Shown in pieces: positions 1 to 49,022 of a stretch of 49,022 nucleotides of DNA. The position numbers were made by a program, and so were the translations under genes. Under the pieces are notes generated by a model. That model saw only the letters and a list, made by a program, of their open reading frames with translations, was not told where the DNA came from and searched no databases. This stretch comes from a virus. Each line of letters opens with the position of its first letter. Position 1 is the first letter of the stretch. The DNA is taken from positions 1 to 49,022 of IMG/VR virus record IMGVR_UViG_3300005338_000015; one strand, 5' to 3'.

Positions 1-1
1 T

Positions 2-340
2 GCCGAGCGCCGCCGCAAGGCCGACGAGGAAGCTAAAGCCGAGCGCGACCGCCTGGCCGCGATTGCTGCCAAGGAACGCGCCGAGGCGGAAGCCGCGGAA
101 CAGGCCGAGCGGCAACGATTGAAAGCCGAGGCTGACAAGCTGGCCGCCGAACGTGCCGAATTCCAGCGCCAGCAGGCCGAAGTCGCCAAGGCAGCGCAAG
201 CCAAGTCCATCGCGGGCGCTACGTTGGTCGAGGCCGCTACAGAAGCCCTGACGCTGTTGCAAGCCATCCAGCCGCAGCACCTGGCGACGTTGAAACTCGC
301 TGCCGCACTGGAACGTGAAGGCACGGCCAAAGCCGCATGA
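2..340 (+). CDS. C-terminal part of a coiled-coil protein, 5' end outside window
   Basis: The frame is open from base 2 and stops at 340, so only the last 112 residues are present. The first ~75 residues are an uninterrupted Ala/Glu/Lys/Arg-rich helix with the look of a long coiled coil; the last ~35 are helical and less charged. It belongs to the GC-rich segment and its stop overlaps the next ATG (ATGA). Similar charged tails occur in phage recombination-associated proteins upstream of NinB-like genes, but no catalytic part is visible, so no function is assigned. Confidence 0.6.
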   Translation, partial: AERRRKADEEAKAERDRLAAIAAKERAEAEAAEQAERQRLKAEADKLAAERAEFQRQQAEVAKAAQAKSIAGATLVEAATEALTLLQAIQPQHLATLKLAAALEREGTAKAA

Positions 341-798
341 CCGAAATCGCCATCCCTGCCGAGAATCGCCAGCCCGCTATAGACGCGCTGGGCCGCTTCC
401 TGCTCGCTTTCTCGCCGGGCAAGGAATTGTCCGTCGAGGTCGAACTGGTCAAGGCCGAACGCAGCAGCCGCCAGAACAAGGCGCTGTTCGGCCATGCCTA
501 CAAGGTGATCGGGCAAGCGGTCGGGCTGTCGGGTCGGAAGGAATTGGAAGGCTTGCATGAGGACTTCTGCAAGGCGTTTTACGGCAAGCGAACCGTGAGC
601 GTGCTGGGCGAGTTGCAAAGTCTGCCCGTTCGCACAACGACCACGGATGAAAACGGCAAGCGGGACGTTATTAGCGCCGCCGAGTTCTCGCAGTTTTATG
701 CGGACGTGGAACGCAAGGCCGCCGAGTTCGGCATTTTCATCCCGGCGCCTAACCCGCGCTGGTTTTTGGATAACGAAAATTGGAGCGAACCCGCATGA
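337..798 (+). CDS. NinB-like phage recombination protein (tentative)
   Basis: 153 residues, ATG overlapping the previous stop by 4 bases. The segment VKAERSSRQNKALFG (about 40-54), with its basic residues then SRQN, resembles the N-terminal signature of NinB/Orf proteins, in which a stretch like RSxxQNxLLW precedes helices. The C-terminal half (AAEFSQFYADVERKAAEFGI, near 120-140) matches the NinB layout of a final helix followed by a Pro-rich end. NinB/Orf proteins bind single-stranded DNA and help phage recombination. The family resemblance is by eye and the middle is divergent, so this remains tentative. It sits in a tight GC-rich operon with the coiled-coil gene. Confidence 0.5.
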   Translation: MTEIAIPAENRQPAIDALGRFLLAFSPGKELSVEVELVKAERSSRQNKALFGHAYKVIGQAVGLSGRKELEGLHEDFCKAFYGKRTVSVLGELQSLPVRTTTTDENGKRDVISAAEFSQFYADVERKAAEFGIFIPAPNPRWFLDNENWSEPA

Positions 799-980
799 CT
801 TCCCCCACCGACCCGGCGTTCGAGAAGTTGCTGAGCGATAACCCGACGCTGTATTTCGATCAATCGGCACGTACTCGGAACGGCAAAGCCGCCGAATTGC
901 GCCCGGTCAAGAATGTGAGCCTGATCTCGCGGCTGGCGCGGGAAGTGTTGCTGATTGGCTGGGAGCGCGGGAATGGCTAA
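795..980 (+). CDS. small hypothetical protein
   Basis: 61 residues from the ATG at 795, which overlaps the NinB-like stop (ATGA). An in-frame start 15 bases upstream exists, but the overlapping ATG fits the operon better. Visible composition: a polar N-terminus (TSPTDPAFEKLLSDNP) and a C-terminal half rich in Leu/Val/Arg that could form one helix. No motif recognised. Coding status is supported only by GC-rich codon use and the overlapping chain of genes. Confidence 0.45.
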   Translation: MTSPTDPAFEKLLSDNPTLYFDQSARTRNGKAAELRPVKNVSLISRLAREVLLIGWERGNG

Positions 981-1182
981 GCCGAATTTGGTGAACGGGC
1001 GAATTGTCGGCGGCTACAGCCTGCACGACGCGCATAAGCCCGAGCTTTGTAAGCACGATAGCAAGTGCTTCTGGCGATGCGTTGACTGCTGCGGCGTCAA
1101 GGATGACCGCGACATTGTTGAATGCTCAACGTGCGGCCAGCAGAAGTCGGTGCGATGCAATTTTGACGAGGATTTCTCATGA
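973..1182 (+). CDS. small cysteine-rich zinc-ribbon protein
   Basis: 69 residues from the ATG at 973, overlapping the preceding gene by 8 bases. It contains Cys/His pairs spaced like a zinc-binding fold: CKHDSKC, WRCVDCCGV and VECSTCG, within the middle 40 residues. Small zinc ribbons of this type are common among phage accessory genes and may bind nucleic acid or protein; nothing shows which. The stop overlaps the ATG of the next tiny frame (ATGA at 1179-1182). Confidence 0.55.
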   Translation: MAKPNLVNGRIVGGYSLHDAHKPELCKHDSKCFWRCVDCCGVKDDRDIVECSTCGQQKSVRCNFDEDFS

Positions 1183-1208
1183 CCCGTCAACCGTGGTTGC
1201 TTATGTAA
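1179..1208 (+). CDS. 9-codon mini-frame, truncated version of the peptide at 48883
   Basis: ATG overlaps the preceding stop; it encodes MTRQPWLLM then TAA. The second copy at 48883-48930 has G instead of T at the equivalent of base 1206 and reads on as MKVRQPWLLMEWGWK to a TGA that overlaps the next ATG. The single-base difference therefore creates a premature stop here. It may be a translational-coupling leader; expression is not proven. Confidence 0.3.
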   Translation: MTRQPWLLM

Positions 1209-1315
1209 TGGGGGTGGAAGTGATGGCCGGCATCTGGAAAACCGAATCCGAGGAATACGAGGACCACATGAACGAAATGGCTTGCGACGTTGGGATCGGC
1301 ATCGAAGATTTGTCA
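1184..1315 (+). repeat. internal copy of the 132-bp near-terminal direct repeat
   Basis: Bases 1184-1315 match 48891-49022, the end of the window, at 131 of 132 positions; the only difference is T1206 versus G48913. The sequences upstream of the two copies are unrelated. The repeat contains the last codons of the mini-frame and the first 31 codons of the following gene. It marks either genome closure or a shared cassette at which an assembly branched. Confidence 0.95.
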
Positions 1316-1495
1316 GACGGTGATCGCGTGCGCCTGCATCCGAATGCGTCCAATCCGCTGCATAAGCGGCCTGTCATGGCGACGTACTCGAGCGGCTATT
1401 TCTACTGCGACGGATCGAGGTATGAGGACGGCCCCGATTACTACTTCGGCGACGTGCTGACCTACAACGATTCCATCGAACGGATCGTGTCATGA
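1223..1495 (+). CDS. hypothetical acidic protein of the GC-rich cassette
   Basis: 90 residues from ATG 1223, chosen because GGGGTGGAAG lies just upstream and because the same start is conserved in the partial copy at 48930. The protein is acidic and Tyr/Asp-rich. The stretch LSDGDRVRLHPNASNPLHKR followed by VMATYSSGYFYCDGSRYEDGPDYYFGDV looks like a small beta-barrel with Tyr/Gly turns. No family recognised. The stop overlaps the next mini-frame (TCATGA). Confidence 0.55.
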   Translation: MAGIWKTESEEYEDHMNEMACDVGIGIEDLSDGDRVRLHPNASNPLHKRPVMATYSSGYFYCDGSRYEDGPDYYFGDVLTYNDSIERIVS

Positions 1496-1530
1496 CCCCT
1501 ATGCGCAAGGTCAGTGGGGTGGCGGGGTGA
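1492..1530 (+). CDS. 12-codon mini-frame
   Basis: It encodes MTPMRKVSGVAG; the ATG overlaps the preceding stop and its TGA overlaps the next ATG (TGATG at 1528-1532). It has the same architecture as the mini-frame before 1223. Such overlaps suggest translational coupling, but the peptide may have no role. Confidence 0.2.
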   Translation: MTPMRKVSGVAG

Positions 1531-1679
1531 TGCTGCGAATTACAGCGCCGCACTTCGTTGCTGGCATTGTTCGCGGCGGACCCGTTGCACCAATTATTGC
1601 TTACATGAATGGTTGGACGTTGGCACAGATCGCCGCGTACTGCCTTAAGAAAGGATGGACTTACGAGGTAATCCCATGA
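1530..1679 (+). CDS. conserved small prophage protein
   Basis: 49 residues starting at ATG 1530 (overlap TGATG) and ending within the next ATG. The pattern ITAPHFVAGIV near the N-terminus and AYCLKKGWTYEVIP at the C-terminus is a recurrent signature of very small proteins in proteobacterial prophages, where the ending is typically an aromatic residue followed by EV and a hydrophobic residue. Function is unknown in the family. Its presence supports the view that the GC-rich segment derives from a temperate-phage accessory region. Confidence 0.65.
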   Translation: MLRITAPHFVAGIVRGGPVAPIIAYMNGWTLAQIAAYCLKKGWTYEVIP

Positions 1680-2056
1680 ACACCCCCGCATTGCAGCATC
1701 AAATAGCGAGCGCGATTCAAGCCGCGCCAGTTGTCGATATTGACGGCGTATTCCATGCGCAGATTCCGATGGAAATGCTTTGGGAATGGCACCTAGCCGC
1801 TAAGACCCTCACCGCGCAGCCAGCGGATGGCGTGTGGCGGGAAATTGAGAGTGCGCCGAGGGATGGAACGAAGATTTGGTTATGGGATGGCAAGACCGTT
1901 TTTGTCGGTAAGTGGATAACCAAGATGGCATTCAGCGAGAAAAACAGAACGGGCGAATGGGTAAATGACTTAAATAGCGCACGTTCGCCGATTCTTTGGT
2001 TTCCACTCCCCGCCCCACCTGCCGCCGCGCGTTCGGAGGAACAGAATGGACGTTAA
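1676..2056 (+). CDS. DUF551-like protein
   Basis: 126 residues; ATG 1676 overlaps the preceding stop. The C-terminal ~75 residues carry the DUF551-type pattern: W-x-E-I-x-S-A-P-R-D-G-T (WREIESAPRDGT), then KIWLWDGKTVFVGKW, and a closing W-F-P-L-P-A-P-P. DUF551 proteins are phage accessory proteins of unknown role. The N-terminal ~50 residues look like a separate helical region. It overlaps the next gene by 11 bases. Confidence 0.6.
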   Translation: MNTPALQHQIASAIQAAPVVDIDGVFHAQIPMEMLWEWHLAAKTLTAQPADGVWREIESAPRDGTKIWLWDGKTVFVGKWITKMAFSEKNRTGEWVNDLNSARSPILWFPLPAPPAAARSEEQNGR

Positions 2057-2492
2057 GGAATTGATGGCGCTGAGTGAGAAGGCGACCGTTGGGAAATGGT
2101 CGGCTTGCGGAGCAGAACGAGGCGGATGTATCTGTGGCCTTATTTGGTCAGAGGAAGCAGATGCAGCACTAGCTTGCACAAGTGTGAAGGATACGCCGGA
2201 CGGTCCTGACGTAATTATCGGTAACCAGATCGGCGCTAATGCTGTACTCATCGCCGCCGTCGTGAACTTCATCCGCTCCCCCGAGTTTGCTGAAATGGTG
2301 AAGAACGATGCGCGATGGAAATATGCTCGATCCAATCTGACACAGGGGTGCCAGCAAAGAACGATAACCCCTTGGGTTATTTGCTTTCGAGCAGACGCCT
2401 TCGTTGAAGGCTGGACGCTCGATCAGCTGGACGGATTGGTCGATAACGCCATCGCAGCCCACCTAGCCGGGCAGGGAGAGGGGAATGGCTGA
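2046..2492 (+). CDS. Ea22-like phage accessory protein
   Basis: 148 residues, ATG 2046 preceded by GGAGGAACAGA. The first ~80 residues follow the Ea22-like layout: an N-terminal helix (ELMALSEKATVGKW), a Cys/Gly-rich loop, and an alanine-rich end (GANAVLIAAVVNFIRSPEF) matching the 'DAxFIAAA.NxVR' ending of that family. The C-terminal half (Trp/Cys-rich, then AIAAHLAG) is not recognised. Ea22-type genes sit in variable accessory regions of lambdoid-type phages and have no firm function. Confidence 0.5.
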   Translation: MDVKELMALSEKATVGKWSACGAERGGCICGLIWSEEADAALACTSVKDTPDGPDVIIGNQIGANAVLIAAVVNFIRSPEFAEMVKNDARWKYARSNLTQGCQQRTITPWVICFRADAFVEGWTLDQLDGLVDNAIAAHLAGQGEGNG

Positions 2493-2688
2493 CATCAAGG
2501 CAACGTGGTCGATCAGCCTGAACTGCGACTGCCCGAAATGCGGCGAGTATGTCGATCTTCTCGAAGACCCTGATTGGTGGGACCGACACCGCGTTGAACT
2601 TTGCGAACACGACACGCCGAAAACAACGGACGTGCGCGTGATTTGCCCGGACTGCGGCGCTGACTTCCATGCCGACTTTCAATACTAG
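2485..2688 (+). CDS. small zinc-ribbon protein
   Basis: 67 residues, ATG 2485 inside the end of the preceding gene. Two CxxC knuckles, CDCPKCGEYVD (~13-23) and ICPDCGADFHAD (near the C-terminus), frame an acidic Trp-rich middle (EDPDWWDRH). This is a classic treble-clef or zinc-ribbon pattern. Likely a small nucleic-acid or protein binding accessory protein; no specific family recognised. Confidence 0.6.
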   Translation: MADIKATWSISLNCDCPKCGEYVDLLEDPDWWDRHRVELCEHDTPKTTDVRVICPDCGADFHADFQY

Positions 2689-2696
2689 GACCAACC

Positions 2697-3221
2697 ATGA
2701 ACACAAACACTGAGCCGATGCTGCCGGTTTGTTCGACGTTCTGGCATGACGCACCGTTCGATGTTACTGACAAGCGTCTATACACCGCCGACCAAATGCT
2801 CGCCATGTACGCCAAGGGCCAAGCCGAGGGCGGGGAGGCGGAACTTCAGTTTTCGCTCGGCGAGGCAAAGGCACTTGTTGAGTTTTTCGGCGGCGACAAT
2901 ACCAGTGTTTCAGTTGCCGAGTTCCCCGCTAGACAGGATACCGACGAAGGACTGTCGGAAGCCGGGAAGTACGCATGGTGTACTGACTACCCCGAAGAAG
3001 GCTGCATGTATCTCGGGCCGCATGACATCGACACTGAGGAACACAACGAACCAGCCCACCCCGCCAAGGCCGTCGAGGTCACGGAGGAGCTAGCCGAAAA
3101 GGTTCTGACCGAATATGTGCGACTTCGGCTAACTGTTCCCGATCATATGGACGAAGGCCGCGACGGTCGAATCAAGTTCATGCGCGCCGCCCTGAGTGCG
3201 GCCCTAGGGGATGGGAAATGA
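2697..3221 (+). CDS. hypothetical accessory protein
   Basis: 174 residues with ATG 2697 just after a stop, upstream AGGACCAACC. The N-terminal segment (YTADQMLAMYAKGQAEG, ~28-44) resembles the 'yTadqmraY' strip seen in Ea22-like and other phage accessory proteins. The rest is acidic. A C-terminal helix-rich part contains VLTEYVRLRLTVPDHMDEGR. No catalytic motif. Overlaps the next gene by 4 bases. Confidence 0.5.
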   Translation: MNTNTEPMLPVCSTFWHDAPFDVTDKRLYTADQMLAMYAKGQAEGGEAELQFSLGEAKALVEFFGGDNTSVSVAEFPARQDTDEGLSEAGKYAWCTDYPEEGCMYLGPHDIDTEEHNEPAHPAKAVEVTEELAEKVLTEYVRLRLTVPDHMDEGRDGRIKFMRAALSAALGDGK

Positions 3222-3553
3222 GTCTATGCGCCTGCCTAGGCCCACAAAACGATGAGCCCTTATGTCCATGCCTGATGGAAAAAGTTAAGGACTGGCACAA
3301 CGCCAAGCTCGCCGCCTGTCAGCGGGAACGGGATGAGTTGCGGGCGAAGTCAAGCAAGGTCATTAGCGGACTGGTCGAGCTGCTGGAATTCGCTGGCGTG
3401 TTCAGCGACCTAGACTTCAACCACAACGGCAGGCCGGCAAGGGAGGTCGTATCGGAAATCCTCGCGGCAGAAACCGCCGACGAAATGCTGGCCGCCCTCC
3501 ATCCGGGCGAGGCAACTCCCTTCAACCCACTTGACCATGAGCAGAGTAGGTAA
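3218..3553 (+). CDS. hypothetical protein, last gene of the GC-rich segment
   Basis: 111 residues. The N-terminus is Cys-rich (SLCACLGPQNDEPLCPC), followed by a helical WHNAKLAACQRERDELRAK region. Codon use is GC-rich until the last few codons. Base composition changes abruptly at about 3540-3560, so the 3' end of this gene is at or next to the cassette boundary. No function assigned. Confidence 0.5.
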   Translation: MSLCACLGPQNDEPLCPCLMEKVKDWHNAKLAACQRERDELRAKSSKVISGLVELLEFAGVFSDLDFNHNGRPAREVVSEILAAETADEMLAALHPGEATPFNPLDHEQSR

Positions 3554-3558
3554 GTATC

Positions 3559-3750
3559 ATGATAGATTATATAGCAACACCTGGAACCTTATGGGTAACT
3601 TCAGATGGTAAAGAGTTTAGGACAGAGAAAGAAGCTCAAGACTATTGTAAGCGGGATCACATCATTCGACTTGTAGAGGCAGAAAATGCTCCTTATGGAG
3701 AATGGTCAAATGCAGATGTAGTAGAATTTATTCTTAAACATTTTGGATAG
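3559..3750 (+). CDS. hypothetical protein, first AT-rich gene
   Basis: 63 residues with ATG 3559 preceded by GTAGGTAAGTATC. Visible features: W-V-T-S-D-G-K-E-F-R-T near the N-terminus, then EKEAQDYCKRDHIIRLVE, a helix; this looks like a small 'xxDGxxFxtxxEAxxy' phage protein of the kind that carries a beta-hairpin then a helix. First gene with the AT-rich composition that continues to the right. Confidence 0.55.
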   Translation: MIDYIATPGTLWVTSDGKEFRTEKEAQDYCKRDHIIRLVEAENAPYGEWSNADVVEFILKHFG

Positions 3751-3755
3751 CAGTA

Positions 3756-3947
3756 ATGCCTACTAAACGATCACGAAAAACTGCTGTTCAAAATTTGAAC
3801 ACCACTTCGACCGTTCCCGAAGTACGAACTTACCTCAGTCAATGCGTGGGTAAGATTTGCGCATATAAGAACGTGAAGAAGGACACTGAGGCTAAGGCCT
3901 GGGCAGTTCGACTTATGGAGGGACTAAAAGCCAATGGACTCATCTGA
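3756..3947 (+). CDS. hypothetical protein containing a palindromic repeat in its 5' end
   Basis: 63 residues, basic N-terminus (PTKRSRK). Codons 11-15 are formed by the 15-bp palindrome at 3786-3800, the only copy that may lie within a gene; alternatively the real start is further in, though no in-frame ATG with a good ribosome site is seen. The C-terminal part (ICAYKNVKKDTEAKAWAVRL) looks helical. Function unknown. Confidence 0.4.
   Translation: MPTKRSRKTAVQNLNTTSTVPEVRTYLSQCVGKICAYKNVKKDTEAKAWAVRLMEGLKANGLI
3786..3800. repeat. palindrome copy 1 of 10 (GTTCAAAATTTGAAC)
   Basis: Exact core GTTCAAAATTTGAAC, flanked by ACTGCT on the left and ACCACTT on the right, which keep the conserved outer positions of the family. 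The first copy to the right of the GC-rich cassette. Confidence 0.9.
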
Positions 3948-4179
3948 ACACTTATACCATCGTGAGGTAAGTAAATACCCTGAACGCTTTGGTGCCTTAT
4001 CTGGTCTGTTCCTTGTCCTAATTGAGGAATTAAAACTTAAACAGGCCCTGGATGAACAGCGAATAAAGTATTATGAAACTGCATTCCGGGGCATTGACAA
4101 CCATCCCGCGCTCATGTATCATGGACCCCAAGCTAAACAATGCGAACAAGGAAAAGACAGCGAAGAAAAGGGGAAGTAA
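3934..4179 (+). CDS. hypothetical protein
   Basis: 81 residues; ATG 3934 overlaps the preceding gene by 14 bases. Predicted mostly helical (SGLFLVLIEELKLKQALDEQ) with a polar, Lys/Glu-rich C-terminus. It overlaps the next gene by 40 bases in another frame, and the helical middle is the most credible part. No family recognised. Confidence 0.45.
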   Translation: MDSSEHLYHREVSKYPERFGALSGLFLVLIEELKLKQALDEQRIKYYETAFRGIDNHPALMYHGPQAKQCEQGKDSEEKGK

Positions 4180-4436
4180 TCTGCCTTTGCAAAGCCTACC
4201 CATTCCCTCACAGGGCACTTGGTGGACTATGCACTGGAAGGTCATTCATCCAAACATTCTTTGAAGTCCAACTATTCGGTGAATGTCGAGATTGCCACCA
4301 CTACGAAGATGGGGAAGATCAAGATGGAAGAAGAGTGAGTTGCCAAGTTCTTGAGGGTTTGGAACCGTACCTCCAATGCCCAGCACTTCAGGAATGGATT
4401 AGGTACGAAGGTGTCAAAGTGTACAAGGTAAAATAA
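4140..4436 (+). CDS. conserved cysteine-rich phage protein
   Basis: 98 residues from ATG 4140. After a basic stretch (RTRKRQRRKGE) comes CLCKAYPFPHRALGGLC, a signature I associate with small phage proteins in which a C-x-C, a 'PFPHR' and a later Cys recur, followed by GECRDCHHYEDGED and two more Cys. The Cys pattern implies metal binding. Location before the replication genes fits an early accessory role; the biochemical function is unknown. Confidence 0.6.
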   Translation: MRTRKRQRRKGEVICLCKAYPFPHRALGGLCTGRSFIQTFFEVQLFGECRDCHHYEDGEDQDGRRVSCQVLEGLEPYLQCPALQEWIRYEGVKVYKVK

Positions 4437-4468
4437 CCGCCGCAAGGCTAACTAAAGAGGAAAGAAAA

Positions 4469-4825
4469 ATGGGTACTGTTACTGCGAAGACTAAGGTTAA
4501 GGTTGAAGGTCAGCCGGACGTTGAGAAGAACGCCAGCGTTGAGTATGACATTCCGAGTGACTTGGAAGGGTTGCGTGCTAAGTTCGGTGATGAAGTTGTG
4601 GCTAGCAATGCTGAAGGTGCAATTGTCATCTCCCTCCAGTCCTTCATGCGTCGTCACATTGATAAGACGCCTGAGGAACTGCAGGCACTGGTCAATGGTT
4701 GGAAGCCGGACACTCGTGCAGCTGTTGTGCGCAAGTCTGCCTTTGAGAAGGCCAGCGAAGCGATTGGCGGCCTGACTGCTGAACAGCGGAAGGAACTGAT
4801 TGCGAAGCTGAAGGCGCAAGCGTAA
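4469..4825 (+). CDS. hypothetical protein, possible member of a three-gene paralog family
   Basis: 118 residues, ATG 4469 preceded by AGAGGAAAGAAAA. Layout: beta-rich N-terminus ending in VEYDIPSDLEGLRAKFGD, a helix with VISLQSFMRR, and a C-terminal helix ending GLTAEQRKELIAKL. The same order (strand, S-x-E-x-LR, a helix with I..LQ..R, and a terminal 'ALSxQ.R..L' helix) is seen in the proteins at 44845 and 47453, suggesting distant paralogs. Role unknown; all three sit in rightward, early-type positions. Confidence 0.55.
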   Translation: MGTVTAKTKVKVEGQPDVEKNASVEYDIPSDLEGLRAKFGDEVVASNAEGAIVISLQSFMRRHIDKTPEELQALVNGWKPDTRAAVVRKSAFEKASEAIGGLTAEQRKELIAKLKAQA

Positions 4826-4826
4826 G

Positions 4827-4933
4827 TTTTTAGTCTTGCTTCGTTGGTCGAGTGTTCAACCAGCACCCACCAGATAAGTGTCCGGCATGGCAGCCTTGAA
4901 AAGCTAAACGGCCACCAACGAAGCATCTAAAAA
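4827..4933. other. 107-nt structured intergenic element (19-bp interrupted inverted repeat)
   Basis: The outer arms TTTTTAG (4827-4833) and CTAAAAA (4927-4933) are complementary, and the inner arms TGCTTCGTTGGT (4837-4848) and ACCAACGAAGCA (4914-4925) are perfectly complementary. The ~65 nt between them contain smaller hairpin possibilities, e.g. GGC-ATGGCA-GCC. It is not a cloverleaf: no T-arm consensus on either strand. A structured RNA or a DNA-level cruciform site is possible. Confidence 0.6.
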
Positions 4934-5119
4934 ATCCCAGCGCTGGCTATGGCAGCGTCCTTCTGGTCCCACCTGACTCCCCTCAGTAAGCCGCCAGATA
5001 GGTTAAGGTTCCAATGCGTTTCCCCTGCGCAGGAGCCACCATAGCACATTAAGAAGGGTTCTTGGAAGAGCCTTTCCCAATGTGACAGACAAGTGTTACA
5101 AACCACACAAGGATAAAAC
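4934..5119. other. non-coding stretch with further hairpins
   Basis: No convincing gene. Visible hairpins: CGCTG/CAGCG near 4943-4959, a 10-bp stem with G-U pairs formed by AAGGGTTCTT and AAGAGCCTTT (about 5053-5074), and TGTGACA/TGTTACA (about 5081-5100). Together with the element at 4827-4933, the whole 294-nt gap looks structured rather than empty. A promoter could not be identified. Confidence 0.4.
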
Positions 5120-5257
5120 ATGAGTAAATTATCCGACCTTTGGATTAAGCTCCCTCTTTGCTACCGCTACGGTCAGCCTGTTGGTATACGCTACCGGGTG
5201 GTTCATTACGTTTGGTTATTTGGAAAGCGCTGGGTTATTTGGACCTACAGTATTTAA
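5120..5257 (+). CDS. small basic aromatic protein
   Basis: 45 residues from ATG 5120, preceded by AAGGATAAAAC. The composition is basic and rich in Trp/Tyr/Val (YRVVHYVWLFGKRWVIW), compatible with a small membrane-associated or beta-hairpin protein. Ends 13 bases before the next start. No family recognised. Confidence 0.45.
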   Translation: MSKLSDLWIKLPLCYRYGQPVGIRYRVVHYVWLFGKRWVIWTYSI

Positions 5258-5270
5258 AGGGAGTGACAAG

Positions 5271-5570
5271 GTGCGCAAGGTATTTGTACTAAACAACGGT
5301 GGAAAAGACTACTCTGACGCTGAGCGCTTCGGGGATATAGTCTTCTGTACTCAAGGATCATTGGATAAGTGGAACATTAGCCAAATGTACAGGGACCTGG
5401 AAATGGCTCTTATGGATGCGCAAGCAGATGATCTTATCCTTCTGGACAGTCTGGCAAGCCTGTGCTCCACAGCAAGTGCCATGATGGCATTTCGCTTTGG
5501 TGAAGTCCATTACTTGATTTACAAGGACGGGAAGTACATTCAGCGGGACTTAATGCTGGAGAATGAGTGA
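5271..5570 (+). CDS. conserved phage protein of unknown function
   Basis: 99 residues with a GTG start at 5271, preferred because AAAGGGAG lies upstream and the recognisable domain begins there. The N-terminal KVFVLNNGGKDYSDAERFGD, then VFCTQGSLDKW and DDLILLDSLASLCS, form a pattern seen in a widespread phage protein resembling a Rossmann-like alpha/beta unit. No catalytic residues identified. Its stop overlaps the next ATG (TGATG). Confidence 0.6.
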   Translation: MRKVFVLNNGGKDYSDAERFGDIVFCTQGSLDKWNISQMYRDLEMALMDAQADDLILLDSLASLCSTASAMMAFRFGEVHYLIYKDGKYIQRDLMLENE

Positions 5571-5731
5571 TGACTATTTATGAAAGGGTTAGGTTAACAA
5601 TTCTTGAAGGAATGTCCCAAGAAGATGCTTGGAGTAAGAATGTAGAAGAGCTTATTACTGATAAGATTAACAGAATGACTAACAGCGAGTTTCTTTGGGC
5701 GATTAGTGAAGCTCATATTGAGGACCAGTAA
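5570..5731 (+). CDS. small hypothetical protein
   Basis: 53 residues, ATG 5570 overlapping the previous stop, TAA overlapping the next ATG (TAATG). Helical, acidic: MSQEDAWSKNVEELITDKI. Tight coupling on both sides supports it as a real gene. Function unknown. Confidence 0.5.
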   Translation: MTIYERVRLTILEGMSQEDAWSKNVEELITDKINRMTNSEFLWAISEAHIEDQ

Positions 5732-6693
5732 TGGGCATCTCCATCGAATCTAAGACCTTTGACAACACTCGCCTGGCTACTTACAAAGAGTGTCCACGTA
5801 AGTACTTCATCCGTCATTTCCTTCACTGGACTCGTGATATTACTGGAGATGCGCTTGTCTTTGGTTCCTCCTGGCACGCTGGTATGGATGCACTTTGGCA
5901 TTATGGTAAGTCACTGATGCCAATTAACCTTGCTAACATAGCCTACGATGGCTTCATGGCTAAGTGGGAAGAAGAAGGTTTTCCTGCTGTGGTGACGATG
6001 GAAATGCAGGAGCAACTTGGCGCTCGCACTCCTGGCAATGCAAAGGAAATGTTCTACAACTACGCAACTTCTCGTGAGCGAATGCTTAAGGAAGCAGACG
6101 TTCTGGCCATTGAGCAGCCTTTCGCTGTGCCAATTCCTGCACTCAGCGACACCTGGTATATTGGGAAGCTGGATAAAGTAATCCAGTGGAACAGTAACAA
6201 GGTTGTCCTGGAACACAAGACCACAAGTGACTACGCAATCAGTGGTGGAATACAACCACGTTGGACGGAACAGTGGTATTCCTCAAGTCAGGTCAAGGGG
6301 TATGAATTCGGAGGCTCGCTTTATTTTCCTGGTCTGGACGGAGTATGGGTGGATGGCGCACTTGTGCACAAGAAGATTCATGACGTATTCAAGTTCATTC
6401 CAATTAAGCACTCTATGCCTTTGCTTATTGAGTGGATCGAAGATACAAGGAATTGGATTAAAAGGATTGGAGATGATACTTCCCTTGTGGTTGGTGCTGG
6501 GAAGTTGGTAGGTGGTTGCTTTCCGAAGAATGAGGATTCGTGCTTCGGTAAGTATGGGACTTGTACCTTCTTGGATATTTGCAGGAACTGTGCTGATCCG
6601 ACGCAACTTGATGGACCACCGGAAGGTTATAAGGAAGAGAAATGGGAACCTTTCGAAGTACTCAAGCTTGACAAACTAATACAAAAGGAGTGA
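5731..6693 (+). CDS. PD-(D/E)XK nuclease, RecB/Cas4-like, with Fe-S cysteines
   Basis: 320 residues. It carries the nuclease core of the PD-(D/E)XK superfamily: GKLDKVI (D148) and VVLEHKTT (E161, K163), followed by a QxxxY-like motif (SSQVKGYEF, ~185-193). One Cys near the N-terminus (YKECPRKYF, C21) and a C-terminal cluster (C263, C271, C278, C284, C287) match the four-cysteine iron-sulfur arrangement of RecB/AddB/Cas4-type nucleases. It probably resects DNA ends in the phage recombination system. It lies with a Sak4-like ATPase and an SSB-like protein, which is a typical recombination module. Confidence 0.85.
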   Translation: MGISIESKTFDNTRLATYKECPRKYFIRHFLHWTRDITGDALVFGSSWHAGMDALWHYGKSLMPINLANIAYDGFMAKWEEEGFPAVVTMEMQEQLGARTPGNAKEMFYNYATSRERMLKEADVLAIEQPFAVPIPALSDTWYIGKLDKVIQWNSNKVVLEHKTTSDYAISGGIQPRWTEQWYSSSQVKGYEFGGSLYFPGLDGVWVDGALVHKKIHDVFKFIPIKHSMPLLIEWIEDTRNWIKRIGDDTSLVVGAGKLVGGCFPKNEDSCFGKYGTCTFLDICRNCADPTQLDGPPEGYKEEKWEPFEVLKLDKLIQKE

Positions 6694-6696
6694 CAA

Positions 6697-6927
6697 ATGA
6701 AGATTACTGATCTACAAACACTAACAGATATTGCAAGCCAGTTGTATAAACTGGAGGCAGATACTAATAGAGATAGAGCAACTCCTAGCAAGGGTTACGG
6801 GAACAATGAAGCAACCCCTGCCGAGGTAGCCAGTATTCTCTTTGGAATAATTAAGAAGGGACTGACTACCAGTACTGTTGTAAAGGAAGTTGCAGCTAAA
6901 GAGGAAGATATGGAGTTGCCATTCTAA
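6697..6927 (+). CDS. small protein with an SSB-tail-like acidic C-terminus
   Basis: 76 residues; ATG 6697 after AAAAGGAGTGACAA, a strong ribosome site. Helical N-terminal half. The C-terminus, EEDMELPF, resembles the acidic '...DDDIPF' tip by which single-strand binding proteins recruit partners, although no OB-fold is evident. It may be an accessory factor for the neighbouring nuclease and ATPase. TAATG overlap with the next gene. Confidence 0.5.
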   Translation: MKITDLQTLTDIASQLYKLEADTNRDRATPSKGYGNNEATPAEVASILFGIIKKGLTTSTVVKEVAAKEEDMELPF

Positions 6928-7226
6928 TGGAAATGAATCCTGAAGCATACAACATGCTACCTGAACATATGAGAGATGCTATGCGCAACTATGTTGAGTA
7001 TGGTATTGAGCCCGGAGACTTCCTAAGGAATGTCTTGTGCAATAACTTATTCGGTGCCCTTGAAAGAGCAGATGATGTTAACAAGCATCGACTTTGGGAC
7101 TATGGATTGTTTCTTTATAACTGTGCTCCTTCAAGATGTAAAGGTAGTCCTGAAGCTTATAAGTACTGGCTCTCAGTTGGCGGTATGGAAGGACTAAACA
7201 GAGCAAGGAGTGACTCTGATGCCTAA
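6927..7226 (+). CDS. conserved phage replication-module protein
   Basis: 99 residues. The segment LPEHMRDAMRNYVEYGIEPGDFL, then GALERADDVNKHRLWDYGLFLYNCAP and a Trp/Gly-containing end, is a pattern I recognise from many phage genomes, where a small helical protein sits beside recombination genes; its role is unknown. The ATG is embedded in the preceding TAATG overlap. Confidence 0.65.
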   Translation: MEMNPEAYNMLPEHMRDAMRNYVEYGIEPGDFLRNVLCNNLFGALERADDVNKHRLWDYGLFLYNCAPSRCKGSPEAYKYWLSVGGMEGLNRARSDSDA

Positions 7227-8019
7227 CGCAACTGACGCAATGAAGTCTGCTAAGCATAAGTTCCTAATGCTCGGCGACACTGGTGGTGGAAAGACGACTC
7301 AGTTCCTTACCCTGCCAGGTAAGAAGTTCATGTACCTGTTTGATCCGAATGCTATCCTCTCCCTGAGAGGACATGACGTTGATTATGAAGAGTTCCTTCC
7401 AGACAACCTAAATCTCTCCATTCGATCACTGAGTAAGGATCGCGGAGACAAGCTGACTAACTACGCCAGCGAAGTTTATAACGACTGGCAGAAGGACTTT
7501 GATAAGAAGCTGAATGATGGCTTCTTTGACCAGTACGAGAACATTGGCTTTGATTCAGCTACTACGTTCCTTGACTTGATTATGGATCGAGTCCTAACAA
7601 TCAATGGCCGTGGTGGTAGCTGGCCTCAGCAAGATGATTATGGTCCGCAGATGGTTGGCTTCACTGGAGTTGTGCGGACACTGGCGTCATTGAATAAGAC
7701 TCTTTACATGACTGGTCACCTTGAGACTAAGCAGGATGACTTGACCAAGCGCATTCTCCGTAGCCCAATGATGACTGGTAGGCTGAAGACTAAAATTCCC
7801 TTGCTGTTCAGCGACATTCTAATCTGCGACGCAGAGAATGATGGGCAGGGGAAGATTAACTACCGCCTGAACACTGTGCCTGACCGCATGACTCCAACGA
7901 TTCGCTGTTCCTTCAAGGGCCTTAAGGCTTTTGAAAATGTAACCCTGGACTTCAGTAAGCCCCTGGTCGGGCAAGGTCTAGGCGGCTTTGTAATGAGAGA
8001 GCAAGGAGCAAGTAAATGA
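7219..8019 (+). CDS. Sak4-like AAA/RecA-fold ATPase
   Basis: 266 residues from ATG 7219, with AAGGAG eight bases upstream; a GTG nine bases earlier would overlap that site. Walker A is LGDTGGGKTTQF near residue 18-29. A Walker B-like strand (ENIGFDSATTFLDL) and a sensor-type strand (LYMTGHLETKQDD) follow. The size and motif order fit AAA_24/Sak4 single-strand annealing or RecA-like phage recombinases. It likely loads on ssDNA bound by the SSB-like protein encoded at 8633. It overlaps genes on both sides. Confidence 0.8.
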   Translation: MPNATDAMKSAKHKFLMLGDTGGGKTTQFLTLPGKKFMYLFDPNAILSLRGHDVDYEEFLPDNLNLSIRSLSKDRGDKLTNYASEVYNDWQKDFDKKLNDGFFDQYENIGFDSATTFLDLIMDRVLTINGRGGSWPQQDDYGPQMVGFTGVVRTLASLNKTLYMTGHLETKQDDLTKRILRSPMMTGRLKTKIPLLFSDILICDAENDGQGKINYRLNTVPDRMTPTIRCSFKGLKAFENVTLDFSKPLVGQGLGGFVMREQGASK

Positions 8020-8201
8020 GTGGAAAGACTAAAGCACCAAAACTGGTTGGGCAGGCAACAACCTACCAGATCGTCCGTGATGCTACCGTAAATGATGACT
8101 CACTGAGCGTTAGTGAGAAACTTGGCGTACTTGAATTGGTCAAGCAGGAAATCCTTGAACAGGCCTTGCATGACCTTCATCGTAGTGCTATGAACAGTTA
8201 A
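8016..8201 (+). CDS. small hypothetical protein
   Basis: 61 residues; the ATG overlaps the ATPase stop (ATGA) with GCAAGGAGCAAGTAA upstream. Basic N-terminus then a helical C-terminal half (SEKLGVLELVKQEILEQALHDL). No family recognised. Confidence 0.5.
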   Translation: MSGKTKAPKLVGQATTYQIVRDATVNDDSLSVSEKLGVLELVKQEILEQALHDLHRSAMNS

Positions 8202-8210
8202 GGAAAAGAT

Positions 8211-8546
8211 ATGAAAAAGGCTATAACTATTCCAGATCGGTTTGAAAAGGTAAATAAGATTATATCTTGGGACAATGAACAGTTTGAGCATGAAGCTGAA
8301 ATTGCAATTCAGTTCGTACAACATTGGGGAATGGTAGCTGGTATTCCTGATGGAGAGGATAGCGCAGGAAGGTATAAAATTCGCTTGCAGACTCCAGAAG
8401 AATTAGTTGAAAGAGCCACTACTACTGCAAGCCTGCTAATGGCTACTATTAGAAAGAAAGGACTTGTCTACGTTGGACCTGAACTTACTCATTATCAGGA
8501 ACCGGGTAAAGAAGAGAAAGGAAAAACAGTAACAAATGAGATTTAA
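8211..8546 (+). CDS. hypothetical protein
   Basis: 111 residues, ATG 8211 with AAGGAAAAGAT upstream. Features: an N-terminal IPDRFEKVNKIISWDNEQFE, a DGEDSAGRYKIRLQTPEELVERA centre and a Lys/Glu-rich tail. AT-rich codon use like its neighbours. The palindrome at 8552 follows immediately after its stop. Confidence 0.5.
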   Translation: MKKAITIPDRFEKVNKIISWDNEQFEHEAEIAIQFVQHWGMVAGIPDGEDSAGRYKIRLQTPEELVERATTTASLLMATIRKKGLVYVGPELTHYQEPGKEEKGKTVTNEI

Positions 8547-8551
8547 CTGCT

Positions 8552-8566
8552 GTTCAAATTTTGAAC
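8552..8566. repeat. palindrome copy 2 of 10 (GTTCAAATTTTGAAC)
   Basis: Lies 6 bases after the stop at 8546 and 67 bases before the SSB-like gene. Flanks AACTGCT and ACCAGTA keep the conserved outer positions. Confidence 0.95.
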
Positions 8567-8632
8567 ACCAGTAACCAAACCCCAGCAACTGCTGAGGCCA
8601 TCGCCCGAAAGGGTCTAACTGAGGAAACTAAA

Positions 8633-9058
8633 ATGGGATTTATCCCCGTCAACTTTGATGATGTAGCGGAAGCAAAACCGGCAACTCCAGGGTTTCATAC
8701 CCTCCAGATCACCGGATGCGAAGTAGTCAAGACAGGCCCGGAGTCTAAGAAGCCTGGCACTCCAATGTATCGTGTTTCTATTGGACTCCCGGAAGAGCCT
8801 GACACGATGAACCTTTCCCATTACATCACACTTCCCAATGAAGATGATGATGCGAAGACGTTACAGAACAAAGCCCTTGGTCTGAAGCGATTCCTGGAAA
8901 TGTTCCACGTTCCCTACGATAAGAGTGGCATTGATGTAGACAAGATTGCCTTCGATATGATCGGATGTACTGCTCAGGGTGAAACTGAGTTGAGCGAACC
9001 CGATCCGAAGAGTGGCAAAATCTACAGCAGACTGCGTGTTCCTTATCTGAAGGCTTAA
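8633..9058 (+). CDS. DUF669-like, SSB-type phage protein
   Basis: 141 residues. The ATG at 8633 is preferred because GAGGAAACTAAA precedes it and because the family's N-terminus, GFIPVNFDDV, begins there. The core is beta-rich (GFHTLQITGCEVVKTGPESK, then PMYRVSIGLPE) as in DUF669/OB-fold ssDNA-binding proteins that accompany Sak4 ATPases. A helical stretch (LQNKALGLKRFLEMFHVPYD) is followed by strands. It probably coats ssDNA during recombination and replication. Followed by a strong terminator. Confidence 0.7.
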   Translation: MGFIPVNFDDVAEAKPATPGFHTLQITGCEVVKTGPESKKPGTPMYRVSIGLPEEPDTMNLSHYITLPNEDDDAKTLQNKALGLKRFLEMFHVPYDKSGIDVDKIAFDMIGCTAQGETELSEPDPKSGKIYSRLRVPYLKA

Positions 9059-9070
9059 CCTGTTGAACTT

Positions 9071-9106
9071 ACCCCTTGGGGAGAAATCCCCTTGGGGTTT
9101 TTCTTT
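9071..9106 (+). terminator. intrinsic terminator after the SSB-like gene
   Basis: The repeated arms ACCCCTTGGGGA (from 9071) and TCCCCTTGGGGT (ending about 9098) pair except for the central TT, and are followed by TTTTTCTTT. Clear rho-independent terminator shape for rightward transcription. Confidence 0.85.
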
Positions 9107-9118
9107 CGGAGTTTTCCA

Positions 9119-9352
9119 GTGCAATTAAAAGACTTAGTACGTCCTATAGATCAGATGACTGACGATGAACTCAGGGAACGCCTCAGAGAAATTCGTCACC
9201 GTCGCACAGTAGTTCGTCCAGCACACCAGAAGAAGAAAGCTGCACCGGCAAAGAAAGCAGCGAAGGCAAAAGTAAGTAAAGTTGACGCCATGCTTAAGAG
9301 CATGACACCAGAACAAATCCAGCAACTGTTGAAAGACCTTGGAGAAGGCTAA
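9119..9352 (+). CDS. small basic protein with a Lys/Ala-rich segment
   Basis: 77 residues from the GTG at 9119 with CGGAG upstream; an upstream TTG would sit inside the terminator. N-terminal helix with DELRERLREIRHRR, a KKKAAPAKKAAKAK stretch like histone H1 tails, then a C-terminal helix MTPEQIQQLLKDL. Probably DNA-binding. It directly precedes the ParB-methyltransferase gene (TAATG overlap), perhaps a partner. Confidence 0.6.
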   Translation: MQLKDLVRPIDQMTDDELRERLREIRHRRTVVRPAHQKKKAAPAKKAAKAKVSKVDAMLKSMTPEQIQQLLKDLGEG

Positions 9353-10692
9353 TGACTGATGCAGCGGTAGAGCGGAAGGATAAGATGAAGTTGGTCAACT
9401 TGGCTGACATTATTGTAGGAGATAGATTCCGAAAAGACTTCGGGGACATGGATGAGTTTGTCGCCTCAATTAAAGAAAAGGGGATTATTCAACCTATTAC
9501 CGTAGATCAGCACCTTAACCTCCTTGCTGGCGGTCGTCGTTATGCTGGAGCGACTGCGGCAGGTCTTCACAAAATACCCTGCATTATTCGTGACTTTGTA
9601 GATGAGATTGACTCACGTGAGATTGAACTCATTGAGAACGTGTATCGCAAAGATTTCACGTGGCAGGAACGTGACTTGCTAGTTAAGAAGATTAATGACT
9701 TGTACAAAGCTAAAGACCCTGAATGGTCAGGTCGGGATACTGCCAAGCTCCTAGACAAGTCAGTCGGTGGTGTTTCTAACTCACTTCAACGTGCTGAATA
9801 CCTTGCAGTCATTCCTGAACTTCAAGAACTGAAAACTGCTGACGAAGCAAACAAGTTTATTAAGAAACTCGAAGGAGATATGGTAGTTGAGGAACTGCGC
9901 AAGCGTCAGAAAGCCTCAATGGAGAAGCCAACTACTGGAAGTGACTCCGCAACTGCACTGAAACGAATGTTAAAGATTGCTGATGGCAACTACAACATTG
10001 GCGATTGCTTTGAGGGAATGAAAGGGCTTAAGACAAATGGAAACATTACCTTTATCGAATGCGATCCGCCATATGGAATTGATCTATCAGATACCAAAGC
10101 GGGACGAGATTCAGTGGGAAGTACTGTTACAGGATATAAAGAAGTTCCTTCCGAAGAATATGAAAGTTTCCTTGGTCGTCTCACAAGTGAACTCTTTCGA
10201 GTGGCAAGCAAAGATTGTTGGATGGTTTTCTGGTTCGGACCCAGCTGGCACCAATCAGTCCTCAATTCGTTACGAGGAGCTGGATGGCAGGTAGATGAGA
10301 TTCCGGCAATCTGGGTTAAGGTAAGCGGACAAACTCAGCAGCCGCAGGTTCACTTGGCACGTAGTTACGAACCGTTCTTCGTCTGTAGAAAAGGTCAGCC
10401 AGTATTGAATAAGCCTGGACGTCTGAATACCTTTCAGTTCCCTGGCTGCCCGACTATGGGACCGAATGCAAAGTATCATCCAACCCAGCGTCCTGTTGAG
10501 TTGATTGAGGAGTTGCTAGAAACCTTCACTGTCGGTCAGCAGATTGTCTTCGTCCCTTTCCTTGGTAGTGGTGCAACACTTCGTGCTTGTTACAATAAGG
10601 GAGTGCTTGGCTACGGGTATGATTTGAACGGAACCTACAAAGATAAATTCATGCTTGCAGTTGAACAGGACAGTAGGAAGAATCTATCATGA
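9352..10692 (+). CDS. ParB-like domain fused to a DNA methyltransferase
   Basis: 446 residues in two domains. Residues ~14-150 are ParB/Srx-like: V-x-D-RFRKDFG, IQPITV, the GGRRYAGA box (60-67) and an HTH-like region (SGRDTAKLLDKSVGGVSNSL). Residues ~212-440 are an N6-adenine/N4-cytosine methyltransferase: DPPYG at 238-242 and, C-terminal to it, HPTQRPVELI and FLGSGAT (403-409), the order of the beta class. ParB-methylase fusions are known in phages; they methylate specific sites, often as protection from host restriction. The active-site residues look intact. Confidence 0.88.
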   Translation: MTDAAVERKDKMKLVNLADIIVGDRFRKDFGDMDEFVASIKEKGIIQPITVDQHLNLLAGGRRYAGATAAGLHKIPCIIRDFVDEIDSREIELIENVYRKDFTWQERDLLVKKINDLYKAKDPEWSGRDTAKLLDKSVGGVSNSLQRAEYLAVIPELQELKTADEANKFIKKLEGDMVVEELRKRQKASMEKPTTGSDSATALKRMLKIADGNYNIGDCFEGMKGLKTNGNITFIECDPPYGIDLSDTKAGRDSVGSTVTGYKEVPSEEYESFLGRLTSELFRVASKDCWMVFWFGPSWHQSVLNSLRGAGWQVDEIPAIWVKVSGQTQQPQVHLARSYEPFFVCRKGQPVLNKPGRLNTFQFPGCPTMGPNAKYHPTQRPVELIEELLETFTVGQQIVFVPFLGSGATLRACYNKGVLGYGYDLNGTYKDKFMLAVEQDSRKNLS

Positions 10693-10868
10693 GTACTTTT
10701 GATAAATGTATAGATGCTTATATCAATAAACGTATTATAGATAGGTTCTTAGCAGAGAACCAAAGATACTGGCATCCAATTATGAACTTTACAACTGACC
10801 CTGAGAAAGATCAAGTTGTAATAAATAGAAAGTTTATTCAGAAGCTACTTGATCTTGTAACGAACTGA
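10689..10868 (+). CDS. small hypothetical protein
   Basis: 59 residues; the ATG overlaps the methyltransferase stop (ATGA). Helical and basic: IDAYINKRIIDRFLAENQRYWHP and INRKFIQKLLDLV. Strongly AT-rich codons. No family recognised. Confidence 0.5.
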   Translation: MSTFDKCIDAYINKRIIDRFLAENQRYWHPIMNFTTDPEKDQVVINRKFIQKLLDLVTN

Positions 10869-10877
10869 GGACAAACA

Positions 10878-11939
10878 ATGTTCCTCCCAGACACGATTCA
10901 AAAGAAGCGAGCTATCTCCCCCGCCGGAGATAAGAATGCTCGCATCTGCATAGTTGGAGACTTCACGGATAACTTTGACTTGGCCGCTGGTCGTCCCTTC
11001 AGTGGTCCTGCTGGTTCAGTTCTTGAAAGCTGCCTTCATCAGGCTGGTCTAATCAGGGCTGAATGCTACTTAACCAACGTAATTAAGACTCCACCCAGCG
11101 GAAGGATTCGTGACAAAAAGTGCGGTCCTAACGCTGAGTTCTTCAGACTGAATAACAATGGTAAGGGAACTTTCACCGAAGCCGGGATGCCGTGGGTAAC
11201 AGCGCTGCGTGAGGAGTTAAGTTCCGTCCATGCAAACATCTACGTTGCGGCGGGGCCTGCGGCCTTCACGGCGCTTTGCGCCGGCCGGAAGCTCTCCAAG
11301 TTCCGAGGCTACGTGCGGGAAAGCAGTGGGTTTGCACGGAATCCTGGCAGCCCAGAACTCAAGGTGATTCCGACCTTCTCGCCGGCTGACACAGTGCGGG
11401 GTATGTACACGAATAGGACGATCATTGCTATTGACTTGAAGAAGGCTAAGGCTGAGAGTGCTTATCCTGAAATCATAAGGCCTGTTCGTAACTTAGTTTA
11501 CAACTACAGTAATCTTGAAGAATGTCTTGCTTGGATGGAGGTACTGTATAATGCACCAGTACTTGCTTTCGATATCGAAGTGGTTAACTACGAAGTCGCC
11601 TGTATATCATTTAGCAATAGTCCAGACCTCGGGCTTGTAGTCCCCATTACTGATCATTGGACGGAAGAAGAGGAGGTCTACATCTGGAGAGGAATACAAA
11701 GACTGCTTGGCAATACTAAGAGCATTAAGGTTGCCCAAAACGCAATCTTTGATATTCATTTCCTCCTCACGAGTACGGGAATTGAAGTCAGAGGGGAAGT
11801 GCACGATACGATGGTCGGACATTCTGTGATGTTTACTGAGTTACAAAAAGGACTTGGCTTCCTTGGAAGTATTTATTGTGGGTCTCAGGCATACTGGAAA
11901 GACCTTGTTAAATTTGATGATGTGAAGGAGGATAGTTAA
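10878..11939 (+). CDS. UDG-like domain fused to the N-terminal part of a 3'-5' exonuclease (split DNA polymerase, first half)
   Basis: 353 residues. Residues ~20-190 have the fold pattern of family 4-type uracil-DNA glycosylases: GRPFSGPAGSVLESCLHQAGL, YLTNVIKTPP and PTFSPADTVRG. The catalytic GE-x-PG loop is GDFTD and the HPS loop is TFSP, so activity is doubtful. Residues ~228-330 hold DnaQ-type exonuclease motifs: Exo I FDIE (D232, E234) and Exo II NAIFDIHF (D292). The protein ends before Exo III, which is found in the polymerase gene at 12610. In related phages these parts occur in one long polymerase, so this looks like a split subunit. A short GC-rich patch spans about 11225-11320. Confidence 0.75.
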   Translation: MFLPDTIQKKRAISPAGDKNARICIVGDFTDNFDLAAGRPFSGPAGSVLESCLHQAGLIRAECYLTNVIKTPPSGRIRDKKCGPNAEFFRLNNNGKGTFTEAGMPWVTALREELSSVHANIYVAAGPAAFTALCAGRKLSKFRGYVRESSGFARNPGSPELKVIPTFSPADTVRGMYTNRTIIAIDLKKAKAESAYPEIIRPVRNLVYNYSNLEECLAWMEVLYNAPVLAFDIEVVNYEVACISFSNSPDLGLVVPITDHWTEEEEVYIWRGIQRLLGNTKSIKVAQNAIFDIHFLLTSTGIEVRGEVHDTMVGHSVMFTELQKGLGFLGSIYCGSQAYWKDLVKFDDVKEDS

Positions 11940-12176
11940 ATGGGTAATTCATATACTGTTCTTGAAGGCGATACAGACCTTTCTTTAGATGAAATGTCTT
12001 GTGTCTTTGATTTAACTGCAAATAGCAGTGATACAAACTTTACTATTGCAAAGAATTTAACACCTGAACAAGTAGTAGATATAGCTATTAAGATGATTCA
12101 CGCAGCAAGTTACTTTGTACATAATCCACAGGAACTTATGTATGATGCCTCAGATAGAGCGAGGAAGTATCCGTGA
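11940..12176 (+). CDS. hypothetical protein between the polymerase halves
   Basis: 78 residues; ATG 11940 directly follows the preceding TAA, with GAAGGAGGATAGTTAA upstream as ribosome site. Acidic N-terminal half (EGDTDLSLDEM), helical C-terminal half (VVDIAIKMIHAASYFV). Strong AT-rich codons. Unrelated to polymerase sequence; part of the three-gene insertion. Confidence 0.55.
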   Translation: MGNSYTVLEGDTDLSLDEMSCVFDLTANSSDTNFTIAKNLTPEQVVDIAIKMIHAASYFVHNPQELMYDASDRARKYP

Positions 12177-12388
12177 AAACCTTTGAATACGCAGCCCCTG
12201 AAACCAATGTGTTCTGTGCTAATAAGTTTGACAATGGAAACCTTGGGGACTTTGAAGTAGGCAAGTGGTACTTCGCTGATGCTAAGTGGAATGATTTCAC
12301 TGGTCCTTTTGACTCAAGGGAAGAAGCGGATCGTAGTTTTCAACAGTATGTTAATAACCTTCGGGCTTGCCCTGGGTGTGAGGAATAA
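12173..12388 (+). CDS. hypothetical protein between the polymerase halves
   Basis: 71 residues with a GTG start overlapping the preceding TGA. Pattern FEVGKWYFADAKW, then PFDSREEADRSFQQYV and a CPGCEE tail, typical of small phage proteins with a beta-hairpin and a 'F.sr.eAd..f..Y' helix. The terminal CxxC could bind metal. Function unknown. Confidence 0.55.
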   Translation: MKTFEYAAPETNVFCANKFDNGNLGDFEVGKWYFADAKWNDFTGPFDSREEADRSFQQYVNNLRACPGCEE

Positions 12389-12389
12389 T

Positions 12390-12620
12390 ATGCAGACTAA
12401 ACTTGGTTCCTTTGTTGAGTCCTGGGCTAACATTGCAATTGGATTCTTAGTTAGTTATGCAGCTAATATCTGGATTCTTCCTTTAATGCTTCATACAAAG
12501 ATTAGTTACAACAGTGCTTTTTGGGTTGGTGTAGTTTATACTGTAATTAGTTTGATTCGTAGTTATCTTCTACGTCGCTTGTTCAATAGGATTAAATTCG
12601 GGAACTACAATGCCCCTTGA
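12390..12620 (+). CDS. small membrane protein, DUF7220-like
   Basis: 76 residues; ATG 12390 with GAGGAATA upstream. Two hydrophobic segments (IAIGFLVSYAANIWILPLML and FWVGVVYTVISLIRSYLL) separated by a polar loop, ending in basic RRLFNRI. The order FVESWAN...IAIGF...ILP...SLIRSY-LRRLF matches a small phage membrane family. It overlaps the polymerase start by 11 bases, implying translational coupling. Confidence 0.65.
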   Translation: MQTKLGSFVESWANIAIGFLVSYAANIWILPLMLHTKISYNSAFWVGVVYTVISLIRSYLLRRLFNRIKFGNYNAP

Positions 12621-14133
12621 TCGTGACTTCCTTGAATACTCAGCCCTTGACTCTGCTTGCACTTTGGAGATTCATAATGCTTTCTGGGATGACTTAAGTC
12701 CTACCTTCTCCCGTGCTTATGAAATGACTCTTCGCATCTTCCCCGTGCTGATGTTCATGCAAACTAGGGGAATTAAAGTAAGCAAAGAACTTCTTGAGGA
12801 AACCAAAGCTGATGTTATCCGTACAGCCGCAGAGCGTCAACGCGAACTGGATGCCCTCATCGGTAGACCACTTAATGTCAGTAGCCCCAAACAATGCCAA
12901 GAATATTTTTATGGTGAACTGGGTATTACACCTTACCGCAACGGAGAAGGCAGGCCTACAGTTGACGACTTGGCCCTTCAAAGGCTCGTACGTGGTACTG
13001 TGGCACGACCAGGCCTCAGACAGGCTAAACTTGTACAGGATATTAGAGGCCTGCAGAAGCTATACGGAACTTATCTCGATCTTCAATTTGATGGAGATGG
13101 AAGGCTTAGGTGTTCGTTCAACCCTCGGGGTACTAAGTTTGGGCGTCTATCAAGTTCCAAGACTATCTTTGACACCGGGACTAACTTTCAGAACTTGCCT
13201 CAGGAGTTTAAGAAGTTTCTGGTTCCAGATGAAGGCTTTTGTTTTATTGAGGTGGATAAGAGGCAGGCCGAATGGGTAGTGGTTGCCTACGTTACTGCTG
13301 ATGCGAATATGATAGCGGCAGTTGAAGGTGGTATTGACGTACATACTTATACTGCTTGCCAGATGTTTAATGTGACTCCTGATGTGGTGAAGAAGGAACA
13401 TAAATTATGCGGTCAACTGACTGATGCAGACTCCATTAAGGAATTACGCATCAAGGAAGGTATGTACCCGCCAAGCAGTTGGCCTCGTGCTATGTCTCTT
13501 CGACAAAGCGGGAAGAAGTCTAATCATGGTCTAAACTATGATGAAGGCTACAAAGGCTTTGCCATGATTAATGAGATGGATGAGTCAGAGGCAAAGCGCA
13601 TTTACAATCTTTATCATCAAATCTATCCAGGAATTAAGCGTTGGTATGAAGCAGTTAAGTATCAACTTCAACGTGATCGTACACTGACTAATTGCTTTGG
13701 CAGATCAGTCCGCTTCCTTGGAGCATGGAATGATAAGCTTTGGAAATCTGCTTACTCAATGCTCCCTCAGTCTACTGTGGTCGACTCCCTGAATGAGGGC
13801 ATGGCTAAGATTTACGAAGATGAATGGTTGACACGAACCCTTAATGGTGATATACTGGCCCAAGTTCATGACTCAATCCTTATGCAGTTTCCAATCAGTG
13901 ATCTTGAGGATGAAGAGACGTTCAATAAACTGATTGGTAAGATCACACACTATACAAGCCCTGAACTGGAATACAATGGAAAGAGGTTTAAGATTGCAAG
14001 TGATTACAAGGTCGGTCTGAACTGGGGCGGTGCTAATGCTGAGCGTAATCCACAAGGTATGACAGAGATTTCCTCCCATGAGGAGTTCATGGCTGCTCTA
14101 AGGAATTGGCGAAATGTCAAGGGAACTGCGTAA
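12610..14133 (+). CDS. family A DNA polymerase, polymerase half of a split enzyme
   Basis: 507 residues. It begins with the exonuclease III motif (YSALDSA, Y10-D14), separated from Exo I/II in the gene at 10878. Then come the thumb signature LNVSSPKQCQEYF (~88-100) and palm motif A VDKRQAEW (D216, Q219, E221). O-helix motif B is R298-xxx-K302-xxx-H306-xxx-Y310 (RQSGKKSNHGLNY), and motif C is QVHDS (H420, D421). The polymerase residues are intact; the residue at the Pol I F762 position is His, which is unusual. It replicates the phage genome, presumably with the 353-residue partner supplying the rest of the proofreading site. Confidence 0.9.
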   Translation: MPLDRDFLEYSALDSACTLEIHNAFWDDLSPTFSRAYEMTLRIFPVLMFMQTRGIKVSKELLEETKADVIRTAAERQRELDALIGRPLNVSSPKQCQEYFYGELGITPYRNGEGRPTVDDLALQRLVRGTVARPGLRQAKLVQDIRGLQKLYGTYLDLQFDGDGRLRCSFNPRGTKFGRLSSSKTIFDTGTNFQNLPQEFKKFLVPDEGFCFIEVDKRQAEWVVVAYVTADANMIAAVEGGIDVHTYTACQMFNVTPDVVKKEHKLCGQLTDADSIKELRIKEGMYPPSSWPRAMSLRQSGKKSNHGLNYDEGYKGFAMINEMDESEAKRIYNLYHQIYPGIKRWYEAVKYQLQRDRTLTNCFGRSVRFLGAWNDKLWKSAYSMLPQSTVVDSLNEGMAKIYEDEWLTRTLNGDILAQVHDSILMQFPISDLEDEETFNKLIGKITHYTSPELEYNGKRFKIASDYKVGLNWGGANAERNPQGMTEISSHEEFMAALRNWRNVKGTA

Positions 14134-15334
14134 TTGGATAGATTCATATGTCCAATATACTGACAACACAGAATCCCCTTTAATATATCATATCTGGTGC
14201 AGCCTCTCAGTAATAGCCGGGGCACTCCAACGAAGGGTGTATCTTAAATGGGGACTTGGACAAGTAATTTATCCCAACTTATACACAGTGTTAATTGGTC
14301 CAAGTGGTAGAACAAGAAAAGGTGTTGCTATTGGTATTGCTAAGGAGTTCCTCAAAGCTGTTCCGCATGTAACTGTTACACCGGAATCCAGCAGTGGAAG
14401 GCAAGCAATGATCTTGGCGATGAAGAGGGCCCTGAGGAATTTCAATGATCCGAGTAAGAATAACAAGATCGAGTTCCATTGTGCTGTCACTGCATTCAGC
14501 GAAGAGCTGGCCGTTTTCCTCGGACAAGGAGATATCGCATATCTATCGAACCTCACTGACTGGTACGACTCTAAGGATGATTGGGAGTATGAAACAGTTG
14601 GTCGCGGTAAAGACTCCCTTCAAGGTCTATGTCTCAATCTATTGGGAGGTACTGCCCCGGACTGGATTCAGTCCATGATTCCTCAGGAAGCGCTTGGTGG
14701 TGGCTTTACCAGTCGTATCATCTTCGTAGTCGAAGAACACAAGCGTAAGATTGTTCCTGAGCACACTGTTACAAAGGAAGAGTATGATCTTCATGCCAAG
14801 TTATCCCGTGACCTCGAACGAATTGCGTTACTTGCTGGTGAAATTACTTTCAGTCCAACAGCGAAGAACCTCTACGTCAACTGGTACATCGGTGAAGATA
14901 TTAAGATGGCAAATAAAGAGATGCCAATCAACGATCATAGATTCGCTGGATACTGTGAACGACGTGCTACTCACCTGCGAAAGCTAATGATTATCTGCAG
15001 TGTGGCCCGTGGAGACTCACTGGTCATTGAAGATGAAGACTTCGTAGCTGCACTTAAGTTACTCAAAGGTGCCGAAGAAAACATGCACAAGACCTTCGGC
15101 GGTCTTGGTAAAGCACGGAATAGTGACCAGCTTGAGCAGATCATTAACTACATGAAGGAAGTTCGTATCTCAACTCGTGAGGTTGTCATGCGTAAGTTCT
15201 ACCGGGACATTGACCTGGATACGTTTATGAAGATTGAAGAAACCCTTGAGCGTCACATGAAGGTGCTTAAGACTACAGTACATACTGAAGGACTGCAGAA
15301 AGGTATCGTAAGTTATAATTGGATTGGAGACTGA
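14114..15334 (+). CDS. DUF3987-type replicative helicase/ATPase
   Basis: 406 residues; ATG 14114 lies inside the 3' end of the polymerase gene (20-base overlap). P-loop GPSGRTRKGVAIG near residues 62-74, a Walker B-like strand (CAVTAFSEELAVFL) around 124-137, and GGGFTSRIIFVVEE at ~195-208 match phage DUF3987 ATPases found beside DNA polymerases. It has no primase zinc domain at its N-terminus. A C-terminal winged-helix-like part (ISTREVVMRKFYRDID) may contact DNA. Probable role: unwinding DNA for the family A polymerase. Confidence 0.75.
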   Translation: MSRELRNWIDSYVQYTDNTESPLIYHIWCSLSVIAGALQRRVYLKWGLGQVIYPNLYTVLIGPSGRTRKGVAIGIAKEFLKAVPHVTVTPESSSGRQAMILAMKRALRNFNDPSKNNKIEFHCAVTAFSEELAVFLGQGDIAYLSNLTDWYDSKDDWEYETVGRGKDSLQGLCLNLLGGTAPDWIQSMIPQEALGGGFTSRIIFVVEEHKRKIVPEHTVTKEEYDLHAKLSRDLERIALLAGEITFSPTAKNLYVNWYIGEDIKMANKEMPINDHRFAGYCERRATHLRKLMIICSVARGDSLVIEDEDFVAALKLLKGAEENMHKTFGGLGKARNSDQLEQIINYMKEVRISTREVVMRKFYRDIDLDTFMKIEETLERHMKVLKTTVHTEGLQKGIVSYNWIGD

Positions 15335-15335
15335 T

Positions 15336-15563
15336 ATGTCTGACTGGGAACCTGAATGGGAAAAGAATCTACCTGCATTTCAGAAGATAATGCGAGAACA
15401 AGAACTTCAGCGTCGCGCTGCAAGAACTAAGATAATGCAGAATCACATTAAGTTAACTGAAGATTTAAGCCCAGAAGAAAAGACAGCTTTTCGTGTTGCA
15501 GCGACAGCAGATGATAGAGGATACTGGAAGCGACTCTGGGATGCGCTATTGGGACGTAAATAA
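15336..15563 (+). CDS. small hypothetical protein
   Basis: 75 residues from ATG 15336, one base after the helicase stop. Highly charged helix (LPAFQKIMREQELQRRAAR) and an aromatic end YWKRLWDALLGRK. It may be an adaptor of the replication module. Followed by a palindrome. Confidence 0.5.
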   Translation: MSDWEPEWEKNLPAFQKIMREQELQRRAARTKIMQNHIKLTEDLSPEEKTAFRVAATADDRGYWKRLWDALLGRK

Positions 15564-15568
15564 CTTGT

Positions 15569-15583
15569 GTTCAAATTTTGAAC
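15569..15583. repeat. palindrome copy 3 of 10 (GTTCAAATTTTGAAC)
   Basis: Six bases after the stop at 15563 and 24 before the next gene. Flanks AACTTGT and ACCACTT. Confidence 0.95.
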
Positions 15584-15606
15584 ACCACTTAACAATAGGG
15601 TGAAGT

Positions 15607-15822
15607 ATGGACGAACAAAAAAAGATAACCCACGCAGATGCACTTGCGCGGGCTATGAAAGGGGAAACAGTTGAGTTTATCCAGTGTCCTCACTGCAATG
15701 GTGAGATCGCTGTTTATATGGTTACTGTTGTGTCAGAGAATCCTGTGAAGATTGAAAAGTCAACTAAGCCTTCGGCTCAGCTGCGCGCAAGTCATCCAAT
15801 GCTTTCTGGAAATCAGGACTAA
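15607..15822 (+). CDS. small zinc-binding protein, last rightward gene
   Basis: 71 residues. It carries the strip ITHADALARAMKGETVEFIQCPHCNGEIAVY, a helix then a CxxC knuckle. The last 20 codons overlap, on the opposite strand, the end of the gene at 15764-15925, so the two transcription blocks converge here with a 59-base tail-to-tail overlap. The C-terminal tail may have been extended by read-through into the lysis block. Confidence 0.5.
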   Translation: MDEQKKITHADALARAMKGETVEFIQCPHCNGEIAVYMVTVVSENPVKIEKSTKPSAQLRASHPMLSGNQD

Positions 15823-15925
15823 CCTGCGCCCAAGCATCTGGATGGTCACTTCTAATTTGATTAATCAGGTTAAGCAACGGAGTAACCACAGGAAGAAGCT
15901 GTTGAAGAATGAGGACTGGATTCAT
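15764..15925 (-). CDS. small protein at the end of the lysis module
   Basis: 53 residues, start at 15925 with GGAGGT upstream; the ATG overlaps the preceding gene's TGA. N-terminal hydrophobic helix (VLILQQLLPVVTPLLNLI) then a polar helix (DFQKALDDLRAA). It is the last leftward gene and partly overlaps the last rightward gene. It may be a lysis accessory protein; no family recognised. Confidence 0.55.
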   Translation of the reverse strand: MNPVLILQQLLPVVTPLLNLINQIRSDHPDAWAQVSPDFQKALDDLRAAEPKA

Positions 15926-16146
15926 TTCACACCTCCAGGATTACAAATAGGTTGAAGTGCTTCTCCTGCTTTAATAGCTTCTGCTTTCTGCGCGGCACTA
16001 ATCTTACCAGCACGTACGCCTTCAGCAACAATTCTCATAGTTGAGGCTGCTGACTCACAGGTGATGCGAAGCTTCTCATCCTTCGTCAAACCACTAGCAC
16101 AACCGCTTAACAAAGTAATTACAAGTAACAATACAAAAATCTTCAT
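15922..16146 (-). CDS. lipoprotein, candidate outer-membrane spanin
   Basis: 74 residues. A signal peptide with lipobox (VLLLVITLLSGC, Cys16) is followed by a short charged helical domain (KDEKLRITCESAASTMRIVA). Its position directly after the holin-like gene and muramidase fits an o-spanin-like lysis protein, though the mature part is less Pro-rich than Rz1. The start overlaps the preceding gene's stop. Confidence 0.6.
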   Translation of the reverse strand: MKIFVLLLVITLLSGCASGLTKDEKLRITCESAASTMRIVAEGVRAGKISAAQKAEAIKAGEALQPICNPGGVK

Positions 16147-16514
16147 GATTCCTTATCTCCTTCGGCTTTAATAGTTGCAGTCTCTCCAGGTGCTATTGTA
16201 GCAGTTGGATTTTGTCCAACTGTACTTGCACTTAGAGTCTCTTGTGCAGTCTTCGCTGTTTGAGCCAGCGTTTGAATAGCTGCATCTTTCTTCCCTGAGC
16301 TAATGCTAGAGCTAAAATAAAAGCCAAGTATTACAAGCCAACCATTCCAGAGGGTAGTCTGAGCTTGAGTAATTAAATTCAGGTTTGACTGCGGGATGGT
16401 GATTAAGTAAGGTGCAAGAGCTGCTACTGCAACCATAACAGTTGTCATAATGGATAAGACACCTGGGATATTACTTTCCTTATTATTTCTTCTATCGAGT
16501 ATTGGTAAGTTCAT
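16143..16514 (-). CDS. holin-like membrane protein
   Basis: 123 residues from ATG 16514, just after the muramidase TAA. Longer in-frame starts would run through the muramidase gene. Two membrane segments (TTVMVAVAALAPYLITIP and LWNGWLVILGFYFSSS) are followed by a soluble Thr/Ala-rich tail. The topology and position between the muramidase and the lipoprotein fit a holin. The long tail is atypical, so the role is inferred. Confidence 0.6.
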   Translation of the reverse strand: MNLPILDRRNNKESNIPGVLSIMTTVMVAVAALAPYLITIPQSNLNLITQAQTTLWNGWLVILGFYFSSSISSGKKDAAIQTLAQTAKTAQETLSASTVGQNPTATIAPGETATIKAEGDKES

Positions 16515-16515
16515 C

Positions 16516-17079
16516 TTAGTGCCCCACAAACTTTTGATATGCTCTTGCCAGCTTACGATCGTACTGATTTGCCTCATATCCTGGCCCATTATAACCACGG
16601 GCAAATTCCTTCCAGTTGTGATACTGAAGTGCTGATTGAAGACACTTAGCCTTAATGAAGCCAACAAAGGCCTTGAGTTGTCCAAACTCCCCAGCATACA
16701 TATCATTAACGAAGTCTTGCAGTGAAGGATAACCGCAGGCCTTCCAGTTGAAACCCATCAACTGAAACTTACCCCAACTGGTTGACTTCAGTGCTGCATC
16801 ACGATCAAGAGCAACTGCCTCAGCAAGCCGTTCATGCTCACGAGTACCGCCAAAGTAAAGTTCCTTATTCCAAACATGACTGCTTACTCTGGGATGACTC
16901 TTATCAAACTCACCACCAGTGAACTTTGAAAAATGAAGAGCCTCGAACAGAATCTTAGGCTGCCCATTATTCAGGAATCCTTCCCCGTTACTTTCCACAC
17001 TAGCAACTGCCTTAATTGAAGGAACATCGCAATTAAGTTGTTCCGCTGCCCACTTATAATCATCTTCTTCTAAAGCCAT
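16516..17079 (-). CDS. endolysin, N-acetylmuramidase (DUF3380-like)
   Basis: 187 residues. Signature of the DUF3380/muramidase family: AVASVESNGEGFLNNGQPKI (catalytic Glu29) followed by LFEALHFSKFT. Then come WGKFQLMGFN, a helical lobe, and the C-terminal FARGYNGPGYE. The enzyme cleaves the glycan strand of peptidoglycan for host lysis. No signal peptide is seen, so release would need the neighbouring holin. Confidence 0.85.
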   Translation of the reverse strand: MALEEDDYKWAAEQLNCDVPSIKAVASVESNGEGFLNNGQPKILFEALHFSKFTGGEFDKSHPRVSSHVWNKELYFGGTREHERLAEAVALDRDAALKSTSWGKFQLMGFNWKACGYPSLQDFVNDMYAGEFGQLKAFVGFIKAKCLQSALQYHNWKEFARGYNGPGYEANQYDRKLARAYQKFVGH

Positions 17080-17291
17080 TTGTGATTCTCCACATAAATG
17101 GCAAAGATAATAACTGCACCAAGGATAGATACTGAAAGTGTCTTAAGTGACCACCAACCAAACATAGTCACGTGTTCCCTAACAAGTTCCTTAACTGCTT
17201 CCTTTGTAGCCTCCATGACTTCCTTCTTAGTCAAGGAGTGAAGATTCTCCCTAACCTGCTTCCTTATCTCCTCACGAGTGTTATGATCCAC
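17070..17291 (-). CDS. single-span membrane protein of the lysis module
   Basis: 73 residues using the GTG at 17291, which has GGAGGAGGCTAAG just upstream; an ATG at 17327 would overlap the fibre gene. A long charged helix (REEIRKQVRENLHSLTKKEV) precedes one C-terminal membrane segment (VSILGAVIIFAIYV). A tail-anchored coiled coil of this kind could be a holin or antiholin. It overlaps the endolysin start by 10 bases. Confidence 0.55.
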   Translation of the reverse strand: MDHNTREEIRKQVRENLHSLTKKEVMEATKEAVKELVREHVTMFGWWSLKTLSVSILGAVIIFAIYVENHKWL

Positions 17292-17307
17292 CTTAGCCTC
17301 CTCCAGA

Positions 17308-18201
17308 TTAAGACCAGTTGCCAACACTAGCTACAGTATTCGAACCGATAGGAGTAAGTCGGAAGTATGAGTTCGCTCTTACTGTCGGTGCCCCGCCAGG
17401 CGCAGCACTGTAAATAAACTGAGGAATAATAGTCCCTGCGCCATTAACTCGCATGATTCCCTTCACTTTAACACAATTATTCTCAGTGGTGCTTGTACTT
17501 GCACCAGTTACCACAACACTTGTTGCAACAAGACCGAAGATCATTGAAGGCGTACCAAGGACGTTACCAGTGGTAGTAGTAACTAAGGCCGTGTAACCAA
17601 TAGAAGTGAAAGTAGCAGTACCTCCAAATAGGATTCCAAGAGTGTGCGAGGTTGATCCCGCAGCCCTGACCAGACTCGCACTGAGTTCAAATTCATAAGA
17701 AGTACTCGCAGGAACAGTAATTACGTCTTGGGAACTGGAGAAGAACGGTTGAGCAGTATTTACATCGCTCCCAGCAAAATCAGTAGTAAGACAAGTAAAG
17801 TGGCGACAATCCGAAACAGCTCTGTTACTAGCGTTAGGAGTTTGATAAAATACTTTCCCATCATACTCCTCCGCACCAGCAGTTGGAGTTGTCAGGTTGG
17901 TACCTGCAGTCTTATTAACGGGTGCAATGCTGGCTGTGCCAGCAGGAAAGGTAATTGACTTCGCAGCAAAGGCATTTAAAGCGCTACCATTTGATGCTGC
18001 TGCATCAATAGCTGATCTACCTGCGGCTTGATTAGCTGCCTGAAAGACAGCAATACCAATCGCCGTTCCTTCAAGCGCAGCAAGAGCAGCTGCTACAGTA
18101 GTAGCATCAGCGAACAAAGTAGTAACAAAAACATCAATCTTATTAAGCCAGCTTGCACCAATTAAGGGAAGCTCACCATCACTAAAATTCTGAAGCGCCA
18201 T
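17308..18201 (-). CDS. fibre-like virion protein
   Basis: 297 residues. The N-terminal third is Ala-rich and helical (TTVAAALAALEGTAIGIAVF); the rest is Thr/Ser/Gly-rich beta structure with repeated short strands, ending in YFRLTPIGSNTVASVGNWS. The composition matches tail fibre or spike proteins and the N-terminus may be a trimeric stalk. Start at ATG 18201. The receptor is unknown. Confidence 0.6.
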   Translation of the reverse strand: MALQNFSDGELPLIGASWLNKIDVFVTTLFADATTVAAALAALEGTAIGIAVFQAANQAAGRSAIDAAASNGSALNAFAAKSITFPAGTASIAPVNKTAGTNLTTPTAGAEEYDGKVFYQTPNASNRAVSDCRHFTCLTTDFAGSDVNTAQPFFSSSQDVITVPASTSYEFELSASLVRAAGSTSHTLGILFGGTATFTSIGYTALVTTTTGNVLGTPSMIFGLVATSVVVTGASTSTTENNCVKVKGIMRVNGAGTIIPQFIYSAAPGGAPTVRANSYFRLTPIGSNTVASVGNWS

Positions 18202-18211
18202 GACTTATCCT

Positions 18212-18547
18212 TTAATCAATTGCAGGGTCGAAGAGTGGTGAGACATAACCTGGCTTAGCACAACCTGGACCAGCGTAGCCTGGGTAAGCACTAAGGGAGT
18301 TCGGAGTACACATAGCAACAAACTGATTCGCCGGCATAGGCTGAGTCCAAGGAGGCGTCTGAACATCAGGAACTCCACGAGCAAAGTCCTGTGGCTGACG
18401 AGGCTCCCAGTGTTCAGGGCAAACGTAGTAACCTTGCCAGTGACGCTTCATCATGGACGCTTTTCGCTTCCGTCCACACTCAAAGCAGACTACATTCCAG
18501 TCGCCAAGTTTAAGAAAGTCCGCTCGACCTTTACCGGGACTAGTCAT
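18212..18547 (-). CDS. conserved virion-module protein with a zinc-binding motif
   Basis: 111 residues. FLKLGDWNVVCFECGRKRKA and YYVCPEHWEPR supply four Cys/His ligands. The following HWEPRQPQDFARGVPDVQTP resembles a motif I recall beside podovirus tail and ejection genes. C-terminal part Pro/Gly-rich. It probably assists assembly; its start overlaps the end of the giant ejection protein. Confidence 0.6.
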   Translation of the reverse strand: MTSPGKGRADFLKLGDWNVVCFECGRKRKASMMKRHWQGYYVCPEHWEPRQPQDFARGVPDVQTPPWTQPMPANQFVAMCTPNSLSAYPGYAGPGCAKPGYVSPLFDPAID

Positions 18548-21500
18548 GTTTCTTCTTCTTTGCGTAATGTTCAGCTAGGAAACGACCAACTACAGGGATT
18601 GAACTAAGCGCATGAGGATCACGATTCCACAAGTCATCCATAGCACGCCATGGGACTGGTGGAGCAATTACCTCACCGACAGTTTCAAATAGCTTACTCT
18701 TCTGACTTGAGGGCTTACCATTCTTCAGTTTATCAGGTCCAAAAGCCTGCTTTGAATTATACTCAGACCAGCCAAAAGTCTTAAGCATATTCATAGGAAT
18801 GTCAGCAGCACTAAAGGTGATTGGACGACCAAGGAGGAAATTAGCAATATCCTGACCAGCTACTCCGTTTAGTCCTAAGACAAGCCCAATGGCAGTAAGA
18901 TTGTATAGACCCCTTGCCCTTCTACCTTGCTTAATTAAGTTATAAGCATCCCGACGACTAACATCAAGCTGCTTAATCATGTAGCTCTTAAGCGCCAACA
19001 TGAGGCGACCATTAGGATTATCTGCGTGAAACTGTGAGAACTCAAACGCATCAATAGGATCAGAGCGAGAGAGCTCTAGGTAGGCAAGTGCCTTGGTCTG
19101 TTCACCAATTTCCTTTTGCTTCAGTTCATTGACTAACTTAGCAGTACGATCACCGAAGGACTTATAATACTTACCATAAAGAACTGCAACACCCTTCCTT
19201 GACTTAGCCAAGCGCTGAGCTTTAATAACCGCAGCATTAAGTTTAACATCTTTATCCACAAGATCACCGAACTTAAACAGACCCCATTTAAGTGCACCAC
19301 GAAGGAAACGTGCTGAGCGAGCAGTACCAACAAACTCCTCAGACATATGATCTGCAAGACCAAAGTCACGATGACTGAGTAGTTGCTTACCAGTAATCCT
19401 GCGAACGACTGCTTCAAGTGTTGGCCTGATCCCTTGAAGGTAAGTGGTGACAACTGGAGTGGTAATCTGAGCAGCGGCAGAGAGTGGATTACCAATGTAG
19501 CTAGCCATTGTATAATTCTTGAAATCTTGTAGTAGCTTATTCCCACCCTTCTCCGAGTTGATTAAGGTGCTCTTAATCATAGCAGTAACTTCAGGAACAT
19601 CATCAACGTTCAGATTACCTGCTTCAAGTTCCTTCTGAATATACTTACCAATAGAAGCATTAACGTCTGGGTAGACGATTCCATCTTCTTCCTTATTAAC
19701 AAGTTCCTTACCAAAGAACTTTGCAATCTCAATGTTCTTTGTTGCCTGAGCAATATAGCTATGATAAGCCTCAGCGAGGTTAGCGTAGTACTTTTGATAC
19801 TCATCAGGGATTCGCTCAAACTTACGTGCATGAGTATATCCAGCACGAACTGAAGTCGGGGCTTCCTGACGCATGAAGGACTTAATCGCATTGTCTATAA
19901 TGCTAGCTTCTTCAATGTCAGTAAGTGGACGTTGAGCGTTACGGATTGAATCTTCCTGCGCCTTGGCAAGCAAGCCTTTAATAGTGCTAGCATGAACCTT
20001 GCCAATCTCATTGAAGAGACCTTCCTTATCCTTAATGATACGAGGAAAGTATCCAGGCACTTCCTTCTTAATCATTCCAAGGGAGAATAGCTTATGCCCA
20101 GTGTGCTCGATGATTGCCTGCATTGACTTCCAGGAAGCTTTAAGTTCCTTATCTCCAATTGCGTCAAGGAGCTTATCAGTTACTTCGTTATTACCGTTCC
20201 TAATTTCATTGGACAGGACTTCCAGTTCATCTTTCTTCAGTCGGTGGACAGCATTAAGGAACGGTTGCCCAGCTGCAATTAGATCATGAGTTACAGTGTT
20301 GCGAACTCGAAAGTACTCTTTAATGCGGAAGTGAACTGCCTCACTCTTATTACGAACGCGAGTTGACATTACTCCAACTGTATGATCGACAGCGGAGAAG
20401 ATATCTCGGTTGTTCCTTCGCAGAATAAGGAGTGCCCCCGCACCAAGCAATGCTCCCCACTGACGATGATGAGGATCAAGGTAAGCACCAAGAGCAGCTC
20501 CGACGCCAGCAGTTGCAATACCTTTGAGGAGGCGTTGGTCTACAAAGCCTTGCTGACCTTTAGGCCCAACAGAGACTTCTCTAACAACCTTATCTACTTC
20601 TGCTTGAGTATAGAACTTCTTATCTCCAAACTCCTGTTTTAGTTTTTGTACAACTTCAGGCTTGTAATCAGAAGCTCTTTCAAGATCAACATTCTGCAAA
20701 TCTTCTACATTATCCCACTTACCATTTTTTACAAAGTCTTGTATGTAAGGAATATACTTGGCAGCAGGCTTAGCGTTACCTTTACCTTTGATTTGAGTGA
20801 TTTCAGTTGGGCCGCCATCACGGAAATGTTCAACCTCTATAGTAACATGACTCATACCATCCTTACTACGGAGAGAATAAATTCTAGCAGTACCATTCTT
20901 AATAGCCTCCCAACCACCAGTACCAACTCCGTAGTCTAGATGACCAGAGTCTCCAGATGCAGGAATCCAGTCAGGATGCGCTTTTCCACTACCAGGAAAT
21001 TCGTCACCAGCATCATCAGTAATGTAATGATTCTTTGAAACTGGCTCATACCCCCTAACCGAGTGTCCCATTACATCACTTTCTTGCGCAAACTCACCAG
21101 GCTTGGTTAGCTGAACCCACTTGGTGCCATCAGGATACTCCTTGTAAACAGGCATATCCTTCATTGACTGAACCTTGGCCTTAGCAGCCTTAGCAGCCAT
21201 CTCCTTATCCCAGGCGACGGTTTCTTTGACGGCACGGACTAGGTCGTACTGTTGAAGTTTTTCTACTGGAACATGCATAGTAAGGTAGTCACCTACATGC
21301 TTTAAATATGTATAGATAGGATTATAGTTAGTATCAAAAATTGGTTTATCTACATTATCAGGAATGCCAAGTTTTTTAGCTTGTATCCTAGCATTCTCTT
21401 CACCATAAACCTTTTTATAGTTATTACTATAATCAAAAGCATCTCCCCAAGTTTCTATTCCACCGACAACGCCAGGAATCTCTATATCTTTTAAAGGATC

Positions 21501-24500
21501 AGTTTCAGTGCCCGCATGCTTTGCAAGATAATTTTTCACAGCCTTAGTAGCCCATTCAACTCTTGGATGCGCATTACCTAAAGCCGGAACCATTAACTGC
21601 TCAGCTAAATCTAATTGAGTACTCTTAGTCCACTCTCCCTCAAATGGATTCCGAATAGCTCCCACCTGATTACCTCTCATTCCTCCATTACTTCCCCTAG
21701 TCAACCTTGCTCCCATCAAACCTACCAGTAATGCACCAGTAAGTGCAACAGGCAATCTCTTCTCCGGTGGCAATGTAGCAAGTGCAACAGTACCTCCAGC
21801 AGCAAGCATCATACCAACAAGCAAACGACGATCAACTTGACCTGACTGACGAATACGCTTTGCTCCATACCCCTTAGCAATGCTTTCCTCTATTTTATCC
21901 TTTGCGTAGCTAATTATCCGCTTAACCGTACCAAGCGGAATGTCTATTTCTTTTGCAATTTCTTCAAGTGGTTTAAGTTCAATCTGAGACTTAATAACAA
22001 CCTGACGCTCTTTTGAACTCAGCTTATTAATAGCATTAACCAGTTGAACATTAACCTCATCCCTAATTGCCACATTCTCTGGCGTATCCAGTTCAACTGC
22101 TGCATCTTCATAGGAAGGTGAACTGCCTGACTCAGCACGTGGCTTAAGTACAACATTACCTGACAGTGGCTTAGTCTCATCACCACCTTTGTTAGGCTGA
22201 TCCATACTTACAGTTTCAGGAGCACCTTTCGCTTCCCGAATTGCTTGCAGTCCTTCATTCCTAACGATTGAGTACAGCCAGGAACTGAATGCGGAATCAC
22301 CTTTGAATTTCGCTAGGTTCTCAGGATTGAATGCCTTAATGAAGGATTCAGCGACAATGTCACTAGGATCAATACCCAACTTTGGCCCAACATCACGAAC
22401 TAGCTTTGTAGCTACTCGTTCCATGTAGGCTTTATTATCATTGTATAGTTTAGCATAAGCAGCTTGATCGCCTTTCTTAGCCCTTTCCACAAGAGCTAAA
22501 TCCGCCTGTCGATCAGCTGCAATATCCTTAGCAGGTTTAAGTAAACCATTCTTAATCAACCGAGCAGCATCAGCACCCATTGAGAGGATATCCCCCTCAG
22601 GTGAGATTGCTCCTGACTGCTTCATGCGACGTAGTACTTCACCACCACCAGGAAGGAAGAGACCTGCCAAGCCACCAGCGATTGAACCCTTCAGCTTATT
22701 CTCATTATCTGACAGGCCGTAACCTGCTAGCACACCAGCCGAAACTGCTGCTCCACGAGCAAGCAACTTCCGATCAACACTTCCACCTTGGAGTTGACGA
22801 AGACGTACTTTATCTTCAAACGTCCTAGTACCTTCTGGCTTTGATTGAAGTGTTTGTAGCTCTTGCTGCTGGGCCTCGCTGAGCGGCTCGGTACCACCAG
22901 GCACTTCCGTGCTGACCGGCTGTTCCGCCGGGGCTTGCGGGGAATCGGGGCTTGCCGCGCCTTCCGGCTGCGGCTTCGCCGCTCCGGCTTCCGCCTCTGC
23001 ATCGGCAGTTTCGAGGATGGTACGGAGTTGTTCTTTCAGGTCAGTTGGTCTTGGAGTAACAGGACGGTCTGCTCTGCCGAAGATGGAATGACCTGCAACA
23101 CCAGGAACAAGTCCAACAGCAAATGCACTTCCAGTTGGACCTGCCTTAACTTCACCAGTACCAGTTGCTGCTTGCTGAGCAGCACTAAGGCCAGCATTAG
23201 CAGTACCAGTGGTTAATCCAGCGTCAACTGCGCTAATGATCTTGCCAAGTTTAGTTCCATCTTTAACTGCAATACCTAAGCGCTCAAGAGTGCCGCCTGG
23301 CATAGCCATGAGTTCAGGGTCATTAGCAAGTCCATTGGCAAACATAGCAGCAACGTGACTTGGGTCTTTGATTGCTTCATCTTTCATTCGACCAAGTTCC
23401 TGCCAAGTACTGGTTGCTTCCTTAAGACGTTGTGCTTTTGCAGCGGCGGCAGCGTTGACTGCAACTGTGGGGTACTTATCAGGATTGGCAAGGATTTCTT
23501 CTTGCTGCTTAATGCGAGTCTGCTGGTTAACGTAAGCCTGTTGAATTTCATCATCGTGAGCAATGGCATGAGCTGCTTGAGCAGGCAAGCTAAAGTTAGC
23601 AATGCGCTCAAATGGATTAATAGTCATCAAGTCAGACCAAGTGCTTCCTTGGTCCTGTCTACCCTTATCCGCAGGATTACCACCTACCTGATCAGTATCT
23701 TCAGGTGTAACGTACTGGACAATCTTACGTACTGGACCGAGGCGACCTCCTGAAGCATTAATGTTGATCTGCTTAGTGGCTTCCGCATCAGTCAGTTCAC
23801 GACCAGTATCTACCTCATGCCAAGTGGGCTTCGGTCCATTTGCTTGCTTCTTAATAAAAGCAGGAATGTCTTGGTAAATACCCTTATCAATTGGGTCAGT
23901 AATACGGGAAAGTGCCTCAAGTGGATGGGTAAGTGTATCCTTAATGAAAGCAGGGATTTGGGATTCTTCTTCCTTCGGCTTAACTGAAGTACCAAAGACG
24001 TCATTCATGCTGAGCAGCTTGGGTGCCGCTACTTTAGCAGGAGCTACTGTTCCAGTATTACCACTACCACCGCCAGTTCCTAACTGCTCACGAATCTTCG
24101 CAGCCCTTGCTTGAACGTCAGCAAGATATTGTGCGGTCTTAGGTCCATGCAACCTTTCATCTGGGCCAGCAAAGTGATTCTTAATTGCAAAGTCAACACC
24201 CTTATTCCTCATCTGCTGGGAGAAGTCTTGCATCGCTGCATCTGCTGCTTGAGCAGGATCAGTAGGATCAATACCATGAGCCTTAGCAGTCGCAGGGATG
24301 AACTGGTAAAGACCGCTTGCTCCGAACTCATTGTTTTTAGCCTGCAGATCATACCCACTTTCCTGCTGAGCAAGTGCAAAGGCATACTCATGAGGAACGC
24401 CCCACTTGTCTGCGGCGTCAGTGATAATCTTCACAATTCTTGGATCAGCAGGAAGGTTCCCCTTCGCCTTACTGACGACTGGTTCAAGTGTATCTGGATG

Positions 24501-24587
24501 AAGCACTGAATTGGAACGATCTGCAATTTGAATCTTCTTCACAGGGAGAGAAGAACCAAAGACATCTTCCATGCTGAGTAGTGCCAT
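18540..24587 (-). CDS. giant ejection protein: lytic transglycosylase + ECF sigma factor + membrane-hairpin repeats
   Basis: 2015 residues, third of three ejection-protein genes. An SLT transglycosylase domain lies at ~47-160 (ALAQQESGYD, Glu76; FGASGLYQF). A repeated motif LLSM-[EN]-DVFG-[ST]-S occurs at 4-14 and 191-201. Three related Gly-rich membrane hairpins beginning VD-[RQ]-[KR]-LL lie at ~601-650, 916-962 and 1347-1391. Residues ~694-787 are sigma region 2 (ERAKKGDQAAYAKLY, DPSDIVAESFIKAF, FSSWLYSIVRNEGL). Residues ~846-906 are sigma region 4 (LSSKERQVVIKSQIELKPLE, IDIPLGTVKRI). Residues ~1237-1287 (YSLRSKDGMSHVTIEV, ITQIKGKGN) resemble a domain of polyvalent phage proteins. The C-terminal ~600 residues are helical with a hydrophobic stretch near 1896-1920. 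It probably crosses the host envelope with the DNA and delivers the sigma factor. Confidence 0.85.
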   Translation of the reverse strand: MALLSMEDVFGSSLPVKKIQIADRSNSVLHPDTLEPVVSKAKGNLPADPRIVKIITDAADKWGVPHEYAFALAQQESGYDLQAKNNEFGASGLYQFIPATAKAHGIDPTDPAQAADAAMQDFSQQMRNKGVDFAIKNHFAGPDERLHGPKTAQYLADVQARAAKIREQLGTGGGSGNTGTVAPAKVAAPKLLSMNDVFGTSVKPKEEESQIPAFIKDTLTHPLEALSRITDPIDKGIYQDIPAFIKKQANGPKPTWHEVDTGRELTDAEATKQININASGGRLGPVRKIVQYVTPEDTDQVGGNPADKGRQDQGSTWSDLMTINPFERIANFSLPAQAAHAIAHDDEIQQAYVNQQTRIKQQEEILANPDKYPTVAVNAAAAAKAQRLKEATSTWQELGRMKDEAIKDPSHVAAMFANGLANDPELMAMPGGTLERLGIAVKDGTKLGKIISAVDAGLTTGTANAGLSAAQQAATGTGEVKAGPTGSAFAVGLVPGVAGHSIFGRADRPVTPRPTDLKEQLRTILETADAEAEAGAAKPQPEGAASPDSPQAPAEQPVSTEVPGGTEPLSEAQQQELQTLQSKPEGTRTFEDKVRLRQLQGGSVDRKLLARGAAVSAGVLAGYGLSDNENKLKGSIAGGLAGLFLPGGGEVLRRMKQSGAISPEGDILSMGADAARLIKNGLLKPAKDIAADRQADLALVERAKKGDQAAYAKLYNDNKAYMERVATKLVRDVGPKLGIDPSDIVAESFIKAFNPENLAKFKGDSAFSSWLYSIVRNEGLQAIREAKGAPETVSMDQPNKGGDETKPLSGNVVLKPRAESGSSPSYEDAAVELDTPENVAIRDEVNVQLVNAINKLSSKERQVVIKSQIELKPLEEIAKEIDIPLGTVKRIISYAKDKIEESIAKGYGAKRIRQSGQVDRRLLVGMMLAAGGTVALATLPPEKRLPVALTGALLVGLMGARLTRGSNGGMRGNQVGAIRNPFEGEWTKSTQLDLAEQLMVPALGNAHPRVEWATKAVKNYLAKHAGTETDPLKDIEIPGVVGGIETWGDAFDYSNNYKKVYGEENARIQAKKLGIPDNVDKPIFDTNYNPIYTYLKHVGDYLTMHVPVEKLQQYDLVRAVKETVAWDKEMAAKAAKAKVQSMKDMPVYKEYPDGTKWVQLTKPGEFAQESDVMGHSVRGYEPVSKNHYITDDAGDEFPGSGKAHPDWIPASGDSGHLDYGVGTGGWEAIKNGTARIYSLRSKDGMSHVTIEVEHFRDGGPTEITQIKGKGNAKPAAKYIPYIQDFVKNGKWDNVEDLQNVDLERASDYKPEVVQKLKQEFGDKKFYTQAEVDKVVREVSVGPKGQQGFVDQRLLKGIATAGVGAALGAYLDPHHRQWGALLGAGALLILRRNNRDIFSAVDHTVGVMSTRVRNKSEAVHFRIKEYFRVRNTVTHDLIAAGQPFLNAVHRLKKDELEVLSNEIRNGNNEVTDKLLDAIGDKELKASWKSMQAIIEHTGHKLFSLGMIKKEVPGYFPRIIKDKEGLFNEIGKVHASTIKGLLAKAQEDSIRNAQRPLTDIEEASIIDNAIKSFMRQEAPTSVRAGYTHARKFERIPDEYQKYYANLAEAYHSYIAQATKNIEIAKFFGKELVNKEEDGIVYPDVNASIGKYIQKELEAGNLNVDDVPEVTAMIKSTLINSEKGGNKLLQDFKNYTMASYIGNPLSAAAQITTPVVTTYLQGIRPTLEAVVRRITGKQLLSHRDFGLADHMSEEFVGTARSARFLRGALKWGLFKFGDLVDKDVKLNAAVIKAQRLAKSRKGVAVLYGKYYKSFGDRTAKLVNELKQKEIGEQTKALAYLELSRSDPIDAFEFSQFHADNPNGRLMLALKSYMIKQLDVSRRDAYNLIKQGRRARGLYNLTAIGLVLGLNGVAGQDIANFLLGRPITFSAADIPMNMLKTFGWSEYNSKQAFGPDKLKNGKPSSQKSKLFETVGEVIAPPVPWRAMDDLWNRDPHALSSIPVVGRFLAEHYAKKKKHD

Positions 24588-24602
24588 TAAATATCACCTG
24601 GT

Positions 24603-24617
24603 GTTCAAAATTTGAAC
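24603..24617. repeat. palindrome copy 4 of 10 (GTTCAAAATTTGAAC)
   Basis: Located in the 38-bp gap between two ejection-protein genes, 15 bases upstream of the giant protein's start on the minus strand. Flanks on the minus strand are AACTACT and ACCAGGT. Confidence 0.95.
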
Positions 24618-24625
24618 AGTAGTTA

Positions 24626-25807
24626 TTACGGGGTCCAACCTTTACCAGTCCACTTCAAGCGGCCCTTAGGAGTAATGTAGTAACGACCAACCTGGAATGC
24701 GCTTGTCTTAACTTTCCCATCCTCATCAAGCGGCGCAACAAGTGCAGTATCAGGAGTCTTTCCCCGGTCATTAAACTTAGTCTTACTCGGATCAGGCTCA
24801 CTTGGGCCGAGGCCAAAGAAGCTTGAGCTGCTACCAGTCTGCCAATCACCACTTGATTGACTCTCCAGGATGGCCCTACTCACTGCAGTCTGCCAGTCAA
24901 TACCTTGAGTTGAAGCAAGAATAGCTTTGGCTCGTGAGGCAATAGCTTGACTACCTGAAGTAAATGCAACATAATCAGGATCATCTTTACCTGGAGTACG
25001 ACCATCAAAAATCTGATTGGTTACAGCAGTCTCAACTGAGGTGAGTTCATTCTTTGAAGGTGCTGCTGCACTCTTGCCAGTCCTTTGCTTAAGGTCATTC
25101 TGCCTTTGCTTTTCCTTAAGCTTTGCCTGATCAATTGCTAACCTATTAGCACGATAGACATTAGTATTATTAATACTCTTATTCCTGAGTGCTTGATCCT
25201 GTTCCTTCAACTGCATCTGTGCAGCGTCCTTTGCACTAATTGCCTGATCAGCAAGGAACTTAGTTACGTTCGGATCAAACTGGTCAGGTAACTGACGAAG
25301 GTGATTCTTCTCCTCAGGACTGAGTGCAGGAGAGTTCATCAAGTTATCCATCGCCGCTTCATACTCAGACTGGTTACGTGCAGTTCCAAGTTGACGATAC
25401 ACCAAGTCAGCCGTCATCAACTGAGATTCAAGACGCTTCTTCTCATTTCCTACTTGAGAGTCCGTAATGTCCTGTTCCTGCTTTGCTGTCTCATTCGCAG
25501 CCTTAATGAAGTCAAGTCCACGTTGGTCTGCACCACCTTGGAACATATACAAGGCAGCCTTTCGCATCTTCTCCGAGATGGACTCATCTCCACCATCTTG
25601 CGCATTAGGTGTACTATCCCCTTTCGCTACATTGGCAAAGATGCTTGCAGCACCTTGCTCAAGTGCTTGCTGCCTCTGCGCATCTTCAAGTTCTTGCTGC
25701 TTAGCCAGTGCAGCCATCTGCTGCACACGAGTCTGTTCCTGTGCTAGCCTGTGATTATCGTAGGCTTCTTGGCCTACAAGTCCAACGGTAGAAAGATCAA
25801 CTGGCAT
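24626..25807 (-). CDS. internal virion (ejection) protein, second of three
   Basis: 393 residues, Gln/Ala/Lys-rich and largely helical (EQTRVQQMAALAKQQELEDA, then long charged helices to ~260), with a C-terminal beta part ending YYITPKGRLKWTGKGW. The size, composition and position between the gp7/gp14-like gene and the transglycosylase protein match ejection proteins such as P22 gp20 or T7 gp15. These assemble a conduit through the periplasm. Sequence alone does not identify the homologous family. Confidence 0.65.
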   Translation of the reverse strand: MPVDLSTVGLVGQEAYDNHRLAQEQTRVQQMAALAKQQELEDAQRQQALEQGAASIFANVAKGDSTPNAQDGGDESISEKMRKAALYMFQGGADQRGLDFIKAANETAKQEQDITDSQVGNEKKRLESQLMTADLVYRQLGTARNQSEYEAAMDNLMNSPALSPEEKNHLRQLPDQFDPNVTKFLADQAISAKDAAQMQLKEQDQALRNKSINNTNVYRANRLAIDQAKLKEKQRQNDLKQRTGKSAAAPSKNELTSVETAVTNQIFDGRTPGKDDPDYVAFTSGSQAIASRAKAILASTQGIDWQTAVSRAILESQSSGDWQTGSSSSFFGLGPSEPDPSKTKFNDRGKTPDTALVAPLDEDGKVKTSAFQVGRYYITPKGRLKWTGKGWTP

Positions 25808-25820
25808 CTTATTCTCCTAA

Positions 25821-26390
25821 TTACCAGCCCCAATTACCGCCACCAGTATTTTGTGCTGGAATACTAGATGTGCTATTACTATCAGCAGGCTTATTAAAGA
25901 TGGTGTTCGCCAAGTTAACTGCATTATTCGCCACACCAGCAATGCTACTCAAGTACGAGTTATTCGCATCAGTAGCTGCCGCAGTATTAGCTGGATTACC
26001 TCCAGGCTGATAATTAACACCTGCTTCTGCCGCAAGGTTATTAAAGGCCTGCTGATAGGACTGTCCACCTGCTTCAGCTGCTGCAACAATAGCATTACCT
26101 GAACCTGTATAGCCCTGACTGGCAATTAGTCTTGCCGCAGCAATTTGCCTGGCCTTATATTCAGCTGTCCCAGCAATACTGCTTGGATCATTCTGCAATG
26201 CTCTTAGTTTCTCCGCAGCTTCCTTACGATACGGTCCATAAGGATCACTTGCAGCCTGAGACTTCTGCGCTGCCTTCGCCCTCTTATTAGCAGAGTTAGA
26301 AGCCAGAAGTGAACCTACTAATCCAATAGCAGCTCCAATCCAACCACCTTGTTTCCTGGGACTACGAGGTCCTGAGTTACGAATTGACAT
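25821..26390 (-). CDS. internal virion (ejection) protein, first of three
   Basis: 189 residues. A basic N-terminus is followed by a hydrophobic glycine-containing helix (WIGAAIGLVGSLLASNSANK), then an Ala-rich helical domain (EAAEKLRALQNDPSSIAGTA, LIASQGYTGSGNAIVAAAEA) and a low-complexity Asn/Thr/Gly tail. This matches P22 gp7- and T7 gp14-type proteins, the first to insert in the outer membrane during ejection. Confidence 0.7.
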   Translation of the reverse strand: MSIRNSGPRSPRKQGGWIGAAIGLVGSLLASNSANKRAKAAQKSQAASDPYGPYRKEAAEKLRALQNDPSSIAGTAEYKARQIAAARLIASQGYTGSGNAIVAAAEAGGQSYQQAFNNLAAEAGVNYQPGGNPANTAAATDANNSYLSSIAGVANNAVNLANTIFNKPADSNSTSSIPAQNTGGGNWGW

Positions 26391-26398
26391 AAGATCTC

Positions 26399-26566
26399 CT
26401 AGGGCGTATCATCTGGATGGCACTGACGGATGAGAATTAGGGCTTCCATTGCTTGAACTAATTCTTTAATAATAGCAGTCTGCTGGGAAGCAGATGGTGA
26501 GGCAAGAGCGTTATACTGCTTAAATGTCTGGAACTTGTTTGCTAAATATTGATCGTAGTCAGCCAT
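26399..26566 (-). CDS. small hypothetical virion-module protein
   Basis: 55 residues from ATG 26566 (AGCGTTAAT upstream); longer frames run into the fibre gene. Sequence MADYDQYLANKFQTFKQYNA then an Ala/Ser-rich helix with KELVQAMEALILIRQ. AT-rich again after the GC-rich end of the fibre gene. Possibly a fibre chaperone by position only. Confidence 0.45.
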   Translation of the reverse strand: MADYDQYLANKFQTFKQYNALASPSASQQTAIIKELVQAMEALILIRQCHPDDTP

Positions 26567-26567
26567 A

Positions 26568-27899
26568 TTAACGCTCCGTGTAGACAATAAGAGAACTAAT
26601 ACCCAACGTGGCATCGCCCGCCGTCGTATTGGCCGTGCCGTTGGACATGCAGCATTGGAACGATAACCCGGTGGTGTTCACGGGCAGGTCACTGCTGGCG
26701 GACGTATCGCAAAGCGTCGTGCCTTGCGACGTATCATCCAATCGGTAATAGACGACAGAATCATTGGGATAACAGAAAATATAGGCATCGAAGCCCGTGT
26801 TGTTAGTGGCGAGTGTCGTCTGTCCGGAAATCGTGTCTTTCGTGCAGGTGCCGGACCCATCGTTGTGCATGAAGGTCCAGGCGGTGTCGGCTATGTCGAA
26901 CGCGAACCCCAGCGCGTTCAGCTGGCCGGACGGATCGGCGGTAACTTGGGTCGCGCCACCGACGCCCATACCAACAAAGGCCCGCATGCCGGTCTTGATC
27001 GAGGTGAACCCGAATCGGCAGATGAACATGAAGCCGCCGATGCCTGCGGCATTGCCCCGGAAGTACATCGCGCCAGAACGGATACCGACTTGCTGGTTTT
27101 GCGTCGTGACGACGGATGCGAAAGTATTCCGCATCATCATCGTGTATTTATTGGTAGTCGTCGGCGATAGGTTGGATGCCGTGCCGAGGTTGGCGCCGGT
27201 CGTGGCACCCATGTAGGTACCGGCATTACCTGGACCTGCTACCCATCCCGTCTTGTTACCAGTTGCCTCGAAATACTCTAATGCTCGAGCTACACCACTT
27301 GATCCAGTAACAAACGGAGTTGGTCTACCTGATAATGACTTAATTGAAGTAACAAGTTGCCCACTACTTGGAGCGCTTGGTAACATACCAGCAGCCATCA
27401 CTGAAGACGGATTAGTCCCAGTTTGTCCAAGTTGTTGTGTTGAACTATTAAAGGTCAGTCCAGCATTAGCCCCCATCGAGCCAGAGTTATTATATTGAAC
27501 TTGAGTATTACTACCAGCTGCGGCAAGAGTACTTAAGAAATAACCAGAAGTATTAGTTACCTTAAACCCGTCTTCACCATAGGTGAGGGATTCACCAACC
27601 TGAAGAACACACTGATAAAGTAATCTAACCGATCCATCGTTAATCTGAATTTTAACAGTATGACTTACAGTATCCTGATTATATACATTAAAGCCAATAC
27701 AAGTTAACTGACGACTGGCAACACCAGTCATTAATGCAACTGCGGTTACTCCATTAAGAATTCCACCAGCACCTGAGCCAGAGATATAAGCAGCAGAATT
27801 GAAAGTATTCCAACTAGCCCAAAAACTAGGATTAGTTGTTGTAACAGCCTCTAGCATGACTGCTTGAAGAGTTTCACTGGCTCCATCTATTCTAATCAT
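26568..27899 (-). CDS. tail fibre/receptor-binding protein with a GC-rich C-terminal half
   Basis: 443 residues. The N-terminal ~218 residues (27245-27899) are AT-rich and contain repeat-like strips such as NTQVQYNNSGSMGANAGLTF, a common fibre attachment pattern. The C-terminal ~225 residues (26568-27245) switch sharply to GC-rich codons and a compact beta-sandwich pattern (NKYTMMMRNTFASV, AYIFCYPNDSVVYYRLDDT). Fibres keep a conserved phage-side N-terminus and exchange the receptor-binding end, so this is probably a recently acquired tip. Confidence 0.7.
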   Translation of the reverse strand: MIRIDGASETLQAVMLEAVTTTNPSFWASWNTFNSAAYISGSGAGGILNGVTAVALMTGVASRQLTCIGFNVYNQDTVSHTVKIQINDGSVRLLYQCVLQVGESLTYGEDGFKVTNTSGYFLSTLAAAGSNTQVQYNNSGSMGANAGLTFNSSTQQLGQTGTNPSSVMAAGMLPSAPSSGQLVTSIKSLSGRPTPFVTGSSGVARALEYFEATGNKTGWVAGPGNAGTYMGATTGANLGTASNLSPTTTNKYTMMMRNTFASVVTTQNQQVGIRSGAMYFRGNAAGIGGFMFICRFGFTSIKTGMRAFVGMGVGGATQVTADPSGQLNALGFAFDIADTAWTFMHNDGSGTCTKDTISGQTTLATNNTGFDAYIFCYPNDSVVYYRLDDTSQGTTLCDTSASSDLPVNTTGLSFQCCMSNGTANTTAGDATLGISSLIVYTER

Positions 27900-27901
27900 T
27901 C

Positions 27902-28405
27902 TTAATTCCCACAGTAAGCCACAGCAGCAACATATGCTACCAGGTCAGTCTGATTAGTGATAGTACCAGTAATACTACCCCAGGTAGCACTAGCTGGGAA
28001 TGAAATAGCAATGTTTTGCGCTGAAGTAATACGACCTTGTTGATCTACAGTGAACTGACCAACGTGAGTTGAGTCCCCATAAGTATCTGGAGTAACAGCA
28101 GTATCAACTAAGTCAATAGTAGGATTGCCAAGAATACCATCTCCATTAATAACATCTATATTACCTGACGTGCCTTGAATGGTCCTAGTGTAAGCAGTTC
28201 CAAGGGTTGCATCAACTACTACAAGACCACTGGTAATAATGCTACTAAAAGCAGCAATAATAGCATTAATTAAGTTAAGCTTTTCTCGCAACTGCACAAA
28301 CCACTGATTCCAAGGAACCGAGATTGGCACACGTTGCTGATCCTGCAATAAGGGTTGCAGTGATGGAACTGGAGGTAGTGGAGTAATCTTAACAGAGTCA
28401 ACCAT
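27902..28405 (-). CDS. fibre/needle-like virion protein
   Basis: 167 residues. Pro-rich N-terminus (KITPLPPVPSLQPLL), a helical WNQWFVQLREKLNLINAIIA segment, then beta-rich repeats with STHVGQFTVDQQGRITSAQN, a strip frequently found in phage fibres. Overlaps the gp10-like start (GTG/ATG neighbours at 28405). Probably a tail knob, needle or short fibre. Confidence 0.6.
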   Translation of the reverse strand: MVDSVKITPLPPVPSLQPLLQDQQRVPISVPWNQWFVQLREKLNLINAIIAAFSSIITSGLVVVDATLGTAYTRTIQGTSGNIDVINGDGILGNPTIDLVDTAVTPDTYGDSTHVGQFTVDQQGRITSAQNIAISFPASATWGSITGTITNQTDLVAYVAAVAYCGN

Positions 28406-29814
28406 TAAAGTGATCCAATGTCATACTGAATTTCAACAGCACTTATACGGAAGAATGTGTCTTGCTTATGGTACAGATGGTAGGCCCTCTTCTTAAATGT
28501 TCCCCAACCTGAAGCGCTTGGCGTGTCCAAGCTCAAATCAATTGTTCTCCAATTCGACCAGCTCTTATAATCATCATCAGAGTAGCGAACTTGAAGGACA
28601 CTACCATCAACTTGGTCAGCCACAAAGTACATCATATTCATCTGCTTCCTCCGCCGTGTCTGGGCGTCGAAAGTAGGCGTGACTATACTAACAGGAATGG
28701 GCGCTCCGTCATCTGTATAATAAGATGTACTCATGTAAAGCAACGTCCCATCCGTCTTATGCTGGAGAATATTATTCCCTGAAGCATCATAAGTTGAGGC
28801 AACGATGTTTAGGTAATTACCATACTGATCTGTCCACTGACACCAAAAACCTTCTACAATATCATAAGCCAAAGTAAGGTTTAACGAAACAAGGGTAATT
28901 ACATAAAAACTATGCCCATCAAACTTAATCTGCCAGGACATTACATCACTTAAGTCAGCCCCAACAAGTAAACGGTCAATTGCCTTAGTTGAGATTATCT
29001 CAAGAGAGAGGCGTTCCATCTTGGCAATTTGAAGTGAATTGGTTCTGTTACGGGAAAGCCAAAATAGTACGTCATCAATACTTTGAATTGAGTCTGCAGC
29101 AGCGCAACCGTAACTAATCAAGGAACCTTGAACAGGGCCAAGCGGACTACCACTTGGATTGCCTGCATCAAAGAATACTTCAGTAGTCCACTCGTTAAAT
29201 GCAATATCATAGACTAATTGTTTTGCAATAGCAATTCCATTATCCGGCTCTGCCTGAGCACTGATAAAAGCAAGAGGGTCCCAATCACCTACTTGATCGA
29301 CTGAGTTTTCCTTGCTAGTCCAAACCACAGCCTCAGGCTGCATTACACTAACTTCGCCATTCAGATAGGCGAACCCATAAACAGTTGTTGCAGGATACTC
29401 AGTATTAATTGAGTGCAGGTCTGCACTAAGTCCACCACCTACATAGTACGTATAAGCCTGCGTACCATCCCCAAGAATCATCTTCGGAGTAGCGCCAAGA
29501 ATAGAAGTAAAAGCATTCTTAGCCGTACCAGTAGTACCTAGCGTACCAACACTAGCATTGTTACGATAAAGGGTTACACCAAAAACAGTATAAACGTCCC
29601 CATCCCAGTAAAAAGCACCAGTACCTTCTTGCGGCGGCGAGTGAGTCTGAAACGTGAGCATTCCAGGCCGGCGATAAATCTGAATCTCGCCTTGCTCATC
29701 TGTCTCAATGTAACAGTTAACCAACTTTGCATCTTTATTCGTACTATGACTTCTGTTAGAAGGTAGTACAACAAGCGGCAACCTTGGCGGTACCGTCATG
29801 CTCTCAGCTTGCAT
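28405..29814 (-). CDS. P22 gp10-like packaged DNA stabilisation protein
   Basis: 469 residues. The N-terminus (MTVPPRLPLVVLPSNRSHST, KLVNCYIETDE, YRRPGMLTF) is the characteristic start of P22 gp10-like tail hub proteins, which have beta-propeller folds. GAFYWDGDVYTVFG and further blade-like repeats follow, then WFQ/WTD strands (FWCQWTDQYGNYLNIV). These proteins close the portal and bind fibres. The start overlaps the connector's stop (TAATG). Confidence 0.8.
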   Translation of the reverse strand: MQAESMTVPPRLPLVVLPSNRSHSTNKDAKLVNCYIETDEQGEIQIYRRPGMLTFQTHSPPQEGTGAFYWDGDVYTVFGVTLYRNNASVGTLGTTGTAKNAFTSILGATPKMILGDGTQAYTYYVGGGLSADLHSINTEYPATTVYGFAYLNGEVSVMQPEAVVWTSKENSVDQVGDWDPLAFISAQAEPDNGIAIAKQLVYDIAFNEWTTEVFFDAGNPSGSPLGPVQGSLISYGCAAADSIQSIDDVLFWLSRNRTNSLQIAKMERLSLEIISTKAIDRLLVGADLSDVMSWQIKFDGHSFYVITLVSLNLTLAYDIVEGFWCQWTDQYGNYLNIVASTYDASGNNILQHKTDGTLLYMSTSYYTDDGAPIPVSIVTPTFDAQTRRRKQMNMMYFVADQVDGSVLQVRYSDDDYKSWSNWRTIDLSLDTPSASGWGTFKKRAYHLYHKQDTFFRISAVEIQYDIGSL

Positions 29815-30530
29815 TACTGAAAGTTCCCTTTATCTTCTTGAATCCGAGTGCTTGGAGTGAAAGTAGTCGGAGCATCTTCAACGTCCCAGTTCTCAAGCAG
29901 CTCCCTGTACTGTTCTGCCTTCTGCTGGCAGCGGCGCATTATCTCAACTGGTTGTCCAGTTGAAATATCATCTGCAAGAGCCCAGCGAAGGAAAATACGC
30001 CACTCCTGAGGAAAGGTTACATTCTCCTCAAGGTTGATTGGATTTCCTGCTTGCTGTTGAATCAACAAGTGTGCAGTGTTCAGCGCCTCCAGTGCATCAG
30101 GAGGATTCCAAAACTTAACCTCAAGGTAAGTCTGCTGCTTGTTAACAAAGAAGGAGCTAATGGTTGAGTTATTCCCAGTGACCTGAGACAAGAGCATCCA
30201 ATCGTTCCAGGACAGTTCCACAAGAGGACGGCGAACATTAGCAGTATTTAACACATAACCTTGAATAGCCCTAAAGGGCTTATTCATATCCACATACTGT
30301 CCAGGGCCAATCTTATAATCAGTCTGTCCTTCAATCAGGGTAATTGAAAGGTCAGTCCAAGTAAACAACTTAAGACCTTGTGTTTGCTCAACGTTGATAA
30401 TGTCACAAAGTCGACGAAGGTTCTCAGCTAGCTGATCACTATTAGGCAGCTGACCAGAGCTAATCAGTCCTGCATCGTGCATTGCATCGTTAATAATACC
30501 GTAAGCTGTATTTGAAACTGCTGCGACCAT
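29814..30530 (-). CDS. P22 gp4-like head-tail connector
   Basis: 238 residues. N-terminal helices (INDAMHDAGLI, LRRLCDIINVEQTQGLKLFT), then GQTDYKIGPGQYVDMNKPFR and PLVELSWNDWMLL, and a C-terminal helix with EWRIFLRWALADDIS. This is the layout of the P22 gp4-like tail accessory factor that docks under the portal and is followed by gp10-like proteins. The palindrome at 30543 sits 12 bases before its start codon. Confidence 0.78.
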   Translation of the reverse strand: MVAAVSNTAYGIINDAMHDAGLISSGQLPNSDQLAENLRRLCDIINVEQTQGLKLFTWTDLSITLIEGQTDYKIGPGQYVDMNKPFRAIQGYVLNTANVRRPLVELSWNDWMLLSQVTGNNSTISSFFVNKQQTYLEVKFWNPPDALEALNTAHLLIQQQAGNPINLEENVTFPQEWRIFLRWALADDISTGQPVEIMRRCQQKAEQYRELLENWDVEDAPTTFTPSTRIQEDKGNFQ

Positions 30531-30542
30531 GATTCACCTACT

Positions 30543-30557
30543 GTTCAAATTTTGAAC
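30543..30557. repeat. palindrome copy 5 of 10 (GTTCAAATTTTGAAC)
   Basis: In the 32-bp gap upstream (minus strand) of the gp4-like gene. Flanks ACCTACT and ACCACTT. Confidence 0.95.
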
Positions 30558-30562
30558 ACCAC

Positions 30563-31510
30563 TTAATAACTGTGATACCACTTACTAGTACCACTATCAT
30601 AAACCAGTCTCATAGGTTTACTAACTACAGCAGTAGCTACCAATGCAATATTACCAGCAGTTGTAAGATGCCAAATCCCTGTAGGGATTAAAGTTAATTC
30701 TCCACCTGTAGTAGAAAAGGTAGTAGGTGGTGTAATAGTATCAATATCCGTAACACCTGAAATAAAGGTAATAGGTGTAGTAGGAGCAATTGTAGCACTA
30801 CTAGCTATCGTAGGTGCAGCTTGAGCAGTTCCTACTGGACCAGACGTATTAAGCGCACCAGAGATAGTTATCACGCCCAAATAGGAATACGTGATACTCA
30901 GGTTCCAGTCGGTGCCGTCGCCGTAGTAGGCGCGCACCTCTATAGGCACGCGGCCGGCGCTCGGTATATCAGCAACAAAAATCTGCTCGATATATGGATT
31001 TAGAAAAAACGTGGGCGCGGCAATACCGTCATGAGTGAAAGCTCCAAAGCTACCAAGGACATCTCCGGAATGTGGTGCTTGCGGTGCAGCTAGCGTTCCA
31101 CGCCAGAAAGAGGGACCAACCAAGGCCCCTACTCCTATTTCGTTTGCCGTGACTATTCCAAGATAACCCGCTGTGTCTGTTTCATTACCGACAACAACAC
31201 CGGGTTCGTCATTCCATCCGGGAATATCCGGACAGGTTCCATACATTAGTGGACGGACACCGGTATTATTAACTGTTACAGCACCGTCCTTACGAACATT
31301 AAACTTACTAACTCCGCCTACTTGTAGGTCAACAAGCTTACTTGCCGCCGCCGAAGCAGTGTTAGTAATATTAAGATACAATGCCGTAAACGTGGTACCT
31401 GCATCATTCCAGGTGTAAGCAAAGTCCCAACTTCTTGCAGCGGCAGGGGTTGCTCCAGTATTACCTAGCTTTTGCAACAGAGGTAGCTCAGAAATCTTAG
31501 TAGTAGCCAT
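30563..31510 (-). CDS. fibre-like virion protein with a GC-rich centre
   Basis: 315 residues. N-terminus ATTKISELPLLQKLGNTGAT and FNVRKDGAVTVNNTG match tail-fibre/appendage strips. Residues ~87-205 (about 30895-31250) are coded by more GC-rich DNA than the ends, and encode a mixed beta region (PGWNDEPGVVVGNETDTAGY). The C-terminal part is Thr/Ile-rich repeats ending in KWYHSY. Possible head fibre or tail decoration; the mosaic centre suggests exchange. Confidence 0.55.
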   Translation of the reverse strand: MATTKISELPLLQKLGNTGATPAAARSWDFAYTWNDAGTTFTALYLNITNTASAAASKLVDLQVGGVSKFNVRKDGAVTVNNTGVRPLMYGTCPDIPGWNDEPGVVVGNETDTAGYLGIVTANEIGVGALVGPSFWRGTLAAPQAPHSGDVLGSFGAFTHDGIAAPTFFLNPYIEQIFVADIPSAGRVPIEVRAYYGDGTDWNLSITYSYLGVITISGALNTSGPVGTAQAAPTIASSATIAPTTPITFISGVTDIDTITPPTTFSTTGGELTLIPTGIWHLTTAGNIALVATAVVSKPMRLVYDSGTSKWYHSY

Positions 31511-31514
31511 TTGA

Positions 31515-31700
31515 TTATCCTGGGATTACATAGTTAGAAGGGTCTTCAGTCGTAACATCAGACCCTCCATCTTCAACTACTGCATTGGAAGGTGCGCTTG
31601 GAGTAACTGCCTTGCTCTTACTAGTCAGAATATCAGACAGTTTACTACTAAGAATTGGAACCTTAACATCAAGAAAACTACCCTTACCAAGGTTTCTCAT
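31515..31700 (-). CDS. small hypothetical virion-module protein
   Basis: 61 residues, start 31700 with GAGGTGATTT upstream. Lys/Ser-rich helix (FLDVKVPILSSKLSDILTSK) then an acidic Ser/Thr tail ending YVIPG. Position within the late block supports coding. Confidence 0.5.
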   Translation of the reverse strand: MRNLGKGSFLDVKVPILSSKLSDILTSKSKAVTPSAPSNAVVEDGGSDVTTEDPSNYVIPG

Positions 31701-31703
31701 AAA

Positions 31704-32096
31704 TCACCTCAGCTGAAGGACAAGCGTAATATCGTAAGTCGCACCAGACGTTGGCCCAATGGTGGAGAATAAAACATCTCCAGTACCACCAGTACTTGCA
31801 GGGTCAAACAAGTATCCCAAATGTTGATAACTCACAGTACCCTGACCTGAGCAAACCTCAGCCGTATCGTCAGTGTTATGATCCCAACTGATCTTAACAG
31901 CCTCAAAGCCTTGAACGTCCCACTTAATTTCTTCAATTGCAGTACTAGTACATGGCTGACCATTTGGTAGTGTAAGAGTAGAAATATCCACCTTAATTAC
32001 GTTAGTCTCTCCTGTACCATCAGAAATATTAGTAAATCGGGCAGCATAACGAGTGCTACCCTGGAACACGACATTAGTAGTAACTGCATCAGCCAT
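31704..32096 (-). CDS. beta-rich structural protein
   Basis: 130 residues using ATG 32096 (GGAGAACGTG upstream). Beta-sandwich-like: TTNVVFQGSTRYAARFTNIS, then TNVIKVDISTL and CTSTAIEEIKWDVQGFEAVK, ending YDITLVLQLR. This pattern (an 'IKWDVQGFEAVKISWD' core) recurs in small phage virion proteins near fibres. Transcribed after the terminator at 32112. Confidence 0.55.
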   Translation of the reverse strand: MADAVTTNVVFQGSTRYAARFTNISDGTGETNVIKVDISTLTLPNGQPCTSTAIEEIKWDVQGFEAVKISWDHNTDDTAEVCSGQGTVSYQHLGYLFDPASTGGTGDVLFSTIGPTSGATYDITLVLQLR

Positions 32097-32111
32097 CACG
32101 TTCTCCAAGCT

Positions 32112-32139
32112 AAAAAAGAGAGGGGCCTTTCAGCCCCTC
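32112..32139 (-). terminator. intrinsic terminator after the beta-helix gene
   Basis: On the minus strand GAGGGGC and GCCCCTC (7-bp stem, 6-nt loop) are followed by TCTTTTTT. It should reduce leftward read-through from the capsid region into the fibre and tail genes. Confidence 0.88.
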
Positions 32140-32153
32140 AGTAAAACAAGGGA

Positions 32154-33185
32154 TTAAGATGGCGTAACTGCAATACCAGTCGTAGCAGCAGTACCGCTTG
32201 CGCCCATTACCTGAGTATTAGCCAGGCCGTTGGTATCACCAAAGTCAGTAATACCAACCAAGTTGCAGTCCTTAAACATCAGCATACCACCAGGAGAAGC
32301 ACTGCTCATGGAAGCCAGCACAGTCATAGTGGTTGAGGTGGACTTAATGTTGTTAATGAAGTCACAGTTGCGGAACAACTGCCAGCGATCCATACAAGCT
32401 GCACCAGTACCGATAATGCCCAGTGGAGTTGCCGCTGAAGTCATGAACGGGAAGATGCAGTTCTTAAACGTATTCCGCGCAGTACCACCCTTAAACTCAA
32501 CACTGGCATTAGCCGCAGTACGAGTTACTGTATCCAGACCAATGTAGCAGTCTTCAAAGGTATTCTCCGCACCAGTATCAATTACCAGAGTACGGGCACT
32601 TGCCGAGCCGGCAGACTCTGCATCTGCCAAGCCACCCATGTCTATGTTCTTGAAGTAATTACGAGAACCAGTGACATTAAAAGCAATAGCAGAAGTGCTG
32701 CCAGTAGAGAACCCAAAGAATGAGGAGAAATTTTCAAAGTGACAACCAGAACCTGAAATAGTAACAACAGTACCTGAACCGAAAGTAGTAGCGGTATAAG
32801 TACCAGTTGGCGGAGCCAGGCGAGCACGCTGAGCAACTTGCGTCGGAGCAGTAACACCAATCAAGTGACAGGCGTTCTTACTCCAGACCAAGGTGCCAGC
32901 AGTAGGAGTAACAGCTGCAGTCGGATCAGCAGCAACTGCGTTAGCCAAGCTTAGACGAGCAGTAGCCGAAGTGCCACCATTACCAATCAGAACACAGACG
33001 TCATTATTACCTGAAGTCATCAACACGTGAGCGCGGTAAAGAGTAGCAAGTGCCCGGTTCGGTGCACGACCATCATTACCGTCTGAACCATTAGCAGGAT
33101 CAACGAAGAACCACTTACCATTGTATAAGGAAAAAGCAGAAGGGATACCACCAAAACTAAATACGCCATCAGCAAAAGTAGTCAC
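32154..33185 (-). CDS. beta-helix virion protein
   Basis: 343 residues; GTG start 33185 with AAGGAGATTTAA upstream. Repeated short strands with Asn/Asp-Cys turns (HFENFSSFFGF, NYFKNIDMGGL, NTFEDCYIGLD, NTFKNCIFPFM, LFRNCDFINN) about every 25-40 residues give a right-handed beta-helix pattern. Such proteins act as head decoration fibres or spikes. It is followed by a terminator, and so ends the capsid cluster. Confidence 0.65.
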   Translation of the reverse strand: MTTFADGVFSFGGIPSAFSLYNGKWFFVDPANGSDGNDGRAPNRALATLYRAHVLMTSGNNDVCVLIGNGGTSATARLSLANAVAADPTAAVTPTAGTLVWSKNACHLIGVTAPTQVAQRARLAPPTGTYTATTFGSGTVVTISGSGCHFENFSSFFGFSTGSTSAIAFNVTGSRNYFKNIDMGGLADAESAGSASARTLVIDTGAENTFEDCYIGLDTVTRTAANASVEFKGGTARNTFKNCIFPFMTSAATPLGIIGTGAACMDRWQLFRNCDFINNIKSTSTTMTVLASMSSASPGGMLMFKDCNLVGITDFGDTNGLANTQVMGASGTAATTGIAVTPS

Positions 33186-33276
33186 TTAAATCTCCTTGCC
33201 CATGTCTCGGTGGAGTTACCAGCAGCTTGACCAAAGCCATGACAGGGCGGTTACACCTTGCGGTGAGTCAGCTTGT

Positions 33277-33291
33277 GTTCAAAATTTGAAC
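33277..33291. repeat. palindrome copy 6 of 10 (GTTCAAAATTTGAAC)
   Basis: In the gap between the genes starting at 33185 and ending at 33322 on the minus strand. A perfect 7-bp hairpin (AGGGCGG 33295-33301, CCGCCCT 33308-33314) lies 3 bases away, so terminator-like structure and palindrome are side by side. Confidence 0.95.
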
Positions 33292-33321
33292 AGCAGGGCG
33301 GAATTACCCGCCCTACCGAGT

Positions 33322-33498
33322 TCACTTCTTCTGAAACAGATTACCTTTCTTCCGACCAGGAATACCAGTGCCAGCAGGCTTAGGCATAGAGCCAACTCCA
33401 CCAGCACCTTGAATCTTACCTACTGCAGTTGGATTCTGCCCACCGGAGTTCATACCAGTAGGAAGACCATTCTTCTGCAAACGGCTAATTCCACTCAT
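33322..33498 (-). CDS. small Gly/Pro/Lys-rich protein after the capsid gene
   Basis: 58 residues, start 33498 with GGAGATAAGTC upstream, 11 bases after the capsid gene's stop. Composition: MSGISRLQKNGLP, Gly-rich centre, C-terminal RKKGNLFQKK. Short, basic and disordered. It may bind packaged DNA or the capsid interior. Confidence 0.5.
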   Translation of the reverse strand: MSGISRLQKNGLPTGMNSGGQNPTAVGKIQGAGGVGSMPKPAGTGIPGRKKGNLFQKK

Positions 33499-33509
33499 GA
33501 CTTATCTCC

Positions 33510-34427
33510 TTACGGACCATTACTTCCGAAGATGCCACGCGGATCAGTGCAGCCAACCGAGAAACGGAAGTACGAAGCTGCCTTCGCATTCTTAGTATCA
33601 AAGTCGTTATCCTGATCAAACTCAGTCTTATTACGCCAGAAGAAGCGCATACCGTTCATAATGTTAGTACGAACAAACCAAGCATGCGGGCTGGTGAAGT
33701 AGTGATTCATCTTAATGCCTTCAGGGAAAGCATTAGTTGCCTTAAGCACGTTGATGTTGTTGTTCGCAGTGTTTGCCTGCAAAACAGACTTCAAGATGCG
33801 GTTAGCATTGTACCATTCCTGAGTCGGAATGTGCAGCGACTTCGGCATCACCGAGATACGAAGACCACGATCTTGAGTGGTATTCATAATCTGAATGGTA
33901 ATGTCTTCCAAGGAGGCTTCACTCAAATCAGCCGCCGGGGTAAGAGCATTGCTAAAGGTACTGCCACTTGCATTAACGTGCGATGCACTGCACAAAGCGA
34001 CACCATCAGGAGTGGTGAAGTACGTAGTACTGAAGGCGTTATTGTAAAGGAACGCTGCCACATTCTCAATCGTCTGATTGCAGGAGAATGCGTTTGCCTT
34101 AGCACGACGACTTGCCACTTCTTTGTACTGATTATCGTCCAGTTCTTCCTTAGTCACAATATACCCAAGTGCATAGGCAATATGCGAGTAAGTAGTGACC
34201 CAACCCTGAACTTCCGAATCATAAGAAACAGGAGCGCCCTGAGCTTTCACAGGAGCCAGGCCAAAGCCAGTCACCTGAACATCTTGCTCATAGGCACGGG
34301 TAGAACTATCTACATCATAAAGATCGGTATATTCAACTGGATGCTGGTCATAGACTTGACCCCAAATAGCGTGGATACCAGGCCACAGTAGTTTGGGATG
34401 CGAACCAGTATTAATTACGCCTGCCAT
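33510..34427 (-). CDS. major capsid protein (HK97 fold)
   Basis: 305 residues. The N-terminal half has PKLLWPGIHAIWGQVYDQHP and a spine-helix region (YKEVASRRAKANAFSCNQTIEN). The P-domain-like strands TPDGVALCSASH and RGLRISVMPKSLHIPTQEW follow, with HAWFVRTNIMNGMRFFWRNK near the C-terminus. This order is typical of Mu-like/HK97-fold capsid proteins. It is preceded by decoration and scaffold genes, as expected. No protease gene is present, so maturation may be scaffold-driven, as in P22. Confidence 0.82.
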   Translation of the reverse strand: MAGVINTGSHPKLLWPGIHAIWGQVYDQHPVEYTDLYDVDSSTRAYEQDVQVTGFGLAPVKAQGAPVSYDSEVQGWVTTYSHIAYALGYIVTKEELDDNQYKEVASRRAKANAFSCNQTIENVAAFLYNNAFSTTYFTTPDGVALCSASHVNASGSTFSNALTPAADLSEASLEDITIQIMNTTQDRGLRISVMPKSLHIPTQEWYNANRILKSVLQANTANNNINVLKATNAFPEGIKMNHYFTSPHAWFVRTNIMNGMRFFWRNKTEFDQDNDFDTKNAKAASYFRFSVGCTDPRGIFGSNGP

Positions 34428-34438
34428 ATTAGTTCTCC

Positions 34439-35041
34439 TTAAAGGCCAGCAGAGCCAACACGCAGCTCATGCGCATTAATCAGAACATTCCATTTGGCAT
34501 AAGCACCAAAGGCATTGTTCTGGATTTGGGAAAGGCCTAGCAAGCGAACCTGTAGGGTGGACGTAGTATTCGGCGTTGCGTCAGAATAACTGGCAAGCAT
34601 CCAGCCAGACACATAACCGTTACCAGCAGCAAGATAAAGTACTTGGTTAAGACCAACTTCGGTCGCAGTAAGTTGAGTACCATTCGAGTGTTCTTGCACT
34701 TGGAAGATGACGTTAGGATCGTCAACTACCATTGCATACCAGTCAGCAGAAGTAGCCGCTGCTGGACGATAAGTGATGTTAGGATTACCAACAATCGCCT
34801 CACCACCATACTGGTCACTTAGACCAACAATAACGCCACGAATGGGGCCAGTAGCAGCTGCAAGAGTAATACCAGCAATACCACCAGCACTAGCAGTGCC
34901 AGACGAAATTACTGGATCTCCGATGTAAAGAGCAGTTGCATAGTCTTTGTCAATCGAGTACAACGTGGCCTGACCATTATAAGGTGCTCCAGTGAGCATC
35001 TTAACAGGAGTGAGGCCGGACGGTGCATTAGGATTAGCCAT
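34439..35041 (-). CDS. head decoration/stabilisation-like protein
   Basis: 200 residues from ATG 35041 (overlapping the preceding TGA). Starts with MANPNAPSGLTPVKMLTGAP, followed by repeated beta strands (LYIGDPVISSG, GIAGITLAAATGPIRGVIVG, LTATEVGLNQVLYLAAGNGY). Located immediately before the major capsid protein. Composition and location fit a capsid cement protein of the kind seen beside scaffolds in podoviruses. Confidence 0.65.
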   Translation of the reverse strand: MANPNAPSGLTPVKMLTGAPYNGQATLYSIDKDYATALYIGDPVISSGTASAGGIAGITLAAATGPIRGVIVGLSDQYGGEAIVGNPNITYRPAAATSADWYAMVVDDPNVIFQVQEHSNGTQLTATEVGLNQVLYLAAGNGYVSGWMLASYSDATPNTTSTLQVRLLGLSQIQNNAFGAYAKWNVLINAHELRVGSAGL

Positions 35042-35556
35042 CACGATCTCCGGGTTTTATTAGGTGTAAACAAATCTGAGGGTTGACCTTTCATATATCT
35101 TTTCTGAACATCTGAAGTCGTCTCGCCCATTTCACCTGCACCAACTTTACCACCTCGAAGTGCAGAAGCAACATCATCATTGCGATCTGCAAGAATCTTG
35201 GCACTAATTTCATAAAGGTGTTGCGGGCATTCCATAAGGTAAAGACGACCTGGCTGACCAGTGGTATCTAAATCATCACCTGAAATAACACTTACGTTCG
35301 ACCCTAGATCGGTATTCCCGGATGCTTTGGCGTCGCCACCAAGATCGAAGTTATTCACACTAACTTCGTCATTCTTAACAAAACGATATCCCGCCTTTTG
35401 AGCGCGAGCAATTCTCTCTGGGTTTCCTCTAAACCAGTGACGATGCCATCCGTCTTTCTTCGGTACTTGCAAGCGCAAGGTTGCCGAAGTCATAGGTTGG
35501 AAACCCTCAGGAATCTCATCTACATCATTAGCTGGATTGTTGTTCTCGTTACTCAT
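35041..35556 (-). CDS. conserved capsid-module protein
   Basis: 171 residues. After an Asn/Pro-rich start, it reads TSATLRLQVPKKDGWHRHWF, RGNPERIARAQKAGYRFV and LMECPQHLYEISAKILADR. These strips are recurrent in a phage family located between scaffold and capsid genes, possibly neck/head related. The start sits after the stop of the next upstream gene (8-base overlap). Confidence 0.55.
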   Translation of the reverse strand: MSNENNNPANDVDEIPEGFQPMTSATLRLQVPKKDGWHRHWFRGNPERIARAQKAGYRFVKNDEVSVNNFDLGGDAKASGNTDLGSNVSVISGDDLDTTGQPGRLYLMECPQHLYEISAKILADRNDDVASALRGGKVGAGEMGETTSDVQKRYMKGQPSDLFTPNKTRRS

Positions 35557-35755
35557 TATCTTGCTCCGTGGGAATTAAGGTACGACGAACCAGTAACATT
35601 TCGATAGCTAGTGCGGCACATTGACGTATTGTCTTCTTCTGCACAGGGTCTTTCTTCTGTCCTGGGTGTTCGTGCATACCTACAAGTGTTGCAAAGTACA
35701 TGTCAAAAGCTACTACTTCGGAAGGATGAATTGGGGCGAGTTGAGGTTCGTCCAT
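35549..35755 (-). CDS. small hypothetical protein
   Basis: 68 residues from ATG 35755 (TGATG overlap with the scaffold gene). Sequence APIHPSEVVAFDMYFATLVG, then KKTIRQCAALAIEMLLVRRT, i.e. two helices. Position between scaffold and capsid-module genes; role unknown. Confidence 0.5.
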   Translation of the reverse strand: MDEPQLAPIHPSEVVAFDMYFATLVGMHEHPGQKKDPVQKKTIRQCAALAIEMLLVRRTLIPTEQDNE

Positions 35756-36627
35756 CACTCTTGCCCCCTATAGTATTCCGATGCATAGTATTTCTGATAA
35801 TCCTCACGGGTTTTAAACTTTTTACCTTCACCAACTACATCATTTTCAAACTCAGCACAGGCAGCTTTTGCATCAGCGGGGAGAGAACTGAAGCTACGTG
35901 TTCCCCCATTACTTCCACGACCACTGCCCTGATTTGAACCATTTTCATACTTGCTAGGCTTCTTCTCCTCTCGCTTCTCCGGATTAGCTGTGTTATAAAT
36001 CCTAACACACTCATCCATAAAAGCACGTCCAGTGAGCGGACTTTTAATTGATCGAAGATATTGCCCAATTGCTACTACTTCATCTGGCTTCTTCCCAGGT
36101 TCGTTAAACCAGGGATTATCCACCATCCAGGCTTCAAACTCTGGATCAAGCTGAGTGGTAGTAGTTTGTTTCTTGTCTGGGATTGCAGGTTTCTTCTCAG
36201 GTTCCCTATTGAGCAAGCTCAATTGTTCCTGAATTTGAACTTCTGCATCTACATCATTGTCTTCACGTGCTTGCTTCAATCTTGAAACAAGGGTAGCCTT
36301 TGCAGCTGCAACGTCACGTTTGTTAGCTTCAGTAGATTGTGCGTCCAACCTTTCCTGGGCAGAACGCAATTCTTCTATCTGAGACTGGAGGGTACCAATT
36401 TTTTGGGTGGTTGTCAAGAGTTCCCGGCGTAGACGATCCCGGTCAGCCTGAAGGATGGGAAGGACATGCTTACCCTTTTCCACATATTCTTCAGCGGAGA
36501 CCCACTTGTCCTTATTCCCCTTAAATTCTTCCAGAGGACGCCAGCCCATGTCACGAGCTTCTTTAACCAGTTCCTCACTTGGACCCTGATCTTCCCCACT
36601 TTCATTTTCTTGTTGTTCAGGAAGCAT
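35755..36627 (-). CDS. scaffolding protein
   Basis: 290 residues, highly charged and helical: N-terminal acidic segment, W-rich MGWRPLEEFKGNKDKWV, and a long heptad region (LRRELLTTTQKIGTLQSQIE) to ~120. Then come a middle domain with PEFEAWMVDNPWFNE and a C-terminal Ser/Gly/Asn-rich linker followed by a basic, helical end. The 'WVSAEEYVEKG' and 'DNPWF' strips are typical of phage scaffold proteins that build the procapsid. It overlaps the co-chaperonin gene by 11 bases. Confidence 0.75.
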   Translation of the reverse strand: MLPEQQENESGEDQGPSEELVKEARDMGWRPLEEFKGNKDKWVSAEEYVEKGKHVLPILQADRDRLRRELLTTTQKIGTLQSQIEELRSAQERLDAQSTEANKRDVAAAKATLVSRLKQAREDNDVDAEVQIQEQLSLLNREPEKKPAIPDKKQTTTTQLDPEFEAWMVDNPWFNEPGKKPDEVVAIGQYLRSIKSPLTGRAFMDECVRIYNTANPEKREEKKPSKYENGSNQGSGRGSNGGTRSFSSLPADAKAACAEFENDVVGEGKKFKTREDYQKYYASEYYRGQE

Positions 36628-36946
36628 TTTCTTTTTCCTTAGTTATAACAGCGAAAATATCATTGTCGTTAATGAAGCGATACATCTTGTCATCAAAGGG
36701 ACCAAGTGCTTGGTACCCTGAGTAACGAGCTACAATTACTTTATCTCCTGGCTTAGCCCGTGGTTCAATCTCACCCTTCCAAGCCATAGGACCAACTTCA
36801 ATAACTATAGCTCGTTGCTCTAACATCTGTTCACGTCCCATTACATCATCAGGAATGTGAATTATGCTACTGCCGACGGCTGGCTTATACGGTTCAATTA
36901 GAATCGCTCTACCCCGTGGACTTAGGCCCGATTTGTTCTCCATCAT
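36617..36946 (-). CDS. GroES-like co-chaperonin
   Basis: 109 residues from ATG 36946, with GGAGAAGAAG upstream; longer in-frame starts overlap the next gene more. The pattern LSPRGRAILIEPYKPAVGSS, a mobile-loop-like IIHIPDDVMGRE, AIVIEVGPMAW, AKPGDKVIVARYSGYQAL and YRFINDNDIFAVI is that of GroES/Cpn10. Phage examples such as T4 gp31 redirect host GroEL to fold capsid proteins. Location between portal and scaffold genes fits this role. Confidence 0.82.
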   Translation of the reverse strand: MMENKSGLSPRGRAILIEPYKPAVGSSIIHIPDDVMGREQMLEQRAIVIEVGPMAWKGEIEPRAKPGDKVIVARYSGYQALGPFDDKMYRFINDNDIFAVITKEKENAS

Positions 36947-37202
36947 CTTCTTCTCCAAAAATGTCATCAGCTGTTATGTCTATTACTCTTTGGTACGCTT
37001 CACAAATTCCAATAGCATGTCCATTCGCCGTATCTGAAACATGCTTTAAGTCACCGACAAAAGACCTACTCGCCCACGCTTCCATCAGGTCCTTGCGCCG
37101 TTCCTGAAGTTTTAGCATGAGTATCTTCGTAACTGGATGCAACATCCAGCCTTGGAATAGCTCGTCGGCCTCCGTTCTCACTTGTTCCTTTTGGTGTTGC
37201 AT
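36909..37202 (-). CDS. conserved portal-adjacent protein
   Basis: 97 residues, ATG 37202. Helical: LHPVTKILMLKLQERRKDLM EAWASRSFVG with an acidic C-terminus. The 'HPVTK.....L..RR..LmEaWa' motif recurs in small proteins after phage portal genes. It overlaps the portal's 3' end by 137 bases in another frame; that large overlap is unusual, but both frames carry recognisable features. Confidence 0.55.
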   Translation of the reverse strand: MQHQKEQVRTEADELFQGWMLHPVTKILMLKLQERRKDLMEAWASRSFVGDLKHVSDTANGHAIGICEAYQRVIDITADDIFGEEDDGEQIGPKSTG

Positions 37203-39195
37203 TCTTTAGTTCCTCCAGCATGTGTTGCACCTGTGCTTCAACATGCCTATTCTGTACGTTCATAGCCTCAAGGACAGCATTGAAAGCATTGATTTGAGTT
37301 TGACTTGCTTGGGTATCTCCCTGTTGGGTTAAGTTATAAGCACTTGCTTGAAGCTCCATGATCTTTGCATCAGTCAGGCGGACTTGATCTTGAAGGCTAA
37401 TAACAAACTTCCACTTGTCATATTGCATCTGATTAGCTTCAGCCTGCATCTTCATCTGCTGAATCTGCACTTTAACATCAGGTGCAGGTGGAGGCATCTT
37501 ATCAGGGCCTGGGAAGACTGCATCAATGTCGTCCACTTGGAGTGCATCAAGATAATGACGTTCAGTGACTGCAGTATCATATCCAGGAGTGTTAGCTGCG
37601 GCGGCTTTGACTAGCACTGCGCGGGCCAGCTTCGCGGCTCCGCTTGTGATCGTGGGGTCTGCAACAGGAATGACGGACGCTCCCGCTTGTGTGTAGTCCT
37701 CGCGAAGCACAAACGCCTTCGCATCCCCGAAAGGCTGGCGAGTTGGCAAGTGAATTGCATTCAGTTGGTAGAGTTTCTTAAACTCCCATTTCAGTGCACG
37801 CCAGACGCGCTTGTAAATAGCGGAGTAGATCTTCTCCCCTTGTTCAACTGCATTGCGGCTGGTTTCAGCGGGAGTGTTCTGACCTGGAGTTACACCGACC
37901 AACTCACCAACGGTACCAGCAATTCGATTGGTGTAGTCAATCAGTAGCTCCAAGAGGTTAAACATAACGGCGGAAGGTTCCCGTACAGGGAGCGGGAATA
38001 TGTTTTTTCTGAGATCATCTCCCGTACTATCAACTCTGTTCCAACCGAAGGGAGAGAACTCATATGCACCTCCACGTATCTTGGCACCGCGTCCCAAGAA
38101 TCCACCGGCAGTGTTAGACATGGTTCCTGAATCAAAGAGCTGATTGATGGCTGAGTTGACTGATTCATTGAGTGGCCCTAGTAGTGTACCAAAACCAACG
38201 TCCATGATTCCACCGTCTGGACTCGGGATAAAGGGAATCTTGGTGAAAGGTTCCCATCCGTTGATCTTAATTATCTCCCCAGCATCATTCTTCTCAATAT
38301 CCTCCACACGATCAAAACGAGTGGTGATGCGAAGAACAGTCTGCGTATCTTCTTCAAAGGTTACAATATAAGGCTCAGCATAGCCATCACCGTCAAGATC
38401 AAGAACACAGTGCTGTTCAAGAATAGTGAAGGGAGTATTCTTACTTGAATCAGGTCGATTCTTCCCCTGTCGATTATCTGCATTAACCTGATAAACGGTT
38501 TGAGATGGCTGTGCATCTCCCTTAAACCAGGCCTCGTCCAGTACATCAGCAAAGATACCACGCCGCACATTCTCGTGAATACGATTCCTGTGCATTGGGA
38601 TAATGTGAGTTTTGACAGGACAAGTCTCGACTGACTTGGCCCAGTAGTCAAAGACTAAGTTTTGCGCAAGGACCAGTTGACTTACATTGTACCCTTTACT
38701 GGTATCGTAGTAAGTTTTCTTAAAACACGTTCCAACAATCGGCAGATTAAGTAGTGCTCGATCCTGATCTTCCTCCCAACACTCATCTTGTTCAAGCAAT
38801 TGCCAGCTCATATGCGTGCTTATGCGTTCAGCCCTAGCTGCTTGAATTCCATCAGGATCACCGCCAAGAATACGGCACTTAACCATATCCCTTCCATTAA
38901 CAATAGCAGGGTAAGCACGAGCATGAAACTGCATTGCTGCGATAGTTACCAAAGGAAAGGCCACATTACTACAGCCTTGCCAGGGGAAAGACTTACTTTT
39001 CTGAACCTGCATAGCAAGGTCCATTGCAGCACTATTACGACGAGTCCAAGGCTCACGTGACTGAACATCTCGGACGTAAGCCTCATGGCAGCAAAGACCA
39101 ATGCGCTTTAAGTCCTCTTGTCCAAACTCATCACAGAGATTTGAACTGTTTATTGTGTCCTTATCTAGGACTATATGATGAGTTAAGTTTTCCAT
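37066..39195 (-). CDS. portal protein
   Basis: 709 residues. N-terminal helices, REPWTRRNSAAMDLAMQVQ and a Trp/Gly strip SFPWQGCSNVAFPLVTIAAM, then the stem and wing regions with FVTFEEDTQTVLRITTRF-type strands, WEPFTKIPFIPSPDGGIMDV, and a C-terminal helical barrel rich in Gln (DVKVQIQQMKMQAEANQMQY). The size and order suit P22-type large portals. It forms the packaging vertex and binds terminase. A more GC-rich patch spans about 37595-37740. Confidence 0.8.
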   Translation of the reverse strand: MENLTHHIVLDKDTINSSNLCDEFGQEDLKRIGLCCHEAYVRDVQSREPWTRRNSAAMDLAMQVQKSKSFPWQGCSNVAFPLVTIAAMQFHARAYPAIVNGRDMVKCRILGGDPDGIQAARAERISTHMSWQLLEQDECWEEDQDRALLNLPIVGTCFKKTYYDTSKGYNVSQLVLAQNLVFDYWAKSVETCPVKTHIIPMHRNRIHENVRRGIFADVLDEAWFKGDAQPSQTVYQVNADNRQGKNRPDSSKNTPFTILEQHCVLDLDGDGYAEPYIVTFEEDTQTVLRITTRFDRVEDIEKNDAGEIIKINGWEPFTKIPFIPSPDGGIMDVGFGTLLGPLNESVNSAINQLFDSGTMSNTAGGFLGRGAKIRGGAYEFSPFGWNRVDSTGDDLRKNIFPLPVREPSAVMFNLLELLIDYTNRIAGTVGELVGVTPGQNTPAETSRNAVEQGEKIYSAIYKRVWRALKWEFKKLYQLNAIHLPTRQPFGDAKAFVLREDYTQAGASVIPVADPTITSGAAKLARAVLVKAAAANTPGYDTAVTERHYLDALQVDDIDAVFPGPDKMPPPAPDVKVQIQQMKMQAEANQMQYDKWKFVISLQDQVRLTDAKIMELQASAYNLTQQGDTQASQTQINAFNAVLEAMNVQNRHVEAQVQHMLEELKNATPKGTSENGGRRAIPRLDVASSYEDTHAKTSGTAQGPDGSVGE

Positions 39196-39527
39196 TACAT
39201 TTGCGGCTTCGGACGAGGACGAGCAGAGTTCTTACGGAGAAGCATATCCGCAGCTTTTTCACTGCGAGTGCGAGTGTCAGGAGTGTTTACTGCTATTGCT
39301 TTACGAGGAGTGGTAACTGGATCATTAATACGAACTCGACCAGTGCCACCAAGGTTCTTGTTAGGACCAGTAGGAAGCTGAACACCACCAGTTCCAGGGA
39401 CACGAGGCATAGGGATAGGTCCATTAACACGCTTCGGTGGCGGTTCAACGGACACAGGAGGCGGAGGAGGAGTTGCTGCTTGGTTAAATACTTGCTGACG
39501 ATAGGTAGGTGGAACTTTCTTAGCCAT
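39195..39527 (-). CDS. proline-rich small protein between terminase and portal
   Basis: 110 residues from ATG 39527 (GGAGAATGAA upstream). Low-complexity N-terminus (AATPPPPPVSVEPPPKRVNG), basic and Gly-rich middle and a C-terminal SEKAADMLLRKNSARPRPKP. Unstructured; may be a packaging or capsid-interior accessory. Its stop overlaps the portal start. Confidence 0.5.
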   Translation of the reverse strand: MAKKVPPTYRQQVFNQAATPPPPPVSVEPPPKRVNGPIPMPRVPGTGGVQLPTGPNKNLGGTGRVRINDPVTTPRKAIAVNTPDTRTRSEKAADMLLRKNSARPRPKPQM

Positions 39528-39544
39528 TTCATTCTCCAAGTGGT

Positions 39545-39559
39545 GTTCAAATTTTGAAC
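39545..39559. repeat. palindrome copy 7 of 10 (GTTCAAATTTTGAAC)
   Basis: In the gap between the terminase stop (39565) and the next gene start on the minus strand. Flanks AAGTGGT and AGTAGTT. Confidence 0.95.
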
Positions 39560-39564
39560 AGTAG

Positions 39565-41031
39565 TTAGTAACCTGTCACACTGTTACGATGAGTCTCGCC
39601 CCTTGCATGACGAGAATCCCTTTCATCTTCCATTTCTTCATCTTCGATGAAATCTTCCTCCTCTACGTCAGGTAGTAGTTCAATTCCCCTGAAGTAAATA
39701 CTTGAAGAATCAAACTGGTCATCTGCAATTGCTTGGGAGCCAGTGGTAAAGCGTAGTAACTCAGCCTCATAACCAGGATACCACTCAGCTCTCTTATCAT
39801 AGCGAATACCACCGCCACGATGGCGCTTTTGCATTGACCTTCCTCGTACTCCCTTATCCTTCACTGAAGGGAGAGGGACACAATTAAGCCAAATATCACG
39901 CCTTCTCATCTCATTGTACAAGACACTTGAGATTGCTAGCCAAATCTGACCATTCTCAACGAAGAATGCTTGAGGGTTCCACCTGGTTTGAACACTAAAG
40001 AACTCTTCAATTATCTCAAGGGTGCCCCAACGACCCAATCTTTCGTCAACAATGTGAGTTAAATTCTGCACATCTTGACCACCAACGGTAAAGCTGGTCT
40101 TATTCGCTATATCTTCCTTACTAATAGCAAAATCAACACCAACTGAGTACTTTTTCTCCGTTTCATAGTCATCAAGACTCATTGGAAGGAAGTCTTGCTT
40201 CCTTAAGTAGGCCTCATTATTGTCAAGTGGTGTGTTCAGAAACTCCTGTGAGTAACCTGCTGAGTCTCCGTCTTCCTCAAATTCAAGTTGACGGTTACGC
40301 AAGTCACGAGCCGTCCACCTTTCTGGCCATAGTAACTCACTAAAGTCATTATACGAAGAGTGAGCCTTGTAAAATAGATGTTTCCACACCTTATTCTTCA
40401 TTAAACGAGCAAGAAGGGAGTCATCATGCAGGATGGTTCCATGAACCCTGATTCGTCCCTTCTTACTTAATGCCTGTTTTGCCGCACGGAAGAACCAGCG
40501 GCGGAACTTACTGCGACGTTCTTTTGATTCTACTTGCTCATCGTCTTCCATATCATCACAGACAATGAGATTTGGTCGCTTTCCGTTCCACAGGGCACCA
40601 CGAATCTTCTGTTCCGCACCACGAGCCAGGATGCGAAAGCGGTAGCCATCATCATGAACTACGATAATTTCCGTTTTCTGGTCCGTCTCAAAATGGCTAA
40701 CTCCAAATTCCTTCCGTAAGTCTTCGTTCTCGTGTAGTTCTTCGCTGATGTTGCTGAGTTGCTCAGCGGCTTTTTCCTCAGTACTGCCAATAAGAATGAC
40801 ATAATCTGCATGGCGAAAGCACACCTCTGCAAGAATGTAATCAAAGGTAAGTCCAGTTGACTTTGCATGGTCACGAGGAGCGATAACCATTACTTGCTTT
40901 TCGCTACTGACGTAAAGCTCCCAAGCTTCCCGATGAAACTGAGGTGTTGGACGAGGATCATCGTACCTTGCGGAAAGGAACATACCCGCAAAGCCCTCAA
41001 TTAAATCAGCAGTTAGTACAGGTAAACTCAT
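39565..41031 (-). CDS. terminase large subunit (TerL)
   Basis: 488 residues. ATPase domain: Walker A-like APRDHAKST (51-59), the strand ADYVILIGSTEEKA, an adenine/arginine region with RGALWNGKRP, and Walker B LIVCDDMED (155-163). A nuclease-like C-terminal domain contains YSVGVDFAIS (D300) and a later acidic patch. This is the motor that packages phage DNA into the procapsid. It partners with the small terminase at 43811. Confidence 0.88.
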   Translation of the reverse strand: MSLPVLTADLIEGFAGMFLSARYDDPRPTPQFHREAWELYVSSEKQVMVIAPRDHAKSTGLTFDYILAEVCFRHADYVILIGSTEEKAAEQLSNISEELHENEDLRKEFGVSHFETDQKTEIIVVHDDGYRFRILARGAEQKIRGALWNGKRPNLIVCDDMEDDEQVESKERRSKFRRWFFRAAKQALSKKGRIRVHGTILHDDSLLARLMKNKVWKHLFYKAHSSYNDFSELLWPERWTARDLRNRQLEFEEDGDSAGYSQEFLNTPLDNNEAYLRKQDFLPMSLDDYETEKKYSVGVDFAISKEDIANKTSFTVGGQDVQNLTHIVDERLGRWGTLEIIEEFFSVQTRWNPQAFFVENGQIWLAISSVLYNEMRRRDIWLNCVPLPSVKDKGVRGRSMQKRHRGGGIRYDKRAEWYPGYEAELLRFTTGSQAIADDQFDSSSIYFRGIELLPDVEEEDFIEDEEMEDERDSRHARGETHRNSVTGY

Positions 41032-41354
41032 GGAGTTTGGAATGGATTACTGTTAATTACTGAGACGTAGACGTTAATTATTAGTTCATTATCCAAGTTG
41101 GTTGTTCCATTAAACTGAACAGTGTAAGTTACTCCAACAAGACCGCCAGTGATTGTCTGAGTTACTACATTCTGCGCAAGATCGGGGGAACCAAGCAGAA
41201 TGTCTTCCGGTGCTGGATCAGTTCCGTTAAAGACTGATGCGCTTGTAGTAGCAGCAACAAGAGCCTCGCCATCAATAAGTTGACTAATGAAATCAACTAC
41301 CAATGGAACAGTAGAATCTGCATACTTACTTGGAACTTCAAATGTAGATGCCAT
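41028..41354 (-). CDS. small beta-sandwich virion protein, paralog of the adjacent propeller protein's N-domain
   Basis: 108 residues from ATG 41354 (TAATG overlap). The core SVFNGTDPAPEDILLGSPDL then VVTQTITGGLVGVTYTVQFN mirrors SVVVLSGIDPTPSNIILGNA, VTQQITEGLGGVVYGL in the next gene upstream, so the two share a domain. Such domains occur in phage head-fibre/neck proteins. It overlaps terminase by 4 bases. Confidence 0.6.
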   Translation of the reverse strand: MASTFEVPSKYADSTVPLVVDFISQLIDGEALVAATTSASVFNGTDPAPEDILLGSPDLAQNVVTQTITGGLVGVTYTVQFNGTTNLDNELIINVYVSVINSNPFQTP

Positions 41355-42946
41355 TAGTATATCATCCAATAGTTCCAGCGATTACCGCCAGTTAAGTTCT
41401 GACTTACAGTTAAATCACCTGTAGTATTATCAATTGAAAACACTTGTGTATATCCAGGGCCATCATAAAAAGCGACAGCAAGGTAGTCTCCATTAGGTGC
41501 AATGTCTATATTAGATACTGCTTGCAGTGCGTCGTAGTTAGTTCTACTAATAATGTTACCTGAAGATCCAATCTTATAAGCAATGAATCCATAATTTGAG
41601 AAGGAGTCTCCACTAACGTATAAGTAAGTACCATCTCTATTCCAACAAAGGCCACTGCGATTACCAATGCCAGCTGTGGAAGAATCTGCAAGAACTAATG
41701 AGGGGTAATCATAGATATAAACAGTTCCATCTGCGGGTGCTGTATTAGAAGAGACAACTGCTAACTTACTTCCATCAGGAGACCACATTGCGTAAGGAGC
41801 TGTACCATAAACAAAGCCAGTGCTAGTTACAGTTAAAGTTCCTGCACTAAAGTTATGAATGTACAAATGCTGGGCAGTATCAGATGAAGTGAGTGATGCA
41901 GTAACATGAGTTCCATCAGGGGAGAACTTAAGACCATTAACAGTTAGTCCACCAAGAGCCTGAGTTACTGGACCACTAAACAATGTCCAGGTAGTCGCAT
42001 CAGTCCTTTGATAAACGTAGTACTGAAATGAAGTAGCATGAACAGCATGACAGGTTACAGCCCAGTTACTATCTGCACTTACACAACCACCTTGACCAAA
42101 TACACCTCCAACAATTGTACAGTTAACGAAGACTCCAGTGACTGGATCAGGGTAACAGATTTTAAATCCATCTACAGTTAATCCATCATTAGTTATAACA
42201 TATCCGCCTATACAACCATTAGGCTGATATTCAGTTTGAGTGAAGGGAATACCTCCAGCTCCAGTGTCTACTAACGCAGCGTAAGCATCTCCGTAGCCAT
42301 GGTTATCATTAATTAGTAAGGCAAATGGTAAGGGTGGAGGCGGGACAACTGAACAGTCAATTAAGGTAACTGATTGAGTTGAATAAGCAACGTTACCTAC
42401 AAAATCAACTAACTTAATTGTAAAAGAGTAATCTCCTGGAGTTTGTGAATTACCACTTACTATCACAGAACTACCAGTAATATCAACGTCCCAACCAGAA
42501 GGTAAGCTGCCAGCAGAGATAGTCACTGGACCATAGGGAGCGTAGCCTTCAGTGATTGTTAAGGGGAAGTACTCAAATTCATTAATACAGGCAGTTAAGG
42601 AAATAGTCCCGGACAAGCCAAGTGAGTGACCCGGTAGAAAACTGCCATAATCAGTAAGGATAGCAAGAGGCCGTTCCAGAATGTAACTCCGGTCTTCTTC
42701 TCCATCCACTTGACAAATGAGGCCATAGACTACTCCGCCGAGTCCTTCGGTGATTTGTTGAGTTACTGTAGTTCCACTTAAAGTTGCATTGCCAAGGATG
42801 ATATTACTTGGAGTTGGATCAATTCCACTTAAGACAACAACAGAAATAACAGGAGAAGAAAGAGTCTCTTCAGGGAGGATTAAGGCGGCAAAGTAGAAGA
42901 ATACTGTGATTGTTTCCCCTATCACCTTCGACTGAAGAGACTCCAT
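41354..42946 (-). CDS. WD40/beta-propeller fibre-like virion protein
   Basis: 530 residues. N-terminal domain (~1-75) shared with the gene at 41028; an Ig-like/putative-Ig domain around 95-200 (YAPYGPVTISAGSLPSGWDV, TPGDYSFTIKLVDF). Then come at least four blade strips: LKFSPDGTHVTASL, AMWSPDGSKLAVVS, CWNRDGTYLYVSG, DIAPNGDYLAVAF, as in WD40-type propellers. Ends in NRWNYWMIY. Propeller domains with Ig stalks in virions usually serve surface binding. Unusual position upstream of terminase in the late block. Confidence 0.65.
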   Translation of the reverse strand: MESLQSKVIGETITVFFYFAALILPEETLSSPVISVVVLSGIDPTPSNIILGNATLSGTTVTQQITEGLGGVVYGLICQVDGEEDRSYILERPLAILTDYGSFLPGHSLGLSGTISLTACINEFEYFPLTITEGYAPYGPVTISAGSLPSGWDVDITGSSVIVSGNSQTPGDYSFTIKLVDFVGNVAYSTQSVTLIDCSVVPPPPLPFALLINDNHGYGDAYAALVDTGAGGIPFTQTEYQPNGCIGGYVITNDGLTVDGFKICYPDPVTGVFVNCTIVGGVFGQGGCVSADSNWAVTCHAVHATSFQYYVYQRTDATTWTLFSGPVTQALGGLTVNGLKFSPDGTHVTASLTSSDTAQHLYIHNFSAGTLTVTSTGFVYGTAPYAMWSPDGSKLAVVSSNTAPADGTVYIYDYPSLVLADSSTAGIGNRSGLCWNRDGTYLYVSGDSFSNYGFIAYKIGSSGNIISRTNYDALQAVSNIDIAPNGDYLAVAFYDGPGYTQVFSIDNTTGDLTVSQNLTGGNRWNYWMIY

Positions 42947-42949
42947 TAA

Positions 42950-43044
42950 CTACTCCTAGACCTTGCCCGCGCTTCGCGCGGAACCGCTGCGGGCTCGCTT
43001 CGCTCGCTCACCGCTACGCGGCTGGCGGGAACGAACACTGCCGC
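42950..43044. other. GC-rich hairpin-containing gap
   Basis: Short GC-rich stretch with CCGCGC-TTC-GCGCGG (about 42968-42982), a GAGCGAAGCGAG-like segment and other inverted motifs. No gene is seen here. It contrasts with the AT-rich neighbours and could be an imported element or transcription stop. Confidence 0.5.
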
Positions 43045-43215
43045 TCACCTACCGCTGCGCCGACCTTTCGCACTCGGCTTCGCGCCAGCTTTCCGCTCAT
43101 CTGCGTCAGCGAATTCGGCGCCGACAGATTGAGGTACGCCGACTTTCTTGGCGAATTTCGGAGAGTGCTTAACCGCTTCCATGAACTTGTGCTGCTTGGC
43201 TGATTTGCTGGGCAT
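43045..43215 (-). CDS. conserved small phage protein
   Basis: 56 residues from ATG 43215. MPSKSAKQHKFMEAVKHSPK followed by FAKKVGVPQSVGAEFADADE is a well-known small phage protein signature found near terminase and portal genes. The C-terminal tail is Lys/Arg/Gly-rich. Function unknown. GC-rich codons suggest transfer together with the downstream gap. Confidence 0.75.
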   Translation of the reverse strand: MPSKSAKQHKFMEAVKHSPKFAKKVGVPQSVGAEFADADERKAGAKPSAKGRRSGR

Positions 43216-43224
43216 GACCGTTCC

Positions 43225-43368
43225 TTAATGAAATGATGGCAAGTGCTGAAGGATGAGCGCAACTGCAATACCAAGAAGAATCCAGAAGGTACCCTTTCGC
43301 CACTCTTGCTGGATTATGGAAAGGACGATACCAACCAATACGAAGATCATTGCCCAAAGAGGATTCAT
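43225..43368 (-). CDS. small two-span membrane protein
   Basis: 47 residues from ATG 43368, preceded by a GGAGTCGTAAG site. Two membrane segments (LWAMIFVLVGIVLSIIQ and TFWILLGIAVALILQHL) with a charged QEWRKG turn between. It might affect the host membrane early or late in infection. Downstream of a palindrome. Confidence 0.6.
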   Translation of the reverse strand: MNPLWAMIFVLVGIVLSIIQQEWRKGTFWILLGIAVALILQHLPSFH

Positions 43369-43389
43369 CTTACGACTCCATTAAGTGAT

Positions 43390-43404
43390 GTTCAAATTTT
43401 GAAC
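43390..43404. repeat. palindrome copy 8 of 10 (GTTCAAATTTTGAAC)
   Basis: 22 bases upstream (minus strand) of the small membrane-protein gene, in the gap after the zinc-ribbon gene. Flanks AAGTGAT and ACAAGGT. Confidence 0.95.
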
Positions 43405-43426
43405 ACAAGGTGGTTGCGTCAGCACA

Positions 43427-43705
43427 CTAAAACCAACCTGTCGAATACTCCCCACAATCAATACAGTACGGACCATGCTTATTAATGCGATAGATATTGC
43501 AGCCACAATTACACTGGTACTGAAACTCCTCACGAAACACAGTTCCTTTCTTCACACCTGAGCATCCACAGTTTGGACACTCAACAATCTCGCACCCGAC
43601 AGGGTGCAGGCCAATCCACTCATGCTTGCACTTAAAACAAATACAAGGGCCGACGAGATAGGATTCGTCTTTCTTTGGAGCAGAAGGGAAGGGTATGATG
43701 CTCAC
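43427..43705 (-). CDS. multi-zinc-ribbon phage protein
   Basis: 92 residues with a GTG start overlapping the preceding TGA. Knuckles CICFKCKHEW, VECPNCGCSG, YQCNCGCNIY and YCIDCGEYS place at least eight cysteines as two or three zinc ribbons. The 'CKHEW' to 'ECPNCG' order is recurrent in phage genomes next to terminase. Likely a nucleic-acid binding accessory. Confidence 0.65.
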   Translation of the reverse strand: MSIIPFPSAPKKDESYLVGPCICFKCKHEWIGLHPVGCEIVECPNCGCSGVKKGTVFREEFQYQCNCGCNIYRINKHGPYCIDCGEYSTGWF

Positions 43706-43851
43706 CCGCCCCGTGGTCTCCGACTTCCCTTTCCCGGTGACTTAACAGTTACTGGTCCCTTGCCCACTTTTATGACTTGAGGCTTAAGGGACTGAGAGCA
43801 TCCCGCACTACTAAAGGTCTGCCGACCCTTGCACCTCTTCACAGATTCCAT
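43702..43851 (-). CDS. small basic protein
   Basis: 49 residues from ATG 43851, overlapping the end of TerS by 41 bases in another frame. Basic: MESVKRCKGRQTF, then LKPQVIKVGKGPVTVKSPGK and an Arg/Gly tail. The overlap at both ends supports coding in a dense cluster, but the evidence is compositional only. Confidence 0.4.
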   Translation of the reverse strand: MESVKRCKGRQTFSSAGCSQSLKPQVIKVGKGPVTVKSPGKGSRRPRGG

Positions 43852-44326
43852 TAATCACCTTTCCTTTTTCATTAGCCAGGAGGCCCGTTAACCGTTCTGC
43901 AAGACGAGTTAGACGGTCAACGCTGGACTCGCCTGAGGGGACGAAGTCAGCACGGGAGCCAATTCGCTTGGTCAGTTCCGCATGAAGGCGCGCTGCCTTC
44001 AACTGCTCCCCAACTGTTCCCACGTCAAGTGCGTGGATGACGGTCTCGACCACTTTGGGATTGGTCAGCTCAAGTTGCGCCGCAGCAACTTCATTCATCC
44101 GCCTGATGTACTCAATGCAGACTGGCTGCTGCAGGAGTATACCAACATACTCCTTCGTGTAACCAGTAATGGCTGCGACTTCAATATTCTTTAGCCCTTG
44201 AGCATAAAGGGAGCAAACATCACGGTGACGAGGCCGCAACTTCTGCAGAACAAAACCGGACTCAACAAGAGCTTCCTCCTGCAGGTCTTCCTCGTCAGGC
44301 TTGGTAACCTGAAGTTGCGCTGCCAT
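43811..44326 (-). CDS. terminase small subunit-like protein
   Basis: 171 residues from ATG 44326 (TGATG overlap). N-terminal helix-turn-helix (LRPRHRDVCSLYAQGLKNIE, then AAITGYTKEYVGILLQQPVC), helical middle with TVIHALDVGTVGEQLKAARL and an oligomerisation-like C-terminus. Matches DNA-recognition subunits of phage terminases. It would select the packaging site. Placed at the head of the late block, ahead of TerL by several genes. Confidence 0.65.
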   Translation of the reverse strand: MAAQLQVTKPDEEDLQEEALVESGFVLQKLRPRHRDVCSLYAQGLKNIEVAAITGYTKEYVGILLQQPVCIEYIRRMNEVAAAQLELTNPKVVETVIHALDVGTVGEQLKAARLHAELTKRIGSRADFVPSGESSVDRLTRLAERLTGLLANEKGKVINGICEEVQGSADL

Positions 44327-44454
44327 CACTCTTCCTCTGCACTAACTGGTGCGGGCTCAAGCAGTTTTGGCTCAGCCAACAGCGCCTCACGGACCAAAGC
44401 CAACTGCTCCAACTGAGCGAGCGTGAATAACTCTTCAAACGAGAACTGCGACAT
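44326..44454 (-). CDS. small acidic helical protein, first leftward gene
   Basis: 42 residues from ATG 44454 with GGAGGTCTCCCT upstream. Helical MSQFSFEELFTLAQLEQLAL and an acidic Glu-rich tail. First gene after the leftward promoter at 44478-44506. No function recognised. Confidence 0.5.
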   Translation of the reverse strand: MSQFSFEELFTLAQLEQLALVREALLAEPKLLEPAPVSAEEE

Positions 44455-44477
44455 AGGGAGACCTCCAAAGTAATCCA

Positions 44478-44506
44478 ATCCTATACCAACCAGAATGGTT
44501 TGTCAA
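44478..44506 (-). promoter_or_regulatory. leftward sigma70-type promoter of the late block
   Basis: On the minus strand TTGACA (44501-44506), a 17-base spacer and TAGGAT (44478-44483). It is 24 bases upstream of the first leftward start. The fit is near-consensus, so the structural block may be readable by host sigma70. Confidence 0.75.
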
Positions 44507-44844
44507 CGGTTCCAATGGACTAGAAAACGTGGTTATACTTAGGAGTTCAAACTTATGCGCGGGTAGAAAATTGCCTTTCACCACAGGGGCCAAGTTGAAA
44601 ATTTCCCCCTACCCGGCCTATTTTTTCATAGCCAAAAGCTATGAGGGTGGGGTACGGGTGATGTAGGTAAGTAGCACACTATTAAACCAATTCACTATCA
44701 GCATGTGCACTTTCACAAAGATGAACGTCATTGCGGTCGATAGTATGAAATTGGGCGAAAATAATTTGAACCATTACCACACTTACGCATCCAATGTAAT
44801 GTAACCAATGGGGTTACAGCACAATGACCACAACGGAGATGACA
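44507..44844. other. divergent control region between leftward and rightward blocks
   Basis: About 340 bases without a gene. It holds TATACT (44534-44539) as a weak rightward -10, and a 7-bp hairpin TCATAGC/GCTATGA (44626-44632, 44638-44644) with outer pairing of CCCCTACCC and GGGTGGGG. The spaced motif at 44758-44795 precedes the first rightward gene. The rest shows no further signal I can support. Confidence 0.5.
44758..44795 (+). promoter_or_regulatory. candidate early promoter motif, copy 1
   Basis: AAAATAAT, TTGAACCATT (44766-44775), 11 bases, GCATCCAAT (44787-44795), followed by CAATGGGGTT. The same spaced motif occurs at 46981-47018. The GAACC in the first half resembles ECF -35 elements. 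Upstream of the first right-arm gene. Confidence 0.55.
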
Positions 44845-45156
44845 ATGGAAACCAAGAAAGAAGTCAGCACCAAAGTCCGCAAAGACGCGGAAGAAGCGAT
44901 TAAGACCAACCTCACAATCAATTGGGACGATATGAGTCCTGAGGACATCCGTGACCTGGCTCAGGCCGCACTGATCGTCAAGTTACAAGGCCAATGGCGT
45001 AACAACGGCATCCCGACTGAATGCACTGTTAAGGCCGCAGATCACAAAGTTGGCGTGCGAGTGAAGGATACGCGCACTCCCCTGGAGAAGGCACTGGCTG
45101 CTCTGTCTGCCCTTCCGGCTGACCAACGTGCTGCTGCGCTGGCGAAGTATCAGTAA
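44845..45156 (+). CDS. hypothetical protein, paralog of the gene at 47453
   Basis: 103 residues from ATG 44845, chosen for GGAG six bases upstream; an ATG at 44824 lacks a site. Core NLTINWDDMSPEDIRDLAQA, LIVKLQGQWRNNGI and the tail ALSALPADQRAAALAKY match, position by position, the protein at 47453 (LTIDWSGISEEQLRVLA, ML-ALSPQEREQLL). First rightward gene. Function unknown; possibly an early host-interaction protein. Confidence 0.6.
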   Translation: METKKEVSTKVRKDAEEAIKTNLTINWDDMSPEDIRDLAQAALIVKLQGQWRNNGIPTECTVKAADHKVGVRVKDTRTPLEKALAALSALPADQRAAALAKYQ

Positions 45157-45169
45157 CACTCCAACAAGT

Positions 45170-45197
45170 TAAGGGATTACAAGGAAGTGATCCCTTA
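45170..45197. other. hairpin TAAGGGAT/ATCCCTTA
   Basis: Perfect 8-bp arms (45170-45177 and 45190-45197) with a 12-nt loop containing AAGGAAG. There is no T-tract, so it is more likely an RNA-regulatory or stability hairpin than a terminator. Between the genes at 45156 and 45221. Confidence 0.55.
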
Positions 45198-45220
45198 GCC
45201 GGTTGACGTGAGGGCTTATT

Positions 45221-45400
45221 ATGTACCAATATCAACGTATTGAACTTGAAATAGTCAAGGTGAACGCTCCAACTGATAGTCACCTTCTCTATTACTGGCA
45301 GGTAAGAGTAAATGGCATGATAGTTAAAGATCATGTAACCTACCAATCTGCCACTGAACATGCAAAGCGGATTCGTCTTGCTTTGGATGATGCTGAGTAA
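45221..45400 (+). CDS. small hypothetical protein
   Basis: 59 residues from ATG 45221. Beta-rich start (YQRIELEIVKVNAPTDSHLL) with YYWQVRVNGMIV then a helix SATEHAKRIRLALDD; this is the size and pattern of small early phage proteins with a beta-sheet and helix. No strong ribosome site: CTTATT precedes it. Confidence 0.5.
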   Translation: MYQYQRIELEIVKVNAPTDSHLLYYWQVRVNGMIVKDHVTYQSATEHAKRIRLALDDAE

Positions 45401-45428
45401 CTAACAACCCAAACACAAGGAGGCACAA

Positions 45429-45539
45429 GTGGACGAACACTCAATCGAGCGATTACTCCAACTTTCGCACATCCCGGAACAGGTCTGGGAAATGCTTTGG
45501 GAAAATTGCGAAGTTCCTGAAGTAATTGCGGAAGATTAA
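45429..45539 (+). CDS. very small acidic protein
   Basis: 36 residues with a GTG start and an excellent ribosome site (CAAGGAGGCACAA). Acidic helix: DEHSIERLLQLSHIPEQVWE, then MLWENCEVPEVIAED. The strong site supports translation; function unknown. Confidence 0.5.
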   Translation: MDEHSIERLLQLSHIPEQVWEMLWENCEVPEVIAED

Positions 45540-45759
45540 ACAGAACAAAGCGAAAAACGTGCGCGCCTGCAGAAATGTGGGCGCAAACTTGTGTTCAAAA
45601 TTTGAACAGCACTTAGTGGGATTATTTACTTAATTGGTTATAATGGTTGGGAAGGCTTTGAATGTCTGCATGGGGTACCCCCCACTGGTTAGTAAAAAAA
45701 TAAAAAAAAAATTATTAAAGACAGATAGTAGGTATATGGGCATACATGAATTCCAAACA
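45540..45759. other. AT-rich gap with A-tracts
   Basis: No gene. It contains the palindrome at 45593, TATAAT at 45639-45644 without a clear -35, a perfect GGGGTACCCC palindrome near 45673, and a long A/T run (about 45690-45718). Bending A-tracts beside a promoter are compatible with regulation; an origin cannot be claimed. Confidence 0.4.
45593..45607. repeat. palindrome copy 9 of 10 (GTTCAAAATTTGAAC)
   Basis: In the gap after the 36-residue gene, 153 bases upstream of the strong promoter at 45760. Flanks AACTTGT and AGCACTT. Confidence 0.95.
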
Positions 45760-45788
45760 TTGACAACCACCACAGATGGGTGTATGAT
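45760..45788 (+). promoter_or_regulatory. strong rightward sigma70 promoter
   Basis: TTGACA (45760-45765), 17-base spacer, TATGAT (45783-45788), 32 bases before the next ATG. One mismatch from the bacterial consensus. It should drive the operon 45821-46982 with unmodified host RNA polymerase. Confidence 0.88.
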
Positions 45789-45820
45789 GTACACTGGTTT
45801 GGTAAGATAGGAATGAGATT

Positions 45821-46324
45821 ATGAAGCCAGAGACGAGGAAGAAGTATGAAGGACAACTGAATGCAGCGAAGGAAGCTATGCAACAACTGCTTCCATTGGC
45901 TCAAAGGGTTAACGCAGTGGAGAGTGAGTGGAAGCCATTGTGGGAGAAGATAGAAAAGGCGTATGAAGTACTGGATTGGAAAGTAATGGATTCTACGCAA
46001 GCAGGGAATACTATTAATCCAGTTATTCGTAGTGTTAACAGAATGATAATGATGTTTACTGGAGCGCCAGCAGATCAGACGCGGGTGTCAGAGGAAAGTA
46101 AGAAGGAGGAAGAAATACTCCTGAATGTACCACCAGGAAGTACAGCAGATAGAGCGATTAAGTTAGTCCTATCTTCGGAGCAGTCACTGATGGGAGCAGT
46201 TAACTTAATCACTTACCTTTATCCGATGACAGATAAGCTGCCGATTATCCAGGAGATTAGAACAATTGCCACAAGGATCAGAGGGTTGCCATTGGAGATA
46301 GCTAAGACAGAGGGACTGAAATGA
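45821..46324 (+). CDS. helical early protein of unknown function
   Basis: 167 residues; ATG 45821 downstream of the sigma70 promoter with AGGAATGAG in the leader. Long helices (KKYEGQLNAAKEAMQQLLPL, VNAVESEWKPLWEKIEKAYE) and a second helical part (DRAIKLVLSSEQSLMGAVNL). Its C-terminus overlaps the next ATG (4 bases). Early position suggests host takeover or replication start; no family recognised. Confidence 0.6.
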   Translation: MKPETRKKYEGQLNAAKEAMQQLLPLAQRVNAVESEWKPLWEKIEKAYEVLDWKVMDSTQAGNTINPVIRSVNRMIMMFTGAPADQTRVSEESKKEEEILLNVPPGSTADRAIKLVLSSEQSLMGAVNLITYLYPMTDKLPIIQEIRTIATRIRGLPLEIAKTEGLK

Positions 46325-46743
46325 GAACTGGTGTGGTAGTTTCTATTAGGCTGAATACAGAAGATGTAATGGCCGCTATTGATATTGTTAACTCAGCCAA
46401 GTCATTCTTTCCAGGAATGAGTATCAGTGGCTGTGCTGCACTGGCAATGAGTATTGCATTTGAGACTATGAGGCAGCAGGAGAAGATTCCACGGAGGACT
46501 GAGTTTGACTACGGAGAGATGATTGCAGCTTTTCCAGACAGGAAGAATAACAGACAAAAGAGAGCATTCGCAGATAAGAGATACGTAGACACAATTCAAA
46601 GAACTCCTATCCCAGCACTTGAAGATAAAGATATCCCAGCACCACCAGAGTGTAAAGACTGGCCGAGTGAAACTCAGTTGAAGTGGATCACTGCTAGTAA
46701 AGAAGTTAAACTTAATTGGATCAAGAATGGAGAACCAGTATGA
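46321..46743 (+). CDS. hypothetical early protein with an RHH-like N-terminus
   Basis: 140 residues. N-terminal strand-helix-helix: GVVVSIRLNTEDVMAAIDIV, SFFPGMSISGCAALAMSIAF. This resembles ribbon-helix-helix regulators (short beta strand then two helices) and might bind DNA. The C-terminal half has Pro-rich IPALEDKDIPAPPE and a WPSETQLKWITASKEVKLNW end. It could be the protein that binds the repeated palindromes, but nothing in the sequence proves this. Confidence 0.5.
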   Translation: MRTGVVVSIRLNTEDVMAAIDIVNSAKSFFPGMSISGCAALAMSIAFETMRQQEKIPRRTEFDYGEMIAAFPDRKNNRQKRAFADKRYVDTIQRTPIPALEDKDIPAPPECKDWPSETQLKWITASKEVKLNWIKNGEPV

Positions 46744-46982
46744 ATAAACCCACTGTACCAGAAATACTTAATATGTGTTTGTATCAGATAGAACAGACAC
46801 CTATTAGTGCTTTACCTAATAGTGTGAAAGCAGAACTTAAAATGCTAATTGAGCATATGGGAAGATTAGTTGATATAGGAGAAGAAGAAACCATTAGTAT
46901 AAAGTTTGTAGCTAAAGTACTTCATAGTGTTACTGATGAACTATACCAACAACGCTTGACGTCACCTGCAAAAACTGCGTAA
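46740..46982 (+). CDS. small helical protein
   Basis: 80 residues from ATG 46740 (overlap with preceding TGA). Helices TVPEILNMCLYQIEQTPISA and SVKAELKMLIEHMGRLVDIG. Its TAA at 46980-46982 overlaps the start of the second motif copy. Function unknown. Confidence 0.5.
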   Translation: MNKPTVPEILNMCLYQIEQTPISALPNSVKAELKMLIEHMGRLVDIGEEETISIKFVAKVLHSVTDELYQQRLTSPAKTA

Positions 46983-47018
46983 AATAAATTGAACCATTGG
47001 CTTAAATTTGCATCCAAT
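46981..47018 (+). promoter_or_regulatory. candidate early promoter motif, copy 2
   Basis: AAAATAAA, TTGAACCATT (46989-46998), 11 bases, GCATCCAAT (47010-47018), then CAATGGGATT; the spacing between the two conserved boxes is identical to copy 1 at 44758. Located 38 bases before the gene at 47056. Confidence 0.55.
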
Positions 47019-47055
47019 ACCATGAGGCAATGGGATTCAACAAAGGGAGGGGGAA

Positions 47056-47271
47056 ATGAACTTTAAAGCGCAATTCGCTTACAATCACAATGAACGCTTT
47101 CATGATTCAGGAAGAGTGTTCACTGACCATGAGCAAGCGCAGGTGTTCGCAAGTGCACAGGCTGATGTTGAGCCACGCATTAGTGACTACAGGGTTGCTG
47201 AGACACAGCAGGGAGCGAATTCGTTTGCTTACCTGAGTGAAGGAACGTTGCAGGTTGTGGAGTTGCACTAA
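47056..47271 (+). CDS. small hypothetical protein
   Basis: 71 residues; ATG 47056 after AAAGGGAGGGGGAA, a strong site. N-terminal beta hairpin (NFKAQFAYNHNERFHDSGRV) and a central helix FTDHEQAQVFASAQADVEPR. Composition suggests a small folded early protein. Function unknown. Confidence 0.5.
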   Translation: MNFKAQFAYNHNERFHDSGRVFTDHEQAQVFASAQADVEPRISDYRVAETQQGANSFAYLSEGTLQVVELH

Positions 47272-47273
47272 TT

Positions 47274-47456
47274 ATGGAACTCAAAGACATTCCAGTTGAT
47301 GTAAGAAGTGCCTTGTACAGTCGTGGATTTGCTGAGGCTGATATTCTCAAGATGTCTCCCTTCAGTATGTTCCATAACTTCTGCGAATGGGAAGGTTTGA
47401 TTAACTGGAGTGATACCCTCTGGAACACAGTTCAGCAACTGGAACAACTCAAGTGA
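47274..47456 (+). CDS. small hypothetical protein
   Basis: 60 residues, ATG 47274 two bases after the previous stop. Features: LKDIPVDVRSALYSRGFAEA DILKM and MFHNFCEWEGLINWSDTLWN. It resembles a short helical 'SP.e.l..fcewEGl..W...lw..i' protein seen in some phages. Overlaps the next GTG start. Confidence 0.5.
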   Translation: MELKDIPVDVRSALYSRGFAEADILKMSPFSMFHNFCEWEGLINWSDTLWNTVQQLEQLK

Positions 47457-47800
47457 TCGACGTCCTGAACATACTTACCTGTCGCAGTAAAGGTCAAGGT
47501 CATCAGAAGACTGTCCTGACTATTGACTGGTCTGGTATTAGTGAGGAGCAGTTACGTGTCCTTGCACGAAGTGCTATCATTCACTCACTTCAACACCTAT
47601 ACCGTCAGCCACTTCACAGTGTTCCAGAGGAACACGTGGTTAAAGCAGTTGACTTCGTGAAGGGTGAGTTGCACGAAGTACTAATTGACCGGCCAAAACC
47701 AGTTAGGCAGCAACTGAAGGGAGCGATGGAAACTAAACTGGAACAGATGCTTGCTGCACTGAGTCCACAGGAAAGGGAACAGTTGTTGGGTGAATTATAA
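47453..47800 (+). CDS. hypothetical protein, paralog of the gene at 44845
   Basis: 115 residues with a GTG start overlapping the preceding TGA. LTIDWSGISEEQLRVLARSA, IHSLQHLYRQ, VVKAVDF and MLAALSPQEREQLL align with the first right-arm protein (and more loosely with the one at 4469). The repeated family in early positions suggests a shared, perhaps oligomeric, role that is still unknown. Confidence 0.6.
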   Translation: MIDVLNILTCRSKGQGHQKTVLTIDWSGISEEQLRVLARSAIIHSLQHLYRQPLHSVPEEHVVKAVDFVKGELHEVLIDRPKPVRQQLKGAMETKLEQMLAALSPQEREQLLGEL

Positions 47801-47805
47801 CTGGT

Positions 47806-47820
47806 GTTCAAATTTTGAAC
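47806..47820. repeat. palindrome copy 10 of 10 (GTTCAAATTTTGAAC)
   Basis: Six bases after the stop at 47800, 31 bases before the ATG at 47852. Flanks AACTGGT and ACAACTT. Confidence 0.95.
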
Positions 47821-47851
47821 ACAACTTACCATATTAACAAAGGAGAGACAA

Positions 47852-48079
47852 ATGAGTGTCCGTTACCACAATCAGCCCAAAACTCGTCTAGCTCAAGCAG
47901 TCAGCCTAATGATGGTTGCTGGAGTTGATGAAGCATCAAAGATATCTCGTCACATAGGCTTCAGTGCATTCCAGTCAATGAAGTACCACTATCTGAATAT
48001 TCGTAGTCATGCGAAAAGTGGAGCTGCTGCACTAAAGCGAGCTGCAAAGCGTAGAAACAATATTCGTAAACGTGCCTAG
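47852..48079 (+). CDS. small basic protein with an HTH-like region
   Basis: 75 residues, ATG 47852 after AAAGGAGAGACAA. LAQAVSLMMVAGVDEASKIS RHIGFSAFQSMKYHYLNIRS looks like a helix-turn-helix, followed by a very basic tail (LKRAAKRRNNIRKR). It lies just downstream of a palindrome and is another candidate to bind it. No specific family recognised. Confidence 0.55.
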   Translation: MSVRYHNQPKTRLAQAVSLMMVAGVDEASKISRHIGFSAFQSMKYHYLNIRSHAKSGAAALKRAAKRRNNIRKRA

Positions 48080-48122
48080 TCCTCACGATAAAAGGACGCG
48101 AAGGATTGGTCTCCTTAGCCTG

Positions 48123-48189
48123 TTGTACTCTGATACTGTCGCTGGCGCATAACCAGTTAAGGTATAGTCTGACCAACAACAGAGTACAA
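48123..48189. other. intergenic inverted repeat with nested hairpin
   Basis: Perfect 10-bp arms TTGTACTCTG (48123-48132) and CAGAGTACAA (48180-48189), with CTGG/CCAG (48142-48145, 48153-48156) nested between them. The right arm ends 9 bases before an ATG, so the fold could control access to the ribosome site GGAGTAAG. Confidence 0.6.
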
Positions 48190-48198
48190 TGGAGTAAG

Positions 48199-48240
48199 AT
48201 GATCGGAGTCAGTGATGAGCTTAATGCAGCCAACTGCTAA
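48199..48240 (+). CDS. 13-codon mini-frame
   Basis: ATG 48199 with GGAGTAAG upstream encodes MIGVSDELNAANC and stops within the next gene. A plausible translational-coupling leader, as with the other mini-frames; product unproven. Confidence 0.25.
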   Translation: MIGVSDELNAANC

Positions 48241-48409
48241 GGAACGCAAGCGTCTTCACCGCAACTACCTTGCTTGGGTTCAGATCAACAAGTGGCTACG
48301 CTCAGACAGTTGCCTCAGTGAAGAAGAGCTTGCTGAGATTAAACACGAGTTACAAGAGAAACAAGAAACACAACCACAACTCTGGAGTCCTGACAGTGCG
48401 ATGGACTAA
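48215..48409 (+). CDS. small helical protein
   Basis: 64 residues from ATG 48215 (GGAG seven bases upstream). Basic and aromatic N-terminus (TAKERKRLHRNYLAWVQINK), then acidic helix LSEEELAEIKHELQEKQETQ. No family recognised. Confidence 0.5.
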   Translation: MSLMQPTAKERKRLHRNYLAWVQINKWLRSDSCLSEEELAEIKHELQEKQETQPQLWSPDSAMD

Positions 48410-48650
48410 TTGGAAATCAAGTATTACCACAGCCAACGATGATGATATTTATCTTGAGTACTGCGATGCCACTTTGCTTGGTAATCTCGAAGCGCCAGAT
48501 GAATACTACATCGAGTACAAAAAGATGACAGTCAACGGTGTTGACGTTCAACCTAAGTTGCGCATTGAACTGGCTCTCAGCACTCTACTAACTGATGACG
48601 AACTCGCCACACTGTTCAGCAATGCTAAGATCAATCCTTACGAAGGGTAA
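48396..48650 (+). CDS. hypothetical protein
   Basis: 84 residues from the GTG at 48396, which has GGAG upstream; an earlier in-frame start would run through the preceding gene. Beta-rich: IYLEYCDATLLGNLEAPDEY, YIEYKKMTVNGVDVQPKLRI, followed by a helix LLTDDELATLFSNA. Function unknown. Confidence 0.5.
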   Translation: MRWTNWKSSITTANDDDIYLEYCDATLLGNLEAPDEYYIEYKKMTVNGVDVQPKLRIELALSTLLTDDELATLFSNAKINPYEG

Positions 48651-48654
48651 GAGA

Positions 48655-48882
48655 ATGCCTAACATGATAGTTGATCGCCGTGGTATCTATGGGATGAAAA
48701 GTGCTCATTATCGTTTCCTTGATCCGTTGGAGTTTCAACGTCGGTTTGATCGGGGACGTCTGGTGGTGCAGTTCTTCCAGGGAATGACTACTATGTGGTC
48801 AGTGGATCAGAGGAAGATTGAGATTATGCTAAAACAGGCAAAGTCACAAGCTAACGTAGTTAACTGGAAGAGGAAGAAGTAA
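48655..48882 (+). CDS. small basic protein
   Basis: 75 residues from ATG 48655. PNMIVDRRGIYGMKSAHYRF and FQRRFDRGRLVVQFFQGMTT suggest a compact beta protein; basic C-terminus. Last gene of clearly AT-rich composition before the repeat at 48891. Confidence 0.5.
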   Translation: MPNMIVDRRGIYGMKSAHYRFLDPLEFQRRFDRGRLVVQFFQGMTTMWSVDQRKIEIMLKQAKSQANVVNWKRKK

Positions 48883-48930
48883 ATGAAAGTCCGTCAACCG
48901 TGGTTGCTTATGGAATGGGGGTGGAAGTGA
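48883..48930 (+). CDS. 15-codon peptide MKVRQPWLLMEWGWK
   Basis: Intact version of the mini-frame at 1179. Its TGA overlaps the next ATG (TGATG at 48928-48932). Trp/Leu-rich. The coupling arrangement is preserved here and broken in the other copy. Confidence 0.35.
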   Translation: MKVRQPWLLMEWGWK

Positions 48931-49022
48931 TGGCCGGCATCTGGAAAACCGAATCCGAGGAATACGAGGACCACATGAACGAAATGGCTTGCGACGTTGG
49001 GATCGGCATCGAAGATTTGTCA
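48891..49022 (+). repeat. terminal copy of the 132-bp near-terminal direct repeat
   Basis: Matches 1184-1315 with one mismatch and runs to the window end, so the true repeat may be longer. The sequence becomes GC-rich from here, as in the cassette at 1184-3553. Confidence 0.95.
48930..49022 (+). CDS. partial copy of the gene at 1223 (3' end outside window)
   Basis: First 31 codons identical to the protein at 1223-1495 (MAGIWKTESEEYEDHMNEMA...), cut by the window end. If the genome closes here, this is the same gene as at 1223. Confidence 0.7.
   Translation, partial: MAGIWKTESEEYEDHMNEMACDVGIGIEDLS

Follow-up and report, generated by a model that had tools for sequence, protein, structure and literature searches.

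A sigma-E-like sigma factor inside a giant ejection-type phage protein, with candidate cognate promoters in related genomes

What would a sigma factor do inside a phage protein of the kind that is ejected with the genome? The question is raised by a 49,022-nucleotide viral sequence (IMG/VR record IMGVR_UViG_3300005338_000015, positions 1 to 49,022; hereafter the window) that codes for the head-closure, portal, terminase and capsid proteins of a tailed phage. An initial annotation, made from the letters alone, had placed both an N-terminal lytic transglycosylase and a full ECF-type sigma factor within one protein of 2015 residues, and had proposed that the protein enters the host with the DNA and directs transcription of the first phage genes. 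The open reading frame at 18540-24587 is uninterrupted, and translation shows that minus-strand positions 21870-22508 correspond exactly to its residues 694-906; the plus strand over the same interval contains no open frame. The features of this region are as follows.

18540..24587, minus strand: giant ejection-type (internal core) protein, 2015 aa (ORF, Pfam, NCBIfam, local profiles, fold match)
24078..24452, minus strand: lytic transglycosylase (SLT) domain, aa ~46-170 (PF01464, 37.7 bits)
22641..22793, minus strand: glycine-rich hairpin 1, aa 599-649 (local profile; hydropathy peak at 608-626)
22227..22508, minus strand: sigma region 2, aa ~694-787 (Pfam, TIGR02937, profile, model)
22053..22226, minus strand: linker between the sigma domains, aa 788-845 (low-confidence or disordered in the model)
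21870..22052, minus strand: sigma region 4, aa ~846-906, with recognition helix GTVKRIISYAKDKI (Pfam, TIGR02937, alignment)
21702..21851, minus strand: glycine-rich hairpin 2, aa 913-962 (local profile; hydropathy maximum of the whole protein)
20679..21557, minus strand: PcfJ-like cargo, aa 1011-1303 (tblastn to a PcfJ-like protein of phage DSL-LC04; local profile)
20433..20555, minus strand: glycine-rich hairpin 3, aa 1345-1385 (local profile)
18570..20393, minus strand: C-terminal carrier module, aa 1399-2006 (fold match, local profile, viral contig search)
24626..25807, minus strand: 393-aa protein directly upstream, probable second ejection protein (T7 gp15 position, from gene order)
25821..26390, minus strand: 189-aa protein, probable third ejection protein (T7 gp14 position, from gene order)

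Profile searches bear out the sigma assignment. The NCBIfam model TIGR02937 (sigma70-ECF) matches residues 710-901 with 80 bits (E=1.5e-22; curated cut-off 42.9 bits), a significant hit to the sigma-70 family. Region 4, annotated at residues ~846-906, is recovered by the Pfam families Sigma70_r4 (33.6 bits, cut-off 24.1) and Sigma70_r4_2 (31.9 bits, cut-off 25.7). Sigma70_r2 reaches 23.2 bits, 0.8 bit below its cut-off of 24; region 2, annotated at ~694-787, agrees with the TIGR02937 match and with a profile built from 19 such sigma domains, which finds E. coli sigma-E (1or7) at E=4e-40 with both domains covered. In the relatives L144, L150 and L152, Pfam regions 2 and 4 are both above cut-off, and phage sigma factors rank first when the window sigma region is searched against PHROGs. 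The annotated identity required sigma2 and sigma4 folds, and an AlphaFold model contains both as helical domains, mostly at pLDDT >85, with a disordered linker between them. Its best match among solved structures is 6jbq, the E. coli sigma-E initiation complex (probability 1.00), and sigma2 alone compares with 2map at a TMt of 0.79. The linker had been described as acidic; it does separate the two domains, but its acidity is moderate (13 acidic and 7 basic among 62 residues). The layout is that of an ECF factor, with regions 2 and 4 present and regions 1.1 and 3 absent. Two segments, DIVAESFIKAF and FKGDSAFSSWL, align to RpoE and fit the conserved core-binding and -10 reading motifs against which they were tested (D-I/V-x-x-E-x-F-I-K-A-F and F-R/K-G-D-S-x-F-x-T/S-W-L). 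A six-frame scan of the window found no second sigma domain. Residues ~694-906 are a complete two-domain ECF sigma factor.

The surrounding protein resembles the internal core proteins of T7-like virions. From the N terminus, its order is SLT, hairpin, sigma, hairpin, PcfJ-like domain, hairpin and a T7 gp16-like C-terminal module. The PF01464 match spans residues 55-127 and upholds the annotated transglycosylase; homologues of the PcfJ-like cargo score above the PF14284 cut-off. With SLT, sigma and PcfJ-like domains the protein combines several distinct effector domains, as polyvalent proteins do. The C-terminal ~610 residues are common to >140 viral contigs, and are similar in predicted fold to internal virion protein D, Bordetella phage BB8 internal protein D, the internal virion protein of Vibrio phage VP2 and the internal core protein of Ralstonia phage RSB3, along with several proteins annotated as large polyvalent; matches to the named internal virion proteins have a probability of 1.00 at a TMq of just 0.4-0.5. 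Solved structures in the PDB gave no significant match to this module. Two relatives (L206 and L187) match PHROG 342, an internal virion protein with an endolysin domain. Relatives have similar-sized genes at the place of the 393-aa gene; the 189-aa protein has no match in PHROGs. On sequence and fold comparison, the 2015-residue protein is most likely a core protein that is ejected, in third place of what looks like a gp14-gp15-gp16-like set.

Elsewhere in the window, at 9352-10692, a DNA methyltransferase is fused to a ParB-like domain. DNA polymerase I is apparently split at 10878-14133, where two ORFs match parts 476-797 and 802-1254 of PHROG 17 and a small ORF (phrog_4276) lies between them; the insertion is perhaps a homing element or intron.

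Does the arrangement occur more than once? A direct search of viral contigs with the whole window protein gave no match, and relatives were found through the portal protein and through the C-terminal module. By TIGR02937, the giant ORF contains a sigma domain in G008, G014, G015 and G017 and in 15 of 50 further records; local profiles add three, and one more comes from a contig of phage size in a Pseudomonadota MAG. With the window this makes 24 records (23 further) from many separate metagenomes, a count that includes some near-duplicates. A chance fusion or assembly artefact is ruled out by the same arrangement in many independent assemblies. The MAG contig (REEB109 contig 244, comprising L275, L273 and L274; 44519 b) has an ejection ORF with sigma, bears an end repeat of 16 bases and comes from a genome bin labelled Pseudomonadota.

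The position of the sigma domain within the carrier varies among these records. In the window it precedes the PcfJ-like domain; in G008, G014, L148, L171 and L211 it follows it, and G015, G017 and others carry sigma without other cargo. The closest relative, L144 (61% in the C-terminal module), combines sigma with LPD23 and a metallopeptidase-like domain (DUF6782). In four records and the MAG contig, the C-terminal module fused to sigma is a different one, and in G081 and G097, which are without the GGAACTT motif described below, a free sigma gene of ~210 aa takes the place of the fusion. In most records, local profiles place glycine-rich hairpins on either side of sigma. Hairpins in L144, L138, L139 and other relatives also bound PcfJ-like or LPD23 plus metallopeptidase cargo. 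The refined picture that these comparisons suggest is of a set of interchangeable cargo cassettes (sigma, PcfJ-like, LPD23 plus metallopeptidase) parted by glycine-rich hairpins. The hairpins that flank sigma probably keep the cassettes apart, and may also fix them to or within the inner membrane.

Selection on the embedded domain was gauged from dN/dS in five pairs of measurable divergence, compared with the undivided whole protein, plus a sixth pair (L210/G015). Sigma values of 0.009-0.084 stand against 0.04-0.238 for the whole protein, with sigma lower in every divergent pair, and the C-terminal module exceeds sigma in each pair where both were measured. By this measure the sigma domain is under strong purifying selection. 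A functional ECF (sigma-E-like) sigma factor is the best explanation of the embedded domain, judged from sequence and model.

When intergenic DNA of the sigma-carrying relatives was screened for enriched spaced word pairs, with no preset motif, GGAA/GAAC followed by GTCT emerged. The full site in the relatives is GGAACTT-N15-GTCTAA with an AT-rich stretch upstream, which we take to be the cellular sigma-E promoter type. Counted from GGAAC, the spacer in eight genomes is N17 in 38 copies, N18 in 2 and N13 in 1, with no other spacer from 10 to 25; a weight-matrix scan of these eight genomes gives 3 to 8 matches in each against 0 or 1 in shuffled sequence. The strict motif is present in 12 of 22 sigma-carrying records (the window excluded) against 0 of 26 that lack sigma (Fisher p=9e-6, an optimistic value as records within a clade are not independent). 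Many of the motif-less sigma-carrying records are fragments; G051, which carries sigma on 44.5 kb, has no detectable motif. Candidate cognate promoters of ECF type (-35 GAAC, -10 GTC, fixed spacing) thus appear to accompany sigma, and the case is strong in the relatives.

Such sites might be read instead by a host factor of the sigma-E type, activated by envelope damage at infection, leaving the embedded domain as a decoy for core RNA polymerase or in some other role. The motif's presumed identity with the cellular type would suit this, as would ECF-type promoter look-alikes in G002 (37520, 40657) and G079 (13375), in which neither profile nor Pfam region 4 detects a sigma domain. We regard it as improbable: the strict motif is confined to sigma carriers as given above, and both region 2 and the recognition helix of region 4 are kept as in an active sigma factor. 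Motif-carrying records share the recognition-helix residues of E. coli sigma-E (GTVRSRxxRAK), whereas several sigma-carrying records with a diverged helix are also without the GGAACTT motif.

The placement of the sites bears on when the factor would act. Of 48 copies, 38 lie on the strand opposite the ejection gene, the early strand, with a cluster where the early region starts in G008 and G017. In several relatives a copy precedes the gene for the terminase small subunit and a second one immediately follows the ejection gene; part of the sigma activity may therefore be late and take place in the producing cell. Taken further, a working sigma could act there altogether, with the late-made core protein or a processed fragment activating further phage genes before packaging, and with fusion to a virion protein setting timing or dosage and not delivery. 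The ejection gene does sit in the structural cluster, and known phage ECF-type sigma factors, for example that of phiEco32, serve middle and late genes (PMC9965538). The predominance of early-strand copies near the start of the early region makes this account rather unlikely, and a factor needed only late would not have to stay in the ejected protein across such differing architectures.

In the window itself the recognition helix reads GTVKRIISYAK, and the candidate promoters also differ. The GGAACTT motif was rejected as a window promoter, having a single match, within a gene; the frequent word TTTGAACAC was rejected too, as it proved to be a palindromic repeat. Comparison with relatives identifies a candidate variant promoter, TTGAAC-N17-ATCCAAT, at two sites (AAAATAAnTTGAAC-N17-ATCCAAT), both intergenic, on the early strand and with the -35/-10 spacing of the relatives.

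44758..44795, plus strand: candidate ECF-type promoter 1, AAAATAATTTGAAC-N17-ATCCAAT (comparison with relatives)
46981..47018, plus strand: candidate ECF-type promoter 2, AAAATAAATTGAAC-N17-ATCCAAT (comparison with relatives)
44824..45156, plus strand: first early gene, 110 aa, downstream of promoter 1

The start predicted for promoter 1 falls 23 nt upstream of the first early gene (44824), which has a paralogue at 47453-47800 (41% identity). At up to 3 mismatches the window holds 2 variant sites against 0.03 expected, a merely descriptive figure as the pattern was derived from these sites. An unbiased fixed-spacing search within the window, G051 and G093, each alone, did not rise above shuffled sequence, so the window promoters rest on the comparison with relatives. 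The stretch upstream of the window sites is identical to one in G073 (GCGAAAATAATT), and G093 and the MAG REEB109 phage contig have the same layout with two TTGAAC-type sites. The divergence of the window helix is consistent with a shifted promoter preference; in G093, however, a TTGAAC-type site goes with a retained helix GTIRSRLNRGR, which shows that helix and motif lack a one-to-one correspondence.

A further repeat, the palindrome TGTTCAAAWTTTGAACA (extended form TAAGTGGTGTTCAAATTTGAACACCACTTA), has about ten window copies at gene boundaries (3794, 8560, 15577, 24611, 30551, 33285, 39553, 43398, 45601 and 47814), one of them just before the start of the ejection gene; it looks like an operator or repressor-type site.

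Sequence and structural modelling support the sigma fold, the carrier fold, their recurrence, the constraint on sigma, the promoter motif itself and the link between motif and sigma. The account that we consider quite probable is that an injected ECF sigma factor, carried as cargo of a T7 gp16-like core protein, steers host RNA polymerase to the phage's early promoters. The core protein would be made late with its sigma domain, packed into the virion head and pushed with the DNA into the next host, where the sigma part would refold in the cytoplasm, bind host core RNA polymerase and lead it to the small number of ECF-type promoters that the entering DNA carries, most of them where the early region begins. 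The steps that we infer are packaging, delivery, cytoplasmic refolding and the early time of action. The initial annotation had seen no phage RNA polymerase gene, and PHROGs likewise finds none among the 20 larger window proteins scanned; as the window protein carries sigma alone, the host core polymerase must be used. The hydrophobic, glycine-rich hairpins on both sides of sigma raise another use for such a complex, in which a membrane-held sigma recruits host polymerase to the leading DNA end and transcription pulls the genome in, with gene regulation secondary. Transcription-driven genome entry by E. coli polymerase is established in T7 and offers a precedent. Several dispersed promoters favour a regulon over a single entry motor, and we give this idea very little weight beside early-promoter control by an injected factor.

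Several known systems share parts of this design. T7 gp16 (internal virion protein D) likewise has an N-terminal SLT domain, a similar C-terminal fold and the last place in an apparent three-gene ejection cluster, but is without sigma or PcfJ cargo and has very low sequence identity to the window protein. In phage N4, as inferred here, a component of transcription is delivered in a giant virion-carried protein and sets early transcription going; N4, however, injects a whole single-subunit polymerase. Polyvalent proteins are similarly large, multidomain phage proteins with exchangeable effector domains, and the relatives here carry LPD23, PcfJ and metallopeptidase-like modules; the paper that describes the class does not mention sigma and describes no sigma cargo domain (Iyer et al. 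2017, PMC5512222). The ECF-type sigma factor of phiEco32 redirects host RNA polymerase to phage promoters, as proposed here, but is a free protein made after infection that acts on middle and late genes (PMC9965538). E. coli RpoE and its ECF sigma-E group have the same two-domain fold, and their recognition helix and promoter type are shared by the relatives; RpoE is free, soluble and held by an anti-sigma factor, whereas the phage domain forms part of a virion-type protein. The initial annotation knew of no described injected sigma factor, and searches of an open-access library for injected or virion sigma factors and related polyvalent proteins found no precedent; most subscription papers lie outside that scope, and a report elsewhere is possible.

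Injected takeover of transcription is known in two forms, by a whole polymerase (N4, phiKZ) or by enzymes that modify the host polymerase (T4 Alt). A sigma factor that is conserved, recurs within an ejection-type protein and has matching promoters is well supported by sequence as a putative new form of it. On balance we think it likely that host transcription is taken over, in a family of tailed phages, by means of an ECF sigma factor that the virion delivers and of early promoters that match it, with exchangeable hairpin-bounded cassettes and with sigma and promoter sequences changing together between lineages. If this is true, packaging a sigma factor would add a third route at far lower cost, with ~200 residues that reuse the host enzyme. 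The promoters would be a readable target code, making predictions from sequence possible for uncultured phages, and the hairpin-bounded cassettes may offer a route to other injected effectors.
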